From an uncultured Acidimicrobiales bacterium (GTDB lineage: Bacteria; Actinomycetota; Acidimicrobiia; Acidimicrobiales; SZUA-35): a stretch of DNA of 64,000 bases. Position numbers and translations under genes: made by a program. The DNA lies in the NCBI GenBank assembly GCA_938002965.1, contig CALKZY010000007.1:61539-125538 (forward strand). Reading direction: 5' to 3'. The notes under the pieces were generated by a model. It worked only from the letters and a program-made list of their open reading frames with translations, was not told the DNA's origin and did not search any database. Of this stretch, positions 1 through 64,000 are shown piece after piece. Numbering within the stretch: position 1 is the stretch's first letter; every line of letters starts with the position of its first letter.

Positions 1-3000
1 GACACCGGCACGACGATGGTGTTCACCATCAATGCCCAGTGTTCAGCCTTGGACGAGGCGGTCTGCCGCAACTCGACCATCACCTGGCCGGGCGACGGCG
101 GTGTCACCACGTACGACTATGCGTCGCATCCGGCCATCCAGTCGCTTACCTATGACGCTGGTGGTGACGAGTGGACGCTCGATCTCAACGACTCCGTTCG
201 CGCGGGTATCTCACTGCAGTTCACCATCAGGGCGACGGTTGACAATGGGGGAACGCCGGACGGCACCATCACAACATTTGATCCCACCCTTACCGCTGAC
301 AACACCGCCACAATCAACAACTCGGACACCGGTGAATGGAATGCAGTGGCCGAGCTGGCCATCGACAAGTACGGCCAGTTCGGGCCTGGCAACGATTTGA
401 TTCTTGACACTCCAGTCCGCTACTACCTGAACATTTGCGATCCCAGCTGGGTCCGAGACGAACCCGGCCACCTCTGGGTTGAGAACGTGACCTTGGTCGA
501 CACGCTTCCGGCCGACGTTGTCTACAACGACTCGTCCGCCGGGGGCGTCTACGACGTCGGTACCAATACGGTCACCTGGACGCTGCCCGGACCGATCGAG
601 ACCGAGGCGTGCGACGACACCGGCGTTGTCGATGACTGGGTGGAAGTCACCTACCCGTCAAGTTCCTTCGCGTTGACCACCAGCGTTCAGAATGACGCCA
701 CGGTCGAGGGAAACCCGCTCGGCGATGCGGCAACGTTGCTGACTGACAGCGACTCCGAAGCTCACAGCTTCGTCACCCCGTCATCGAGCGGTACGGCATC
801 CAAATACGCCAGCACACCCTTCTACGGCTCAACCGATATCACCTATGCCGGCGCCGCAGCCCACTACTACACCTACTTGAGAGCGGTCAGCAGCAGCACG
901 GCACCCTACTACTTCGTCATGGAAGATCAGATGCCGTGTCTTACGAACGACATCGATACCGGACCGTCGGCTCAATACCAGAGCTTGGCCCAAGGCTCAA
1001 CCTGTACGGACCCTGCCTTCCAGCCTGATCGCGCCGTCGAGTTGACCCTCTACACCAGCAACAAGATGGATGGCTTCGACACGGCTGCTGCTTCCGCCCT
1101 AACAGCCGTACCTGTTCGGTACACCACCGTTAGCGGTGCCACCGGTTCGGTTGACCTGCCTCAGTCCAGTTGGTCGAGCAGCTACCGCAGCTGGTTGATC
1201 GGCTGGGACGACTTTCTCGCTCAGTCAGGAATCTCCCCGACCGATCCAATCGCGTCGATCACATTCGACAGCCGCGACCTCGATCTTCGGGTCTCTCCAG
1301 GAGCCAGTAGCACCGTAGCTGTACTCGGCCTGTATGGAACCATCGCCGAGAGCACTGCCACCTACCCGATCGTTACCGCCGATCGCGTATGGAACACAGC
1401 CTACATCGACTTGTTCGAAGACAAGACTGCGGTCACCCCTTTGGACACGATCAGCGGCACTGATGAGGTACTGATCGAAGACCCCGAACCGAGCTTGTCC
1501 ATGTACAAGTACGACTCCGGTTCCAGTCCGAATAAGTACTTCTACTTCGGTTGGGATCTCAACGGCTCACCTCTCCAAGACGGCGAGCAGGTAGTGTTTA
1601 CCGACTTGTTGCCCGCCGGCTATTCCTACGCCGGGCTTCGCTACGTCGGCTACACCCTGATGGACCCGAACGATCCCGGTGATCTCTACGCCAGTTCGTG
1701 GTATTCGTACCGGTCATCGCCGACGAGTAGTTTTTATCAATACAACTACACCGGCATCGATTCTCTAGATGATGTGAGTCCTCTCAACTACATTGACGTT
1801 GAGATCCTCGACGACTACAACGGGACCGGTCGTGAGCTGGTTCGGGTCACCTACGACGAACCTCCTACCGGTTGGGAGTACGGCGGCATCGACCCATCGG
1901 GCGGGAGCCTGGCGTTCTTCGTGACCCCCGGCGATCTGAGCGTTCCCGGCACCAACACCGCCCAGATTTACCCGACTGACCCGATAACTCAGGTCAGCTT
2001 CGTTTGCTCCGGAAACCCATCGCTCGTCTCCGACCCGAACGACCTCGACGGCGACGGCGAAACGGCAGCTGACGATTTCTGCCAGGCCACTCGCACCATC
2101 CCCGGTGATACCGCTGCCCTGTACCTGGAAGCCGAGAAGTCGGTCCAGGGTGACGGCGATGCCGCCATGATGGGCTTCCCGGCCATCGGCCAGATTGACG
2201 AGGACGGCGGCACCGGAACCTTTGAGATCTCATTGGAGAACAATGGTGCAGCCAGCGCCGACAACATCGTCATCTACGACGTGTTGCCTCACGTTGGCGA
2301 CACGGCCATCCTCGAGTCGCTGAGCGGTGCCGCTCGGGGCTCGGAGTGGGAACCCACCTTCCTTGGAGTTGACGCCCTGACCGTACCTTCAGGCGTGCAG
2401 ATCGAGTACTCCGAGTCAACCACGCCCTGCACCAACGAGTTGGCCACTTCGGGCACCAACCCGTACCCAACGGGCTGTACCAACGACTGGTCAACCTCAC
2501 TGCCGGCCGGTGGAGCCGGCGACGTGAAGGCGTTGCGAATCTCGGTTGTCGACGACACCGGAGGACTGCTGGCCCTTGATCCCGGCGAAGCCATCAACAT
2601 CCGCTACGACGTGTCCTACCCGTCAGGCCTGTTGCCAGGCGATGTGGCCTGGAACTCCTTCGCCTACGCCGGCAACCGGGTGGACGATGGGTCGACCTTC
2701 CTCCCCACTGAGGTACCGAAGGTCGGCCTGGCCGTGCCCCAGGTAGACCTGAGCGTGGACAAGCGGGTGTATCCCAGCACCCTGCCTGTCGGCGACCCCG
2801 CTACCTACACCATCACCATCACCCATGACGGCGCTGTCACCGAAGCCGGAGCGTACACCCTGCCGGCCAGCACCGCCTACAACGTTTCGCTCCAGGACGA
2901 CTTCCTGGCTCAGGGACTCACGCTGGTCCCCGGGACGGCCGTCATCTACAACACCGAAACCGGGCTTCCCGGTGGCGCCAGCTTCGACGAGTCGACCGGC

Positions 3001-6000
3001 GTCATCACCATCGACGAGTTCGGTCCCAACGACGAGTACGAGTTGGAATATCAGGCCTACAGCGCCACCGCTCAATCGGTCACCAACACTGTCGAACTGA
3101 TGTCCACCGCCCCGGACGTGGACGACATCGACTCCACACCTGGTAACAGCGTCGGCACCGAGGACGACCAGGACCCGGCCACCGCCACCTGGGCAGTGGC
3201 CGACATGACCTTCACCAAACAGGTCGAAACCGCCCCCGGATCCGGTGTCTACATAGAAGCCGATGCCAGCGACAGCCTGGTTGGCGAATACGGACCGTAC
3301 GAGCCCATCAACTACCGGTTTGTCATCGAGAACACCGGCGGTCTGACCATTTCCAGCGTCGACCTGACCGATGACCTAACCGGGTTTGAATGCGACCAGT
3401 ACATCGGTTCCGTTTGGGCCGGCACGACCCGCACCATTGACTGCACCTGGCCCTACGGCTTCGCCCTGGGAACCCACACCAACACCGCCACTGTGACCGG
3501 CACCTCCTATGGCACGGAGTTCACCCTGACCGACACCGCAGATGTCGAGGTGACCCAGCAATTCGACCTGGCGCTCATCGTTGAGCCCGGTGCATCCCAG
3601 TCGGATCCCATTCTCGACACCGATACTCAGGTGTCGTTCGACGTGACCGTCCAGAACCAGGGCGAAGCCGACCCCACCGGTGCGGTAACCATCTCCAGCT
3701 ACATCCCCGCTGGATTGTTCCTGGACACCGCCGCCACCACGGCGGCCAACAGCGGCAACGCCGACTTCACTCTTCAAGGTGACGGCACCATCGACATCGC
3801 CAATCTGGTGTCCACAACCGGTAACACCTTCACCGTGGTGCTGACCACCGATGACCCGGCCACTACCGGAACCACCGAAACCTTCCGAGACACGACACTG
3901 ACGTCGGTCGTCTACGGCGCTGAAATCAGCTCTGACTCGGCACCGGCCACACTGTCGGACCGTGACTCCACTCCCGACACGTCCGACACCGACGTCATCT
4001 ACCTGGGTGAAGACAGCCACAACGACATCTCCCACTTCGGCACCGCCTACGACCAGCCCTCCGAAGACGAAGACGACCACGACCGAGAAGAAATCCCCGT
4101 GTTCTCGACCTTCGTTGACATCGGCGACTACGTGTGGTCCGACACCGACCGCGACGGCATCCAAGACCTGAGCGAAAGTGGCATCGAGGGCGTACTGGTC
4201 ACGCTTGATCCCAACACACCGGGTGACCCCGGTGACGATCTGACCACGTTGACTCTGGCCGACGGCTCCTACCTGTTCGAAGATCAGGAAGCCGGAACCT
4301 ACACCGTTACCTTCACTCAGCCGGGCGGCTATTCGCTATCTCCGACCGGGGCCGGTTCCGATCCGGCGGTCGATTCCAACGGGCTGACCACGACGGTCAC
4401 CCTGGCCGCCGGTGAACAGGACCTCGACATCGACCTCGGTCTCTTCCCGTCCGCCGCTCTTGGCGACCTCGTGTGGGACGACCTTGACGGCGACGGCATT
4501 CAGGACCTGGGCGAGCCCGGAATCGACGGTGTCACCGTAACCCTCGATCCCAACACCCCCGGCGACCCCAGCGATGATCTAACGGATGTCACCAGTGGTG
4601 GCGGACTCTACAGCTTCACCGACCTGCCGGTCGGCGACTACACCGTCACGTTCACCCAGCCGACGGGCACCGAACTGTCACCCACGACCGCCGGCTCCGA
4701 CCCGGCGGCCGATTCCAACGGCCTGGTCACCTCCGTCACCCTGGCCGGCGGCGACAACAACGACACCATTGACCTTGGCGTCTACACCCCGGTGTCGATC
4801 GGCGACTACGTGTGGGCCGACCTTAATGAGGACGGCATTCAGGATGTCAGTGAAGCCGGTGTCGAAAATGTGACGGTGACGCTTGATCCGGGTACGCCCG
4901 GCGACCCGTCCGACGACCTCACAGACGTGACCGATGCCGATGGTTTGTATTCGTTTACCGACCTGGCTCCCGGCACATACACCGTGACCTTCACCCAGCC
5001 CCCGTCAACTGCTGTTTCCCCAGCCGGAGCAGGTAGTGACCCGGCCCTCGACTCCAACGGCCTTACCACCACGGTGACCCTGGAATCGGGTGACAACGAC
5101 GACACCATTGATCTTGGTTTGATACCGCTGGCCGGAGTCGGAGACTTCGTTTGGGACGACTTGAACGCCAATGGCATTCAAGACGTCGGCGAACCCGGAA
5201 TCGAGAACGTCGTTGTGACGCTCGACCCCGGCACACCGCTCGACCCGTCCGACGACCTTACCGACACCACCGACGTCGACGGCGCCTACTCGTTCGACGA
5301 TCTGCCATCGGGAACCTACTCGTTGGCCTTCACGCAACCGGCCGGCACCGAGCTGTCGCCGACGACGGCCGGTTCCGATCCGGCCGTTGACTCCAACGGT
5401 CTCACTGCGTCGGTCACGCTGGCGGCAGGTGAGTACGACGAGACCATTGATCTTGGCCTGTACACATTGGCGTCAATAGGCGACTACGTCTGGCTGGACG
5501 CCAACCTGGACGGCATCCAGGACACCGATGAAATCGGTGTTGAGAACGTGACGGTGACGCTTGATCCGGGTACGCCACTCGACCCGTCTGATGATCTAAC
5601 CGAGGCGACCGGTGCCGACGGTTTGTATTCGTTCACTGACTTGGAGCCCGGAGATTACACGGTGACCTTCAGTCAACCGGGCGGCTACTTGCTGTCGCCG
5701 GCTGATGTCGGTCTCGACCCGGCGGTTGACTCGAACGGTTTGGCCACGACGGTCACCTTGGAGTCCGGTGAGAATAACGACACGATCGACCTCGGCCTCT
5801 ACCAGGCCGCCACCATTGGTGACCTGATTTGGGACGACTTGAACGGTGATGGTGTTCAAGACGTCGGCGAGCCCGGCATTGCCGGAGTGACTGTCACACT
5901 GGACCCCGGAACACCACTGGACCCGTCTGATGATGTCACTGATGACACCGATGCCGATGGTCTGTATTCGTTCACTGATCTGGAGCCCGGTGAGTACACG

Positions 6001-9000
6001 GTGACATTCAGCCAGCCGACCGGTACCGAGTTGTCGCCGACGGCGGCCGGTTCCGATCCTGCTGTTGACTCCAACGGTTTGACCACCACCGTTACCGTGG
6101 CGTCGGGTGAGAACAACGACACCATTGACCTAGGTGTGTACACGCTGGCGTCGCTCGGCGATTTCGTGTGGGATGACTTGGACGGTGATGGTGTTCAAGA
6201 TGTTGGTGAGCCTGGCATTGAGAACGTGACGGTGACGCTTGATCCCGGTACGCCTGGTGATCCGTCCGACGATGTGACCGACCTGACCGATGCCGATGGT
6301 CTGTACGGGTTCACTGATTTGGAGCCCGGCGACTACACCGTCACCTTTAGTCAGCCGTCCGGCAGCACACTGTCACCTGAGTTGGCCGGTTCCGACCCTG
6401 CTGTTGATTCGGACGGTTTGGCCACCACGGTGACGTTGGAGTCCGGTGAGAACAACGACACGATCGATCTTGGCGTCTACAAGCCGATTACCATTGGTGA
6501 TCTGGTGTGGGATGACTTGGACGGTGATGGCGTTCAAGATGTTGGTGAGCCCGGCATCGAGAACGTGACGGTCACGCTTGACCCTGGAACTCCGCTGGAT
6601 CCGTCTGATGACGTTACTGATGTGACCGATGCCGATGGTTTGTATTCGTTCACTGATTTGGAGCCCGGCGACTACACGGTGACGTTCACTCAGCCGACCG
6701 GTACCGAGTTGTCGCCGACGGCGGCCGGTTCCGATCCTGCTGTTGACTCCAACGGTTTGACCACCACCGTCACCCTCGCCTCGGGCGAATCCGACGAGAC
6801 CATCGACCTCGGTGTGTACACGCTGGCGTCGCTCGGTGATTTCGTTTGGGACGACTTGAACGGTGACGGTGTTCAAGATGTTGGTGAGCCCGGCATCGAG
6901 AACGTGACGGTCACGCTTGACCCTGGAACTCCGCTGGATCCGTCTGATGATGTTACTGATGTGACTGATGCCGATGGTTTGTATGGGTTCACTGATTTGG
7001 AGCCCGGTGAGTACACGGTGACGTTCACCCAGCCATCGGGCATGGACCTGTCGCCGACGACGGTCGGTCTCGACCCTGCTGTTGATTCGGACGGTTTGGC
7101 CACCACGGTGACGTTGGAGTCCGGTGAGAACAACGACACGATCGATCTTGGCGTCTACACGCCGGTCACCATTGGTGATCTGGTGTGGGACGACTTGAAC
7201 GGCGATGGTGTGCAAGATGTTGGTGAGCCCGGCATCGAGAACGTGACGGTCACGCTTGATCCGGGTACGCCTGGTGATCCGTCCGACGACCTCACCGACA
7301 CAACAGACGTTGACGGCGCCTACGAGTTCACCGGGCTGGCCCCCGGTGACTACACCGTCACCTTCAGTCAGCCGGCAGGGACAACACTCTCGCCGACTGA
7401 AGCGGCAGGGGACACGGCTGTTGACTCCAACGGTTTGACCACCACGGTCACCCTGGCCTCGGGCGAATCCGACGACACCATCGACCTCGGTGTCTACACC
7501 TCGGCGTCAGTCGGTGACTACGTTTGGGCCGATGTCAACGAAGACGGTATCCAAGACGGTAGTGAGTCCGGCCTCGAAGGGGTAACGGTAACCCTTGACC
7601 CGGGCACGCCACTCGACCCGAGCGACGACCTGACCGACGTCACCGACGCCTCCGGTTTCTACCAGTTCACAGACCTGGTGCCCGGAGACTACACGGTTAC
7701 CTTTACCCAACCGGCTAGCACCTCACTGTCGCCGGTAGGGGCAACAACGGCCGATCTGGACTCCAACGGTTTGACGACCACCGTAAATCTGGAGTCGGGT
7801 GAGTATGACGACACCATCGACCTTGGCATCATCGAACTGGTCGGCCTGGGCGACCTTGTGTGGGACGACCTGAACGGTGACGGCATCCAAGATGTCGGAG
7901 AACCCGGCATCGAAAACGTGACCGTCACCTTGGACCCCGGCACACCGCTGGACCCGTCCGATGACCTGACCGACACCACCGACGTCGACGGTCTGTACGA
8001 GTTCGCCGACCTCGACCCCGGCGTCTACACCGTGACCTTCACCCCGCCAATCGGCATGGAAGTTTCACCGACCACGGCCGGTTCGGACCCGGCAGCCGAC
8101 TCGAACGGGTTGAGCACAACGGTGACGCTGTCATCGGGTGAGAACGATCCAACAATCGATCTTGGTCTCTACACCCCGGTCACCATCGGTGACTACGTGT
8201 GGGACGATCTCAACGGTGACGGAATCCAGAACGTCGGCGAACCCGGCATCGACGGTGTCACGGTCACCCTCGACCCCGGAACCCCGGCGGATCCGTCCGA
8301 CGACCTCACCGACATCACGGCAGCCGGTGGAGCGTACTCGTTCACCGATCTCGCCCCCGGCACCTACACGGTGACCTTCACTCCACCTGTTGGCACGGTG
8401 CTGTCGCCGACCACGGCCGGGTCCGACCCCGCTGCCGATTCCAACGGTTTGGCCACCACGATCACCCTCGATTCCGGGCAATCGGACGACACCATCGACC
8501 TTGGCGTCTACGCCCCGGCCACCGTCGGTGACTTCGTGTGGGACGACCTGGACGGCGATGGCATTCAAGACATTGGCGAGACCGGCGTGGAGAACGTGAC
8601 CGTGACCCTCGATCCGGGAACCCCCGGTGATCCGGGTGACGACATCACCGACGTGACCGACGCCGACGGCGGCTACGAGTTCGCCGGATTGGCCCCCGGT
8701 GACTACACCGTGACCTTCACCCAGCCGGCAGGGTCGACGCTTTCGCCCACCGCCGCCACCACGGCAGATGCCGACAGCAACGAACTGGCCACCACGGTCA
8801 CCCTGGCCTCCGGCGACGTCGACGACACGATCGACCTTGGTGTTTACACCTCGGCCGCCATCACCGGCCAGGTCTGGATTGACGCTCCGGTAGCCGGCGC
8901 CGTCGACGGCGAACAGGCACTCGGTGAATCAGCGGTTCCCCTGGTCGATGTGACCCTCGACCCGGGAACCCCCGGCGACCCAAGCGACGACGTCACCGTT

Positions 9001-12000
9001 CAAACCGACGGCAGCGGAGCGTTCACCTTCAGCGATCTGCCGCCCGGTGACTACACCGTCACGTTCACCCAACCCGACGGGTACGCCGTCACCATCGAAG
9101 ACCCCAGCGTGGACTCGACTGTGAACAACGATGGCCTTGTCACCACGGTCACCCTTGAGTCCGGAACCGACATTGCCGACATCGACCTCGGCCTCATCGA
9201 GCTGTCGTCGCTGGCTGGAACCGTCTACCACGACCAGGACCTCAGCGGCGACCTCGGCGTCGAAACCGGGATCGAAGGCGCAACCCTCACCCTGACCGGC
9301 ACGGACGTAACCGGCGCATCGGTGACGACCACAGCCGAAACCCTGGCTGACGGCACGTACCTGTTTGACAACGTCGTCCCCGGTGTATACACCGTCACCG
9401 AAACGCAGCCGACCGGTTGGTACGACTCGGAGACCACCGTTGGTTCCGAGGGCGGAACGGCGGCCACCGATGAAGTCAGCGCCGTCACCCTGCCGGCGGG
9501 CACCGACGCCACCGGCTACGACTTCGGTGAAGTTCAACCGTCGTCAATCGCCGGCACCGTCTTCGTCGACGCCAACATCAACGGCACCGACGACGGTGAG
9601 GTCCCCATCCAGGGCGTAACGATCACGCTGACCGGAACCGACAACCTCGGACAGTCCGTGAGCGACACCGCAACCACCGGACCGGACGGCAACTACATCT
9701 TCAGCGACCTGCCACCGGGCGATTACACCGTCACCGAGACTCAGCCCACGCTGTGGATCGACGGCCTTGCCACCTCCACCGGAAGCGAAGGCGGAACGTT
9801 CGGCTCAAGCGAAATCGCCGACATCGCGCTGGGATCCGGGGTAGACGCCACCGGCTACGACTTCGGCGAGCTGACTCCCACGTCGGAACTCACGCTGACC
9901 AAGACGGCGGCCCCCGACCCCTCGTTTGCCGGTGACCTGATGACGTTCACCCTCTCGTGGAGCAACGACGGAAACATTGACGTCACCGGATCGACGCTGA
10001 CCGAAACAGTCCCGGCCGGCTCTACCTTTGTTTCCTCGGCTGACGCCTGGAGCTGTACCGACGGAGACCCGTCTGGAACCACCTGTACCCTCGGCGTCGC
10101 CGACATGGCACCCGGTGATACCGGCACGGCCACGTTCACGGTCCGAATCGACGATCCGCTGCCCACCGGCAGCCAGGTCAGCCTGCCAAACACGGCTGTT
10201 ATCAACGGCGAAGCTCAGGACCCCAACGGAGCCTTCCCAGTCGGAGCATCCGCCTCGGCCGAGCCCGTCGTACAATCCACCCAGATACGTGGCGTTGTCT
10301 ACCACCAGACCCCTGACGGCGACATTGTCCTCGGAGGCGGAACGGTTTCGCTTCTCGATGCGGCCGGTGACCCGGTACTCGACCCCGCGACAGGTGAGCC
10401 CTGGACGGTCGAAGTTGGGGCTGACGGCACCTACCTGTTCGACGGGCTCGCCCCGACTGACTACACCGTGGTGGAATCCACCCCCAGTGGCTACGGCGAC
10501 GCCGACGGGCACGCCCCGTCGGTCACCCTCAGTCCGGCTATCGGTGCTCCCGCCACCCAGGACTTCTGGCACACAACATCGTCCATCACCGGCACGGTTT
10601 ACGTCGACGAAGACCTCGACGGCGACCTCACCTCGGGTGAGCAGCCCCTGGCCGGCGTAACCGTCACCCTGACCGGCACCGACATAAACGGTGACCCGGT
10701 GGAGATGTCAACCACCACCAACTCCGACGGCGTGTACATCTTCGACGGCCTGCTGGCCGGTACGTATGTGGTAACCGAGGCTCAGCCGAGTCTGTGGGCC
10801 AACGGATCAACCGACGCCGGCGACAGCGGCGGTGTCACCACCGGCGACGACGACGTTGTTGACGCCATCATCCTGGCTGCCGGCTCCGACGCCGTCGGAT
10901 ACGACTTCGGGGAAGTCGGAGTACCCGTGGGCGGAACCGTATTCTTCGACGGTTCCGGGAACCCGATCGCCGGCGTCGACGTGACCCTGAGCGGCACTGA
11001 CGTGTTTGGCAACCCGGTTGAGCTGACCGCTACAACGGGCACGGACGGCACATACCAGTTCGACAACATCCCGCCGGGAGACTACACGTTGACTGAAACC
11101 CAGCCGGGTGCCTATGCATCAGGCTCGGTTGCGGCCACCAACGAAATCCCGATTTCGGTTAGTGGCACGCCACTTCTTGACAACGACTTCTCCGAAGACG
11201 GCGCAGTCATCGCCGGTCGGGTAAGCGAGTCGGTGGATGGAACCGGTGACCCGTCGACCGTGGATCCCGGTATCGCCGGTGTGACGGTCACCCTGACCGG
11301 CACTGACGTCGACGGCAACACGGTGGAGCGCACAACCACCACTGACGCCGACGGCAACTATCGGTTCGCCGATCTACCGGCCGGAACCTACACGGTCACC
11401 GAGACCCAGCCTGACGAGTACAGCAACGTGGCCACCATCGCCGGTAGCAACGGTGGAACGACCTCCGGCAACGACGACGTCATTACCGAAATCGTCATTG
11501 GTCCCGGTGAGAACGCCACCGGCTACGACTTCAACGAAGCCATCTCGGCAATCTCCGGTGTTGTGAACATCGAAGGCACCGATACTCCGTTGGCTGGAGT
11601 CGAAGTAACCCTCTACGACGAAAACGGCGATGTCGTGGCAACCACGGTCACCGATGAGAACGGCGTGTACGTCTTTCCCGACGTGCTGGCCGGAACCTAC
11701 GACGTCGTTCAAACCCAGCCTGACGAGTACGGATCGGTGTCGGAGAACACCCTCCGAGTCGAGCACGGCACCACGGGAACGTCCGATGTCGACTTCGTCG
11801 AGAAGGCAGGTGTCATCGAAGGTGTCGTAACCGTCGACGGTGTTTGCCCACCGGCTGACGCCGGCACGGCCTCACTGTGTGTTGGTGGAACCATCTCCGG
11901 TGTCACCATCACGTTGACCGGGACCGACGTCAACGGCAACCGGATCGAGGTCACCACGGTGACCGACGAACTTGGCCAGTACCGCTTCGTTGACCTTCCA

Positions 12001-12585
12001 GCCGGTACCTACGAGGTGGTACAGACCCAGCCCGATGGCTACATCGACGGCACGGTCGAACCCGACAACACCATCGAAATCTCCTTGGCCGGCGGCGAAG
12101 AATCGTTGGACAATGAGTTCTCCGAGGCGCAAACCGACGGAATCATCACCGGCGTGGTGTTCGAGGACGACACCAATGACCCGATCTCGGGTGTCACCGT
12201 TCAATTGGTCGACGCCAACGGTGTGGTCGTCGCCACCACAACGACGGACTCCAACGGCATCTACCGGTTCAGCAACCTCCCACCGGGCACCTACACCATC
12301 CGCCAGGTCCAACCCGACGGTTATGAGGCCGGAACCGTGCGGCCCACTAACGACGCCGTGGTCAGCCTCGGAAACGGTGAGACGGTGACACAAATCGACT
12401 TCTCCGAAACTACTCCGACCGCCGAGTCCGACGGAGTAATAGACGGAGTAATACCGGAGTCGTTGGCCTTCACCGGATCAAGCTCCCTGTCGCTGTTGGC
12501 GATAGGCGCCGGGTTGGTCACCGTCGGTGGGTTTGGCATGGCCGCCGGTCGTCGACGGCGACGTCTGAGCGGACTCGACGACTAA
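1..12585 (+). CDS. Giant repetitive surface protein (5' end outside window): DUF11/Ig-like N-terminal region, SdrD/Cna-B-like repeats, C-terminal LAFTG sorting signal, hydrophobic segment and RRRRR tail
   Basis: Frame is open to base 1 (D-T-G-T-T before the first Met). Repeated [IVL]GDxVWDDLxGDGIQDxGEPGIENVTVTLDPGTP...YTVTFTQP units. C-terminus SLAFTGSSSLSLLAIGAGLVTVGGFGMAAGRRRRRLSGLDD. Confidence 0.93.
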   Translation, partial: DTGTTMVFTINAQCSALDEAVCRNSTITWPGDGGVTTYDYASHPAIQSLTYDAGGDEWTLDLNDSVRAGISLQFTIRATVDNGGTPDGTITTFDPTLTADNTATINNSDTGEWNAVAELAIDKYGQFGPGNDLILDTPVRYYLNICDPSWVRDEPGHLWVENVTLVDTLPADVVYNDSSAGGVYDVGTNTVTWTLPGPIETEACDDTGVVDDWVEVTYPSSSFALTTSVQNDATVEGNPLGDAATLLTDSDSEAHSFVTPSSSGTASKYASTPFYGSTDITYAGAAAHYYTYLRAVSSSTAPYYFVMEDQMPCLTNDIDTGPSAQYQSLAQGSTCTDPAFQPDRAVELTLYTSNKMDGFDTAAASALTAVPVRYTTVSGATGSVDLPQSSWSSSYRSWLIGWDDFLAQSGISPTDPIASITFDSRDLDLRVSPGASSTVAVLGLYGTIAESTATYPIVTADRVWNTAYIDLFEDKTAVTPLDTISGTDEVLIEDPEPSLSMYKYDSGSSPNKYFYFGWDLNGSPLQDGEQVVFTDLLPAGYSYAGLRYVGYTLMDPNDPGDLYASSWYSYRSSPTSSFYQYNYTGIDSLDDVSPLNYIDVEILDDYNGTGRELVRVTYDEPPTGWEYGGIDPSGGSLAFFVTPGDLSVPGTNTAQIYPTDPITQVSFVCSGNPSLVSDPNDLDGDGETAADDFCQATRTIPGDTAALYLEAEKSVQGDGDAAMMGFPAIGQIDEDGGTGTFEISLENNGAASADNIVIYDVLPHVGDTAILESLSGAARGSEWEPTFLGVDALTVPSGVQIEYSESTTPCTNELATSGTNPYPTGCTNDWSTSLPAGGAGDVKALRISVVDDTGGLLALDPGEAINIRYDVSYPSGLLPGDVAWNSFAYAGNRVDDGSTFLPTEVPKVGLAVPQVDLSVDKRVYPSTLPVGDPATYTITITHDGAVTEAGAYTLPASTAYNVSLQDDFLAQGLTLVPGTAVIYNTETGLPGGASFDESTGVITIDEFGPNDEYELEYQAYSATAQSVTNTVELMSTAPDVDDIDSTPGNSVGTEDDQDPATATWAVADMTFTKQVETAPGSGVYIEADASDSLVGEYGPYEPINYRFVIENTGGLTISSVDLTDDLTGFECDQYIGSVWAGTTRTIDCTWPYGFALGTHTNTATVTGTSYGTEFTLTDTADVEVTQQFDLALIVEPGASQSDPILDTDTQVSFDVTVQNQGEADPTGAVTISSYIPAGLFLDTAATTAANSGNADFTLQGDGTIDIANLVSTTGNTFTVVLTTDDPATTGTTETFRDTTLTSVVYGAEISSDSAPATLSDRDSTPDTSDTDVIYLGEDSHNDISHFGTAYDQPSEDEDDHDREEIPVFSTFVDIGDYVWSDTDRDGIQDLSESGIEGVLVTLDPNTPGDPGDDLTTLTLADGSYLFEDQEAGTYTVTFTQPGGYSLSPTGAGSDPAVDSNGLTTTVTLAAGEQDLDIDLGLFPSAALGDLVWDDLDGDGIQDLGEPGIDGVTVTLDPNTPGDPSDDLTDVTSGGGLYSFTDLPVGDYTVTFTQPTGTELSPTTAGSDPAADSNGLVTSVTLAGGDNNDTIDLGVYTPVSIGDYVWADLNEDGIQDVSEAGVENVTVTLDPGTPGDPSDDLTDVTDADGLYSFTDLAPGTYTVTFTQPPSTAVSPAGAGSDPALDSNGLTTTVTLESGDNDDTIDLGLIPLAGVGDFVWDDLNANGIQDVGEPGIENVVVTLDPGTPLDPSDDLTDTTDVDGAYSFDDLPSGTYSLAFTQPAGTELSPTTAGSDPAVDSNGLTASVTLAAGEYDETIDLGLYTLASIGDYVWLDANLDGIQDTDEIGVENVTVTLDPGTPLDPSDDLTEATGADGLYSFTDLEPGDYTVTFSQPGGYLLSPADVGLDPAVDSNGLATTVTLESGENNDTIDLGLYQAATIGDLIWDDLNGDGVQDVGEPGIAGVTVTLDPGTPLDPSDDVTDDTDADGLYSFTDLEPGEYTVTFSQPTGTELSPTAAGSDPAVDSNGLTTTVTVASGENNDTIDLGVYTLASLGDFVWDDLDGDGVQDVGEPGIENVTVTLDPGTPGDPSDDVTDLTDADGLYGFTDLEPGDYTVTFSQPSGSTLSPELAGSDPAVDSDGLATTVTLESGENNDTIDLGVYKPITIGDLVWDDLDGDGVQDVGEPGIENVTVTLDPGTPLDPSDDVTDVTDADGLYSFTDLEPGDYTVTFTQPTGTELSPTAAGSDPAVDSNGLTTTVTLASGESDETIDLGVYTLASLGDFVWDDLNGDGVQDVGEPGIENVTVTLDPGTPLDPSDDVTDVTDADGLYGFTDLEPGEYTVTFTQPSGMDLSPTTVGLDPAVDSDGLATTVTLESGENNDTIDLGVYTPVTIGDLVWDDLNGDGVQDVGEPGIENVTVTLDPGTPGDPSDDLTDTTDVDGAYEFTGLAPGDYTVTFSQPAGTTLSPTEAAGDTAVDSNGLTTTVTLASGESDDTIDLGVYTSASVGDYVWADVNEDGIQDGSESGLEGVTVTLDPGTPLDPSDDLTDVTDASGFYQFTDLVPGDYTVTFTQPASTSLSPVGATTADLDSNGLTTTVNLESGEYDDTIDLGIIELVGLGDLVWDDLNGDGIQDVGEPGIENVTVTLDPGTPLDPSDDLTDTTDVDGLYEFADLDPGVYTVTFTPPIGMEVSPTTAGSDPAADSNGLSTTVTLSSGENDPTIDLGLYTPVTIGDYVWDDLNGDGIQNVGEPGIDGVTVTLDPGTPADPSDDLTDITAAGGAYSFTDLAPGTYTVTFTPPVGTVLSPTTAGSDPAADSNGLATTITLDSGQSDDTIDLGVYAPATVGDFVWDDLDGDGIQDIGETGVENVTVTLDPGTPGDPGDDITDVTDADGGYEFAGLAPGDYTVTFTQPAGSTLSPTAATTADADSNELATTVTLASGDVDDTIDLGVYTSAAITGQVWIDAPVAGAVDGEQALGESAVPLVDVTLDPGTPGDPSDDVTVQTDGSGAFTFSDLPPGDYTVTFTQPDGYAVTIEDPSVDSTVNNDGLVTTVTLESGTDIADIDLGLIELSSLAGTVYHDQDLSGDLGVETGIEGATLTLTGTDVTGASVTTTAETLADGTYLFDNVVPGVYTVTETQPTGWYDSETTVGSEGGTAATDEVSAVTLPAGTDATGYDFGEVQPSSIAGTVFVDANINGTDDGEVPIQGVTITLTGTDNLGQSVSDTATTGPDGNYIFSDLPPGDYTVTETQPTLWIDGLATSTGSEGGTFGSSEIADIALGSGVDATGYDFGELTPTSELTLTKTAAPDPSFAGDLMTFTLSWSNDGNIDVTGSTLTETVPAGSTFVSSADAWSCTDGDPSGTTCTLGVADMAPGDTGTATFTVRIDDPLPTGSQVSLPNTAVINGEAQDPNGAFPVGASASAEPVVQSTQIRGVVYHQTPDGDIVLGGGTVSLLDAAGDPVLDPATGEPWTVEVGADGTYLFDGLAPTDYTVVESTPSGYGDADGHAPSVTLSPAIGAPATQDFWHTTSSITGTVYVDEDLDGDLTSGEQPLAGVTVTLTGTDINGDPVEMSTTTNSDGVYIFDGLLAGTYVVTEAQPSLWANGSTDAGDSGGVTTGDDDVVDAIILAAGSDAVGYDFGEVGVPVGGTVFFDGSGNPIAGVDVTLSGTDVFGNPVELTATTGTDGTYQFDNIPPGDYTLTETQPGAYASGSVAATNEIPISVSGTPLLDNDFSEDGAVIAGRVSESVDGTGDPSTVDPGIAGVTVTLTGTDVDGNTVERTTTTDADGNYRFADLPAGTYTVTETQPDEYSNVATIAGSNGGTTSGNDDVITEIVIGPGENATGYDFNEAISAISGVVNIEGTDTPLAGVEVTLYDENGDVVATTVTDENGVYVFPDVLAGTYDVVQTQPDEYGSVSENTLRVEHGTTGTSDVDFVEKAGVIEGVVTVDGVCPPADAGTASLCVGGTISGVTITLTGTDVNGNRIEVTTVTDELGQYRFVDLPAGTYEVVQTQPDGYIDGTVEPDNTIEISLAGGEESLDNEFSEAQTDGIITGVVFEDDTNDPISGVTVQLVDANGVVVATTTTDSNGIYRFSNLPPGTYTIRQVQPDGYEAGTVRPTNDAVVSLGNGETVTQIDFSETTPTAESDGVIDGVIPESLAFTGSSSLSLLAIGAGLVTVGGFGMAAGRRRRRLSGLDD
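4120..8859 (+). repeat. Coding tandem array of 14 SdrD-B-like repeats, 339 bp (113 aa) per unit; two units are 336 bp
   Basis: Unit starts at 4120, 4459, 4798, 5137, 5476, 5815, 6154, 6493, 6832, 7171, 7510, 7846, 8185 and 8524; divergent repeats continue after 8860. Confidence 0.93.
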
Positions 12586-12615
12586 CCGACAACAGCGGAA
12601 AAGTTCATGACCAAC

Positions 12616-12660
12616 GCTCGGGGGCGCTCGATTCTGTCGGGTGCCTCCGAGCATCTTTTG
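12616..12660 (+). terminator. Putative terminator hairpin downstream of the giant surface protein gene
   Basis: gctcgggggc ... gcctccgagc arms (one mismatch) followed by atctttt. Confidence 0.5.
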
Positions 12661-12689
12661 GCGACGAGGCATCATCCGGTTGGCTCGCC

Positions 12690-12705
12690 TACCGACCGGT
12701 AGGTA
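12690..12705. promoter_or_regulatory. Near-palindromic TetR-type operator candidate TACCGACCGGTAGGTA
   Basis: Dyad-symmetric 16-mer ending 11 bp before the desaturase start codon. Confidence 0.5.
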
Positions 12706-12716
12706 GGCTGGTTGGT

Positions 12717-13649
12717 ATGGTTATGGATGCAGATGTAGCGCTCCTGGCAGAGCTCGAAGGTGAGGCGGCCCGCCTGCTTGACCGGCACTACAACTCGACC
12801 AAGATGTGGCACCCCCACACCATGGTTCCGTGGAGTCGGGGCGAGGACTTCGAGCCTGACTACGAATGGTCACCCGACGAAGCCAATATCCCGCCTGAGG
12901 TGCGTTCGGCGTTATACGTCAACCTGCTGACCGAGGACAACCTGCCGTACTACTTCCGGGACATCGAGCGGATGTTCGGCAAGGACGGCGCCTGGGGTGA
13001 ATGGGTACGTCGTTGGACCGCCGAAGAAGGCCGCCACGCTGTCGTCATCCGCGACTACCTCACGGTGACCCGAGCCATCGACCCGGTCGAACTTGAAGAG
13101 GGCCGCATGGTTCAGATGGGCGGCGGCAAAGTCCCTGAACCACCCACCGCCATCGACGGTTTGATTTACGTGACGCTGCAAGAACTGGCCACGCGGATCT
13201 CTCATCGCAACACCGGAGCCAAGCTCGAAGACAAGGCCGGTTACGACATCATGCGCCGGGTGGCCATTGACGAGAACCATCACTTCTTGTTCTACCGCGA
13301 CGCCGCCAGTGCCGCCATGGAAATCAACCCCAGTGCGGCGGTTGAAGCCATGGCCCGCCAGGTGATCGGCTTTGCCATGCCCGGCGAGGGAATCCCACAG
13401 TTCAACGAACACGCCAAGGCCATTGCCAACGCAGGTATCTACAACCTGGCTGTACACCACGAACAGATCTTGGAACCGATCGTGCTCAAGCACTGGGGCC
13501 TCGCCGACATCGAAGGTCTCACCCCTGAAGCGCAAGAAGCACAGGACAAGGTCATGCGCTACATAGAAAAGTCCAAGCGAGTGGCAGCCCGCCTCAAGGA
13601 CCGCATGGAAGCTCGCCAAGCGGCCGAGCAGGACTCCGCAGCGGCCTGA
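12717..13649 (+). CDS. Acyl-ACP desaturase (ferritin-like type 2 fatty acid desaturase)
   Basis: EEGRHA and DENHHFLFYRD di-iron motifs; overall similarity to actinobacterial DesA. Confidence 0.88.
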   Translation: MVMDADVALLAELEGEAARLLDRHYNSTKMWHPHTMVPWSRGEDFEPDYEWSPDEANIPPEVRSALYVNLLTEDNLPYYFRDIERMFGKDGAWGEWVRRWTAEEGRHAVVIRDYLTVTRAIDPVELEEGRMVQMGGGKVPEPPTAIDGLIYVTLQELATRISHRNTGAKLEDKAGYDIMRRVAIDENHHFLFYRDAASAAMEINPSAAVEAMARQVIGFAMPGEGIPQFNEHAKAIANAGIYNLAVHHEQILEPIVLKHWGLADIEGLTPEAQEAQDKVMRYIEKSKRVAARLKDRMEARQAAEQDSAAA

Positions 13650-13684
13650 GCGCCCAGTGTCTGTTCAGCGACTGTCGAACCGGT

Positions 13685-14266
13685 CTAGCTGAACTGCTCG
13701 GACAACGAATCCAGCCATGTCGCCAACTCGGCTGCCGATCGGTTGTCGACGTCGGTGATCGTGTGCCAGTTGATTCGGCACCGCTTGTGGCATAACACCC
13801 GAAGCGTCCGGTTCACTCGCAGCCGACCGCCGTCGCCCTGAGCGATGTTCACCCAGCGGGTCGAGCCCATTGAGGTAACCACGTCGATGCGGCGGATGTT
13901 CTTCAGTTGACCCTGAATGCGGCTTGCACCCGGTGGGAGGACGAATGCCACATTGTGCATCCACACTCGGTCGAACCAGCCCTTGAGCCTGGCCGGCTGA
14001 CCGCTGAACCACGTTGGGTGAACGAGAACCAGCCTGTGGGCCCACAGCAGCGCATCGATGTGCTCGGCCAGGTCGGGGCGGTCCGCTGGATCGCCAAGGT
14101 GATGACGTACTTCGAAGTCGGTCAACCGGGGATCAAAGTCCAGTTCGTCCAAGTCCAACACCCGAATCGGCTGTCCACTTGACGTCACCGACTTCACAAC
14201 CCTTTCGGCTGCAGCCCTGGTCAGACTGGCTGGCTTCGGGTGGCAGATCACCACCAGTGTGTTCAC
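13685..14266 (-). CDS. Flavodoxin-fold NAD(P)H dehydrogenase (quinone)-like protein
   Basis: VNTLVVICHPKPASLTRAAAERVV...LVLVHPTWFSGQPARLKGWFDRVW; GTG start overlaps the upstream gene by 4 bp. Confidence 0.8.
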   Translation of the reverse strand: MNTLVVICHPKPASLTRAAAERVVKSVTSSGQPIRVLDLDELDFDPRLTDFEVRHHLGDPADRPDLAEHIDALLWAHRLVLVHPTWFSGQPARLKGWFDRVWMHNVAFVLPPGASRIQGQLKNIRRIDVVTSMGSTRWVNIAQGDGGRLRVNRTLRVLCHKRCRINWHTITDVDNRSAAELATWLDSLSEQFS

Positions 14267-14907
14267 CTCGGCGCCTGGTCTGTATGCCGAGCCGGGGGAA
14301 ATGTCGACTTCAGTCGATCGGCCACATGGTCGAGGAAGGCGTGACGGTCGGAATCGTCGGCGCCGTCCAGACGGTATATGGGCAGCCAGGTGGTCTTGGT
14401 GCGGGCTCCACACATAGCTCGCACTGCCCGGGTGATGGTGCGCCGACCGCCGTCGCCCAGAAGCCGAACTTCAAGCCGCCCTGACCCGTAGCTGGTGATA
14501 CCAACGACGTGGTTGATGTTGGTCAACCGTGGCTGCAGCTTCAGTGCTGTGGTCGTGCTGTCGGTCGGCGCCAGTTCAAAGGCGAAGCCGGGAAGCATGG
14601 TTCGCTCCAGCCAGCCTTTCAAGATGGCAGGCAGACCGGACCACCACGTCGGGTAGATGAAGATCAGGGCCTCGGCTTCGCCAAGCATTGCCATGTGGGA
14701 GGCGACAACGTGATCAGGTCCGGCCTCCACCAGGTCCAGGTAGCCGACGTGCTCGTCGGGAGTCAGGCACGGTTGGTAGTCAATGTCGTACAGGTCAAGA
14801 ACGTCGACCCGATGTCCCAGTTCCGTCAGAGCCTGGATAGCGACCGAGCGAATGGCGTGATTGAACGAATCCGGGTTGGGGTGAGCGTGGACGATCAAAC
14901 AGTTCAT
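14263..14907 (-). CDS. Flavodoxin-fold NAD(P)H dehydrogenase (quinone)-like protein, paralogue of the adjacent gene
   Basis: MNCLIVHAHPNPDSFNHAIRSVA...LIFIYPTWWSGLPAILKGWLERT; internal Met of the longer ORF taken as start. Confidence 0.82.
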   Translation of the reverse strand: MNCLIVHAHPNPDSFNHAIRSVAIQALTELGHRVDVLDLYDIDYQPCLTPDEHVGYLDLVEAGPDHVVASHMAMLGEAEALIFIYPTWWSGLPAILKGWLERTMLPGFAFELAPTDSTTTALKLQPRLTNINHVVGITSYGSGRLEVRLLGDGGRRTITRAVRAMCGARTKTTWLPIYRLDGADDSDRHAFLDHVADRLKSTFPPARHTDQAPR

Positions 14908-14941
14908 TGGTTCGATGGGGGTTGGCCTATCTAGAAGTCGA

Positions 14942-17689
14942 TCAAGACGCAGTGCCGGCCAGGAAGCCAAAGGCCAACAGCGCCTCGGCGTGGCTTTGAT
15001 GAACCGTGAACTCGTTGTAGAAGGCCACTGTGCCCAAGTCGAACCACTGGTGCAGATAGGGAAGCTGATCGGGGAGGGGATCAGCCCCAGCCGGACCCAA
15101 CACCCACTCTTGGACCCAGCCGTCGTCGGGCCCGAGCTGGTGGGTCCCGTACATCGGTGTGCCCGGCCAGACCGGTAGATCACCGTGGTTGACGTCGATA
15201 ATCAGCGGATGACGAACCGGATTCTGGCCAATGCCGGTGGTGAAGACCTGGTTCAACGGATTGGCGCCAAGAGTGAACCCGGCCGACTCCACCACCGCCT
15301 CGCGATACTTGGCGTCGCCCGAAAGCAGGTAGGCCTTGATCAGCCCGGCGGCGTGAGGAGCGCCGCCGGCCCCAAGCCCCCAGATCAGGGGTACACCGGG
15401 ATCGTCCACCATCCAGCCAAACGGGCTCTGCGAGGTGGCGGCCAGCTGAGCGTCAGCCGAGGCCAGGAACTGAGTGGTGTATCGATCCCGTCGCTCCGGT
15501 TCGGTCACGCCGTCGTCGGACTTGAGGTACAGCCAAGCGGCGTCACAAGCAGCGTGAGCCTGGCACGACATCGACGACCCGGCGGCATCGATGTGTCCGG
15601 CCGATTGGATAAAGACATCGTGCCAGCCGGGGTCGCCGGTGGCGAACAACAGCCCGGCGGCGGCACCGTTTCGGTCCACCTCGAAGTCGACGATGGCACC
15701 GGGTTGCGCTTCCGCCCACTCCATGGCGGCCACTGCTGATGCCAGCAACTCATCGGCCCGCTTCGAGTCGTAGGCCTGAAGCACGGCACTGATCTCGGCT
15801 GCCACCCCGGCGTAGAGGTAGCTTGACTGAGCGTCGGGGGCGTACACGTAGGTTTCCAAGTCGTCCAGCCAAGACGACGACTGCCACGGCGGGTGTTCTG
15901 ATGCTTCAACTCCGCCTCGAACAGCACCGTCGGGCAGTTGAAGACGCCGATAGAAGTCGACTGTCCACAACGCCTCGTCCAGCAGATCCGGTACACCATC
16001 CCCGCTTTCGGGAATATTCGACTCCAGCTCGGCCAACTCAGGAAACTCGTGCAGCAGTAGGGCGGCGTTACGGGCATACCAGAGGTGGATGATGCGACGG
16101 TCCCAGTCGCCGGCGTCAAAGTGACCGCCCCAGGCGTCGGGATCGAACGTCGGTAGTGCTCCGGCCGCCAGCCGTTCAAAACCGTTGTGGCTGCCGTCGT
16201 TTACCTCCGGCAAGCTGAGCTGGTTGGTGAACACCGTGTGGCCGTCGTCGGGGTGATACGGACGTGGACGTTCGAAGGTGGTGTAGGGAGGGCCCAACTC
16301 CACCCCGCTGCGCTGATGATAGGTGGCTCTGCTAGTGAGGACTGTCAGATCGTGCCAAAGGCGCCGCTCTACGGGGAACGGCTCAGAGCATCCCAACGTA
16401 TCGATACAGACCCGATAGACGCCCTCGCTTGTCAGCTGACTGAAATCGGCCTGGGCGGTCACCGCCCCGGTGAGGTCACCCTGGTTGAGCTCATTGCGGG
16501 ACTTGTCGGCTTCTGGGCCCGCCGTAAGCGTTCCGACCTGAACCTCAGCCCCGGTCAGGGCATCGACGACGGTGAACGGTTGTCCGGCTAGAGCAGCGAT
16601 CTCGGCGTCGCCGACGCCGTCCAACCACGACGCCACCACCGCCGTCTTGGGACGATCCGACGGTGAGAAGCCACCCTGATTCACGTGGATGGACCGGCTT
16701 GTGGTGCTCAGCTGATTCGACTCGTCGCCGCGGCCCAGGTTGAGGTTGGCAGCAGCTACGCCTGAGTCAGGCGGCGCCACCACCGACACCTGGTCGCCAG
16801 GAGCGAGGGTTTGTGGAAGTTCCAGCACAACACTGTGGGCTCGCGGCATTACAGTCTCGCCGTCGGCCCCCTCGCCGCTGCCATAAGGGCGGGTGGTGAC
16901 GTCGACCGGAACGGTTTCGGTTGACCCGGCATTGGTGGTGATCGTCCACGTGCCGGATAGCGCTTCGACATCGAGTGTCTGACCGTCGAGGTAGTCGGGG
17001 CGGCGGATGACGTCTCGTCGCTCGGAAACGGCGAAGCCGTAGATTTGACCGTCCCGCTTCACCACGGTTACGCCGTCGAGGTTGCCGAAGTCATCGCCCG
17101 GAGCCGGGTTGTTCAAGTCGTAGAGTTCGTAGGCGCCCCGCACGATCCTGCCTTCGGTGAGCTGTATCACCACGTGACGAGGGCTGGCGGTTCTGACCCA
17201 CTCGGGCGCCACAGTGTCGCCGTCGAGTGAGGGCAATAGCCGCTGGTCGATGTCCACACCCACCGTTTCGGTCGATGTCGCCGAGCCGTCGGCCAGACGG
17301 AAGCGGATGAACGCCATTTGATAGCCGGTATTGACGGTTTCAACGGCTGCCGTCATCGACCCGGCACTGGTCGGTGTCCACTCCTGCTCGACGAAGTTGG
17401 GATCAACATCAATCTGGTAGGCCGTCGCCCCGTCGGGAGCGGTCAAGGCAAAGGCGGCGGTGTTGATGCCACCGGAGGATGAGACGGTCGCCTCGAATGT
17501 CGGTTGGGTCGGAACTCGAGCCGCCGGGGGAGACGCCAGGCGCGGGGCCTGGTAGGAGTTGCTCAGCCCTGCCATTTCGGCGAGCTTCTCTGGGACCTTG
17601 GTCAGCCTGTCAGGGCCGATGACCACAACAGCAGCAGCTGCCGTCAGGACCATCAGGACTCCGCCTATGGCTAGAAGTCTTCGAAACAT
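14942..17689 (-). CDS. Glycoside hydrolase family 9-like protein with N-terminal membrane anchor and Ig-like CelD_N-type domain
   Basis: GGHFDAGDWDRR catalytic-type motif, (alpha/alpha)6-type C-terminal half, YNEFTVHQSHAEALLAFGFLAG near the C-terminus. Confidence 0.82.
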   Translation of the reverse strand: MFRRLLAIGGVLMVLTAAAAVVVIGPDRLTKVPEKLAEMAGLSNSYQAPRLASPPAARVPTQPTFEATVSSSGGINTAAFALTAPDGATAYQIDVDPNFVEQEWTPTSAGSMTAAVETVNTGYQMAFIRFRLADGSATSTETVGVDIDQRLLPSLDGDTVAPEWVRTASPRHVVIQLTEGRIVRGAYELYDLNNPAPGDDFGNLDGVTVVKRDGQIYGFAVSERRDVIRRPDYLDGQTLDVEALSGTWTITTNAGSTETVPVDVTTRPYGSGEGADGETVMPRAHSVVLELPQTLAPGDQVSVVAPPDSGVAAANLNLGRGDESNQLSTTSRSIHVNQGGFSPSDRPKTAVVASWLDGVGDAEIAALAGQPFTVVDALTGAEVQVGTLTAGPEADKSRNELNQGDLTGAVTAQADFSQLTSEGVYRVCIDTLGCSEPFPVERRLWHDLTVLTSRATYHQRSGVELGPPYTTFERPRPYHPDDGHTVFTNQLSLPEVNDGSHNGFERLAAGALPTFDPDAWGGHFDAGDWDRRIIHLWYARNAALLLHEFPELAELESNIPESGDGVPDLLDEALWTVDFYRRLQLPDGAVRGGVEASEHPPWQSSSWLDDLETYVYAPDAQSSYLYAGVAAEISAVLQAYDSKRADELLASAVAAMEWAEAQPGAIVDFEVDRNGAAAGLLFATGDPGWHDVFIQSAGHIDAAGSSMSCQAHAACDAAWLYLKSDDGVTEPERRDRYTTQFLASADAQLAATSQSPFGWMVDDPGVPLIWGLGAGGAPHAAGLIKAYLLSGDAKYREAVVESAGFTLGANPLNQVFTTGIGQNPVRHPLIIDVNHGDLPVWPGTPMYGTHQLGPDDGWVQEWVLGPAGADPLPDQLPYLHQWFDLGTVAFYNEFTVHQSHAEALLAFGFLAGTAS

Positions 17690-18627
17690 CAGCGCAACTC
17701 GACTTCGTAAAGCACCGGCCAGCGTTTACCTGTTAACCAGAACCGGTCGGTGTCGGGGCTGTAGGCGATTCCGTTGAGGACCAGGTCGCTGTTGCCAACC
17801 AGATCGTCGGGCACCAGTGCGGCTGCGTCCACGGTGTGAACGACCTGACCGGTCTCGGGATCAATGGCCATCAGCTCAGCGGTTTGATACACGTTGGCCC
17901 ACACCAGGTCTGAATCGCCGGAGGCGACGCATTCCAGCTCGTTGAGGTTCTCCACCGGTGCCCCGCCACGGGTCACGTTGACCGACGCCATGGCTTCGAA
18001 GGTATCGGGATCACGGAACGTGAGCGTTGAACTTCCGTCGCTCATAACCAGATCGGACCCCAGCTGACACAATCCCCAACCCTCTCCGGCGTAGGACACC
18101 TCATCGATCGGTGTTAGCGATGCCACGTCATAGCGGAACGCGGTTTCGGCCTGCCAGGTGAGTTGCAAGGCCTCATCGCCTACCAGCGTCGCCCCTTCGG
18201 CGAACAGATCACCGTCGAGGTCGTGGGAGCGGACAATCTGACCGGTGACCGGATTCCAGACCCGGATAACCGATTCGCCCCGCTGTCCGCCGCTTTCCAA
18301 CAGGAGCCCTGAGTCCGGTCCGCTGTCGATGAACTCCAGGCCCTGGGTGTAGGTGCTGTCGTGCGAGTACTCGGCCACCACGACGATCTCAAGCTCTGAT
18401 GGCTGATTGGTGACTTCAGTGTCACTCGATTCAGTGTCACTCGAATCGCTCTGACCCGGCTCGCTCTGACCCGGTTCCACGCCGGTGGCTTGAGTCGCTC
18501 CGGTGTCGGCAACAGTCTCGTCGTCTCCGACGACACCGTTCACTGCAACCAAGGCAACGACGGCGATTGCTGCCACGGCAACTACCGCCAAAGGAAGATG
18601 CCACCAAGGTCTGCCGGGACCGCTCAT
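17689..18627 (-). CDS. Glutaminyl-peptide cyclotransferase (glutamine cyclotransferase), N-terminal TM anchor
   Basis: TQGLEF, LLESGGQRGES, LTWQAETAFRYD, LNELECV and WANVYQT blocks of the beta-propeller QC family; ATGA overlap with the GH9 gene. Confidence 0.87.
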   Translation of the reverse strand: MSGPGRPWWHLPLAVVAVAAIAVVALVAVNGVVGDDETVADTGATQATGVEPGQSEPGQSDSSDTESSDTEVTNQPSELEIVVVAEYSHDSTYTQGLEFIDSGPDSGLLLESGGQRGESVIRVWNPVTGQIVRSHDLDGDLFAEGATLVGDEALQLTWQAETAFRYDVASLTPIDEVSYAGEGWGLCQLGSDLVMSDGSSTLTFRDPDTFEAMASVNVTRGGAPVENLNELECVASGDSDLVWANVYQTAELMAIDPETGQVVHTVDAAALVPDDLVGNSDLVLNGIAYSPDTDRFWLTGKRWPVLYEVELR

Positions 18628-18741
18628 TGGGGCGAATCCTACTGGAGGGATGGCCTAAAGAGATCTCTCAACCCGCTCCCGGCAACGTGCAACTCGTACC
18701 CAACTAGTCCGGGCCACGCCACCGGTTCTAAGCTCGTGGTT

Positions 18742-19947
18742 ATGGAGCACTCTGTGGCACTTGATTCAGCTCAACTTCTGGCCGAAGCCAGAGACATACT
18801 GCCGGAGACGGTCGATCTGCGGAGGCGAATTCATGCTGAACCGGAGATCGGTCTTGAATTGCCGCTAACTCAGGCAAAAGTTCTGCAAGCTCTCGACGGC
18901 CTTGACCTTGACATCAAGACCGGCACCAAGGTGTCGTCAGTGGTGGCCACACTCACCGGAGACTGTGAGGGACCAACAGTCTTGCTGCGAGGTGACATGG
19001 ATGCATTGCCTATGCCGGAGGACACCGGTGAGGAGTTCGCCAGCAAGCATGAAGGTGCTATGCACGCCTGCGGTCACGACGCCCACGTGGCCATGTTGGC
19101 CGGTGCCGCCCGCCTGCTGCACGGTCGGCGAAAGGAACTGAGGGGGTCGGTGAAGTTCATGTTCCAGCCGGGGGAAGAGGGTCACCACGGTGCCGAATAC
19201 TGCTTGGAGGAAGGCCTTCTGGAGGACCCGAAGGTTGACGCTGCCTTTGCCATCCACATCAGCCCCAATCTGCGGTCAGGGGCGATGGCCATCAAACCGG
19301 GGCCACTGCTGGCTTCAGCCGACGAATTCAATCTGGTCATCACCGGACAGGGCGGCCACGCCTCGGCACCACATCGAGCCAATGATCCCATCCCGGCGGC
19401 ATGCGAGATTGTCACTGCTCTTCAGACCCGCCTGACCCGAACAGTGTCAGTCTTCCAACCGGCAGTGTTGACCGTCGCCCGAATCACGGCGGGAACCACT
19501 TCTAATGTCATACCGGAGCGAGCCGAGGTTGAGGGCACCCTGCGAACAACCAGCGAAGAGTCGCGGGCGATCATGCATGAACAAATTCGCCAAGTGGCTG
19601 AAGGGGTGGCCGCTGCCCACGGCTGTACCGCCGAAATCGAGCTTGTCATCGGCTATCCGGTCACCGTTAACGATCCGGACTTCGTGACCTTCGCCCAATC
19701 GGTTCTGGGCGATGTTCTTGGAGCTGAACAGCTCGACGTGATGGAGAATCCGGCAATGGCGGCCGAAGATTGGAGCTATGTACTGCAGCGGGTGCCGGGA
19801 GCGATGGCAATGCTCGGGGTATGCCCGCCGGGAACCTCGCCGGACAAGGCCCACGCCTGCCACTCCAACCACATGCGACTCGATGAGGACGCCATGGCAG
19901 TGGGAATCGCCGCCCATGCCGCGATGGCATTGTCCTACCTGAGCTAA
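18742..19947 (+). CDS. M20 family amidohydrolase (N-acyl-amino-acid / hippurate hydrolase type)
   Basis: RRRIHAEPEIGLELP, GDMDALPMPEDTGEEFASKHEGAMHACGHDAHVAMLAGAA; start at MEHSVALDS. Confidence 0.9.
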   Translation: MEHSVALDSAQLLAEARDILPETVDLRRRIHAEPEIGLELPLTQAKVLQALDGLDLDIKTGTKVSSVVATLTGDCEGPTVLLRGDMDALPMPEDTGEEFASKHEGAMHACGHDAHVAMLAGAARLLHGRRKELRGSVKFMFQPGEEGHHGAEYCLEEGLLEDPKVDAAFAIHISPNLRSGAMAIKPGPLLASADEFNLVITGQGGHASAPHRANDPIPAACEIVTALQTRLTRTVSVFQPAVLTVARITAGTTSNVIPERAEVEGTLRTTSEESRAIMHEQIRQVAEGVAAAHGCTAEIELVIGYPVTVNDPDFVTFAQSVLGDVLGAEQLDVMENPAMAAEDWSYVLQRVPGAMAMLGVCPPGTSPDKAHACHSNHMRLDEDAMAVGIAAHAAMALSYLS

Positions 19948-19954
19948 AAGTGGA

Positions 19955-20764
19955 TTAGTCCTGGAGCGGAAGTCCGCTCGCTCCCTTGACGTGAAGTACC
20001 CGCTGGGGGAATGGGATTTCCACATCGTGACGGCTGAGCGTTTCGCGGATGGTGATCGCAGCTTCGCTGATGAGCCAGCGGCTGGTTAATTCCTCGCTGG
20101 GGTGCCAGATCCGAGCCACGAGGTCGATGCCGGAGTCACCGAAACCGGTGACCAGCACGTCGGCTGGTGGCGCCCCTTCCAAACCGGGAAGGTCTCGTAT
20201 CTCGGTGGTAAGCAGCTTCTGCGTCATCCGAAGGTCGGCTGCGTAGGAGACTTGAAACGGAATGAGGGTTCGACGGAACTCGTCCTTGGTTTGATTCACC
20301 AACGGTTCGTCGAGCACCTTCAGGTTTGGCAGATGAACGATTTCGCCGTCGAACGATTTGAGGGCCACGGCACGACCGTTGATGTCGATCACGGTTCCCG
20401 AATGGCCGTTGCTGTTGATTTGATCGCCGGTTCGAATGGGGCGCTGGGCTTGAAGCATGATCGAGCCGACCAAGTTGCCGAGAACAGGTTGCAGAGACAG
20501 AGCCACCAGCACACCGCTGATGCCGAGCGCTCCGAGAAGGGGTCCGACTTCGACCCCGAGCATGTCCAGGGAGATAACAACAGTGACGGCCAGCACGACA
20601 ACCCGGATCACCCGGGCCACGACGTGAGCCATCTCTTTCTGCATGTTCAGCGGCTTAGCCGCCGAGCGGACAGCCCGGCCCACCACCATGGAGATGAGCA
20701 GGCCGCTCAGCAGAGTAACCGAGGCGATAAGCCAGTTGGCGGTGGGGATGTCGGCGAGATTCAT
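19955..20764 (-). CDS. MscS-family mechanosensitive ion channel
   Basis: N-terminal TM helices, LSLQPVLGNLVGSIMLQAQRPIRTGDQI and beta-domain GTVIDINGRAVALKSFDGEIVHLPN. Confidence 0.85.
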   Translation of the reverse strand: MNLADIPTANWLIASVTLLSGLLISMVVGRAVRSAAKPLNMQKEMAHVVARVIRVVVLAVTVVISLDMLGVEVGPLLGALGISGVLVALSLQPVLGNLVGSIMLQAQRPIRTGDQINSNGHSGTVIDINGRAVALKSFDGEIVHLPNLKVLDEPLVNQTKDEFRRTLIPFQVSYAADLRMTQKLLTTEIRDLPGLEGAPPADVLVTGFGDSGIDLVARIWHPSEELTSRWLISEAAITIRETLSRHDVEIPFPQRVLHVKGASGLPLQD

Positions 20765-20824
20765 AATGTCGACTTGCTTGGAGTTGGCGGGTCGGTGTTG
20801 AGCCGGGGGTTACCCGATAGAGAA

Positions 20825-21619
20825 TCAGGCCTGATTGCGCCTGGTAAAGACCGGATGGGCGTCGGTGGAGCGTTCGGAGCTGAAGCTGTAGCCGAGGCCG
20901 TCGAAGCTGGCGAGGTCATCCACCGAGTCGATTCCGTGGCGAACGACCCAGGCGGCCATCGCCCCGCGGGCCCTCTTGGCGAAGAAACTCACGGTTCGGT
21001 AGTCGCCTCCAGAACCTTTGGCGTCGAGGAATCCGGGCGAAACCACCGGAGCGGTGAGAGCCGACTGATCAACCGACTTGAAGTACTCGTTGGAAGCCAG
21101 ATTGATCACTACCGACTGACCGGGGCTCTTCTTCATGTCGACATTCAACGCCTCGGCGATGGTTGAGCCCCAGAACTCATAGAGCGAACGCCCGCGTTCG
21201 GTCTTGAGTTTCGTGCCCATCTCCAGCCGGTAAGGCAACATGAGATCGAGTGGTCGCAATACGCCGTACAAACCGGACAGAATGCGAACCGTCTTCTGGG
21301 CTCGGGTGAAGTCTTTGCCACTGAACGTTCTGGCGGCATCCATGCCTTGGTACACGTCGCCGTTGAAAGCCAGAACAGCCGGTCGAGCCTCCGGGGAGGT
21401 AAATGGTCGCTCCCACGACTGGAACCGTTCGAAGTTCAGCTCGGCCAAACCATCGGAGATCGACATGAGCTTGGCCAGATCAGAAGGCGTCTTGTGAACC
21501 AGCGTCGACACCAGCTCATCAGCATCGTCGAGCAGGCGAGGTTCAGAACTCCGCTTCGTTGGAAGCGGTGATTCGTAATCGAGAGCTTTGGCGGGAGAGA
21601 GAACGACCAGCACAACCAC
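20825..21619 (-). CDS. yaaA: YaaA/DUF328 family peroxide-stress protein
   Basis: LSPAKALDYESPLPT, AFNGDVYQGMDA, ILSGLYGVLRPLDLMLPYRLEMGT. Confidence 0.9.
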   Translation of the reverse strand: MVVLVVLSPAKALDYESPLPTKRSSEPRLLDDADELVSTLVHKTPSDLAKLMSISDGLAELNFERFQSWERPFTSPEARPAVLAFNGDVYQGMDAARTFSGKDFTRAQKTVRILSGLYGVLRPLDLMLPYRLEMGTKLKTERGRSLYEFWGSTIAEALNVDMKKSPGQSVVINLASNEYFKSVDQSALTAPVVSPGFLDAKGSGGDYRTVSFFAKRARGAMAAWVVRHGIDSVDDLASFDGLGYSFSSERSTDAHPVFTRRNQA

Positions 21620-21697
21620 ATTCTAGTGGACGTGCCACCCTGCGACCTCGGTAGCGGATGAGTGGCGCCTGGTCTTAGACGTTCGACGGAGCTTGGA

Positions 21698-23464
21698 TTA
21701 ACTAGATCCGACCCGTTTGAGGGCTTCGATCAACTCGTCGAGCTGTATCGGTTTAGCCAGATGATCTTGCATGCCTGCCTCCCGGCTGGCCTCGCGATCC
21801 TCGGCGAACGCGTTGGCGGTCAGGGCGATTATCCACGGCTGACGCTCTTCGGGCAGGATGGCCCTGATCGCCTTGGTTGCTGCCAAGCCATCCAGATTGG
21901 GCATCTGAACGTCCATCAGGATCAGATCGAAGTCCGAGGTCGTCGCCGCCACCACGGCCTGGCGGCCATCGGGCACGATTTCGACGTCGTAACCGAGGCG
22001 GTCGAGTAGGGCCCGCGCCACTTTCTGGTTGACCGCATTGTCTTCGGCCAGCAGGATTCGCAATGGTTTGGTCTTGGCCAGTTTTGGTATACCCGACTCC
22101 CCGCCTTTGTCGGCGACGGGCGTTGTCTGATGCTGCAGCAAGCCAACCAACACTTCTTGGAGTGAGCTTGGATGGACCGGCTTTGACATCTGAGCGGCGA
22201 ACACGTCATCTGCTTCCTCGCGACGGCCCAGTGAGGTGAGAAGAGCGATCGGGAAGCGGGGAAGGTCTAGCTTGCGGAGGCTGAGGGCGAGAGTCGAGCC
22301 GTCCATCTCCGGCATTTGCATGTCCAAGATGGCGATGTCCACCTTTTTCAGGTCCTCCAACTGCTCCAGAGCTTCTTCTCCTGAGGAGGCGACGAGGCAG
22401 CGCATGTTCCACTTGGCCAGCTGCCGTTCGAGAATGCGAAGGTTGGTGGCATTGTCGTCGACGATGAGAACGTACCGACCACTGAGACATTCGAGAGCCT
22501 CTCCGGCCGTCGGGCGATTGCCGTCGTCGATCGAGTCGAGAACCACCTCGATGGTGAAGGTCGATCCGGTTCCGTACTCGCTGGTGACCTTAATGGTGCC
22601 TCCCATCATCTCCGCCAATTGCAGCGAAATTGTGAGGCCGAGCCCAGTACCGCCGTAGGTTCGAGTGGTTGAGACGTCGGCTTGTTGGAACGACTCGAAG
22701 AGACTGTCGACTCGGTGGGCCTTGATGCCAATGCCGGTATCACGAATACTGAGATAGATCCGATGGCGATCTACTGCGATCTCTTTGGCTCGGACAGTGA
22801 CGACAATTTCGCCCTCATGAGTGAACTTGCTGGCGTTGCTGATCAGGTTGTCCAGAATTTGGCGAATTCGAACCGCGTCACCGAGTAGAACCTGTGGGAC
22901 CGAGTCGCCTACCTCGTAGGTGAGTTCGATGCCTTTCTCGCTGGTCATCGTCGACGCTAGGTCGAGTGAATCGGCGACCATCGCTCGAATCTCGAACGGA
23001 TAGCGTTCCAGGTCCAGCCGCCCAGCTTCGATCTTCGAGAAGTCCAAAATGTCGTTGATGACGGTCAGTAGGGTCTGACCGCTCGAGCGGACAACCGCAA
23101 CGAACTCTCTCTGCTCGGCATCGAGGTCGGTGTCGGTCAAGAGGCTTGTCATGCCAATCACACCGTTGAGCGGCGTGCGTAGCTCGTGGCTCATGTTGGC
23201 CAGGAAGGCCGACTTAGCCACGCTAGCCTCCTGGGCCATTTCGGCGCTTCGTTCGGCCTCTCGTTGAGCCAGGTAGGCCGTTCGTAGTTTGGTCTCGCTC
23301 ACATCTTCGGCCATTCGGCGAGCCGCCCGTTCGCGGGCCAACCGACGCTCAAGTCGCTGTATTTTGCGGTTGGCGTCGGTGGACCGTCGTTGCGGGCGGT
23401 CATCCAAATCAGGCGAGGAGGTCACCTCCTCACCCGACGGAGGGGTCGATGGCGAGCCCGACAC
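21698..23464 (-). CDS. Hybrid sensor histidine kinase with two C-terminal receiver domains (coiled-coil N-terminus, no obvious sensor domain)
   Basis: [15 protein letters not shown]-box, N/G boxes, [14 protein letters not shown]; receivers [11 protein letters not shown] and [14 protein letters not shown] start 1 bp past the H-NOX stop. Confidence 0.9.
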
Positions 23465-23465
23465 G

Positions 23466-24083
23466 TTAGTGAACCGCCTCCGAGGGCTGGCTGGTGTCGG
23501 ATGCATCGACTTCAGGGGTTGCCACCTCTTCGACGAAGACGTCGATGTAAACGACGTGGCTGGCACCCTTGTCGGTTGGCTTGTTCAGCTCGGTGGGCTC
23601 GTGCCGCTTGATGTTCAGCGTTTCGCCGAAGCGGTCGCCAACGCCGTAGATTAGCCCCTCGGCTAAGGCCGACAACGGCCGGTGCGAGTGGTAGCCGAGA
23701 CGAAGACCGTCCTCGGGAAGCTCGGTGTAGGTGAAGTCCGGTGTCAGGGCATCGGGGTACAGCTTCTTCACTTCAACGTGGATCACGTCGTGTATGAGTC
23801 GGAGCATCTCAAAGCTGTTCGTACATCCGCCTAGAAGATCAGGCACTCGGTCAGCCAGGTGAGCTAAGGCTTTGCGCCCCACGGCGATCAGGACGTCTTC
23901 GATCGGAAGCTCGGTGAGCACCGAGGCAGCTTGAACGATGGCCATCATCTCGGAGTCTTCATACGATCCGACCGAGCTGTAGACACCGTCCACACCGGCA
24001 GCATCGAGGATGTCATCCCACGTGTCTTCGTCGAACAGTTCGATGACCGCGGCTTCCGCGGCGTTGAATACCACACCTTTCAT
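23466..24083 (-). CDS. H-NOX (heme NO/O2-binding) domain protein
   Basis: MKGVVFN start, [16 protein letters not shown] (proximal His region), YHSHR matching the YxSxR heme-propionate motif, LAEGLIYG. Confidence 0.9.
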
Positions 24084-24262
24084 CTGGCTAAGAACCTTCC
24101 GTAGTGGCCTGTCAGAGGCACGATTGGGGACAGCCTTGACCTCGCTCGACCAAACGCCCCTTGGGCGCAGGTGGGGATGAGTAAGCTCGACTGATTTGTT
24201 CCCATCGGCAAGTAGGGGCGCGGCTTGAACCCATGTCGCCTGGAGGAGGTAACCTTGCGGCC

Positions 24263-25246
24263 TCAGTCGTCGTCGCGGTCTAGGGCATCATCTGCGCCGA
24301 GGACCACCGGGTTCTCCGAATGTTGGGTGTCCGCCCCCAATCGACGTAGATCCGGCTGGATATACATCGGTCGTGCATGGGGGACGTCGTGTCGAATTGT
24401 GCGCTCGACTCCGTCGACGGCGAGCGCCAGTTCCTCCGAGGGCAGCGAAGGGTCGAACTCAATCCTGGCGGCCACCAGCAGCTCTTCGGGCCCCAAGTGG
24501 CTGGTGTGGAGATCGACCAGGTCCATCACTTCCGGTCGGCTCAAAATGGCGGCCTTGATCTTCTTGATGTCCTGTGGCCGAGCACCTGCACCGATAAGTA
24601 GGCACCGCATCTCGACGGCGAGCACAAAGGCGATGACGCCGAGGAGAATACCAATGGCAAGACTGCCGATGCCGTCCCACACCGGACTGCCGGTTGTCTG
24701 GGCCATGACAATCGAGACAAAGGCGACGATCAGTCCAACCTGGGCTCCAAAATCCTCCAGCAAGACCACCGGAAGCTCAAGTTCTCGGGCCCGTCGGATG
24801 TAGTTCCACCAGCTGAGTTCGCCCTTGCTGGGTATGGCTTCGACCAGTGTGGTTCGGAACGTGAAACCTTCAATGACAATGCCGACGGCGAGGACAAGCA
24901 ATGCCACCACAAAGTTGGCAATGGGTTCAGGGCGAAGAATCTGCTGGACCCCACGATAGGTAGCGAACGCCGACCCCAAGACAAAGAACACGAGAGCGAA
25001 GACGAAACTCCAGAAGTATCGTTCCCGGCCGGAGCCGACGTGGTGCTTGTCTCCGGATACTTTCCGTGCCTGCCTGGCCCCCACTAGCAGGAGCGCCTGA
25101 TTTCCGGCGTCGGCCATCGAGTGGACCAGCTCGGTCAACAGAACAGACGAACCGGTGAACGTCCATGCCACGAACTTCGCCACGGCCATCAACGTGCTGC
25201 CGATCAGCGCCGCGAAAACAGCTCTACGCCCTCCGCCGTCGGACAT
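24263..25246 (-). CDS. Cation diffusion facilitator family transporter
   Basis: LIGSTLMAVAKFVAWTFTGSSVLLTELVHSMADAGNQ and TM topology; start at MSDGGGRRA. Confidence 0.85.
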   Translation of the reverse strand: MSDGGGRRAVFAALIGSTLMAVAKFVAWTFTGSSVLLTELVHSMADAGNQALLLVGARQARKVSGDKHHVGSGRERYFWSFVFALVFFVLGSAFATYRGVQQILRPEPIANFVVALLVLAVGIVIEGFTFRTTLVEAIPSKGELSWWNYIRRARELELPVVLLEDFGAQVGLIVAFVSIVMAQTTGSPVWDGIGSLAIGILLGVIAFVLAVEMRCLLIGAGARPQDIKKIKAAILSRPEVMDLVDLHTSHLGPEELLVAARIEFDPSLPSEELALAVDGVERTIRHDVPHARPMYIQPDLRRLGADTQHSENPVVLGADDALDRDDD

Positions 25247-25262
25247 CAGTCGGTTACCGCCA

Positions 25263-26171
25263 TCAGTCGGTGGCCGGTACCGCCACTTCGATTCGATCCT
25301 GTCGCCATTCTTGTGCCGACTGTAGAGCCGATGACGCCGCATGCAGAAGTTCGTCAGGGGAGAAGGCGTGAGCCGGGTAGCAGGCTACGCCGGCCCAGAC
25401 GGTCGGCCTGCCCGTCGCATCGGTCAGCGAGTCAGCCGAGCGTTGACCCGATGCCGCCGATTCGGTCGACGGTTCCAAATCGGCCGGGTCGCCATGGTCC
25501 AACACGTTGTTGGCTCCCGGGCTGGCTGCATCAGCCATGAGTTGTCGGCGGATACGCTCGACCGTCCAGATCGCCCCGTTTTCAGGGGTGTCTTCCAACA
25601 GGAGGGCGAAATCGCCATTGCGGAGTCGACACGCAGTGTCAGCCTCACGCAGCGTTTCCTTGATAGCGGCGGCCACCATGCGAGCGTCGGCCGGTCGGGG
25701 CTCTGAGGCGGGAAGGCCGTCCATGACCTGCATGATCACGGCTGCAACCGGACGAAGATGGCGACGGGCAGCCGCTACCCGAGACTCAAGGGCGACAAGG
25801 AAGAAGCTCTCGCTGAACAGGCCAGTATGAGCATCGGTCAGCGGGTCAGTGTCGTCATCGTCGTAGAAGGCGGCTTCGCGTTCGGCCAGAGCCGAAGCCT
25901 GATCGGCCATCGATGACTCCAGCTGGTTGACCCGTCCCTCAGTCTCTTCGGCGTCGGAGCGAACCTTGCGAAGTTCGTCTTCGATAAGACTCTGCACCGC
26001 ACTCTGCTCTTCCAACATTCGGGCAATGCGCATGGCGCCGAACGCGGCGGCCAGGGCCAGTACACCGGCCACCACACCGAATGCCGGCACCTGCATGAGC
26101 ACTGCCAGCAGGCCGGACACCAGCCCGACCACGCCCGCAGCTATCACCGGAGTGGCGTTTCGGTTCATCAT
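25263..26171 (-). CDS. Membrane-anchored degenerate GGDEF-domain protein
   Basis: Two N-terminal TM segments, coiled coil, DPLTDAHTGLFSESFF, and RLRNGDFALLLEDT in place of RxGGDEFxxLL. Confidence 0.75.
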   Translation of the reverse strand: MMNRNATPVIAAGVVGLVSGLLAVLMQVPAFGVVAGVLALAAAFGAMRIARMLEEQSAVQSLIEDELRKVRSDAEETEGRVNQLESSMADQASALAEREAAFYDDDDTDPLTDAHTGLFSESFFLVALESRVAAARRHLRPVAAVIMQVMDGLPASEPRPADARMVAAAIKETLREADTACRLRNGDFALLLEDTPENGAIWTVERIRRQLMADAASPGANNVLDHGDPADLEPSTESAASGQRSADSLTDATGRPTVWAGVACYPAHAFSPDELLHAASSALQSAQEWRQDRIEVAVPATD

Positions 26172-26430
26172 GTTCGAGTCCTTGGCATGGCTACATCCTC
26201 AGCTGCAGCGTGTGCTGTATCGGTGTCAGATCGTACATCGGTTGCTCGGTGTTCGTTCCGGGCCTTGTCGGCCCACCACCTTTTCGGAGTATCGGCACAA
26301 ACTTCGTCAATTTCAAGCTGAAGGGGCCGGGTTGTCTTGCGGCGGTTTGGCGACTCGACCTGCTGGCTGGTGTGGCGTCACGGTTGACACCGCTGACCAG
26401 AGTCGTTCTCAAGCGTTGCTTAACGCGAGT

Positions 26431-28497
26431 TCAGGGTAGCGTGGCTGCCCGATGGGCTTGGGCCAATGTCGCAATCTCGTCCACGATAACCGAGAGTCGG
26501 TAGTCCTTCGGCGTGAAGATGCGGGCGACGCCAGCGTTAAGTAAATCGGCATGGTCAGCGGCGGGAATAATTCCTCCGACGACAACAGGGGCGTCAACGC
26601 CTTCGCCGCGAAGCTCAGCCAGTGTTTCCGGCACGAGTTGCTTGTGCCCACCGGAAAGGATGGACAGCCCGATCACGTCGACGTCCTCGTCACGTGCGGT
26701 CTCGGCGATCTGACGGGGCGTGAGGCGTATTCCCTGGTAGATGACTTCCATCCCGGCGTTGCGAGCGGCCACTGCTAGTTGTTCGGCGCCGTTCGAGTGG
26801 CCGTCCAGGCCCGGTTTGGCCACCAGCATTCTTGTTGGCGCCGTATCGTGGCTGGCGCCGTTGGAGGTCGTGTCGGCCATCGTGCCGGTAGCGGTTGAGC
26901 TAGCCGAGGAGTGTCGCCGCGCCACCGATTCGCTGGTGGTGGCCAGGGCCCCGTGTACACCGGTGGGCGCGCGGTATTCGCCGAAAACATCCCTCAACAC
27001 TGCGCCCCACTCGCCGGTAGTTCCCCCGGCAGCTGCGAGAGCAATAGTCGATTCCATGATGTTGGTGTTGGACTGCGCTGCCTGCGAGAGGTTATCCAGG
27101 GCTTTGGCCACGGCCGCTTTGTCGCGGTTGTCTCGCCACTGCTCCACATCGGCCACCAACCGATGTTCGACTTCGGGGTCGACGGTGAGAATCGTTGCCT
27201 GGCCGTCACCATCCGGCGGATCACTGTTGGTCAAAGGGGAGTCGGCGGTTTCGGTGAAACGGTTGACCCCGACGACAGTCTGATCGCCGGTTTCGATACG
27301 GCGAATGCGCTCGGCATGGGAGCGAACCAAGCGAGTCTTAAGTTCGGAGATGGCGGCGAAGGCACCGCCCATTTCCAAAACCTCGTCGAGCTCAGCCCAC
27401 GCGGCTTTGGTCAGCTCAGCCGTCTTCGCTTCGATGACATGTGAACCGTCGAAAATGTCCTCGTACTCCAGCAGATCGGTTTCGTGGGCCAACACTTGCT
27501 GGATTCGAAGCGACCACTGCTGATCCCACGGGCGGGGCAGTCCGATGGCTTCGTTCCAGGCAGGCAACTGCAGCGACCGGGTTCGGGCCCGCTTCGACAT
27601 GGTGACACCGAGAGCTTCCAGCACGATCCGCTGGACGTTGTTTTCCGGCTGCGATTCGGTGAGCCCCAGCGAGTTGACCTGCACTCCGTAGCGAAAACGT
27701 CGGGCCTTGGGGTCGGTTACGCCGTAACGCTCGGCCGTAATGCGGTCCCACATGGCGGTCATGGCCCGCATCTTGCACGTTTCCTCCACGAACCGGATCC
27801 CGGCGTTCACGAAGAACGACATGGAGGCCACGACGGCCGGGAAGGCATCCTCGTCGACCTGGCCGGAGGCTTTGATGGCGTCGAGCACGCCAATGGCGTT
27901 GGCCATAGCGTAAGCGATTTCCTGCACCGGCGTAGCTCCTGCCTCTTGGAGGTGATAGGAGCACACGTTCATCGGGTTCCACCGGGGAACGTGTTGTACA
28001 CAGAAGGCGAACATGTCCACCGTCAAACGCAGTGACGCCTCAGGTGGAAAGATGTATGTACCGCGGCTCAGGTATTCCTTGACGATGTCGTTTTGTGTTG
28101 TCCCTCGAAGCTGGCCGGTGGGGACGCTGTTCTCGGTGGCGTTGACCACGTACAGAGCCAGCAGCCAGGAGGCCGGGGCGTTGATCGTCATCGAGGTGTT
28201 CATGTCCCCGACCGGAATTCCGTCGAGCAAGGTTGACATGTGGCCTCGGTGGACTACTGGCACACCGACTTTGCCCACCTCCCCCTTGGCCATTGGGTGA
28301 TTCGGGTCGTAGCCGGTTTGAGTCGGCAGGTCGAAGGCGATCGACAGACCAGTCTGTCCTTTGGACAAATTGGTGTGATAGAGGCGGTTGGATGCTTCGG
28401 CGCTGGAATGACCAGAGTACGTCCGCATCATCCACGGACGGGAAACGGCGCTGGCGTCACCCACCTTGCTGTCGCTCTTGTTGCCGTCGATGTTCAC
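26431..28497 (-). CDS. Ethylmalonyl-CoA mutase / MeaA-type B12-dependent acyl-CoA mutase
   Basis: TYSGHSSAEASNRLYHTNLSKGQTGLSIAFDLPTQTGYD, YLSRGTYIFPPEASLR, C-terminal B12 motif GLDGHSNGAEQ. Confidence 0.85.
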   Translation of the reverse strand: MNIDGNKSDSKVGDASAVSRPWMMRTYSGHSSAEASNRLYHTNLSKGQTGLSIAFDLPTQTGYDPNHPMAKGEVGKVGVPVVHRGHMSTLLDGIPVGDMNTSMTINAPASWLLALYVVNATENSVPTGQLRGTTQNDIVKEYLSRGTYIFPPEASLRLTVDMFAFCVQHVPRWNPMNVCSYHLQEAGATPVQEIAYAMANAIGVLDAIKASGQVDEDAFPAVVASMSFFVNAGIRFVEETCKMRAMTAMWDRITAERYGVTDPKARRFRYGVQVNSLGLTESQPENNVQRIVLEALGVTMSKRARTRSLQLPAWNEAIGLPRPWDQQWSLRIQQVLAHETDLLEYEDIFDGSHVIEAKTAELTKAAWAELDEVLEMGGAFAAISELKTRLVRSHAERIRRIETGDQTVVGVNRFTETADSPLTNSDPPDGDGQATILTVDPEVEHRLVADVEQWRDNRDKAAVAKALDNLSQAAQSNTNIMESTIALAAAGGTTGEWGAVLRDVFGEYRAPTGVHGALATTSESVARRHSSASSTATGTMADTTSNGASHDTAPTRMLVAKPGLDGHSNGAEQLAVAARNAGMEVIYQGIRLTPRQIAETARDEDVDVIGLSILSGGHKQLVPETLAELRGEGVDAPVVVGGIIPAADHADLLNAGVARIFTPKDYRLSVIVDEIATLAQAHRAATLP

Positions 28498-29195
28498 TGA
28501 TCGGGCTCCGCCGACCCTTGCCAAGTGGGGAACGGCGCACCTTGCCCCAGAGCGTTCTCCAACAGTCGGCGATAGTAGAGTCTAGGAACCTCGGAGGCGC
28601 CGAGTGTGGCTAGATGAGGGGTGAGCCATTGCACGTCGACAATTGTCGCCTCTAGGTCCCCCAAAAGCTCAATCAAGTGGGCGAGCGCCACCTTTGAAGC
28701 ATCTCGACGCCGATGGAACATCGACTCTCCGGCGAAGAGCCCGCCGATGCCGACGCCGTACAACCCCCCGGCTAGACCGTCGTCATCCCATGCTTCCACC
28801 GAATGAACCCAGCCCAGTGTGTGTAACTGGCGATAGCCCCGGCGAATTCGTCGATCGATCCAGCCATTCGGTCTCGAGGGGTCACCGCAAGCGGTGAGGA
28901 CCTCATCGAAGGCTGCGTTGACCGTGCACCGGTACCGTCGTCGGCTTTGACCAAGCGAACGCGACTGCTTGAACTCGGTCGGCACGATGACACCCCGCGG
29001 GTCCGGGCTGAACCAGCCCATGTTCCTGCGGCTAACCGGCATGGGAAAGTAGCCGCTGGTGTATGCCGCCAGAAGGGTCGAGGGTTCGAGGTCGGCTCCA
29101 GTGGCTATGAAGTCCTCACTATCGGGAAGGGCCTCTAGCGGCGGGAAGGTCCATTTTCCCGGAGTCACCTGAACCGGATCCGGCGTACCCAGCAC
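28494..29195 (-). CDS. aat: Leucyl/phenylalanyl-tRNA--protein transferase
   Basis: AAYTSGYFPMP, GWFSPDPRGVI, GGLYGVGIGGLFAGESMFHRRRDASKVAL. Confidence 0.93.
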   Translation of the reverse strand: MLGTPDPVQVTPGKWTFPPLEALPDSEDFIATGADLEPSTLLAAYTSGYFPMPVSRRNMGWFSPDPRGVIVPTEFKQSRSLGQSRRRYRCTVNAAFDEVLTACGDPSRPNGWIDRRIRRGYRQLHTLGWVHSVEAWDDDGLAGGLYGVGIGGLFAGESMFHRRRDASKVALAHLIELLGDLEATIVDVQWLTPHLATLGASEVPRLYYRRLLENALGQGAPFPTWQGSAEPDQ

Positions 29196-29272
29196 GACAC
29201 TACAGTAACCCCACGGGAAGCGGACGGGAACCCGGCGGGAACAAACCCGGCACGACGGTACCGTTTGCCCTG

Positions 29273-29752
29273 ATGGCTAGCTATCCGGTTGAGAACCCGT
29301 ACGGTGTGCCGGAGACGTTGTCCACCGCCCGGCTTCGGTTGCCGTTGGGAGAGGGAACCCTGGCTGTTCATCCCGCCGGTGGCAGTCGGGGTGGCTCGCC
29401 AGTTGTACCGACGGCTGGCCTGCTCGTCGAGGTGGATTGGGTTGTCGCTGACACCGTGTTGTGGACCTGGGACGAGCGCTCGTTGGCCGACCTGGGTTCG
29501 ATCTTGATGTCCACTGGCACCAAGCTTGCGTTCGTCGAACCCACGGCCGGCCTCGGTCTTCGCCACCGAGTTCAGCTCATGGCAGGGCCGATGCTGTCAC
29601 GCCGTGGCCGCCATCGGCACCACCGCGACATCCCGGCGGAACTTCGACTGGCCGGGCTAGTGGTGACGACGGCAGTCCGGTTCCGAGACGGTATTGGTCA
29701 CTATGTGTGGGGCGAGGCTCGTTCGTACAGCCACCCCATCACCTCCCGCTGA
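29273..29752 (+). CDS. Hypothetical protein, 159 aa
   Basis: Fills the gap between aat and the cyclophilin gene; no family recognised. Confidence 0.55.
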   Translation: MASYPVENPYGVPETLSTARLRLPLGEGTLAVHPAGGSRGGSPVVPTAGLLVEVDWVVADTVLWTWDERSLADLGSILMSTGTKLAFVEPTAGLGLRHRVQLMAGPMLSRRGRHRHHRDIPAELRLAGLVVTTAVRFRDGIGHYVWGEARSYSHPITSR

Positions 29753-29765
29753 ACCTGGGCGAGGC

Positions 29766-30668
29766 CTACGGCAGGGACTCGACGATCTCAACCGATTCGA
29801 TCACGATTTCTTCGGTCGGCTGATCCTGGGGAGTGGTCGGAATTTCCTCAATGGCGGTGACCGTTTCCAGGCCTTCGGTCACAGTTCCGAACAGCGAGTA
29901 CTCGGGCGGCAGTGCTGCGCCCTGGTCACCAGTGACAATGAAGAATTGGGCTCCGGTCGCGGTAGGCCCGGCACTCTTGGCCATAGCCAATGATCCGACC
30001 TGATAGAAGTTGCCGGAATCGTCGACCGGCTCGGCCGGTGGCTCCTCGTCAATGAGGTAGCCGGGGTTGCCGGTTCCCAGAATCGGTCCGACGGCATCGC
30101 CGCCTTGAATCACGAAGCCGGGGATGATCCGGTGGAACGGCACGTCGTCGTAGTAGTGGTAGCGGGCCAGGACTACGAAGTTGTTTACCGTTTCCGGGGC
30201 GGCAGCGGCATCAAGCTCGACGGTTATGGGACCGGAGCTGGTGGTTACGTTGGCGGTATACAGCCCCGAGGGGTCGATACACATTGGCGGGGGAGCGGAG
30301 AACGTGGTGATTCGCTCCGATGAGCCGTCGACCTCAGGACACGTTGTGTCACCGTCGATCGTGCCACCCGGCTCGGGCACACTGACAGCCGAGACTGCCT
30401 CGGCTGGTTCCTCAGCAGCGTCTTGCTCTGCTGGCTCTTCTTCGGTCGCCTCCTCTTCGGCGTCGGGGACTGACACCGCTTCGACGTCAGTGTCATCGCC
30501 GCCTCGAGTGGCGAAATAGAGCAGGGCCAGGCCGGCCAGCAGGGCCAGGCCGATCATGGTGAAAGTAAAGCCGCGCTGCTTTCGCTGCTCGACCTTCTCC
30601 TCACGAGCCTCCTGGTCTCGCCTGAGTTCCCGGTTGGCTCGCTGTCGTTCTCGCTTATCAGTTGCCAC
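29766..30668 (-). CDS. Cyclophilin-type peptidyl-prolyl isomerase, membrane-anchored
   Basis: FHRIIPGFVIQGGDAVG, LAMAKSAGPTATGAQFFIVTGDQGAALPPEYSLFGTVTEGLETV; N-terminal TM. Confidence 0.9.
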   Translation of the reverse strand: MATDKRERQRANRELRRDQEAREEKVEQRKQRGFTFTMIGLALLAGLALLYFATRGGDDTDVEAVSVPDAEEEATEEEPAEQDAAEEPAEAVSAVSVPEPGGTIDGDTTCPEVDGSSERITTFSAPPPMCIDPSGLYTANVTTSSGPITVELDAAAAPETVNNFVVLARYHYYDDVPFHRIIPGFVIQGGDAVGPILGTGNPGYLIDEEPPAEPVDDSGNFYQVGSLAMAKSAGPTATGAQFFIVTGDQGAALPPEYSLFGTVTEGLETVTAIEEIPTTPQDQPTEEIVIESVEIVESLP

Positions 30669-30795
30669 GAAACTGTAAGCTAGCGGCCGTTCGGCCGATT
30701 CAAAATGGGTGACCAGCCAGCCCGAATCCACAAACGGCCTAAATCAGGCCACAATTCACCGGCGTCAAACACCCAACGGCGGTAGCGTTAATCGG

Positions 30796-32100
30796 GTGCC
30801 CTCAAACGAGCAATCCGGCAGCGGCGCTCAGGCCGCTCGACCCTCGAAGCTGATCGTTCAAAAGTTCGGTGGAACCTCTGTTGCCACTCCGGAGCGCATG
30901 CGGGCCGTGGCCGAGCATGTTGCTCTGTGTCGACGGAGAGGTGACCGAGTTGCCATGGTTGTTTCCGCCATGGGCAAGGAGACCGATGATCTCCTACACA
31001 TGGCCGACCAGATCAGCAGCCAGCCCGACGGCCGAGAGATGGACATGCTCATTACGGCCGGTGAACGCAAGGCCATCGCCCTCATGTGTATGGCTCTCCA
31101 TGAAGTGGGTGTACCCGCCCACTCGTTCACCGGAAGCCAAGCCGGCTTCCTCACCGACTCCAACCACCGCAACGCCAAGATCCTCGAGATCAACCCGTAT
31201 CGGATAACCGAGACCGTTGAGGCGGACATCGTGCCGGTGATCGCCGGATCTCAGGGCGTGTCGAACGAGAAGAACGTGACGTTCCTGGGGCGAGGGGGGA
31301 GCGACACGACTGCCGTCGCCCTGGCCAAAGCTTTGGGAGCAGACTCCTGCGAGCTCTACACCGACGTCAGCGGAGTCTTCTCCGCCGACCCTCGTTTGGT
31401 GCCACGGGCCACCAAAATGAGTGCCATCACCTTTGACGAACTGTTGGAGATGACAGCCACCGGCTGCCCGAAACCGGCTATGCGGTCGGTCGAGGTGGCC
31501 CACAACCATCGGGTGCCCCTGCACATTCGCTCAGCGTTCACCTGGGAGACAGGAACGCTGGTGGTCGACGATCTCGCCGATCTGAACCCTGAACTAGACA
31601 ACATTCCGGAGACTGCAATGGAACAACCGATCATTCGTGCCGTGACCCACGACCTGTCGGAAGCCAAGTTGACCATCGCCGCGGTTCCCGACAAGCCGGG
31701 TGTGTCGGCTCAGCTTTTCCGCGCCCTGGCCGAGTCGGGAGTCAACGTGGACATGATCGTGCAGAACGTCTCCGACGCCGGCATGACCGATATCTCGTTC
31801 ACCGTTCCCAGAACCGATGTGGCACAAACTGAGCAGGTTCTAAACGATGGAGTCCTGAACTCCATCGGCGGCCGTCTGCTCCCGACCGAACAGTCGATTG
31901 GTCGAGTTTCCGTCATCGGAGCGGGTATGAAATCGAACCCGGGTGTGGCAGCCAAAATGTTTGAAACCCTGGCCGAAGAAGGCATCAACATCGAGATGAT
32001 TTCAACTTCGGCCATCCGGATCAGTTGCGTCATCGAGGCGGCCCGAGCCGAGCAGGCCGTTCAGACGTTGCACACGGCATTCGGCCTCGACGCCGCCTAG
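30796..32100 (+). CDS. lysC: Aspartate kinase
   Basis: IVQKFGGTSVATPERM, GRGGSDTTAVALAKAL, C-terminal ACT domains. Confidence 0.95.
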   Translation: MPSNEQSGSGAQAARPSKLIVQKFGGTSVATPERMRAVAEHVALCRRRGDRVAMVVSAMGKETDDLLHMADQISSQPDGREMDMLITAGERKAIALMCMALHEVGVPAHSFTGSQAGFLTDSNHRNAKILEINPYRITETVEADIVPVIAGSQGVSNEKNVTFLGRGGSDTTAVALAKALGADSCELYTDVSGVFSADPRLVPRATKMSAITFDELLEMTATGCPKPAMRSVEVAHNHRVPLHIRSAFTWETGTLVVDDLADLNPELDNIPETAMEQPIIRAVTHDLSEAKLTIAAVPDKPGVSAQLFRALAESGVNVDMIVQNVSDAGMTDISFTVPRTDVAQTEQVLNDGVLNSIGGRLLPTEQSIGRVSVIGAGMKSNPGVAAKMFETLAEEGINIEMISTSAIRISCVIEAARAEQAVQTLHTAFGLDAA

Positions 32101-33186
<1,086 letters not shown>

Positions 33187-33275
33187 CTCTGCGTTAAGAC
33201 AGCCGACCAAGGGCAAGCATCGACAAAGGGATTTTCGACACGAACGCGTCGACGCGGCGCGTCTAGGCTTGGCTC

Positions 33276-33959
33276 ATGATCGAGCTCCAGGCATCTGATA
33301 GCCATGGCTTGTCTGCCTACGAATCCCAGCCCGAGGGCGCGACGGCAGCCGTAGTCATCGTTCAAGAGATCTTTGGAGTCAATGCCCACATTCGTTCGGT
33401 GGTCGACCGCTACGCCGCGCTTGGTTATCGAGCCATTGCCCCGGCCATGTTCGATCGAGTGGAACTCCGTCCTGACGGGGCCTTCACCGAGCTGACCTAC
33501 ACCCCCGATGGGGTGGCCGCGGGCCGCGAGATTCGCCAACGACTGGACTGGGACGACTCGGTCCTTGATGTCGCCGCTGCCGTCGATCACGTCTCGCAGA
33601 CCGGACCAGTTGCCGTGGTCGGCTACTGCTACGGAGGCTCGATGGCGTGGCTGGCCGCCTCGGCGCTGCCGGTGGCTGCCGCTGTGGGGTACTACGGCGC
33701 CCAGGCTCCCACCGACTTCGCCGACAGGCATCCGCTGATACCAACCATGCTGCACTTCGGGGCTCTCGACAGCGGGATCCCGCTGGATAGCGTGACTGCT
33801 CTAGCCAAGCGCTACCCCGAGGTGGCTGTGCACGTTTACGATGAGGCCGACCACGGCTTCAACTGCGACGCAAGGTCCTCGTACCATGCCAGAGCCGCCG
33901 CAGTCGCTCAGCAGCGAACCAACGACTTTCTGAACCGCCACCTGAGTGCCGCCACCTGA
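33276..33959 (+). CDS. Dienelactone hydrolase family protein
   Basis: VVIVQEIFGVNAHIRSVVDRYAALGY, VVGYCYGGSMAW, YDEADHGFNCD. Confidence 0.9.
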   Translation: MIELQASDSHGLSAYESQPEGATAAVVIVQEIFGVNAHIRSVVDRYAALGYRAIAPAMFDRVELRPDGAFTELTYTPDGVAAGREIRQRLDWDDSVLDVAAAVDHVSQTGPVAVVGYCYGGSMAWLAASALPVAAAVGYYGAQAPTDFADRHPLIPTMLHFGALDSGIPLDSVTALAKRYPEVAVHVYDEADHGFNCDARSSYHARAAAVAQQRTNDFLNRHLSAAT

Positions 33960-34024
33960 GTAACTGGGTGAGTAGCTGAGCAAGTTCAGAGAAGCACCAA
34001 ACTGAAATGTAGAGGAGACCAACC

Positions 34025-35158
34025 ATGCCAGGACTGCTACCGAACGTCGACCCCGAGGGACTGCTGGAGTACTCAGTGGTCTACACCGACCGAGCCGTCA
34101 ACCATATGTCGACCGCGTTCCAACAAGTCATGGTCGACATCTCTTCGACGCTCAAGGCCGTCTACAACGCCGAGGCCGCAGTCGTAGTGCCCGGCAGCGG
34201 CACGTACGGCATGGAAGCGGTGGCCCGACAATTCGCTACCGACCAGCACTGTCTGGTCATCCGCAACGGGTTCTTCAGTTACCGGTGGACTCAGATCTTC
34301 GACGCTGGACGGATTCCGTCCTCTCACACGGTGATCAAAGCTCGGCCCGCCGCTTCGGGTCCGCAGGCCCCATTCACCCCACCACCCATTGCCGAGGTAA
34401 CCGCCGCCATCGCTGCTGAGAGGCCGTCAGTCGTCTTCGCCCCCCATGTGGAAACCTCAGCCGGCATGATCTTGCCCGACGACTACGTTGCCGCTGTAGC
34501 CAAAGCCACCCATGACGTCGGGGGCCTGTTCGTTTTGGACTGCATTGCCTCGGGAACAATTTGGGTGGACATGGCCGCTCTTGGTGTCGATGTCTTGTGT
34601 TCGGCGCCGCAGAAAGGCTGGAGCGGCCCACCGTGCGCCGGGCTGGTGATGCTTTCACCGGCAGCGCTGGAACGCCTGGGTGAAACCTCCAGCACCAGTT
34701 TTGCTTGTGACCTGGGAAAGTGGCGGGACATCATGGCCGCCTACGAAGCCGGTGGACACGCCTATCACGCAACGATGCCCACCGACTCGCTGCGAGTGTT
34801 TCGAGACGTTATGGCCGAGACCAAGGCCTTCGGGTTCGAAAACGCCAACAATGCTCTGGCCGACCTTGGCAGTCGAGTCCGGGGATTGCTCACCGAGCGA
34901 GGATTCCCCAGCGTGGCCGCCGAAGGTTTCCAGGCTCCCGGGGTGGTAGTGGCCTACACCGATGCGGCTGACATCAAGACCGGCAAACGGTTCTCTGAAG
35001 CCGGCATTCAGGTGGCCGGAGGGGTGCCCTTGATGTGTGATGAGCCCGACGACTTCTCAACCTTCCGCATCGGCTTGTTCGGCCTGGACAAGATCGCCGA
35101 TATCGACCGTACGGTTTCGCTACTGGCTGCGGCTATGGACGGCTTCGCCGGTAGCTAG
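34025..35158 (+). CDS. Class V aminotransferase (alanine/serine-glyoxylate type)
   Basis: PGSGTYGMEAVARQF, HVETSAGMILPDDYV, SAPQKGWSGPPCAGLVMLS PLP-lysine region. Confidence 0.88.
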   Translation: MPGLLPNVDPEGLLEYSVVYTDRAVNHMSTAFQQVMVDISSTLKAVYNAEAAVVVPGSGTYGMEAVARQFATDQHCLVIRNGFFSYRWTQIFDAGRIPSSHTVIKARPAASGPQAPFTPPPIAEVTAAIAAERPSVVFAPHVETSAGMILPDDYVAAVAKATHDVGGLFVLDCIASGTIWVDMAALGVDVLCSAPQKGWSGPPCAGLVMLSPAALERLGETSSTSFACDLGKWRDIMAAYEAGGHAYHATMPTDSLRVFRDVMAETKAFGFENANNALADLGSRVRGLLTERGFPSVAAEGFQAPGVVVAYTDAADIKTGKRFSEAGIQVAGGVPLMCDEPDDFSTFRIGLFGLDKIADIDRTVSLLAAAMDGFAGS

Positions 35159-35409
35159 GTTTCGGGCGTGTCGACGTATCGCTGGGCGGCCTCGGTCAGC
35201 GACAGGTCCAGCTGGTTGGCCAGCGAAGTCAGCCATGCCAAGACGTCGCCCAGCTCGTGGAGTTGTTCGTCGCGGGTTCCTTTGCGAATGGCCTGGGCCA
35301 GTTCGCCGACCTCCTCGCACAACCAGGCCACGCTGGACGGTAGCCCCCGCTCGCGGTCCACTTGGCCGAACTGTTCTTCCATCAAGTCCTGAAACTCGGA
35401 AATGTTCAC
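35155..35409 (-). CDS. MazG-like nucleotide pyrophosphohydrolase
   Basis: VNISEFQDLM...WLCEEVGELAQAIRK...ELGDVLAWL; the EExxE/ExxD pattern is clear, in the tail frame of the longer ORF. Confidence 0.82.
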   Translation of the reverse strand: MNISEFQDLMEEQFGQVDRERGLPSSVAWLCEEVGELAQAIRKGTRDEQLHELGDVLAWLTSLANQLDLSLTEAAQRYVDTPET

Positions 35410-36287
35410 GCTGATTCTCTGCGATCGTCTTGCCAGGGTTGCATCATCCAACCCATGGTTTTGGTAAGAGCATCGGCCGCAGGCCTGATGGCCAACGAGT
35501 CGGTGCCGGGGAGAAGCGGGGGCAGGCTTAGCATCGACCGGGCCCAAGCGGGAAGTGACGCCACCGCTCCGGCGGCGATAACCCCGTACGGTCCCCGACT
35601 GGCTAGAGGCACCGGAGGAACTAGCAGAAACCGCAGGGTTTCTCGAACTTGTGGACCGCTGGAACATTCTGGTCGGAACGCCTCGATGGTTTCCGCCAGT
35701 TGTACGGCTGAACGAGGTGGTTCGTCGGAGCCGAGACGTAGTGCAATCTCGGCCATGTCATTCACATAGGAGTCCCGTTCGGCATCGGTGAGCTTGCCGT
35801 AGCCGTGCCGCTCGAATGCTGTCAGGAAGCTGTCGACTTCGGTGACGTGGACCCACAGCAGAAGGTGGGGATCGTTGGCCGAGTAGCTTCGACCGTCCGG
35901 TGCGGTTCCGGCCACTCGCTCGTGGACCCGCTTCACCATGGCGATCTGTTGCTCGGCCACCGCAGTTTTTCCGAAGGTTGTGGCCCCCACGAAACGGCCG
36001 GTGCGGTGCAGACGCCCCCAAGGGTCGTCGCGGTAGTCCGAATGCTCGTAGACGCCCGCCATGGCCAGTGGGTGCAGCGTCTGTAGCAGTAGCGCCCGCA
36101 GTCCGCCTATGAGCATGGCCGCATCGCCGTGGACCCTCCAGGCAGCGCTGCCAGGCCCGAACAGGCCCGAATCGGTATCATCGGCCACTTCGGCCGGTGT
36201 AAGGCCCTGATCCCCTGAAATGGCGGCTCTGAGGTAGTTGCTACCACGACGCTGGATGGCGCCTAGAATCTGATTGGCCGGATTCAC
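35406..36287 (-). CDS. DUF2236 / MpaB-like oxygenase family protein
   Basis: HGDAAMLIGGLRALLLQTLHPLAMAGVYEHSDYRDDPWGRLHRTGRFV. Confidence 0.82.
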   Translation of the reverse strand: MNPANQILGAIQRRGSNYLRAAISGDQGLTPAEVADDTDSGLFGPGSAAWRVHGDAAMLIGGLRALLLQTLHPLAMAGVYEHSDYRDDPWGRLHRTGRFVGATTFGKTAVAEQQIAMVKRVHERVAGTAPDGRSYSANDPHLLLWVHVTEVDSFLTAFERHGYGKLTDAERDSYVNDMAEIALRLGSDEPPRSAVQLAETIEAFRPECSSGPQVRETLRFLLVPPVPLASRGPYGVIAAGAVASLPAWARSMLSLPPLLPGTDSLAIRPAADALTKTMGWMMQPWQDDRRESA

Positions 36288-36532
36288 TCTGAAATCTCCT
36301 GGCTACCCGTGGCGTAATGATATCGAAACTGCAACATAAGGCTCTAACGGGACCCCGTCGTGTGTGGATAACCGTGTACAAGGGCCGAATGTAGAGCAGT
36401 TGGGGCTATCACTGTTACGCCCCTACGAAGGGCTTCGGATGCGACCAGCAGGCAGGTGACGATTGTGCCGGTTGCTGGACAGGGACGATCTTTGGTAGGA
36501 AAATGGGTCTACACAACTTCACGGAGGCAAAT

Positions 36533-36781
36533 GTGGGTTTCATTGGTTCGATCATCGGAACACTGATTGTGGGTGCCATTGTTGGTTTCCTCGGTCGGGC
36601 GATTCTGCCGGGTGCGCAAGACATCGGTCTTGCTAAGACCGTTGGTCTAGGCGTGGTTTCGGCGTTCGTCGTCGGACTCATCCTCGGCAACGTGAACGCA
36701 ATCCTGGCCATTGTGGTCGGCGGCCTGGTTGCTGCCGGTCTGCTGTGGCTCGGCATCCGTCAGGGTTTCCTGAAGGCATAG
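36533..36781 (+). CDS. GlsB/YeaQ/YmgE-type small membrane protein
   Basis: GSIIGTLIVGAIVGFLGRAILPG; GGAGG upstream of the GTG at 36533. Confidence 0.75.
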   Translation: MGFIGSIIGTLIVGAIVGFLGRAILPGAQDIGLAKTVGLGVVSAFVVGLILGNVNAILAIVVGGLVAAGLLWLGIRQGFLKA

Positions 36782-36823
36782 TCGCCTTATTGCGGACTCA
36801 GCGTTTCCGAATCGAAAACGCGC

Positions 36824-36850
36824 AAAACGGTGGCCTTCGGGCCACCGTTT
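36824..36850 (+). terminator. Strong hairpin terminator (AAACGGTGGCC TTCG GGCCACCGTTT)
   Basis: Perfect 11-bp stem, TTCG tetraloop, T-rich tail. Confidence 0.88.
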
Positions 36851-36890
36851 GTTGTTTTGCCGACATGAAACCGTCGGTCCATCTCAGTTG

Positions 36891-36964
36891 TCGGGTTGGG
36901 GAGATTTGAACTCCCGACCTCCTCGTCCCGAACGAGGCGCGCTACCAACCTGCGCCACAACCCG
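36891..36964 (-). tRNA. tRNA-Pro(CGG)
   Basis: Reverse strand folds as a cloverleaf: CGGGTTG/CAACCCG acceptor, anticodon loop TTCGGGA, GGGAGTTCAAATCTCCC T-arm. Confidence 0.95.
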
Positions 36965-36972
36965 TGGTCGGT

Positions 36973-37383
36973 CTAGCTTATCGCCGATTCCGCTTCCACG
37001 CCCTCGTGATAAGTGCCCCCGGCGAGAAGTTCTTTGGCTAGACGGCGAATCCGTAGTGAGTCGAGAGGTTTGATCAACCAACCGTCTGCTCGGGACTCCT
37101 GAGCGAGAAAAACGTCCACCGATCGATCGAGCAACAAAGCGACAGGGCGGGCGTCAAGTCGTTCCGCCCCTTCCTCCTGTCTGATAGCCAGACAAGCGGC
37201 TATGCCGCCCATGTTTCCGATTTGAAGATCGAGGATCACCAGGTCGGGGTTTGTCGCTTGAACGGCCGGGAGCACGTCCGAACCTTTGCGCACCCGTAGT
37301 ACGTCCGTTTCCTCGTTTGCCATGGCGGCATCAAGGTCAGCGGCGATGTTGTCGGAGTCGGTTGCCACGAGCACAGTTCTCAC
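36973..37383 (-). CDS. Single-domain response regulator receiver protein
   Basis: VRTVLVATDSDN...LVILDLQIGNMGGI...GWLIKPLDSLRI. Confidence 0.78.
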   Translation of the reverse strand: MRTVLVATDSDNIAADLDAAMANEETDVLRVRKGSDVLPAVQATNPDLVILDLQIGNMGGIAACLAIRQEEGAERLDARPVALLLDRSVDVFLAQESRADGWLIKPLDSLRIRRLAKELLAGGTYHEGVEAESAIS

Positions 37384-37514
37384 GGCCCAAATCGTAGCGG
37401 GAACGGCGGCCGGGCGGAACGGGGCCTGTCCGCTGCCTGCGGCGGGGTTGAGCACCGTTAGGCCTAGACTGGTGTTCTGGTTGGGTGCGACCGCGAAAGG
37501 GTATCGAAGCTCAC

Positions 37515-37868
37515 ATGCTCGAAATACACATCGAAGAGACCGAGAACTACACGCTCTGCCGTCCGTCGGGTGAACTCGACGCCTACACCGTTGGATCGTT
37601 TCGCGAAGCTCTGTCGAAGTTGGCCGGTGAGCGCCATCTCCTTATCGACCTGTCCGATGTTCCGTTCATGGACTCTGCCGGGCTCGGCGCCCTGATCGGT
37701 GGTATTCGCCGGGCTCGTGAAGCTGACGGGGCCGTGGCCGTGGCCTGCAGCCGGCCAGCGTTGACCCGACTTCTTCATACCACCGGCTTCGATCGCATCG
37801 TCCCGGTAACCGAGTCGGTCGAAGACGCCGAGGCTGCCCTCGGTGAAGCAACAGCCGAGGAAGACTGA
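37515..37868 (+). CDS. STAS-domain anti-sigma factor antagonist
   Basis: RPSGELDAYTVGSFREAL, LIDLSDVPFMDSAGLGALIGG. Confidence 0.9.
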   Translation: MLEIHIEETENYTLCRPSGELDAYTVGSFREALSKLAGERHLLIDLSDVPFMDSAGLGALIGGIRRAREADGAVAVACSRPALTRLLHTTGFDRIVPVTESVEDAEAALGEATAEED

Positions 37869-37901
37869 ACAACGCCGCTCAGATGCGGCGCCTAGGCGCT
37901 G

Positions 37902-40028
37902 TTATGGCCGCCCGCTGAGATCTTCAGCCAGCTCGGCCAGGCCCTCCAGATCACGCACTGGATCCGCACGTTCGTGCAGCCATCGAATGGGAACGCGCTC
38001 GACGTCGGGTTGGCTGGTTGACCAAAGAGACCGCCGCACAACGTGGCGCTCAGCTGTCGCCAACCCGCCAAGCTGTTTCAGGTTGTCGGCCAGGGGACCG
38101 TCCGACTCGTCCCCGTCTTGTTCCGGCTCGCCGGCTGATGTCGAGAACGGAGTTGCCCGGTTGACGACGAGGAGATCGACTGGGCGCAGACGGTCAGTGA
38201 CCCGATCCATGATCCACGCCAGCTCGACCAGCGGTCCTCGGCGGGGTGAGACGACACCGATGACTGCGGCGTCGGCACCCAAGACGACGCTCAGTTCGTC
38301 GGCTCTGCGTCGGAAACCCTCGTCAAGGCCTTGAAATTCGGCGAAGAACGCCACTACGTCTTCCACCAGCCCTGCTCCGACCATCCGGCCAAGGACCCGC
38401 AACATAAGTTGACCTCCGGCTGAGACTCCCCGCAGGACGGCGTTGCCCGGTGAGAAGACCGACCGGTAGAGACGATGGTCGACAAATCGGGTCAGGCGAC
38501 CGGGGCTGTCGAGGAAGTCGACGGCGTGACGCGAGGGCGGAGTATCGACTACCACTACGTCGAAACGGTCGTCCTGGTGGAGTTGATAGAGCCGTTCGAC
38601 TGCCATGTATTCGTTTGTTCCCGACAACGAGTGGGCCAGATTCTTGAACAACCGGTTGCCGAGAATACGTTCAGCCTGGGCGGGGGAGGACGCTTCGGAT
38701 CTCACCACCTGTTCGAATGTCTCTGCTGGATCCAACATGGTGGCCCACAACTCACCCGACCCGAAGCGGCCGACGAGCGTCGGTTCATTGCCGAGTCCGC
38801 CGGTGTCGGCTTCGGGTAGGCCCAGCGCGTCGGCAAGTCGACGGGCTGGATCGATGGTCAATACGACAACCCTTTTGCCGCCTGAGGCAGTGGCCATGGC
38901 AACCGCCGCCGACACGGTGGTCTTCCCAACCCCGCCGGGCCCGAGGCAGAGCACTACCGGAGCATCCGGCAGCTCGGCCGGATCGGCTTCTGAATCCGCT
39001 TCTGTGTCTTGTTGGGCCTCGGCTGCGGACACGGTTAGGCCGACGCCTAGCCCGGAGAACTCGCCTCCGCTGTTGAGGCTGGCCGCCTGCTCATCGAGTT
39101 GGGCGGCCAGGGACGCAATATCGTCCAGACCGAGGCCTGGACGGAAGACGTAGGGGGCCACCATCGTTGGGAGAGCCAACTCGTCGGCCAGCCGGGTGAT
39201 CTGGCCCTGTTGGCTTTCCTGGCGTTGCAACCGGAAGCGAGCAGCCTGGTGGAGCGCAATATTGGACTTGGGGTCAACCGCATCGGCCAGGCCGGGGATC
39301 TCCGGCCAAACACCGTTTATCACCAGCGGACCAAGTTGTACACCGACCCGGTCTTCGATGGCGTACGCCGTTTCCACTGTTTCAGTAATCGGGGTTTCCT
39401 CCGCAAGAGTAACCAGGAGAACCTGGCAGCGGGTCTCGTCGGCCAACATGGCCAGAACCTGGTCGGCCTGGTCGCGTATGGGGCCGGAGTCAGCAGAGTC
39501 CGCCATTGCGGCGGGTGAGGTTAGGAATGACAGAGCATGGCCCGATGCCGGGGCGTCGACGATGATCAGATCGGCGGCCCCTGCTTCCTCCATCTGTCGT
39601 ATCTTGCCCAGCGTTACCAAATCCCGAATGCCGGGTGCCGCTGTTGCCACCACTTCGACGGCACTGGTTTTCGTGAAGCGTTTCACCACCGGCCCCAAAC
39701 CGGCACGGCCCAAGTAGTCGGCTAGGGCGTCGTCGGGCCGCAGTTGCATCAGATCCAGGCGACCCCAGTCGGCATCTTTGAAATACCGATCTCTATCGGC
39801 GGAGGTCAAAGTCTCCGTGTCGACCGCCTGAGGGTCGAGCCCGAGTTTGTCGACGCCGAAAGTCGGCCCTAACCCGCTGTATCCTTCCAGAGCGATTAGC
39901 ATCACGTGACATCCGCCAGAAGCGGCCGCGACGGCCAGTGCGGACCCTACCGTGGTCTTTCCAACCCCGCCTTTACCGGCAACAACGAGGACATTGGATG
40001 CGGCGAAGAAGTCGGTTGAAGTCACCAA
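37902..40028 (-). CDS. Fused double ArsA/GET3-like ATPase
   Basis: Two P-loops (VVAGKGGVGKTTV and LCLGPGGVGKTTV) and two ArsA-like halves joined by an acidic linker. Confidence 0.87.
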   Translation of the reverse strand: MVTSTDFFAASNVLVVAGKGGVGKTTVGSALAVAAASGGCHVMLIALEGYSGLGPTFGVDKLGLDPQAVDTETLTSADRDRYFKDADWGRLDLMQLRPDDALADYLGRAGLGPVVKRFTKTSAVEVVATAAPGIRDLVTLGKIRQMEEAGAADLIIVDAPASGHALSFLTSPAAMADSADSGPIRDQADQVLAMLADETRCQVLLVTLAEETPITETVETAYAIEDRVGVQLGPLVINGVWPEIPGLADAVDPKSNIALHQAARFRLQRQESQQGQITRLADELALPTMVAPYVFRPGLGLDDIASLAAQLDEQAASLNSGGEFSGLGVGLTVSAAEAQQDTEADSEADPAELPDAPVVLCLGPGGVGKTTVSAAVAMATASGGKRVVVLTIDPARRLADALGLPEADTGGLGNEPTLVGRFGSGELWATMLDPAETFEQVVRSEASSPAQAERILGNRLFKNLAHSLSGTNEYMAVERLYQLHQDDRFDVVVVDTPPSRHAVDFLDSPGRLTRFVDHRLYRSVFSPGNAVLRGVSAGGQLMLRVLGRMVGAGLVEDVVAFFAEFQGLDEGFRRRADELSVVLGADAAVIGVVSPRRGPLVELAWIMDRVTDRLRPVDLLVVNRATPFSTSAGEPEQDGDESDGPLADNLKQLGGLATAERHVVRRSLWSTSQPDVERVPIRWLHERADPVRDLEGLAELAEDLSGRP

Positions 40029-41476
40029 TCAAGAGGCTACTGGCTGGCGAACGCTCATTTGGCCGGTCGCTGTTCAGGTCTGACCCGACCGTCGGTGGCC
40101 GTCGCCCCATATCGGTTCGTTTGGCGGCCTCTGTAGCGGCGCTGGTGACGTTGGCTGTCCTGGTGCTGGCCCCGATCGCCCCGGCTGCTGCACAGGTCAC
40201 CGGTCAAGACAGCTCTGACAGCGGCTCGGTAGATGACCTTGACGCCTGCCCCGAGGATCTTGAAACAATCTCATCGGTTAGCAGCGAGGTGCGAGTAGTC
40301 AAAGTCGCCGGACTCCTTGATCCAGTGGTTCGTGGCTACATTCTTGACGAATTGGACGCGGCAGAAGAAGCTGTGCGATCGGGCTCGGAGGTCATCGGCT
40401 TGATCCTTTGGGTCAACAGCCGGGGATCGGTTCTTTCCGACGCCGACTACGTTTCGCTGGCCGGCCGTCTCCGGAACTCTGACATTCCGGTGGCGTTGTG
40501 GGTCGGCCAGGCCGGCTCCGCCGCCTTGGGCGGCACGGCTGAGTTGGCGACGGTGGCAGAGCTGGTGGCCGTCACCCCGAACTCATCGATTGGGGCGACC
40601 GGCGAACGTAGGCTGCCTGCCGAATGGGGTGAGCCCTTCGGAGAAGCCTCGGATCGAATGGAGACCGCAGTCTTTTCGGCCGAGGAGGCTGTGCAAGCCG
40701 GCTTTGCCGTGTCGCCATTGTCCGACACGGTCTCGATTGGCTCGTTCGCCACGCTCCTCGACGGTTTCGAGGTCGTTCGTTGCCTCGATGACGGCTCGAT
40801 TGTCACCGTGCCCACGTCACAGGCCAGATTGTCCGGCCTACCGCTCCTCTCGCAGTTCTTCCACACAGTGGCCAGTCCCGAGGTGGCGTACCTCTTCTTC
40901 ACCATGGGCATGGCCATCTTGGTCTTCGAGCTGTTCGTTGCCGGAGTCGGCATTGCCGGCGTTCTCGGCGCCGGCTTGATGATTATGGGCGGCTACGGGC
41001 TCGGCTCACTACCGGTGCGATGGTGGGCGGTAGTCCTGCTGATTCTCGCCATGTTCTATCTCGCTGTTGACATTCAGACCAACGTTCCCCGCTACTACAC
41101 GATTGTCGGAATTGCGGTGTTTATCATCGGAACCTGGTTCCTCTACGACGGTGTCACCATGTCGTGGATCACCGGCCTGGCCGTCATCATTGGCATGCTC
41201 CTGTACGCCTATACCGGGATGCCGTCCATGGTCCGCACAAGGTTCTCAACGCCTACGATCGGTCGCCGGTGGATGATCGGTGAAGTTGGAGAGGCGCTCA
41301 GCAGCGTCGACCCTGAGGGCACGGTCAAGATTCGTGATGTCCCGTGGCGGGCAATTACCAATCGGGCTACTCCTGTTGAGGCAGGAGGCTCGGTCCGCGT
41401 AGTCGGTATCGACCGGCTACTGCTCGAAGTTGAACCTGAAGAGGGCGGCGCCAAGGACTATCGCACCGGTCGCTGA
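39998..41476 (+). CDS. NfeD-family membrane protein with ClpP/SppA-like N-terminal domain
   Basis: GLILWVNSRGSVLSD, GQAGSAALGGTAELATVAELV, multi-TM region, C-terminal OB-like RWMIGEVGEALSSVDPEGTVKIRDVPWRA. Start uncertain. Confidence 0.78.
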   Translation: MRRRSRLKSPIKRLLAGERSFGRSLFRSDPTVGGRRPISVRLAASVAALVTLAVLVLAPIAPAAAQVTGQDSSDSGSVDDLDACPEDLETISSVSSEVRVVKVAGLLDPVVRGYILDELDAAEEAVRSGSEVIGLILWVNSRGSVLSDADYVSLAGRLRNSDIPVALWVGQAGSAALGGTAELATVAELVAVTPNSSIGATGERRLPAEWGEPFGEASDRMETAVFSAEEAVQAGFAVSPLSDTVSIGSFATLLDGFEVVRCLDDGSIVTVPTSQARLSGLPLLSQFFHTVASPEVAYLFFTMGMAILVFELFVAGVGIAGVLGAGLMIMGGYGLGSLPVRWWAVVLLILAMFYLAVDIQTNVPRYYTIVGIAVFIIGTWFLYDGVTMSWITGLAVIIGMLLYAYTGMPSMVRTRFSTPTIGRRWMIGEVGEALSSVDPEGTVKIRDVPWRAITNRATPVEAGGSVRVVGIDRLLLEVEPEEGGAKDYRTGR

Positions 41477-41656
41477 ACGGCTCTGCCGTACACCCCCCCC
41501 CGGTTGGCAAAAACCGAGTTAACGACGTTTGTCGATGGTTGTTGTTTGCGTCGGCCTGGGTAGATTGCGGGAATACGTTACGGTGTATACAGTCTCGTTA
41601 CAAACATGCAGCGCAGATGCATAGTTTCGTAACGAACGTTCCGGGGGGACCAACGC

Positions 41657-41956
41657 ATGCTGAAGATTCATCCCAACTCGGCGACCGGAAGTTCGCCTGA
41701 CAAGGCTGATCTGAGCTGGCAGGATCGAGGGGCCTGCAAGGGCCCTTGCCAGGCCATCTTCTTTCCGCCGCCCAGGTTGGAACGTAGAACCGATCGCCGC
41801 CTTCGGGAAGCTCGGGCCAAGGAGATTTGTGGAGCCTGCTCGGTTCAGGAGACGTGCCTGACCTACGCCATGGACATTTCCGAGCAGCACGGGATCTGGG
41901 GTGGACTGACCGCCCGCGAGCGTCGTGCGCTGAAATCGAAGCGAGTGAAGCGCTAG
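41657..41956 (+). CDS. WhiB-family iron-sulfur transcriptional regulator
   Basis: WQDRGACKGPCQAIFFPP, ICGACSVQETCLTYAMD, GIWGGLTARERR. Confidence 0.93.
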   Translation: MLKIHPNSATGSSPDKADLSWQDRGACKGPCQAIFFPPPRLERRTDRRLREARAKEICGACSVQETCLTYAMDISEQHGIWGGLTARERRALKSKRVKR

Positions 41957-41960
41957 ACGT

Positions 41961-43781
41961 CTAAAGACGGGGGCCGGCGATTCGCAGGTCGTCGCGTCGC
42001 CGAGTCATGCCGTTGCCGTCCATGTAGGACAGCAAAGCGAGCACGTACTTTCGGCTTGTGTCCAGCAGGTCGCGGATCTCGGCCACGGTAAGGCCGTCGG
42101 GCTGCGTCTCGAACGCGGTTGACACCAAGCGGCGTGCCTCGGCCAAGGCCGATTGCGCGAAGTAGATTCCCTCGGACTCGATGATCAGATCCCGACGCAC
42201 GAGTTGGCGGACCTCATCTTTGGGGATGCCGTCGGCCCCAGGCGGGGAGAACGGTTCGGCGGCCAGTGCTTTGACCCACGGATGGTCGGCTAGGGGATCG
42301 ACAACCGGGCCAATGGTGGCCCGTCCGTTCTCGATGCGGATTCCCTCGATGGTGGCCAGCGCTGCCCGTTGCCGGTCATCCAGCGTGGCTACGTCCAGGC
42401 CAAGACCGCCAGCGTTGTCGACCTCTTCGGCCAGCGACACGACCATGGTCTCCAAGAGCTGCGGGTCAACAATCCAGTTGCCGACGGTTGGAGCCAGCGT
42501 GCGGCCGGTGAGGCGAGCGAGGCGGTCAACGTCGACCCAGCCTCGTTCGGAAACTGTTCGAGCCACCGCCAGATCGGGGGCTGCCTTTGAGGCCGGCACA
42601 ATGGGGTCGACGTCGAGAATCCGGCCACCGCCGACGGTTTCGTGGCGGCCGCTCTCTCGAAGCACGAACCTGTCGCCGGGGACAAGAAGAAGCGACCGGT
42701 CGAAGTACAGGCGAACAGTGCCACTGTCACCGGGAGCCAATTCGGTTGCCCCCAATACCCGCATCCGCAGCGGTACTTCGGCTGCGCCGATGTAGGCGAC
42801 GTAGGCTCCACGTCGTCCGACGGAGTGACTGAGCCCGGAAAGCACAGTCAGGTTGGCGTCGCTCTGGGTGGTTCGATGCCAACGGGACCCGTCGACCAGA
42901 ACGTATCCACGTTCGACGTCGTTGTGGCCGATACCGACCAGGTTGACCGCCACCCTGGCGGCGGGTTCGATGGTGTCCAACTCCTGATAGTGATTCTGTA
43001 GACCACGGATGCGAACCTGATGCTCATGGCCGTTTCCGGCCAAGGTCAGCTCGTCTCCAACCTGTAGAGAGGCTCCGGTCAACGTTCCGGTGACCACGGT
43101 GCCTGCTCCGGTAGGGGCGAACGCTCGGTCAACCCATAGCCGCGGAGTGCGTCGGTGCGGTCGGGCCTGAGCGTCGGCCCAGTCGGTCTCGTCGTCGGTC
43201 TGGATGGCTTCAGCGGCTGTTACATCAGAGACTGTGACATCAGAGGCTGTTACATCAGCAACTGTTACATCAGCAATCATTGCGTCTAGAGCCTCACGGA
43301 GGTCGTCCATTCCGGTGCCGTTTGGTCCTTCGAGCGCTGCAACCTCCATGACCGGAGCGTCGGCCAGGAAGCTGCCTTCCAGGTGCTCCTCGAGATCCAG
43401 CAACGCCAGTTCCAGCAGTTCATCATCGACCTGGTCGACCTTGGTGAGCACTACCAGTCCTTGGCTGATGCCAAGAAGCTTGAGGATCTGAAGATGCTCC
43501 TCGGATTGAGGTTTCCATCCTTCGGTTGCGGCCACCACGAACAGGCAGGCGTCGACCGCTCCGACTCCGGCCAGCATGTTGCGAAGGAACCGCACGTGTC
43601 CGGGAACGTCGACCAGCGAGAGATGCCGACCGGAGGGAAGAGTGCAGTGGGCGAAGCCCAAGTCGATAGTGAGTCCCCGCTCCTTCTCCTCGTCGAGGCG
43701 GTCGGGATCGGTACCCGTCAGCGACTTCACCAGCGTCGACTTGCCGTGATCGACGTGCCCGGCAGTGGCTATGACCGTCAT
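41961..43781 (-). CDS. selB: Selenocysteine-specific translation elongation factor SelB
   Basis: TAGHVDHGKSTLVKSLTGTDPDRLDEEKERGLTIDLGFA, DVPGHVRFLRNMLAG; C-terminal winged-helix region; adjacent to selA. Confidence 0.95.
   Translation of the reverse strand: MTVIATAGHVDHGKSTLVKSLTGTDPDRLDEEKERGLTIDLGFAHCTLPSGRHLSLVDVPGHVRFLRNMLAGVGAVDACLFVVAATEGWKPQSEEHLQILKLLGISQGLVVLTKVDQVDDELLELALLDLEEHLEGSFLADAPVMEVAALEGPNGTGMDDLREALDAMIADVTVADVTASDVTVSDVTAAEAIQTDDETDWADAQARPHRRTPRLWVDRAFAPTGAGTVVTGTLTGASLQVGDELTLAGNGHEHQVRIRGLQNHYQELDTIEPAARVAVNLVGIGHNDVERGYVLVDGSRWHRTTQSDANLTVLSGLSHSVGRRGAYVAYIGAAEVPLRMRVLGATELAPGDSGTVRLYFDRSLLLVPGDRFVLRESGRHETVGGGRILDVDPIVPASKAAPDLAVARTVSERGWVDVDRLARLTGRTLAPTVGNWIVDPQLLETMVVSLAEEVDNAGGLGLDVATLDDRQRAALATIEGIRIENGRATIGPVVDPLADHPWVKALAAEPFSPPGADGIPKDEVRQLVRRDLIIESEGIYFAQSALAEARRLVSTAFETQPDGLTVAEIRDLLDTSRKYVLALLSYMDGNGMTRRRDDLRIAGPRL
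43216..43275 (-). repeat. Four tandem 15-bp repeats inside selB
   Basis: gctgttacatcagag / actgtgacatcagag / gctgttacatcagca / actgttacatcagca. Confidence 0.93.
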
Positions 43782-45118
43782 CGGTGAGGGTCTGGCTCTG
43801 CTGGCAGAACCGCTGCCAGCGCCTGGGAGAGATAGTCGTCGTCGGTCGGGTCCACCGTTCGCAGATCAATGATGGTGTGGCGGTCTTCGACTCTAGCAAT
43901 GATCGGCCGGTCAAGGTTGCGCAGCGCGTCACTGACATCGCTGGTGATGCGGAGGCCGTGGCTGGGGATCGTTACTGTCGGAAGTGTGCCGCCACCGGGA
44001 ACGGACTGGCACGACGCCGATAATGCCGTGCCGAGAGTGGCATCGATGGCGTCCGCTCTGGCCTGAAGCTCGACCGGAGTGCGTGAGGCCATGGCCCAGA
44101 AGGGGATGTCGCCTCCACGGCGATCGAGGTAGGCCAGTGTGGTTTCGTGGAGGGCGTGCATAACGAGCGATCCAGGTCGAAGCGCCCGGGCCAGAGGATG
44201 GCGTCCACAGGTCGCCACGAGGTCGGCCCGACCGGCGATGATTCCGGCTTGTGGTCCGCCGTAGAGCTTGTCGCCGCTGAACAGGACAAGGTCGGCGCCG
44301 TCTTTCAAGGTCTGGCGCGCCGCCGGCTCCTCAGCCAGCCAGCTTGGGGGTGGGCCGCTGAGCCAGGGGCAGGTGCTGTCCAACAAGCCTGAGCCGATGT
44401 CGGCAACGACCGGGGGGCCAACGGTGGCCAGTTCGGCCACGGTCACGTCTTCGGTGAATCCGACGATGCGATAGTTGGAGCGATGGACTTTTAGGATCAT
44501 GGCCAGGTCGTCGGCGACGTCGCTGTAGTCGGATAGTCGGGATCGATTTGTCGTTCCGACTTCAACCAGACGGGCACCGGACTGATTCATGACGTCGGGT
44601 ATGCGGAACCCGCCACCGATCTCAACCATTTCGCCCCGCCCAACGGCGACACCTCGATTGGGGGCCAACGCTGCCAGGGTCAGCAATACGGCTCCGGCAC
44701 AATTGTTGACCACCATGGCCGCCTCAGCACCGCAGGCTTCGGCCATGACGTCGCCTACCGCTCGTTGGCGACTGCCTCGGGATCCTGTCTCGAGGTCAAG
44801 CTCCAGGTTGGTATAACGGGAGGGAAGTGAAACCGGAAGCGGTGCTCGTCCGAGGTTGGTGTGCAGCATTACGCCGGTGGCGTTGACGACTTCGGTAATC
44901 ATTTGTCGCCGCCGTCGCCGGGCATAGTCTTCGAGGCGGTCGGCGTCATCGTCGGCGATTGCTTGGCGGGCCACGCTCACCGCTAGTGGGTGAGGTAGCC
45001 CGTGGGCGGCTAGAGAACGGGCCAAGCGGTCGACCGAGGGTGGCCGCTTCCCCATGGTGGTTTCCTGCGGGGAAACGTCGGACCGGGAGCTGGGTGAGGG
45101 CGCCGCGTCTGAATCCAC
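43778..45118 (-). CDS. selA: L-seryl-tRNA(Sec) selenium transferase
   Basis: VNATGVMLHTNLGRAPLP, LVLFSGDKLYGGPQAGIIAGRADLV (PLP lysine). Confidence 0.95.
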   Translation of the reverse strand: MDSDAAPSPSSRSDVSPQETTMGKRPPSVDRLARSLAAHGLPHPLAVSVARQAIADDDADRLEDYARRRRRQMITEVVNATGVMLHTNLGRAPLPVSLPSRYTNLELDLETGSRGSRQRAVGDVMAEACGAEAAMVVNNCAGAVLLTLAALAPNRGVAVGRGEMVEIGGGFRIPDVMNQSGARLVEVGTTNRSRLSDYSDVADDLAMILKVHRSNYRIVGFTEDVTVAELATVGPPVVADIGSGLLDSTCPWLSGPPPSWLAEEPAARQTLKDGADLVLFSGDKLYGGPQAGIIAGRADLVATCGRHPLARALRPGSLVMHALHETTLAYLDRRGGDIPFWAMASRTPVELQARADAIDATLGTALSASCQSVPGGGTLPTVTIPSHGLRITSDVSDALRNLDRPIIARVEDRHTIIDLRTVDPTDDDYLSQALAAVLPAEPDPHR

Positions 45119-45291
45119 GGCTCAAGACTACCGGGCGATGTCACCCGCTTCCCGTCCGGTGGCTTACCAGCTCACCTCGCCGGATTCGCTGTCGCGTTCA
45201 CCAGCGATGTTACACGAGTGTCATTTCAAACAAGGTCGACAGGGGCTATAGCCCGGTTCGTTTGTTGCTAGGCCGGATAGACTGGAACGTG

Positions 45292-45711
45292 ATGGTAAAG
45301 AAGCACGCTTTGCTACTAGGCCTAGCGATCCTCGCCGAGGTCTCGGTCTTTCTTCTTGCCGCCAATCAACTCCGGCCACTTGTTGTCGTCCTCGCCTTGG
45401 TTGCTCTGTCGGCCGCTGGAGCGCGACAACTGAGCTCGGCGATCGCCAACGGCGACGCCCTTCAGCTGGTGGCCGCCGGGTTGTTGATCGTTCCCGGTTT
45501 CATTTCGGGAATAGTTGGTGCCCTACTTTTCGTGGCACCCGTTCCGGTCCGATTGCGTGACGGTCTTCGCGAAGTAGTTCGCGATTTGGCCGGTGATCGC
45601 TCGGACCTTCTTGTTCCCTCGAGTTTTCCGGTTGGGGGCTACCGGGTGGAACAACGCGGCGTGCTTGACGTCGGCTACCAGCAAGAACCCAGAACAAGAG
45701 TCGGTCGATGA
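45292..45711 (+). CDS. FxsA-family membrane protein
   Basis: Short TM protein with LLIVPGFISGIVGALLFVAPVR-type motif. Confidence 0.72.
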   Translation: MVKKHALLLGLAILAEVSVFLLAANQLRPLVVVLALVALSAAGARQLSSAIANGDALQLVAAGLLIVPGFISGIVGALLFVAPVPVRLRDGLREVVRDLAGDRSDLLVPSSFPVGGYRVEQRGVLDVGYQQEPRTRVGR

Positions 45712-45759
45712 GGTGGCATGCGCTCGCGCACGTGTGCTTGAGATACCTCGTCGACAACC

Positions 45760-46356
45760 GTGAGAACAGGAGAGGTTGTGTCCATCACAGAAGATCAAGT
45801 TCCGCTTCCGCCGATCACCCCGGGGGTAGCCCGAGCGCTGAGCCCGTTGGTGCGTCGGATTGCCAGCGAGAGCTCGGCTGGAGAGCCCGGTCTGAATACG
45901 TACTTGGTCGGCATCGACGAGATTGTCATCGTTGATCCCGGTCCCAGCGATGATCAGCACCTTGACGTGCTTTGCGGATGCGGCGGTGATCGCATTCGTT
46001 GGATCGTGTTGACCGATACCGGCGAGGACTATTCCGCTTCCGCCGCGGAACTGAAGCAGCGCACCGGGGCCGAGTTGGTCGCACCTGCTGGGTTCGACGG
46101 AGCCGATCAGGTCCTTGGCGACGGCTTCAAAATCGACGCCACCGAATTTCGTATGACCGCAGTGGCAGTAGAGGAAGGCTCCGACAGCAAGTTCTCGTTC
46201 GTCCTGGAGCAGGAACGAACGTTGCTGACCGGTGATCACGTTATCGATGACGAGATGCCGAAGGGTTTGCCGGAGAAGGTGAAGTCCTACCGGATCAAGT
46301 CCATCGCGCCCGGCCACGGCCAGTACATCGAGAACGCGTCGAGGATGCTCAGCTAA
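45760..46356 (+). CDS. Metallo-beta-lactamase-fold protein with degenerate metal site
   Basis: NTYLVGIDEIVIVDPGP, LLTGDHVID, IAPGHGQYI retained; HxHxDH position reads TDTGEDY. GTG start. Confidence 0.75.
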   Translation: MRTGEVVSITEDQVPLPPITPGVARALSPLVRRIASESSAGEPGLNTYLVGIDEIVIVDPGPSDDQHLDVLCGCGGDRIRWIVLTDTGEDYSASAAELKQRTGAELVAPAGFDGADQVLGDGFKIDATEFRMTAVAVEEGSDSKFSFVLEQERTLLTGDHVIDDEMPKGLPEKVKSYRIKSIAPGHGQYIENASRMLS

Positions 46357-46396
46357 ATCGCTGCTCGACAGCGCATGGCCGCTGGTGAGAAGTTGA

Positions 46397-46444
46397 AAAC
46401 GTAGAAGGACCCACCTCCGAAGAGGCGGGTCCTTCTACGTTTTT
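46397..46444. terminator. Bidirectional hairpin terminator between convergent genes
   Basis: aaaacgtagaaggacccacctc cgaa gaggcgggtccttctacgtttt, one mismatch. Confidence 0.9.
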
Positions 46445-46460
46445 GCGTTCGTTTGACTTC

Positions 46461-46781
46461 TTACGAGAACGACTGTCCGCAGCCGCAGCTGCGCTGGGCG
46501 TTCGGGTTGTCGATCGAGAATCCGGTTTGCTGCAGACCGTCTTTGTAGTCGAGGGTGGCTCCTACCAGGAGCTGTGCGCTAGTGGGGTCGACGACCACCT
46601 TCACGCCACCGTGTTCGGTCGCTTGGTCTTCGTTTGCGACCTCGCCGTCGAAGAACATTTCGTAAGAGAAGCCGGAGCAGCCGCCGGGGCGTACCGCAAC
46701 TCGAAGGGCGAGCGCTTCGTCGTCCTCTTGGTCGAGCAGCTGCTTGACCTTCGTGGCTGCTGCGTCGGTTACCGTGATCAT
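46461..46781 (-). CDS. erpA: HesB/IscA-family iron-sulfur cluster insertion protein
   Basis: RVAVRPGGCSGFSYEMFFD...NPNAQRSCGCGQSF. Confidence 0.92.
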   Translation of the reverse strand: MITVTDAAATKVKQLLDQEDDEALALRVAVRPGGCSGFSYEMFFDGEVANEDQATEHGGVKVVVDPTSAQLLVGATLDYKDGLQQTGFSIDNPNAQRSCGCGQSFS

Positions 46782-46915
46782 AGTTTTGCGTACCTCCGTG
46801 CTTTCAGTGTAACGCCGGGTTGCGGCTGTTTATTCCGCTTGGGAAAGGGTCAGGGTCTCGTGTCGCCCGGCACCTGGCTGATACGTGTTCACATAGCGAC
46901 TGTTAGTCTGAAAAC

Positions 46916-48124
46916 ATGGTCGCAGACAGAGTCACCGAAGACGAAATCATGGGGGTTTTGCGTGGTGTGATCGACCCGGAGTTGGGCAGCAACATCGTTG
47001 AGCTTGGCATGGCCAAGGGAGCGAAGGTGGCTGACGACGGGTCGGTGGTGGTGAAGATCGCCCTCACAACGGCCGGATGCCCGTTGCGGGCTCAGATTCA
47101 ACGAGACACCAAGACCAGGATTGCCTCACTCCCGGGCGTGACCAAGGTATCGATCGACTGGACCGAGTTATCTCCGGATGAAAAGGCTGCGGCGATGGCG
47201 GTGGCCAGGAAAAACGCTGCCGACCGTGCCCCTGAGACCGCCATTCCGGCTACGGCGCGGGTCCTGGCTATTGCCTCGGGCAAGGGTGGTGTCGGCAAGT
47301 CTTCGGTGACCGCCAACCTGGCTGTGGCTTTGGCTGCTCAGGGGCGAAACGTTGGGGTGATCGATGCTGACATCTGGGGTTTCTCCATTCCCCGCATGCT
47401 GGGCCTGGACGGCCGGCTGGGGGGTGGCACCGACGGCGAACGGGCTGTCATCGAGCCGCTGTCGATGTCAGTCCCAACCGAAGAAGGATTGGCCACCGGG
47501 CGTCTTGACGTCGTGTCGATGGGTTTCCTGGTGGAAGACGAGGAGTCGGCTCTGTTATGGCGCGGTCTAATGTTGAACCGGGCCGTCCAGCACTTCCTTG
47601 AAGATGTGGCGTGGGATGACGACCTCGAGTACTTGTTGATTGACATGCCACCGGGCACCGGTGATGTGGCCATGGGCTTGGCCCGCATGATCCCCAGGGC
47701 TGAGATGTTGGTGGTCACGACGCCGGCGACCGGTGCTCAGAAAGTGGCCGCACGGGCGGTCTCGATGGCCCGAAAGTCGTACCTGCGAGTAGCCGGCGTC
47801 ATTGAGAACATGTCGGTGTTCGTGGCTCCGGACGGTCAACGCTTCGAGCTGTTCGGCAGCGGTGGGGGTCAGGCGCTGGCCGACGAAGCCGGTGTTGAGC
47901 TGATCGGGCGGATTCCAATAGAACCAGAGGTTTCAGCCGGTGGTGACGCCGGAGAACCCGTGGCTCTTGGCCCGGGATCGCCGGCGGCGGAGGTGTTCAT
48001 CGAGATTGCTCAGCGAATCGTGACTGACATCGCTCCACCGGTTGAGATGGAAAGCTGTACCGCCCGAATGTTCGACCTGGTGGACGCCGCGCTGGCCGAG
48101 TACGACTCGACAAACAGCGATTGA
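46916..48124 (+). CDS. mrp: Mrp/NBP35-type P-loop ATPase with N-terminal DUF59 domain
   Basis: GVIDPELGSNIVELGM, ASGKGGVGKSSVTANLAVAL, DMPPGTGDVAM. Confidence 0.93.
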   Translation: MVADRVTEDEIMGVLRGVIDPELGSNIVELGMAKGAKVADDGSVVVKIALTTAGCPLRAQIQRDTKTRIASLPGVTKVSIDWTELSPDEKAAAMAVARKNAADRAPETAIPATARVLAIASGKGGVGKSSVTANLAVALAAQGRNVGVIDADIWGFSIPRMLGLDGRLGGGTDGERAVIEPLSMSVPTEEGLATGRLDVVSMGFLVEDEESALLWRGLMLNRAVQHFLEDVAWDDDLEYLLIDMPPGTGDVAMGLARMIPRAEMLVVTTPATGAQKVAARAVSMARKSYLRVAGVIENMSVFVAPDGQRFELFGSGGGQALADEAGVELIGRIPIEPEVSAGGDAGEPVALGPGSPAAEVFIEIAQRIVTDIAPPVEMESCTARMFDLVDAALAEYDSTNSD

Positions 48125-48143
48125 GCCTGGGTCGTTTGGTGAT

Positions 48144-48896
48144 TTAGGCTTCGGCCGGTGTCTGAGTTGGTTTGGGGGCAGTCGATCGTTTAACGGTGAG
48201 CTTCTCGTTTACGAATCTTGATGCCGGAACCAAGACGGTCATCTGAGTCTCGGGATCTTCGAGCTCAATGGTCGTTGGGTGAACAGCGGTGACTTTGCCC
48301 TGCACATCGTCGAACATGACGATGTCACCTTCGGAGACCAGTCGACGCATCGCCCGGTTGGAGGCCACCTCTCGAGCCACGCTGTGACCGCCCAGGCCGA
48401 CCAGCAAGGTCAAGGTGGCGGCTACACCGAAGAAGATGGCGGCCAAGCCCATGTTGACCACTTCGGTGTCGATACCGATTGTGCTGACTGCCAGCAGAAT
48501 GGCGAGGGTGTAAATCAGCGACCGGACCACCATGTGGACCTGTCGCTCGATGTTGAGCGGCATTCGAGCCGTGGCCTGCGAGACGGCGGTGGCGGCGAAT
48601 GAAGCCAAGACGCGGGCAACGATGATGATGATCGCCGCAGTCAGAATCTTGGGAAAGAAGGCGATGGCGTCTTTGGGTAGCTGGTCAAGCGCCGTGGGCT
48701 GAATGAAGCCAAGGGCGGCGATCAGACCGCCAACCATGAAGAAGGAAAAGACCAACTGGCTGATGGGTTTGGCCACGTTCTGGATGGCCTCTCCCTTGGC
48801 CGAAGCCACCAGACGGTGGACGAGGCGTGAGGCGATCATCCCCAACACAATTCCGGCGACGATTGCTACCAGCGCCATAAGCCAACTATTCATCAT
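48144..48896 (-). CDS. MscS/TM-helix-type membrane protein
   Basis: TM helices followed by AREVASNRAMRRLVSEGDIVMFDDVQGKVTAVHPTTIELEDPE, a short beta-domain-like segment. Confidence 0.72.
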   Translation of the reverse strand: MMNSWLMALVAIVAGIVLGMIASRLVHRLVASAKGEAIQNVAKPISQLVFSFFMVGGLIAALGFIQPTALDQLPKDAIAFFPKILTAAIIIIVARVLASFAATAVSQATARMPLNIERQVHMVVRSLIYTLAILLAVSTIGIDTEVVNMGLAAIFFGVAATLTLLVGLGGHSVAREVASNRAMRRLVSEGDIVMFDDVQGKVTAVHPTTIELEDPETQMTVLVPASRFVNEKLTVKRSTAPKPTQTPAEA

Positions 48897-49260
48897 TCTC
48901 CTCCATCAGCAGCAATCGGGAAGTCTCCACGCCCGCCCCGAAGAGATCCGATACGACATCGAACATTACCCGCGAATCGAGGCGGTCCGTCACTTTCTGT
49001 TCCAGCCGTTCAGTCAAATCGTCTGGCGAAGCGAGGACTGTCCCCAACGCCTGTTGGATACTCGATGCCTGTGTCTGGTTGTCGTTGCCGTCTTCGTGAA
49101 TCGACATTGATTCGATGGCCGAAGCACATCGCTCACAGGTTGCGATGTGCTGTTCGACGCGAGCAGTAGCCACCACCTCTTTGTCGGTGGAAGCTTCGTC
49201 ATCGAGCCACCGCTGCAGTGCCCGCTTGTTCGGGTGGCGAAAGCGTGCCACTACTCCCAC
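48886..49260 (-). CDS. Zinc-binding anti-sigma factor-like protein
   Basis: VEQHIATCERCASAI fits HxxxCxxC; overlaps the sigma gene upstream. Confidence 0.78.
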   Translation of the reverse strand: MGVVARFRHPNKRALQRWLDDEASTDKEVVATARVEQHIATCERCASAIESMSIHEDGNDNQTQASSIQQALGTVLASPDDLTERLEQKVTDRLDSRVMFDVVSDLFGAGVETSRLLLMEENDE

Positions 49261-50189
49261 TCTCTCAACGCTGCGCCCAACTTGCGGCGGGCTCTGAGCA
49301 GCCGTGTTTTGACAGTGGGTAAGGGCACATCGAGGACTTCGCTTATCTCGTCGTAGCTGAGGCCTTCCAGCTCTCTAAGCACCACAATCGACCGCGAAAG
49401 GTCATCAAGCAAATCGAGGGCCTCGACGAAGTCGTCCATGACGATCTCACCTTGAACCCGTGACTCGACCGAGCGCTCCACCTTGATGGGGGTTTCGGGC
49501 ATGTCGTGAGGGTCAATTACCACCGCTCGACGTCGTCGAATGGTCGAGATAGCTGTGTTGTGGGTGATTCGCAGCACCCACCCTCTCAGCGACGAGTCAC
49601 CGCGAAAGGTGGGGAGTGCTAGCCAGGCTTTGATCAGCGTTTCCTGGGCGATGTCTTCGGCCAAGGATTTGTCGCGGACGACGGAGAGGGCAAGGCGGTA
49701 GATGGCGTCGCCGTGTTCCACCACGAGTTGATGGAGTTCCTCCGGGTCGGCCGATTTCTCATCGCCGCCGGATCCCGCCGATCCCTGTTTGTGGGCTCGG
49801 CGGTCGGCTAACGAGATTCGCTCTACTGTATCGGCGGGTTGGCTGGTGTCGGCTGTCGCCCCGCCAGACATGGCAGTCATCAGATTTTGAAGGAAGCGAG
49901 GAATCCGCCAACCGAAGTCCAGTGGTGCGTCGGTTACGACAAGTGGCAGGGGCAAGGCAGACGCTGCGGCCATCATTGATGGTATGGCCAACTGGAGATT
50001 TGGGAGGCTCGGGCCGTCGACGCGAAATCGCCGAATAGCCGGGGCCAAGGCAAGATCCTCAGCAGTTGGTGCCCTGACGCCTGCACGCTGATCAAGGCCT
50101 TCTTGGTTCATACGCCCGGATGGAATTCTCATTTGACTCGCCTCAGATGTGGCCCCGAATCGCCACAACCCATTGTGCGCTGATACCAA
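49251..50189 (-). CDS. ECF-type RNA polymerase sigma factor (long or mis-started N-terminus)
   Basis: HGDAIYRLALSVVRDKSLAEDIAQETLIKAWLALPTFRGDSSLRGWVLRITHN...LREL EGLSYDEISEVLDVPLPTVKTRLLRARR. Confidence 0.9.
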   Translation of the reverse strand: MVSAHNGLWRFGATSEASQMRIPSGRMNQEGLDQRAGVRAPTAEDLALAPAIRRFRVDGPSLPNLQLAIPSMMAAASALPLPLVVTDAPLDFGWRIPRFLQNLMTAMSGGATADTSQPADTVERISLADRRAHKQGSAGSGGDEKSADPEELHQLVVEHGDAIYRLALSVVRDKSLAEDIAQETLIKAWLALPTFRGDSSLRGWVLRITHNTAISTIRRRRAVVIDPHDMPETPIKVERSVESRVQGEIVMDDFVEALDLLDDLSRSIVVLRELEGLSYDEISEVLDVPLPTVKTRLLRARRKLGAALREWE

Positions 50190-50397
50190 GCCAGTTGCTC
50201 CTTGGACTCTCAGGTACGTCCAGGAGGCTGTTTAGCCCCATTTTCGGACCGTCCCACAAACGGTAGGGGGATTTCGAGTAAAACACGAGGTGGGCGGTCA
50301 ATCAGCAGCAGGATAGAAATTTCGCCGAATTCTCGCGACCAACTCCGCTGCTGGGCCGTCTGTCTTTTGCTTCCCACAAGAAAGTGAGAAAGAACAA

Positions 50398-51141
50398 ATG
50401 TTTCTTCAAGGTGACGCTGTCGATGAGGGTATTCAAATCGTCGATTCGCTTCAGAGCGGAATCACCGGGTTCTTCGATCAGCTCTTCGGGTTTCTCCCCA
50501 ACCTGATCGGCTTCCTGGCAATTCTGTTTATCGGGTGGTTTGTCGCCCGATTCATCGCACGGATCGTGCGGCGACTGTTCAAGGCCATCAATCTTGACTA
50601 CTACCTCGATCGTGCTGGAATCGGTGCTCCACTGGAGCGTGCCGGATATGCAGACAGCGGTCGATTCGTAGCCAAGATCCTCTACTACATGCTGATGCTG
50701 ATCGTACTCAAGCTGGCCTTCGGGGCACTTGGTATCGACGCTCTCAATGAGCCGTTCGATCAGTTGATTGCCTGGATTCCCAAGGCTCTCGTGGCCCTGG
50801 TCCTGATCGTCATCGGTGGCATCGTTGCCAACGTCGTCAAGGATCTGGTTCGTGGAGTTACCGCCGGTCAGGGCTACAGCAATCTTGCTGTGAACGCCGC
50901 CGGTATCGGTGTCTGGTTGATCTTCGGCCTGGCCGCTCTTGACCAGGCCGGCATTGCCGGTGACATGGTCGACACGCTGACCAACGCCATCTTTGCCTCC
51001 CTGAGCGCCATCCTCATCATCAAGTACGGTGTGGGCGGAATCTGGGCAGCTCGAGATCGCTTCTGGCCGTCGGTTTACGACACTGTTGCATCAAACCGTC
51101 CTACCTCTGGGTCCGCTCCGGCGCCCCAGCGACAGGCCTAG
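50398..51141 (+). CDS. Conserved TM-helix (MscS-associated) membrane protein
   Basis: FLPNLIGFLAILFIGWFVARFIARIVRRLF and repeated amphipathic TM-helix units. Confidence 0.75.
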   Translation: MFLQGDAVDEGIQIVDSLQSGITGFFDQLFGFLPNLIGFLAILFIGWFVARFIARIVRRLFKAINLDYYLDRAGIGAPLERAGYADSGRFVAKILYYMLMLIVLKLAFGALGIDALNEPFDQLIAWIPKALVALVLIVIGGIVANVVKDLVRGVTAGQGYSNLAVNAAGIGVWLIFGLAALDQAGIAGDMVDTLTNAIFASLSAILIIKYGVGGIWAARDRFWPSVYDTVASNRPTSGSAPAPQRQA

Positions 51142-51250
51142 CAACAGAATCTCCTGGATGGGGCCCTCAGCCATCCAGGACGGGGCGGGCCCGTTTGGGC
51201 GATTCGGGACCCGCCCCATCCACTCAAACTGAACCCCAAGGGTTCAGCAG

Positions 51251-51288
51251 CAAACGAGGCACCAACAATGGAGTTGGTGCCTCGTTTG
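51251..51288. terminator. Perfect 16-bp hairpin (caaacgaggcaccaac aatgga gttggtgcctcgtttg)
   Basis: Perfect inverted repeat with T-rich flank, between convergent genes. Confidence 0.9.
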
Positions 51289-51336
51289 CGTTTTCGGATA
51301 TCAGCCCCGGATGTAGTGCCGACCAGGTCCTGCTTG

Positions 51337-52362
51337 CTACAGCGAGTCGAGCACCTTGAGGGCGTCTACCGCTTCGCCGATGTCGAAGACATTGTCGATG
51401 CGGTCGATGACCGTGCCTCCACCGTCGAGCAGGAAAAGTGACGGTTCGAAGTGAAGGCCCATCGCTTGAACCGTGGGCGAAACTTCGATACCCGGAGCGG
51501 TGAAGTTCCCACCGAACTCAAGAGCGTTGGCGTACACCTCGGCGTGGATGATGTCCAAGCCGGGAACTTCTTCAGCCGCCTCCATCAACGTGTCGACCAC
51601 CGGGCCGCAGTATGCGGTGGAGCAGTAGGCCGGCGTGGCTACCAAGATGGCACTGGGGCGTCCGGCGGCCACGATGTCGGCGTAGCTGTTCTCATGGAAG
51701 GGGCACGGGCCCTCGATCCGGGTACAGAGCTGGTCGACGCCGTCAGGATTGTCGAACGTGGGTGTGTCGAACACCTCAAGGGTCGAGCCGATGATAGGAA
51801 TGAAGACCTCGTTGGCATCGAACGCCTGAACCGGCAGTGTCGATTCGACCCCGCGGATGCTGACAACCAGGTCGTAGATACCGGGTTCGGGCATGGTGAA
51901 TCGGGCCGGGTAGTACCGAAGAAGGTCGGCGTGTTGATGATCGTCGGCTGTTCCCTCGACGTGATCGTGCGCCACCAACCGGCCGACCATGTCGACCGAG
52001 TCGAGTTCCTCGTCGCCTGACATCAAGGCAACGGTTATGGTTTCGTCTTCGTCGGGAAGGGCAGTTTGATCTCTGACCTCAGGGCTGGGAGCGATGATGG
52101 CGAACGGGATTCGTTGTTCCATGCCGGCCACCAGCACCCTGTCGGGCGAGAACATGGCAGCCACGTTGGCGGGTTCCAGTGGTGTGTCCGACCCGCAGGC
52201 GGCCAACAGCGGAGCGCTGATGGCGGTAAAGGCGGCGCCTCGTGCCACCCACCCAGCCCCGACCCCGACCGCACCGGATGCTGATCGGCTCAGGAAGCTG
52301 CGTCGGGTCATGGGGGCTTGAGAGAACAGGTCGTCCGAGGTATGGACTGGCTCGGTTGGCAT
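51337..52362 (-). CDS. Putative Tat-exported lipoprotein with thioredoxin/SCO-like domain
   Basis: MTRRSFLSR twin-arginine, LLAACGS lipobox, PAYCSTAYCGPVVDTL cysteine motif. Confidence 0.68.
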   Translation of the reverse strand: MPTEPVHTSDDLFSQAPMTRRSFLSRSASGAVGVGAGWVARGAAFTAISAPLLAACGSDTPLEPANVAAMFSPDRVLVAGMEQRIPFAIIAPSPEVRDQTALPDEDETITVALMSGDEELDSVDMVGRLVAHDHVEGTADDHQHADLLRYYPARFTMPEPGIYDLVVSIRGVESTLPVQAFDANEVFIPIIGSTLEVFDTPTFDNPDGVDQLCTRIEGPCPFHENSYADIVAAGRPSAILVATPAYCSTAYCGPVVDTLMEAAEEVPGLDIIHAEVYANALEFGGNFTAPGIEVSPTVQAMGLHFEPSLFLLDGGGTVIDRIDNVFDIGEAVDALKVLDSL

Positions 52363-52397
52363 CCACTAGACGGTACCGGCAATAGGATTTGTGTCGT

Positions 52398-54083
52398 ATG
52401 AACGTGTTGCAGATCACAGTCAACGACCAGACCATCGATGTTGACGAGCCTCAGGGTTCGCTTCTGGACACGTTGCGCTATCAGCTCGGTCTGACATCGG
52501 TTAAGGATGGCTGCAGCCCCCAAGGCCAGTGCGGCTGCTGCACAGTGCTGGTCGACGGGCAGGCTCGGGTCTCGTGTGTCACCCCGGTTCGGCGGGTACG
52601 CGGCCGCTCCGTGACGACGGTGGAAGGCTTGGACACAGACCGCCGGGAGGCGTGGGCCGGCCGGTTCTGCGACACAGGTGCCAGTCAATGCGGATTTTGT
52701 ACACCGGGAATCGTGATGCGGCTTGAGGCTTTGGCCCGGGCCGTCGACGGTGCCGACAGTTCTGCCCTTCCCGATCTGGATCAAGATGAGGTCGAGCAGG
52801 GCCTCCTCGCTCATCTGTGCCGCTGTACCGGCTGGCAGACGATCGTGGAGGCCGCGTGTGAACATGAGACCTCGGTGTCGTTGGCATCGCCGGTCGCCGA
52901 TCGTCAATGGTCTGCTGCTGCCCAGAGGGCGTCACTGGAAGGTCGTACGGGTCAAGTTGTCAGCGCGGAAATACCGGTCGGCCGCGGTGGTTTCGCCGCC
53001 GACACCGCCCCGGCGGACTGCCTGGTCGCGGTGACTGACGGCGATGGGCAGTGGGTGGTAGGCGAATCGCTGTACGAGGCCCGCCTAGTGGCCGCCAAAG
53101 TCCAGGGTCGGAGAACGACCGTTGCGCCGTCATGGCCGATCGCCGTTCCCGACGGCCAATGGGTGTCAACGTTACGAACCACATGGGTCGACGGTGCCTA
53201 CTTGGAGACCGATGCCTCGTGGTGCGAGCCAGGCGGGGTTCCGTCGCCGGTGGAGGCCAACGGCGGAGCATTCGGGGCCAAATGGTCAACTGCTGACGTT
53301 GAGTCGTCCTCGCTTGACCAGCCGGATGTGGTGGGAGTTTCCGCCGCCGCCCGCCGGCTGGCCGACAGCTATGGCCGCCCGGTTCTTGCCTTGGCCTCGC
53401 GCGAGGATGTAACCCGGTTCGGTCTGAAACGTCCGCCGGTGGCAGGCGGAGTATCCGCCGATGGAACCGGAGTGCTGCGAGTCGCTCGTACCCCAGGTGC
53501 GGCCGATGCCATCGCCGCCGGTCTGGCAGCCAATCCACACTTGGCTGAGGGCGTCGCCCTGTCGATTGAGGAGGTCGATGTGGTTGGCCCTCCGACATCG
53601 GTTCGGGCCCGGGCCAGCAGTTGGGCCGAAGCCGTGGTGTTGTTGTCGGCGCTTTCGCCGGGTTCTTCGCCAGGAACGGCCGGTGACAACTCAACGACGG
53701 TGGTCCACTCTCCCGACGGTGCCGAAGCTCGGGTGTCGGTGGACATGGGAGATGGCGAGACCAATCCGTCAATTGACGTGTCGGTTAGTTGCGGGCCGGT
53801 TCTCGACGCTGTGGTTCTGCGGTCGTATTGCATCGGGGCCGCCCACATGGCGTGGTCGTGGCTGACCAGCGAGTCGCTGGCCGTCGACGCTGAAGGCAAC
53901 GTGCACGACCTCACTGTTCGCAGCCTCGGTGTGTTGCGCGCCGTCGACACACCGAAGGTCGCCGTCGAGCTGGTGGAGGGTGAAGGGGAACCGGTCAACG
54001 GTTCCGATGCAGTGTTCGCCGCGGTGGCCGCTGCCGGCTGGCGAGCGCATGGTTTCCCCGAGGCCTGGCCGATCGGTCTCTAG
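52398..54083 (+). CDS. [2Fe-2S]-binding protein fused to a reduced xanthine-dehydrogenase molybdopterin-subunit-like region
   Basis: CSPQGQCGCCTV, CGFCTPG, CRCTGW; later GGAFGAK, LASREDVTRFGLKRPP and SVSCGPVLDAVVLRSYCIGAAHMAWSWLTSESL resemble eroded XDH blocks. Confidence 0.8.
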   Translation: MNVLQITVNDQTIDVDEPQGSLLDTLRYQLGLTSVKDGCSPQGQCGCCTVLVDGQARVSCVTPVRRVRGRSVTTVEGLDTDRREAWAGRFCDTGASQCGFCTPGIVMRLEALARAVDGADSSALPDLDQDEVEQGLLAHLCRCTGWQTIVEAACEHETSVSLASPVADRQWSAAAQRASLEGRTGQVVSAEIPVGRGGFAADTAPADCLVAVTDGDGQWVVGESLYEARLVAAKVQGRRTTVAPSWPIAVPDGQWVSTLRTTWVDGAYLETDASWCEPGGVPSPVEANGGAFGAKWSTADVESSSLDQPDVVGVSAAARRLADSYGRPVLALASREDVTRFGLKRPPVAGGVSADGTGVLRVARTPGAADAIAAGLAANPHLAEGVALSIEEVDVVGPPTSVRARASSWAEAVVLLSALSPGSSPGTAGDNSTTVVHSPDGAEARVSVDMGDGETNPSIDVSVSCGPVLDAVVLRSYCIGAAHMAWSWLTSESLAVDAEGNVHDLTVRSLGVLRAVDTPKVAVELVEGEGEPVNGSDAVFAAVAAAGWRAHGFPEAWPIGL

Positions 54084-54156
54084 CCGCCGGTATCAGTCCC
54101 GGTCGACCCAAGCTGCGAGAGGCGTCCCACGGGGTTCTTTCGCTAGAGTCCCTAAC

Positions 54157-54510
54157 GTGTCTACTCCAGTTGGTCCCTATACCCCCATTCTCCCAGCCGG
54201 TCAGTGGCGTGTTGCTTCCGGGCAGGTCGGCATCGTCGACGGTGCCCTTGTCGATGACACGCTGGCCGGTCAGCTACACCAGGCTCTGGCCAACCTGAAG
54301 GCGGTATTGGCCAGCGGGGGGGCGGAGTTGACCGATGTGATTAAGACGACCGTGTTTCTGATCTCCATGGATGACTACGCCGAGATGAACGCCATCTACA
54401 TCGACTTCTTCGGTGATCACCGGCCGGCTCGCTCGGCGGTAGCGGTGGCTGAGCTTCCACTGGGTGCCAGAGTCGAGATTGAGGCCTGGGCTCACTTGGG
54501 TGACGGCTGA
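54157..54510 (+). CDS. RidA/YjgF family protein
   Basis: TPVGPYTPILPAGQWRVASGQVGI, TTVFLISMDDYAEMNAIYIDFFGDHRPARSAVAV, GARVEIEAWA; GTG start. Confidence 0.9.
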   Translation: MSTPVGPYTPILPAGQWRVASGQVGIVDGALVDDTLAGQLHQALANLKAVLASGGAELTDVIKTTVFLISMDDYAEMNAIYIDFFGDHRPARSAVAVAELPLGARVEIEAWAHLGDG

Positions 54511-54526
54511 GCCGTATACTCACCTG

Positions 54527-54685
54527 ATGCTTGGCCCCATCCTTATTGTGCTGATCCTGGTGGTTCTGATTCCGGTCGGTTTTCTAATGAGTACGACGCT
54601 GGCTGCGGCCGTCATGGGTTTCTTGTTGAAGGACAATGCCGAGCGCGTCAACGCCGACAGCGAGCTGCTCGAGACCAACTGGTAG
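54527..54685 (+). CDS. Small hydrophobic membrane protein, 52 aa
   Basis: MLGPILIVLILVVLIPVGFLMSTTLAAAVMGFLLKDNAE; closely follows the ridA-like gene. Confidence 0.5.
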   Translation: MLGPILIVLILVVLIPVGFLMSTTLAAAVMGFLLKDNAERVNADSELLETNW

Positions 54686-54798
54686 CGGGTCGATCTTTGT
54701 CCGCTCCGCGGACCGATCACAAGTGCGATTTGCCGCTCCGAACAAGGCATAGTACGAGGCATAAATGAACGGGCCGTAAATCGACTAGGGTCCAATTC

Positions 54799-56052
54799 AT
54801 GATCGACCTCAAGAGACTCAGGGAAGACGACATCTATCGCCAGCGCGCCATGGCCAAGGGTGTCGAGTCGTCTTCTATCGATCGGGTCCTGAGTGTCGAC
54901 GCCGAACACCGTCGGATCTTGGGCGAGACCGAACAGCTTCGCTCGGAGTCGAACGTGGCGTCGAAGGAAATCGGTCGGGCCGACCCGGCCGAACGGGAAG
55001 CAAAAATTGCTGCCGCCGGAGAACTGAAGGCCCGCCTCAGCGAGGTCGAAGGCAAGCTTGAGACGGCGTCGAGTGAGTTGAACGAGTTGGTTCTCACCAT
55101 CCCAAATCCAGCTCACGAGTCAGTGCCTGAGGGTGGAGAAGAGCAGTTTCGTGTCGAAACCGTGGTGGGTGAAACCCCCGAAGCACCTACCTACAGCCAC
55201 GGCGAGTTGGGTGAACACTTGGGCATCGTCGACACCACCCGGGCCGTTCGCATGTCGGGCAGCCGATTCGCCTACATCTTGGGCGACGCGGTGCGGTTGC
55301 AGTTCGCGTTGGTCCAGTGGACGTTGGCCAAGATCGCCGCCCACGGGTTCATTCCGGTGATCACCCCTGTGTTGGTCCGCGAAGAGATGATGGAACTAGC
55401 TGGGTTCTTCCCCACCGACCGCAATCAGGTGTACGCCCTGGAAGCTGACGAGCTGTACCTCATTGGAACATCTGAGGTGGCGCTGGCCGGCATGCATCGA
55501 GAGGAACGCATCGACGAAACCGACCTACCAGTTCGCTACGCCGGATACTCAAGCTGTTTCCGCCGTGAAGCCGGCACGTATGGCAAGGACACCAGCGGGT
55601 TGTTCCGGGTGCATCAGTTCGACAAGGTCGAGATGTTCTGTTACTCACACCCCGATCGGTCATGGGATGAGTTGGAGCTGCTGCGCAGCATCCAAGAGGA
55701 GATCATTGGCGGCCTCGGTTTGCCCTATCGGGTCATCACGGTGGCATCCGGTGACCTAGGAGCACCGGCGGCAAAGAAGTACGACCTTGAGGTGTGGCTA
55801 CCATCTGAGCAGCGCTACCGGGAAGTCACGTCGTGCTCGAACTACACCGACTTCTCGGCCCGTCGAATGAACAGCCGAATGAAGACTGACAGCGGCAATG
55901 TGCTGCTCCACACCTTGAACGGTACTGCCTGTGCTGTGGGCCGAATTCTGCTCAACATCTTCGAAAATCATCAACGGCCGGATGGCTCGGTTGCCGTTCC
56001 GGAGGTTTTGATGCCGTTCGCCGGTGGGTTGGAAGTAATCACCCCCCGCTGA
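54799..56052 (+). CDS. serS: Seryl-tRNA synthetase
   Basis: Coiled-coil N-terminus, LYLIGTSEVALAGMH, SSCFRREAGTYGKDTSGLFRVHQFDKVE, SCSNYTDFSARRMN. Confidence 0.96.
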   Translation: MIDLKRLREDDIYRQRAMAKGVESSSIDRVLSVDAEHRRILGETEQLRSESNVASKEIGRADPAEREAKIAAAGELKARLSEVEGKLETASSELNELVLTIPNPAHESVPEGGEEQFRVETVVGETPEAPTYSHGELGEHLGIVDTTRAVRMSGSRFAYILGDAVRLQFALVQWTLAKIAAHGFIPVITPVLVREEMMELAGFFPTDRNQVYALEADELYLIGTSEVALAGMHREERIDETDLPVRYAGYSSCFRREAGTYGKDTSGLFRVHQFDKVEMFCYSHPDRSWDELELLRSIQEEIIGGLGLPYRVITVASGDLGAPAAKKYDLEVWLPSEQRYREVTSCSNYTDFSARRMNSRMKTDSGNVLLHTLNGTACAVGRILLNIFENHQRPDGSVAVPEVLMPFAGGLEVITPR

Positions 56053-56176
56053 GGTTTAACTCCCATCCTTGATCACCATAAACTGACGTGGATTGTCGGC
56101 CGATAGTTCTATCGGGACGGGAATTACTCCAGGCCGTTCAACGGAGAGCGGCCTCAGAACAACATAGGAACGCATT

Positions 56177-57445
56177 ATGACGGCAGGTGGGCAACGAAGT
56201 CTTCACCAGGCTGCAGTAGCGCAATTCCAGCGGGCTGCTGAGCTGATCGATCTGGAACCGACGTACCGGGAGATCCTCTCGTATCCCAAGAACGAGATCA
56301 TCGTGAACTTCCCGGTGACGCTCGACGATGGTTCCCTCCGGGTGTTCACTGGCTATCGGATTCAGCACAACAACATCCTCGGCCCATACAAGGGTGGTAT
56401 GCGGTTTCACCCCGACGTGGACTTGGACGAGGTCCGGGCGTTGGCGGCGTGGATGACGTTCAAGACGGCTTTGGCCGGGGTTCCCTACGGTGGGGCCAAA
56501 GGCGGCTTGACGTTGAGCCCAGCCGATTATAGCACCGACGACATGCGCAAGATCGTCCGCCGTTTCACTCATGCTCTTGGCTCCAACATCGGACCGGACC
56601 ATGACATCCCGGCTCCTGACGTTGGCACATCGAGCCAGACCATGGACTGGGTGATGGACACCTACGCCAACATTTCCCCACCCGGGTTCCGTCAAAGCGT
56701 GAAAGGCGTGGTGACAGGTAAGTCGATCGCCGTCGGCGGATCGATCGGCCGCGAGGAGGCGACAGGTCGTGGCGTGTTGTACAGCCTTCGGCACTGGTGC
56801 GGCGAGACCGGTACCCGCCTCGATGACCTATCGGTGGCCGTTCAAGGTTTCGGCAACGTGGGTAGCCACTTCGCCTTGCTGGCCGCCGAGGCCGGGTGCA
56901 CCATCCGAGGCGTTGCTGATCACACCGGCACCATCGTCAACCTAGAGGGCATCGAGGTTGAGAAGCTTCAGGCCTGGGCAAACGACCACGGTGGCGTAGC
57001 CGGATTCCTCGGCGCCGACGAGGCATCGACCGACGACCTCTTTGCCTTGGATGTTGATGTACTGGTTCCGGCTGCTCTGGAGAACCAGGTCACGCTGGAA
57101 CGGGCCAAAACGTTCAAGGGCCGGGTCATTATGGAGGCGGCCAACGGCCCGACTACTCCAGAGGCCGACGACTACCTCAACGACGCCGGGGTCAGTGTCG
57201 TGCCGGACATCTTGGCTAACGCCGGTGGTGTCATTGTGTCGTACTTCGAGTGGCTGCAGAACAAGTCGGCCCGAGCTTGGTCGTTTGAAGATGTCGACAT
57301 CCGGTTGCGTGACCTGATGTGGCAGGCACACGACAAGGTGGCGGCCACGCACCAGGACCGAGGGTGCACGCGTCGCGACGCCGCCTATATTGTGGCCCTC
57401 GACCGTCTGGTCGACGTCTACAGCCGCAGAGGCATCTTTCCGTAG
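56177..57445 (+). CDS. gdhA: Glu/Leu/Phe/Val dehydrogenase (glutamate dehydrogenase type)
   Basis: GPYKGGMRFHPDVDLDEVRALAAWMTFKTALAGVPYGGAKGG, VAVQGFGNVGSHFALL. Confidence 0.92.
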   Translation: MTAGGQRSLHQAAVAQFQRAAELIDLEPTYREILSYPKNEIIVNFPVTLDDGSLRVFTGYRIQHNNILGPYKGGMRFHPDVDLDEVRALAAWMTFKTALAGVPYGGAKGGLTLSPADYSTDDMRKIVRRFTHALGSNIGPDHDIPAPDVGTSSQTMDWVMDTYANISPPGFRQSVKGVVTGKSIAVGGSIGREEATGRGVLYSLRHWCGETGTRLDDLSVAVQGFGNVGSHFALLAAEAGCTIRGVADHTGTIVNLEGIEVEKLQAWANDHGGVAGFLGADEASTDDLFALDVDVLVPAALENQVTLERAKTFKGRVIMEAANGPTTPEADDYLNDAGVSVVPDILANAGGVIVSYFEWLQNKSARAWSFEDVDIRLRDLMWQAHDKVAATHQDRGCTRRDAAYIVALDRLVDVYSRRGIFP

Positions 57446-57479
57446 GAAGTCAACTCGACGGTGTTCAGCCCGGGTTCTC

Positions 57480-58523
57480 TCACATGGTTGCGTGATCGAG
57501 GTGTTCGATGAGTATCGGCACCTCGGCCAACGCCCGCAATGCATCGTTGAGGTGGGTACAGCCTTCAGTCTTTGCCAAGCGCTCCAAGACCACGGTGCGC
57601 AGGTCCGCCACCGGCTCGCCGATAACTGTCATTGCTTTGGCCACTGCCTGAGGACATTCGTGGAATGGTAGGACGTGAGGTGCGACGTCGAGCGTTGCCA
57701 CCGTCATTGTGCCGGTGTCGATGGTGGCCTTTAGGCGATATTCGTGCACGGCTACCCGGCCGTGGTCGGGGTCGGTGGCCGAATCCTGAAAGCCGGTTGA
57801 GACCTCGATGGTGTCGTGGTTGGGGCTAGTGCTGCGCCACAGGTCGATGAAGCGGGCCCGACGCATGGCCGGCGCGCTCAGATCGTCGCCGTCGGGCCCG
57901 GTGAAGGAATGCCAGCCGTCGGGATCGTTGGGGTGAACAACGGAGGGAACCGGTTTGGAGCGATCTCGGTCTGGGCCGTTGTGGGCTTGGGTGAGGGCAC
58001 TGTTGCCGGGGGCGAAGCCGATGCATACACCAGTCATGGAGGCTCGACGTTCACTGAAGTTCGAGGCGTCACCCCAATCGCCGATCCACCGTGACCAGGC
58101 AAAGTTGGCGATGAGACTAGCGCCGGAGATGTCGTCCAGTAGGAGATAAAGCGGATCAGGGCCGGGCTTGCCCTGGCCGTCCATCAGCTCTGGCAGCGCG
58201 GTGCCGATAGCGCCGCGTAGATAGCCGCCGCCTCGGTGGCCGATGAGGTCGTTCAGCCCTGGTCCGGGTGACGGGTCGGCCCAGATGTCTTCGATGACAC
58301 GTTCTGCGTTGATGCCAACTCGGTTCTCGGCTGTTGCCACAGTAATCGGGGGTGTAGCTGGATCGGTGGTGACCGCGTCGCGTGCCCGGCCGGTGAGGCG
58401 CAGCTGCGACCCGAAGTCTCCTACCCAACGCATGTCGATGGTGCTTGTCCGGCGAATGGAGTTGGCGGGACGCGCTGGCGTTGGCCCGGCCGGACCCAAC
58501 ACATCGAGTTCAACGTTGCTCAT
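57480..58523 (-). CDS. DUF2889-like protein
   Basis: C-terminal VHEYRLKATIDTGTMTVATLDVAPHVLPFHECPQAVA...GCTHLNDALRALAEVP. Confidence 0.6.
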   Translation of the reverse strand: MSNVELDVLGPAGPTPARPANSIRRTSTIDMRWVGDFGSQLRLTGRARDAVTTDPATPPITVATAENRVGINAERVIEDIWADPSPGPGLNDLIGHRGGGYLRGAIGTALPELMDGQGKPGPDPLYLLLDDISGASLIANFAWSRWIGDWGDASNFSERRASMTGVCIGFAPGNSALTQAHNGPDRDRSKPVPSVVHPNDPDGWHSFTGPDGDDLSAPAMRRARFIDLWRSTSPNHDTIEVSTGFQDSATDPDHGRVAVHEYRLKATIDTGTMTVATLDVAPHVLPFHECPQAVAKAMTVIGEPVADLRTVVLERLAKTEGCTHLNDALRALAEVPILIEHLDHATM

Positions 58524-58538
58524 GGTGACTCCGGTGGC

Positions 58539-59960
58539 TCAAGCTCCGACCTCGACGGTGACCCCGGTCATCTCGTTGAGTTCGCCGCGGAGCTGGTTCT
58601 CGTTGTAGCCGCGGAACAGCCATGCTGCGCTGGCGTAGAGCACAACCCCGGCCACACCGGACAGTCGAATACCCAGGTCATCGCCGACGTCTCGGCCAAA
58701 GGTGGTGAGCAGGGCGAAAATGATGACACCGAACGTCTGGGCGATCTTCTGCAGGAAGGTTCGAGCGGCAAAGAACGACGCTGCGGTGGCTGTCCCGGTG
58801 GCGTACTTCGAGTGTTCGGCGATATCGGTGAGGATCCACTGCGGGATTACGCTCAGCACGGCGAAGGCGATAGCGAAGATCAAGATCACAATTACCGCTT
58901 CGAGCAGGTTCGGAATGGGTAGTCGTCCCATCATGATGACCAGGCCGAAGTCGATGGCGGTGAGGATGAAGGCCACGATCACCATTCGTTTGCCGCCCCG
59001 GCGTTTGGCAATCTTCATGACCAAGGGGTAGAGCACGGTGGCTACCACGATCATGAGGAGCGTCAGGGGAGCAGCGAGGACCTCGTCGAGCTCCAGCAGC
59101 ACGGTGACGTAGAACAGCATGCCGGTCTGGATGATCATGAGGCCGCCGAAGTAGGCGAAGTCGGCGGCCACGTAGTAACGGAAGAACGGGTTGGCGGCGA
59201 TGATGGAGACGATTTGTCGGAACGGCACCGACGTCGGCTCGGATCGAGACCAACGGGGCTCGTCGATGCCGAAGACGGGTACGTACATGCCTAGCACGCC
59301 GATAACGCAAACGACGCCGACCGCTATCTGCCAGGACTGCAGCGTGGCGACGCCTTGGGCCTCGGCTATCGCGGCTATGAATGGGGTCATGGCGGCCACA
59401 ACGATGCCGAGAGCCCAACTGGCTGCGGTCCACGTGGCCAGGCTGAGGCGCTCATCGGGGCTGGTTCCCAGATCGGCCACCAGCGAAAAGGCTGGGGTGG
59501 CGTATGAGGTGAGCGCCACGTACATCACCGCTTGCACTGCCAAGATCCAGACGATGTTCCAGCTGCTGACCTGCTGGACCGGGGGCATGAACAGGGCGAA
59601 GGCTGCGATGCCAGCCGGCAAGGCACCCCAGGCCATGAACGGTATGCGTCGCCCTTTGCGGTGCTTGGACCGATCGGACATGACGGCGATGGCGGGATCG
59701 GTGACGGCATCGGTCATTCGGCCGACAGCGGCCAGGATCATGACGGCATTGATGACCACCAGAAAGGTGGCGTCAGTGACTAGTTGAGGAAGCCCGGCGG
59801 TGTCGGGTGGTAAATAGAAGAAGACCAGCATGAGGCCGAGCAGGTTGACAATGACCGACAACCCACCGTGACCGACTGATAGGGCCGCTATGACCCCGCC
59901 GGGCAATTTCTCGCCGTCTGCTCGCCCCACCGCCTTTGATTCTCCGACGTGACTCTCCAC
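58539..59960 (-). CDS. MFS transporter (GPH/MFS_2-like)
   Basis: Twelve-TM profile; GRMTDAVTDPAIAVMSDRSKHRKGRRIPFM loop 2-3 motif. Confidence 0.87.
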   Translation of the reverse strand: MESHVGESKAVGRADGEKLPGGVIAALSVGHGGLSVIVNLLGLMLVFFYLPPDTAGLPQLVTDATFLVVINAVMILAAVGRMTDAVTDPAIAVMSDRSKHRKGRRIPFMAWGALPAGIAAFALFMPPVQQVSSWNIVWILAVQAVMYVALTSYATPAFSLVADLGTSPDERLSLATWTAASWALGIVVAAMTPFIAAIAEAQGVATLQSWQIAVGVVCVIGVLGMYVPVFGIDEPRWSRSEPTSVPFRQIVSIIAANPFFRYYVAADFAYFGGLMIIQTGMLFYVTVLLELDEVLAAPLTLLMIVVATVLYPLVMKIAKRRGGKRMVIVAFILTAIDFGLVIMMGRLPIPNLLEAVIVILIFAIAFAVLSVIPQWILTDIAEHSKYATGTATAASFFAARTFLQKIAQTFGVIIFALLTTFGRDVGDDLGIRLSGVAGVVLYASAAWLFRGYNENQLRGELNEMTGVTVEVGA

Positions 59961-60009
59961 GCCATGAATGTAACAGCACAGGTGGTGCCGAAACCCAACC
60001 CCGTGGCTT

Positions 60010-60507
60010 CTAGAGCAGCCGTTGCATGATGGCTACGTCGTGCCATCGACCGAATTTGCGGGCCACTTGGCGTTCTACGCCGACCAGCTCGAAGTCGTGG
60101 CGTTCGTGCAGTGTCACGCTGGCAGGTTGTGGCCCCACAATGCGGGCGAATATGGCGTGGAAACCACGCCTGGTTGCGGTGTCGATCAGCTCGGCCAGCA
60201 GGGCGGCGCCGATACCCTGCCCTTGATTGCCTGGGGCTACGTAGACGGAGTCTTCGACGGAAGTGTTGTAGCCGGGGCGGTCTCGGTAGAAGCTGAGGCT
60301 GGCGAAGCCCACTACGGCCCCGTCGTTGTTCTCGGCCACCAATACGGCCAGACCTCCTGACCGGGCATCTATCCAGGTTTCCTGCTCAGCCACAGTTCGG
60401 GGGACAAGGTCAAGAGTCCGAGTGGACTCGGTTACCTGCTCGTTGTAAATCTCGCTGATGGCCTTTGCGTCTGCTGTGGTGGCCAACCGAATCTGAACTG
60501 CTCGCAT
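60010..60507 (-). CDS. GNAT N-acetyltransferase (phosphinothricin acetyltransferase-like)
   Basis: IRLATTADAKAISEIYNEQV, VEDSVYVAPGNQGQGIGAALLAELIDTA. Confidence 0.88.
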   Translation of the reverse strand: MRAVQIRLATTADAKAISEIYNEQVTESTRTLDLVPRTVAEQETWIDARSGGLAVLVAENNDGAVVGFASLSFYRDRPGYNTSVEDSVYVAPGNQGQGIGAALLAELIDTATRRGFHAIFARIVGPQPASVTLHERHDFELVGVERQVARKFGRWHDVAIMQRLL

Positions 60508-60744
60508 TTCTTGTGCCTGACTGGTGACCTTCTCCGAGGTTGTGGCGGTTATCGCCACCCGAAGGCGATTGTATTCGGTCGTACCGAGGTCGTTCTCTGT
60601 AATTGATCAGCTCAAGAAGACGCCCGAAACCTTGGGGACTACAATGTGTAGGTGGCGGTGGTGACGGCACGTTGAGGCCAGGCCGACTGCAGCGGAGGGA
60701 GGCGGAGGCATTGTGGGCCGGTCAATACTCGGATCGGTTCTGGG

Positions 60745-61356
60745 GTGGGTTGGCAGGCAGGGGTTCGCTCCAATGTCGTTCTGGCTGCATCTCAAAGTGA
60801 CTCGGTATCCAATGACGCACCCTTGATGGTGATTGCCTCGGAGAGCGGACGACTTACTCGACCGAACTTCAATGGGTTCCCGGTTTCGAAGCGCCTGCAG
60901 GGGCAGTTCGACTTGGATCTGACTCAGCTGGCACCGGCGATTGGAGCAGCGGTTGGTCTCATCGTTGATGCCCAAGGCAATCTGCTTGACGGCTTCAAAG
61001 TTGTCGGGCGGTCGCTGGCGGGAGCCAACGCATTCCGGGCGGCTGTTGGCGCCGAGGCGGAAGCCTCCCTTGACGTCTCGACCGAACCGTCAACCGGCAC
61101 CGACGATAGTGAGGAACCTGAGATGTTTGGGGCCGAGATGCGCAACATCATGCCGTTCCCAATGACCGAGCCGAGCGATCTGTCTTCTGGATCGTCTGTG
61201 AAGCCTGCAGTTGAACGATTAGGCGGCCATGGGATCGCCGGCAAGAGCAGCGAGATCGATGCCATGGTCGGTAGTGGGCAGCGGCTGTTCGCCGTCATGA
61301 CCGTGATCTTGGTCTTCTTGATCGCTGCGGTTGCCATCGTGGTGTCATTCCGTTAA
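60745..61356 (+). CDS. Truncated paralogue of the PilM-like membrane protein at 62462
   Basis: LDLTQLAPAIGAAVGLIVDAQGNLLDGFKVVGRSL matches LNLGQLAPAVGAAVGVIDGSAANLLDGATVVGRAV; C-terminal TM; ATPase core absent. Confidence 0.6.
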   Translation: MGWQAGVRSNVVLAASQSDSVSNDAPLMVIASESGRLTRPNFNGFPVSKRLQGQFDLDLTQLAPAIGAAVGLIVDAQGNLLDGFKVVGRSLAGANAFRAAVGAEAEASLDVSTEPSTGTDDSEEPEMFGAEMRNIMPFPMTEPSDLSSGSSVKPAVERLGGHGIAGKSSEIDAMVGSGQRLFAVMTVILVFLIAAVAIVVSFR

Positions 61357-61413
61357 TCGGACGTCGTTCGCCCTGGCTTGGCATGAGCCAAGGGTCATGC
61401 GCTATCAAGGGAT

Positions 61414-62391
61414 ATGTTCACTCCGGAGGCGACCCGTTTTCAGTTTGGCGAAGAGGCCAAGGCGGCGTTCGAGAACCAGCGTGTGTTCATCACTGGCGCC
61501 GGCAAAGACGGTGGTATTGGTCAGGCCTTCGCCTTGGCCGCGGCGCTGAACGGAGCGGAATCGGTTGGCGTGCACTTCCACCGCAGCTATCAGGACGGCT
61601 TTGATCTGGTAGCCGAGCTTGAACGCCACGGCGTCAACTCCTTTCCGGTTCAGGCAGATGTCACCAATCCTCGTGACCTTTGGGCGTGTCGGTCGTATGT
61701 GATCGAGCAGATGGGTGGCAAGCCGCCCAGCCTGGTGATTTGCAACTCCGGCCTTACCGAGAGCGGCTACTCGTTTGGCCGCGCTCTTCGACCTAAAGAA
61801 GACGAGTCATTGGCGATGCGTCGGGCACGGGTACGTCAACACTTCATTGAAAGCCTGGATGAGTCCCGGTTGGTGTTGAATACCAAGATTGACGGATTCA
61901 TGGGCTCCACCCACCTTTGGGCCGGCGAGGCGGTGTACTACGACGAGCCGCTGCGTATTGTCTATGTGTCTTCTCGCCAGGCGATTGATCCTGGCCCGGC
62001 AGTTCCCGGCTACGCCATTTCTAACTGGGCAGTTCTGCAGCTTCCCAAAGTGCTGTCGGTCAACTTGGGTAAAGCGTCCGGGCACGTGTCGGCGTTCTCG
62101 GTACTGTTCCCGTTCATCCGAACGTCGATGACCGACGAGTATGCCGAGAATGAGAAGGTGTACGGCCGTTGGCAGCCTCGAATGCTGGAGACCCATGAGT
62201 GCGCCGAGGCATTCGCTCAGCTGCTTTCCCGCTCGAACGACGAGTTGAATCACGGCATGTTTGAACTTGCCGTCGACGGCGCCGAGTCGGGCGACGACCT
62301 TTCGGTTACCTGGAAGCAGGTTCGCCTTGATGTTGGTCATGACACCCTCGACTGGAGCGAGGCGGCTCCGGCCGTTCACGGTTCTGTCTAG
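61414..62391 (+). CDS. SDR-family oxidoreductase
   Basis: VFITGAGKDGGIGQAFALAAALNGAESVGVHFHRSYQDG, Rossmann start, IVYVSSRQAIDPGPAVPGYAISNWAV. Confidence 0.75.
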   Translation: MFTPEATRFQFGEEAKAAFENQRVFITGAGKDGGIGQAFALAAALNGAESVGVHFHRSYQDGFDLVAELERHGVNSFPVQADVTNPRDLWACRSYVIEQMGGKPPSLVICNSGLTESGYSFGRALRPKEDESLAMRRARVRQHFIESLDESRLVLNTKIDGFMGSTHLWAGEAVYYDEPLRIVYVSSRQAIDPGPAVPGYAISNWAVLQLPKVLSVNLGKASGHVSAFSVLFPFIRTSMTDEYAENEKVYGRWQPRMLETHECAEAFAQLLSRSNDELNHGMFELAVDGAESGDDLSVTWKQVRLDVGHDTLDWSEAAPAVHGSV

Positions 62392-62461
62392 CAGCCAGGC
62401 CTTTCTTCATGGTGCCCGTGGTCCTATAGTTGTCGAAAGCGGAGCAGAAGGATAGGCAGCT

Positions 62462-63820
62462 GTGCTAGGTGCAGATTTGCAGAGCCCCAGTGTCCTCGGG
62501 ATCGAGGTTGGGGCAACGGTCGTGCGGGCCGTTGTGCTGTCTCGGGAAACGCTTGAGGTCACGGCGGCAGCTGAGGCTGGGATCGACACCGAAGACGAAC
62601 ATGTCTTTGACTCCACCACTATTCGCCCTGCGTTAGGTGAGGTGATGTATCAACTGGCGGAACTGCAGCCTGAATCGATGCTGGCGGCCATCTCCATTGG
62701 CCCGCCCCAGTCCGGCGTGGGCAGTGGACCCGCTCTTCCCCCGTGGCTTGAGCGCCAGGCCCGCAACCTGGGGCAGAATCTCATTTGTGCCGGTGAACTC
62801 GGCGTGGCGTTTTGTCCGCAGTGCCCCGTTGACTTGTTGATCTCGCTGTGTGAGGAGGCGGCCATCACGCTTGCCAGGGTTGACCTGGCTCCGATGGCCG
62901 CAGCCAGGCTGCTTACCCAGGGTGGAGCGGACACCATCATGGTTGGTTCCGGTCGAGGCTGGCGGGCCAGACTGCGTAACGATGAAGTGTTGGAAGCTCT
63001 CCACACCGAGGAGATCGACATTGATCAACCCATGTCGATTGTCCGTCCTGACGGGCGGGTCACCGAGATATCGAAGTACTACGGTGTCGGAGTGGCGGCG
63101 GCCCTGGACGAAGAGTTCGAGTTGAACCTGGGTCAGTTGGCCCCGGCGGTTGGTGCCGCAGTGGGCGTTATCGATGGCAGTGCCGCCAACTTGTTGGACG
63201 GGGCGACGGTCGTTGGCCGAGCAGTCCCGGTGACCGGTGAGCACCGTTTCGCCGAGTTGGCCGGCTTCGCTGGCTCACCGGGTGCCACCGGTTCGTCAAC
63301 CGATGCCACTGCCGAGAGTGCCGATGGTTCGTATGGCGTCGCCGGGCCGTCCGATACCGCTGCTGAGTCCGACCGCCAGCAACCGGTCGACCCGACAGGA
63401 GACTACGACTTGGCCGCCCTCATCGGCGAGCCCGGTAGCGCCCAAGGTGAGTCAGCCACCGCTCAGCACGCCTTTGGTGTCGACGACCTAGTTCCGCTGC
63501 AACCTGATGGCGGTGAGCCAAACCTCACCGCTGAGCACGGCTTCGCCTCGACCGGGTTTGTACCCGGCTCGGGCGACGAGCGAACAACCGTGGATCTGGC
63601 CCGCGTGCCAACTCCCCATGTGCCGGATGACAGAGACGGCTTTGACGACTCACCCATGCTGATCGAACGAAACCCCGGGCACACCCCAGGAGGCACGAAT
63701 ACCGGCGATTTCGACCGGATCGGCACGGTGGGCGATAACAAGGATCGCTCGTTCCCGATCATGCTTTTAGTGTTGTTGGTGCTGATCTTGGCTGTGGCGG
63801 TCTTCTTGTTCACCCGCTGA
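62462..63820 (+). CDS. PilM/FtsA-like actin-fold protein with acidic linker and C-terminal TM helix
   Basis: VLGIEVGATVVRAVVLSRE, LARVDLAPMAAARLL, LNLGQLAPAVGAAVG; C-terminal MLLVLLVLILAVAVFLFTR. GTG start. Confidence 0.6.
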   Translation: MLGADLQSPSVLGIEVGATVVRAVVLSRETLEVTAAAEAGIDTEDEHVFDSTTIRPALGEVMYQLAELQPESMLAAISIGPPQSGVGSGPALPPWLERQARNLGQNLICAGELGVAFCPQCPVDLLISLCEEAAITLARVDLAPMAAARLLTQGGADTIMVGSGRGWRARLRNDEVLEALHTEEIDIDQPMSIVRPDGRVTEISKYYGVGVAAALDEEFELNLGQLAPAVGAAVGVIDGSAANLLDGATVVGRAVPVTGEHRFAELAGFAGSPGATGSSTDATAESADGSYGVAGPSDTAAESDRQQPVDPTGDYDLAALIGEPGSAQGESATAQHAFGVDDLVPLQPDGGEPNLTAEHGFASTGFVPGSGDERTTVDLARVPTPHVPDDRDGFDDSPMLIERNPGHTPGGTNTGDFDRIGTVGDNKDRSFPIMLLVLLVLILAVAVFLFTR

Positions 63821-63924
63821 TCCGGCGGGTTACCTTCAGCCGATTTGGAATTGTCCAAAATACTGTTGGCCATAGCCTCAACGCGTGGCAGACTTTGTGT
63901 CTGCCTCTCCGCGTGAGAGGCCGT

Positions 63925-63997
63925 GCCTCCTTAGCTCAGTCGGTAGAGCGCTTCCATGGTAAGGAAGAGGTCAACAGTTCAATTCTGTTAGGAGGCT
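63925..63997 (+). tRNA. tRNA-Thr(GGT)
   Basis: GCCTCCT/AGGAGGC acceptor, anticodon loop ATGGTAA, AACAGTTCAATTCTGTT T-arm. Confidence 0.95.
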
Positions 63998-64000
63998 CTC

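Follow-up and report, generated by a model that had tools for sequence, protein, structure and literature searches.

The gene at 52398..54083 on the forward strand of our window (the whole stretch of 64,000 nt that was analysed) raises the question of whether a protein that joins an iron-sulphur module to a strongly shortened molybdenum cofactor (Moco) domain is still a molybdenum enzyme. It forms one intact ORF of 561 aa with an ATG start and no internal stops, and this frame, its family of orthologs and an AlphaFold2 model support its description as a pseudo-molybdoenzyme, in which a two-[2Fe-2S] module is followed by the reduced shell of a Moco domain. The first-pass annotation had read the locus as a complete two-cluster module fused in one frame to a shrunken xanthine dehydrogenase (XDH)-like domain, with the FAD module missing, and each of these points was confirmed for the 561-aa protein. 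The iron-sulphur module occupies residues 1–153 (52398..52856, forward strand), is recognized by Pfam as Fer2 (21.8 bits) and Fer2_2 (65.8 bits), and matches the solved structures 1rm6_C and 1sij. Its cluster ligands C39, C45, C48 and C60, together with C98, C101, C141 and C143, are each invariant in 58/58 aligned orthologs; the eight cysteines, the Fer2/Fer2_2 arrangement and the two [2Fe-2S] sites match those of xanthine oxidase family enzymes, as far as the ligands tell. The same region resembles the small Fe-S subunits of the CoxS/XdhC/HcrC type (for example 1rm6_C); the fold alignment shows it to be 32–39% identical to solved chains. Those subunits pair with separate Moco (and usually also FAD) subunits, whereas none was detected in ten carriers of the 561-aa family.

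A full-length paralog is encoded in the source genome itself (L021:1933-4572:-, genome G000, contig C2), a single-chain Fe-S/Moco protein of 880 aa that scores 758 bits against TIGR03311, under the cut-off of 830. The 561-aa protein reaches 131 bits against this Se_dep_XDH model (cut-off 830), in its Fe-S part only, and is not a member. Profile-profile alignment (hhalign) to the full-length homolog nevertheless gave an E-value of 2e-58 across the alignable part, and two parts of the eroded half aligned alone gave ∼1e-10 and 2e-11; thus the eroded XDH blocks noticed earlier reflect true homology and not chance. Structure prediction, which had been proposed as a check, returned a confident fold (pLDDT 90.9, pTM 0.93), and the top two Foldseek matches over the whole length were the aldehyde oxidoreductases 1dgj (E 2e-18, TMq 0.58) and 1sij (E 1e-17, TMq 0.57). 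Homology in both halves and the aldehyde oxidoreductase fold place the protein in the single-chain Fe-S/Moco lineage, which speaks of ancestry and not of function. It has the same domain order as TIGR03311-type proteins such as L021, in which no FAD module separates the Fe-S part from the Moco part, and its first cluster motif shows the identical C-x5-C spacing. On the other hand, L021 has 880 aa and members of the reduced family have 498–589 aa, and the full-length proteins contain all checked Moco motifs as well as the GVGE motif, whereas the reduced family has GGxFGxK only. The Desulfovibrio aldehyde oxidoreductases (1dgj and 1sij) have the single-chain architecture in common with it, but they bind Moco and have the catalytic Glu, and the reduced family lacks those motifs (TMq 0.58, TMt 0.38). 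Hence, as judged from alignments and a predicted model, the protein has the ancestry and the fold of the xanthine oxidase family but fails on the features that define its enzymes.

By our own accounting against L021, ∼80 residues of the hammerhead, ∼45 around the GGQG loop and ∼195 comprising the end of MoCoBD_1 and most of MoCoBD_2 are missing, ∼320 in total. Conservation and hhalign place a remnant of the a/b hammerhead and the start of MoCoBD_1 at residues ∼181–275 (52938..53222, forward strand, as are all segments of this half), where E181, Q186, R238, W263, E270 and W275 are invariant among orthologs; neither PF01315 (a/b hammerhead) nor PF02738 matches the 561-aa protein, so that the intact domains of the family are not recognized in it. 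NGGAFGAK follows at residues 288–295 (53259..53282) and is the sole checked Moco-site motif that is kept. The segment REDVTRFGLKRPP at residues 335–347 (53400..53438) aligns with REESLLIHAKRHP of the full-length homolog, of which it appears to be a vestige, and R335, E336, K344, R345, P346 and P347 are invariant. At residues 397–412 (53586..53633), GPPTSVRARASSWAEA is the eroded counterpart of CGAFRGFGANQA, an equivalence judged by eye; R405 and E411 are invariant here and FRGFG is absent from 58/58 orthologs. Read in the same way, basal copies show LRAFGLAEQAVLVEG at the FRGFG loop, which looks like substitution rather than deletion. Only the C-terminal end of MoCoBD_2 survives, at residues 444–519 (53727..53954), which correspond to profile positions 207–283 (the last 77) with a weak score of 18 bits, below cut-off; one basal ortholog exceeds the cut-off in this region, with 28.6 bits. 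Finally, EGEGEPVNGSDAVFAAVAAAGW at residues 527–548 (53976..54041) aligns with the region in which full-length homologs have the catalytic-Glu GVGE motif, and the motif itself is missing: GVGE is found in 0/58 orthologs, and the aligned stretch reads NGSDAVF.

Five motifs that we take to line the Moco site of the family were checked (GGQG, GGxFGxK, FRGFG, xGQG and GSRGT). Among the 58 aligned orthologs, GGQG, FRGFG and xGQG each occur in none, FGxKE in two, a GSRGT-like motif in four and GGxFGxK in all 58, and 14 additional divergent copies likewise do not have the lost motifs. Both the Moco-site motif set and the catalytic-Glu GVGE of the xanthine oxidase family are therefore wanting, and the conservation of Moco-contact residues and of the catalytic Glu, which the first-pass annotation had advised checking, failed for four of five motifs and for GVGE. 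Its three XDH blocks are real and can be specified further: all are remnants of the Moco domain, and the preceding a/b hammerhead is largely gone. Cys 276 and Cys 478 are also conserved among orthologs.

The family is present in 96 of 296 genomes of the class Acidimicrobiia, and the gene was counted in 52 of 61 relatives, some of these copies being fragments at contig ends. In 297 genomes sampled across the phylum, no ortholog was found outside the class, where matches were confined to the Fe-S portion of longer proteins. The best 80 loci from 84,980 species genomes lie mostly on records with acidimicrobial or actinobacterial titles; three orthologs (L052, L095 and L101) come from records named Terriglobia and Bifidobacterium breve, which probably reflects errors of binning or labelling. 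In a midpoint-rooted tree of the Fe-S module, one branch (support 98/92) separates the reduced family from full-length homologs, and a copy from the outgroup order (L124) adjoins this branch. This is consistent with a single origin, which probably preceded the split of the acidimicrobial orders. The open frame is kept in nearly all carriers, identity between orthologs is ∼58% in the Moco-like half and 63% in the Fe-S half, and dN/dS of the Moco-like half was 0.06–0.24 in 16 close pairs. The loss of Moco-site features is uniform, old and maintained. A literature search for a known Moco-less family gave nothing relevant, which does not show that none exists.

Ten carriers from ten families (G017, G039, G044, G045, G046, G047, G054, G058, G269 and G076) bear on whether the protein depends on molybdenum hydroxylases. 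The sole Fer2_2 protein detected in each is the member of the reduced family; no hammerhead domain (PF01315) was found in any of the ten, and neither FAD_binding_5 (PF00941) nor XdhC_C, which marks the XdhC/CoxI maturation chaperone, exceeded its cut-off. For PF02738 in eight of the ten and for PF20256 in all of them, there was either no match or a weak match consistent with the reduced protein itself; the reduced protein of G076 clears the PF20256 cut-off by 1.6 bits. Some of these genomes are MAGs, and the absences are at risk from incompleteness (G046 is 70% complete). A split protein, with the missing half encoded elsewhere, was rejected on the basis of these ten carriers, in which PF20256 finds nothing beyond matches that fit the protein itself.

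We consider it reasonably probable, at about two chances in three, that the protein is a Moco-free pseudo-molybdoenzyme whose clusters move or sense electrons and whose shell provides a docking or ligand site. This corresponds to the repurposed electron-transfer or binding protein that the first-pass annotation offered as its second option, and it is favoured by the loss of motifs alongside invariant clusters in 58 orthologs, by purifying selection on the reduced half, and by ten carriers in which neither an XDH-type partner nor XdhC was detected. The ancestor would have been a TIGR03311-type (Se_dep_XDH-like) hydroxylase with its Fe-S and Moco domains in a single chain. It would have become a cytoplasmic two-[2Fe-2S] electron-transfer protein when internal deletions of ∼320 residues in total and accompanying substitutions did away with the Moco site and the catalytic Glu, while what was left of the shell stayed folded and under selection. 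Both clusters are most likely loaded, judging from their invariant ligands, and may shuttle or sense electrons, and the shell could serve as a surface for docking or ligand recognition towards a partner other than a molybdenum hydroxylase, an FAD subunit or XdhC, independence from these three being shown by genome content. Persistence across the class, even where molybdenum enzymes of this type were not detected, suggests that evolution has given a new role to a former molybdenum enzyme. A counter-point is that GGxFGxK and several Moco-domain residues are invariant, which also fits the binding of another cofactor. The ten carriers indicate that an old scaffold has apparently lost the metal site while retaining the electron wire, with upkeep across the class; if confirmed, this would mean that in the xanthine oxidase family the Fe-S half can live independently. 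Such genes should not be annotated as xanthine dehydrogenases, and several of the carriers have genomic backgrounds clean enough to ask about the partner.

The neighbourhood of the gene is conserved as well. A separate ORF directly downstream, 73 nt away, encodes RidA, a Rid family imine/enamine deaminase (54157..54510, forward strand, GTG start; PF01042, 110 bits), as the first-pass annotation had noted. The gene that follows is RidA in 73 of 80 loci, and among 84 loci where a RidA gene of the same strand lies downstream (a few of them duplicates) the gap is ≤150 nt in 79 and the genes overlap by 4 nt in five. Divergently oriented, with its start codon 35 nt from that of the 561-aa gene, lies a putative exported lipoprotein with a thioredoxin-fold C-terminal domain (51337..52362, reverse strand), which has RR and LAAC near its N-terminus and in which C213, C220, H223, C247, C252 and H273 are invariant; it has no Pfam or NCBIfam match, and its profile found nothing significant among the sequences of solved structures. 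An Mrp/ApbC-type Fe-S carrier, a P-loop ATPase that also has an Fe-S assembly domain (46916..48124, forward strand), belongs to the same class-wide cluster, and its gene order invites the conjecture that it loads the clusters of the reduced protein. Of 109 loci, 84 have the lipoprotein nearby and 65 have Mrp, and the arrangement Mrp, lipoprotein, reduced gene and RidA recurs in the class beyond the order of the source genome (G076; L170, L175, L177 and L178). In the source genus, a sigma factor, an anti-sigma-like gene and two MscS-like genes stand between Mrp and the lipoprotein (48144-51141), a block that is arranged otherwise in other lineages. In four genomes without the reduced gene (G025, G151, G205 and G247) the lipoprotein adjoins RidA, which favours clean loss of the gene. 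RidA persists there, and hence is linked to the reduced gene, not dependent on it; the earlier suggestion that RidA hints at reactive-imine chemistry holds in so far as RidA directly follows the gene in most loci, but its persistence removes any specific pointer to imine chemistry by the reduced protein.

This pairing bears on the reading that survives best beside the preferred one, in which the shell is a new catalytic or sensing domain whose old pocket now binds another cofactor or a small molecule, with electrons exchanged between this domain and the clusters. The Moco-like half has more invariant polar residues (E181, Q186, R238, E270, K295, R335, E336, K344, R345, T400, R405, E411, H483, E492, T506 and R508) than a passive spacer would need, Cys 276 and Cys 478 are conserved, and the RidA pairing is operon-like. 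However, many of these invariant residues are common to full-length homologs and may just hold the fold, no cofactor motif was recognised, and RidA persists without the reduced protein; we regard this reading as possible, yet doubtful. Held tentatively, and with slightly less doubt, is the proposal of a class-ancestral, Moco-free descendant of the xanthine oxidase family whose pocket was rebuilt for another ligand or cofactor and coupled to the clusters, which would make it a new family of redox enzymes or sensors.

It is considerably less probable that the protein serves as an accessory pseudo-subunit of the full-length single-chain molybdenum hydroxylase, or of other XDH-family enzymes elsewhere in the genome. 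The source genome does encode the 880-aa paralog L021 (758 bits against TIGR03311), and many carriers encode several molybdenum hydroxylases. Against this, the ten carriers with no detected molybdenum hydroxylase contradict an obligate role, and six genomes have full-length-type matches without an ortholog of the reduced gene (G129, G151, G183, G205, G216 and G247). An obligate partnership with the full-length paralog is ruled out by such genome content.

A minimal yet active molybdenum hydroxylase, the first option of the earlier annotation, is more improbable still. GGxFGxK is kept in 58/58 orthologs and Moco biosynthesis exists in the order, but the catalytic-Glu motif, like four of those of the Moco site, is lost or can no longer be recognised, MoCoBD_2 is down to the last 77 profile positions, and ten carriers have no XdhC_C over cut-off. 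The presence of moa genes, suggested as a further check, could be established and does not discriminate either way: MoaC is found in nearly all genomes of the order, and Moco supply is thus uninformative on Moco use. A decaying pseudogene or an assembly artefact, which the large internal losses against the full-length homolog and two disrupted copies might suggest, is rejected with near certainty, given the intact ORF, frames that are open in nearly all carriers, dN/dS far under 1 in both halves and a confident predicted fold. The two disrupted copies, one with an in-frame TAG in a relative (G020:C144:5942-7510) and one split into two ORFs (L083), are instances of recent decay or assembly errors.
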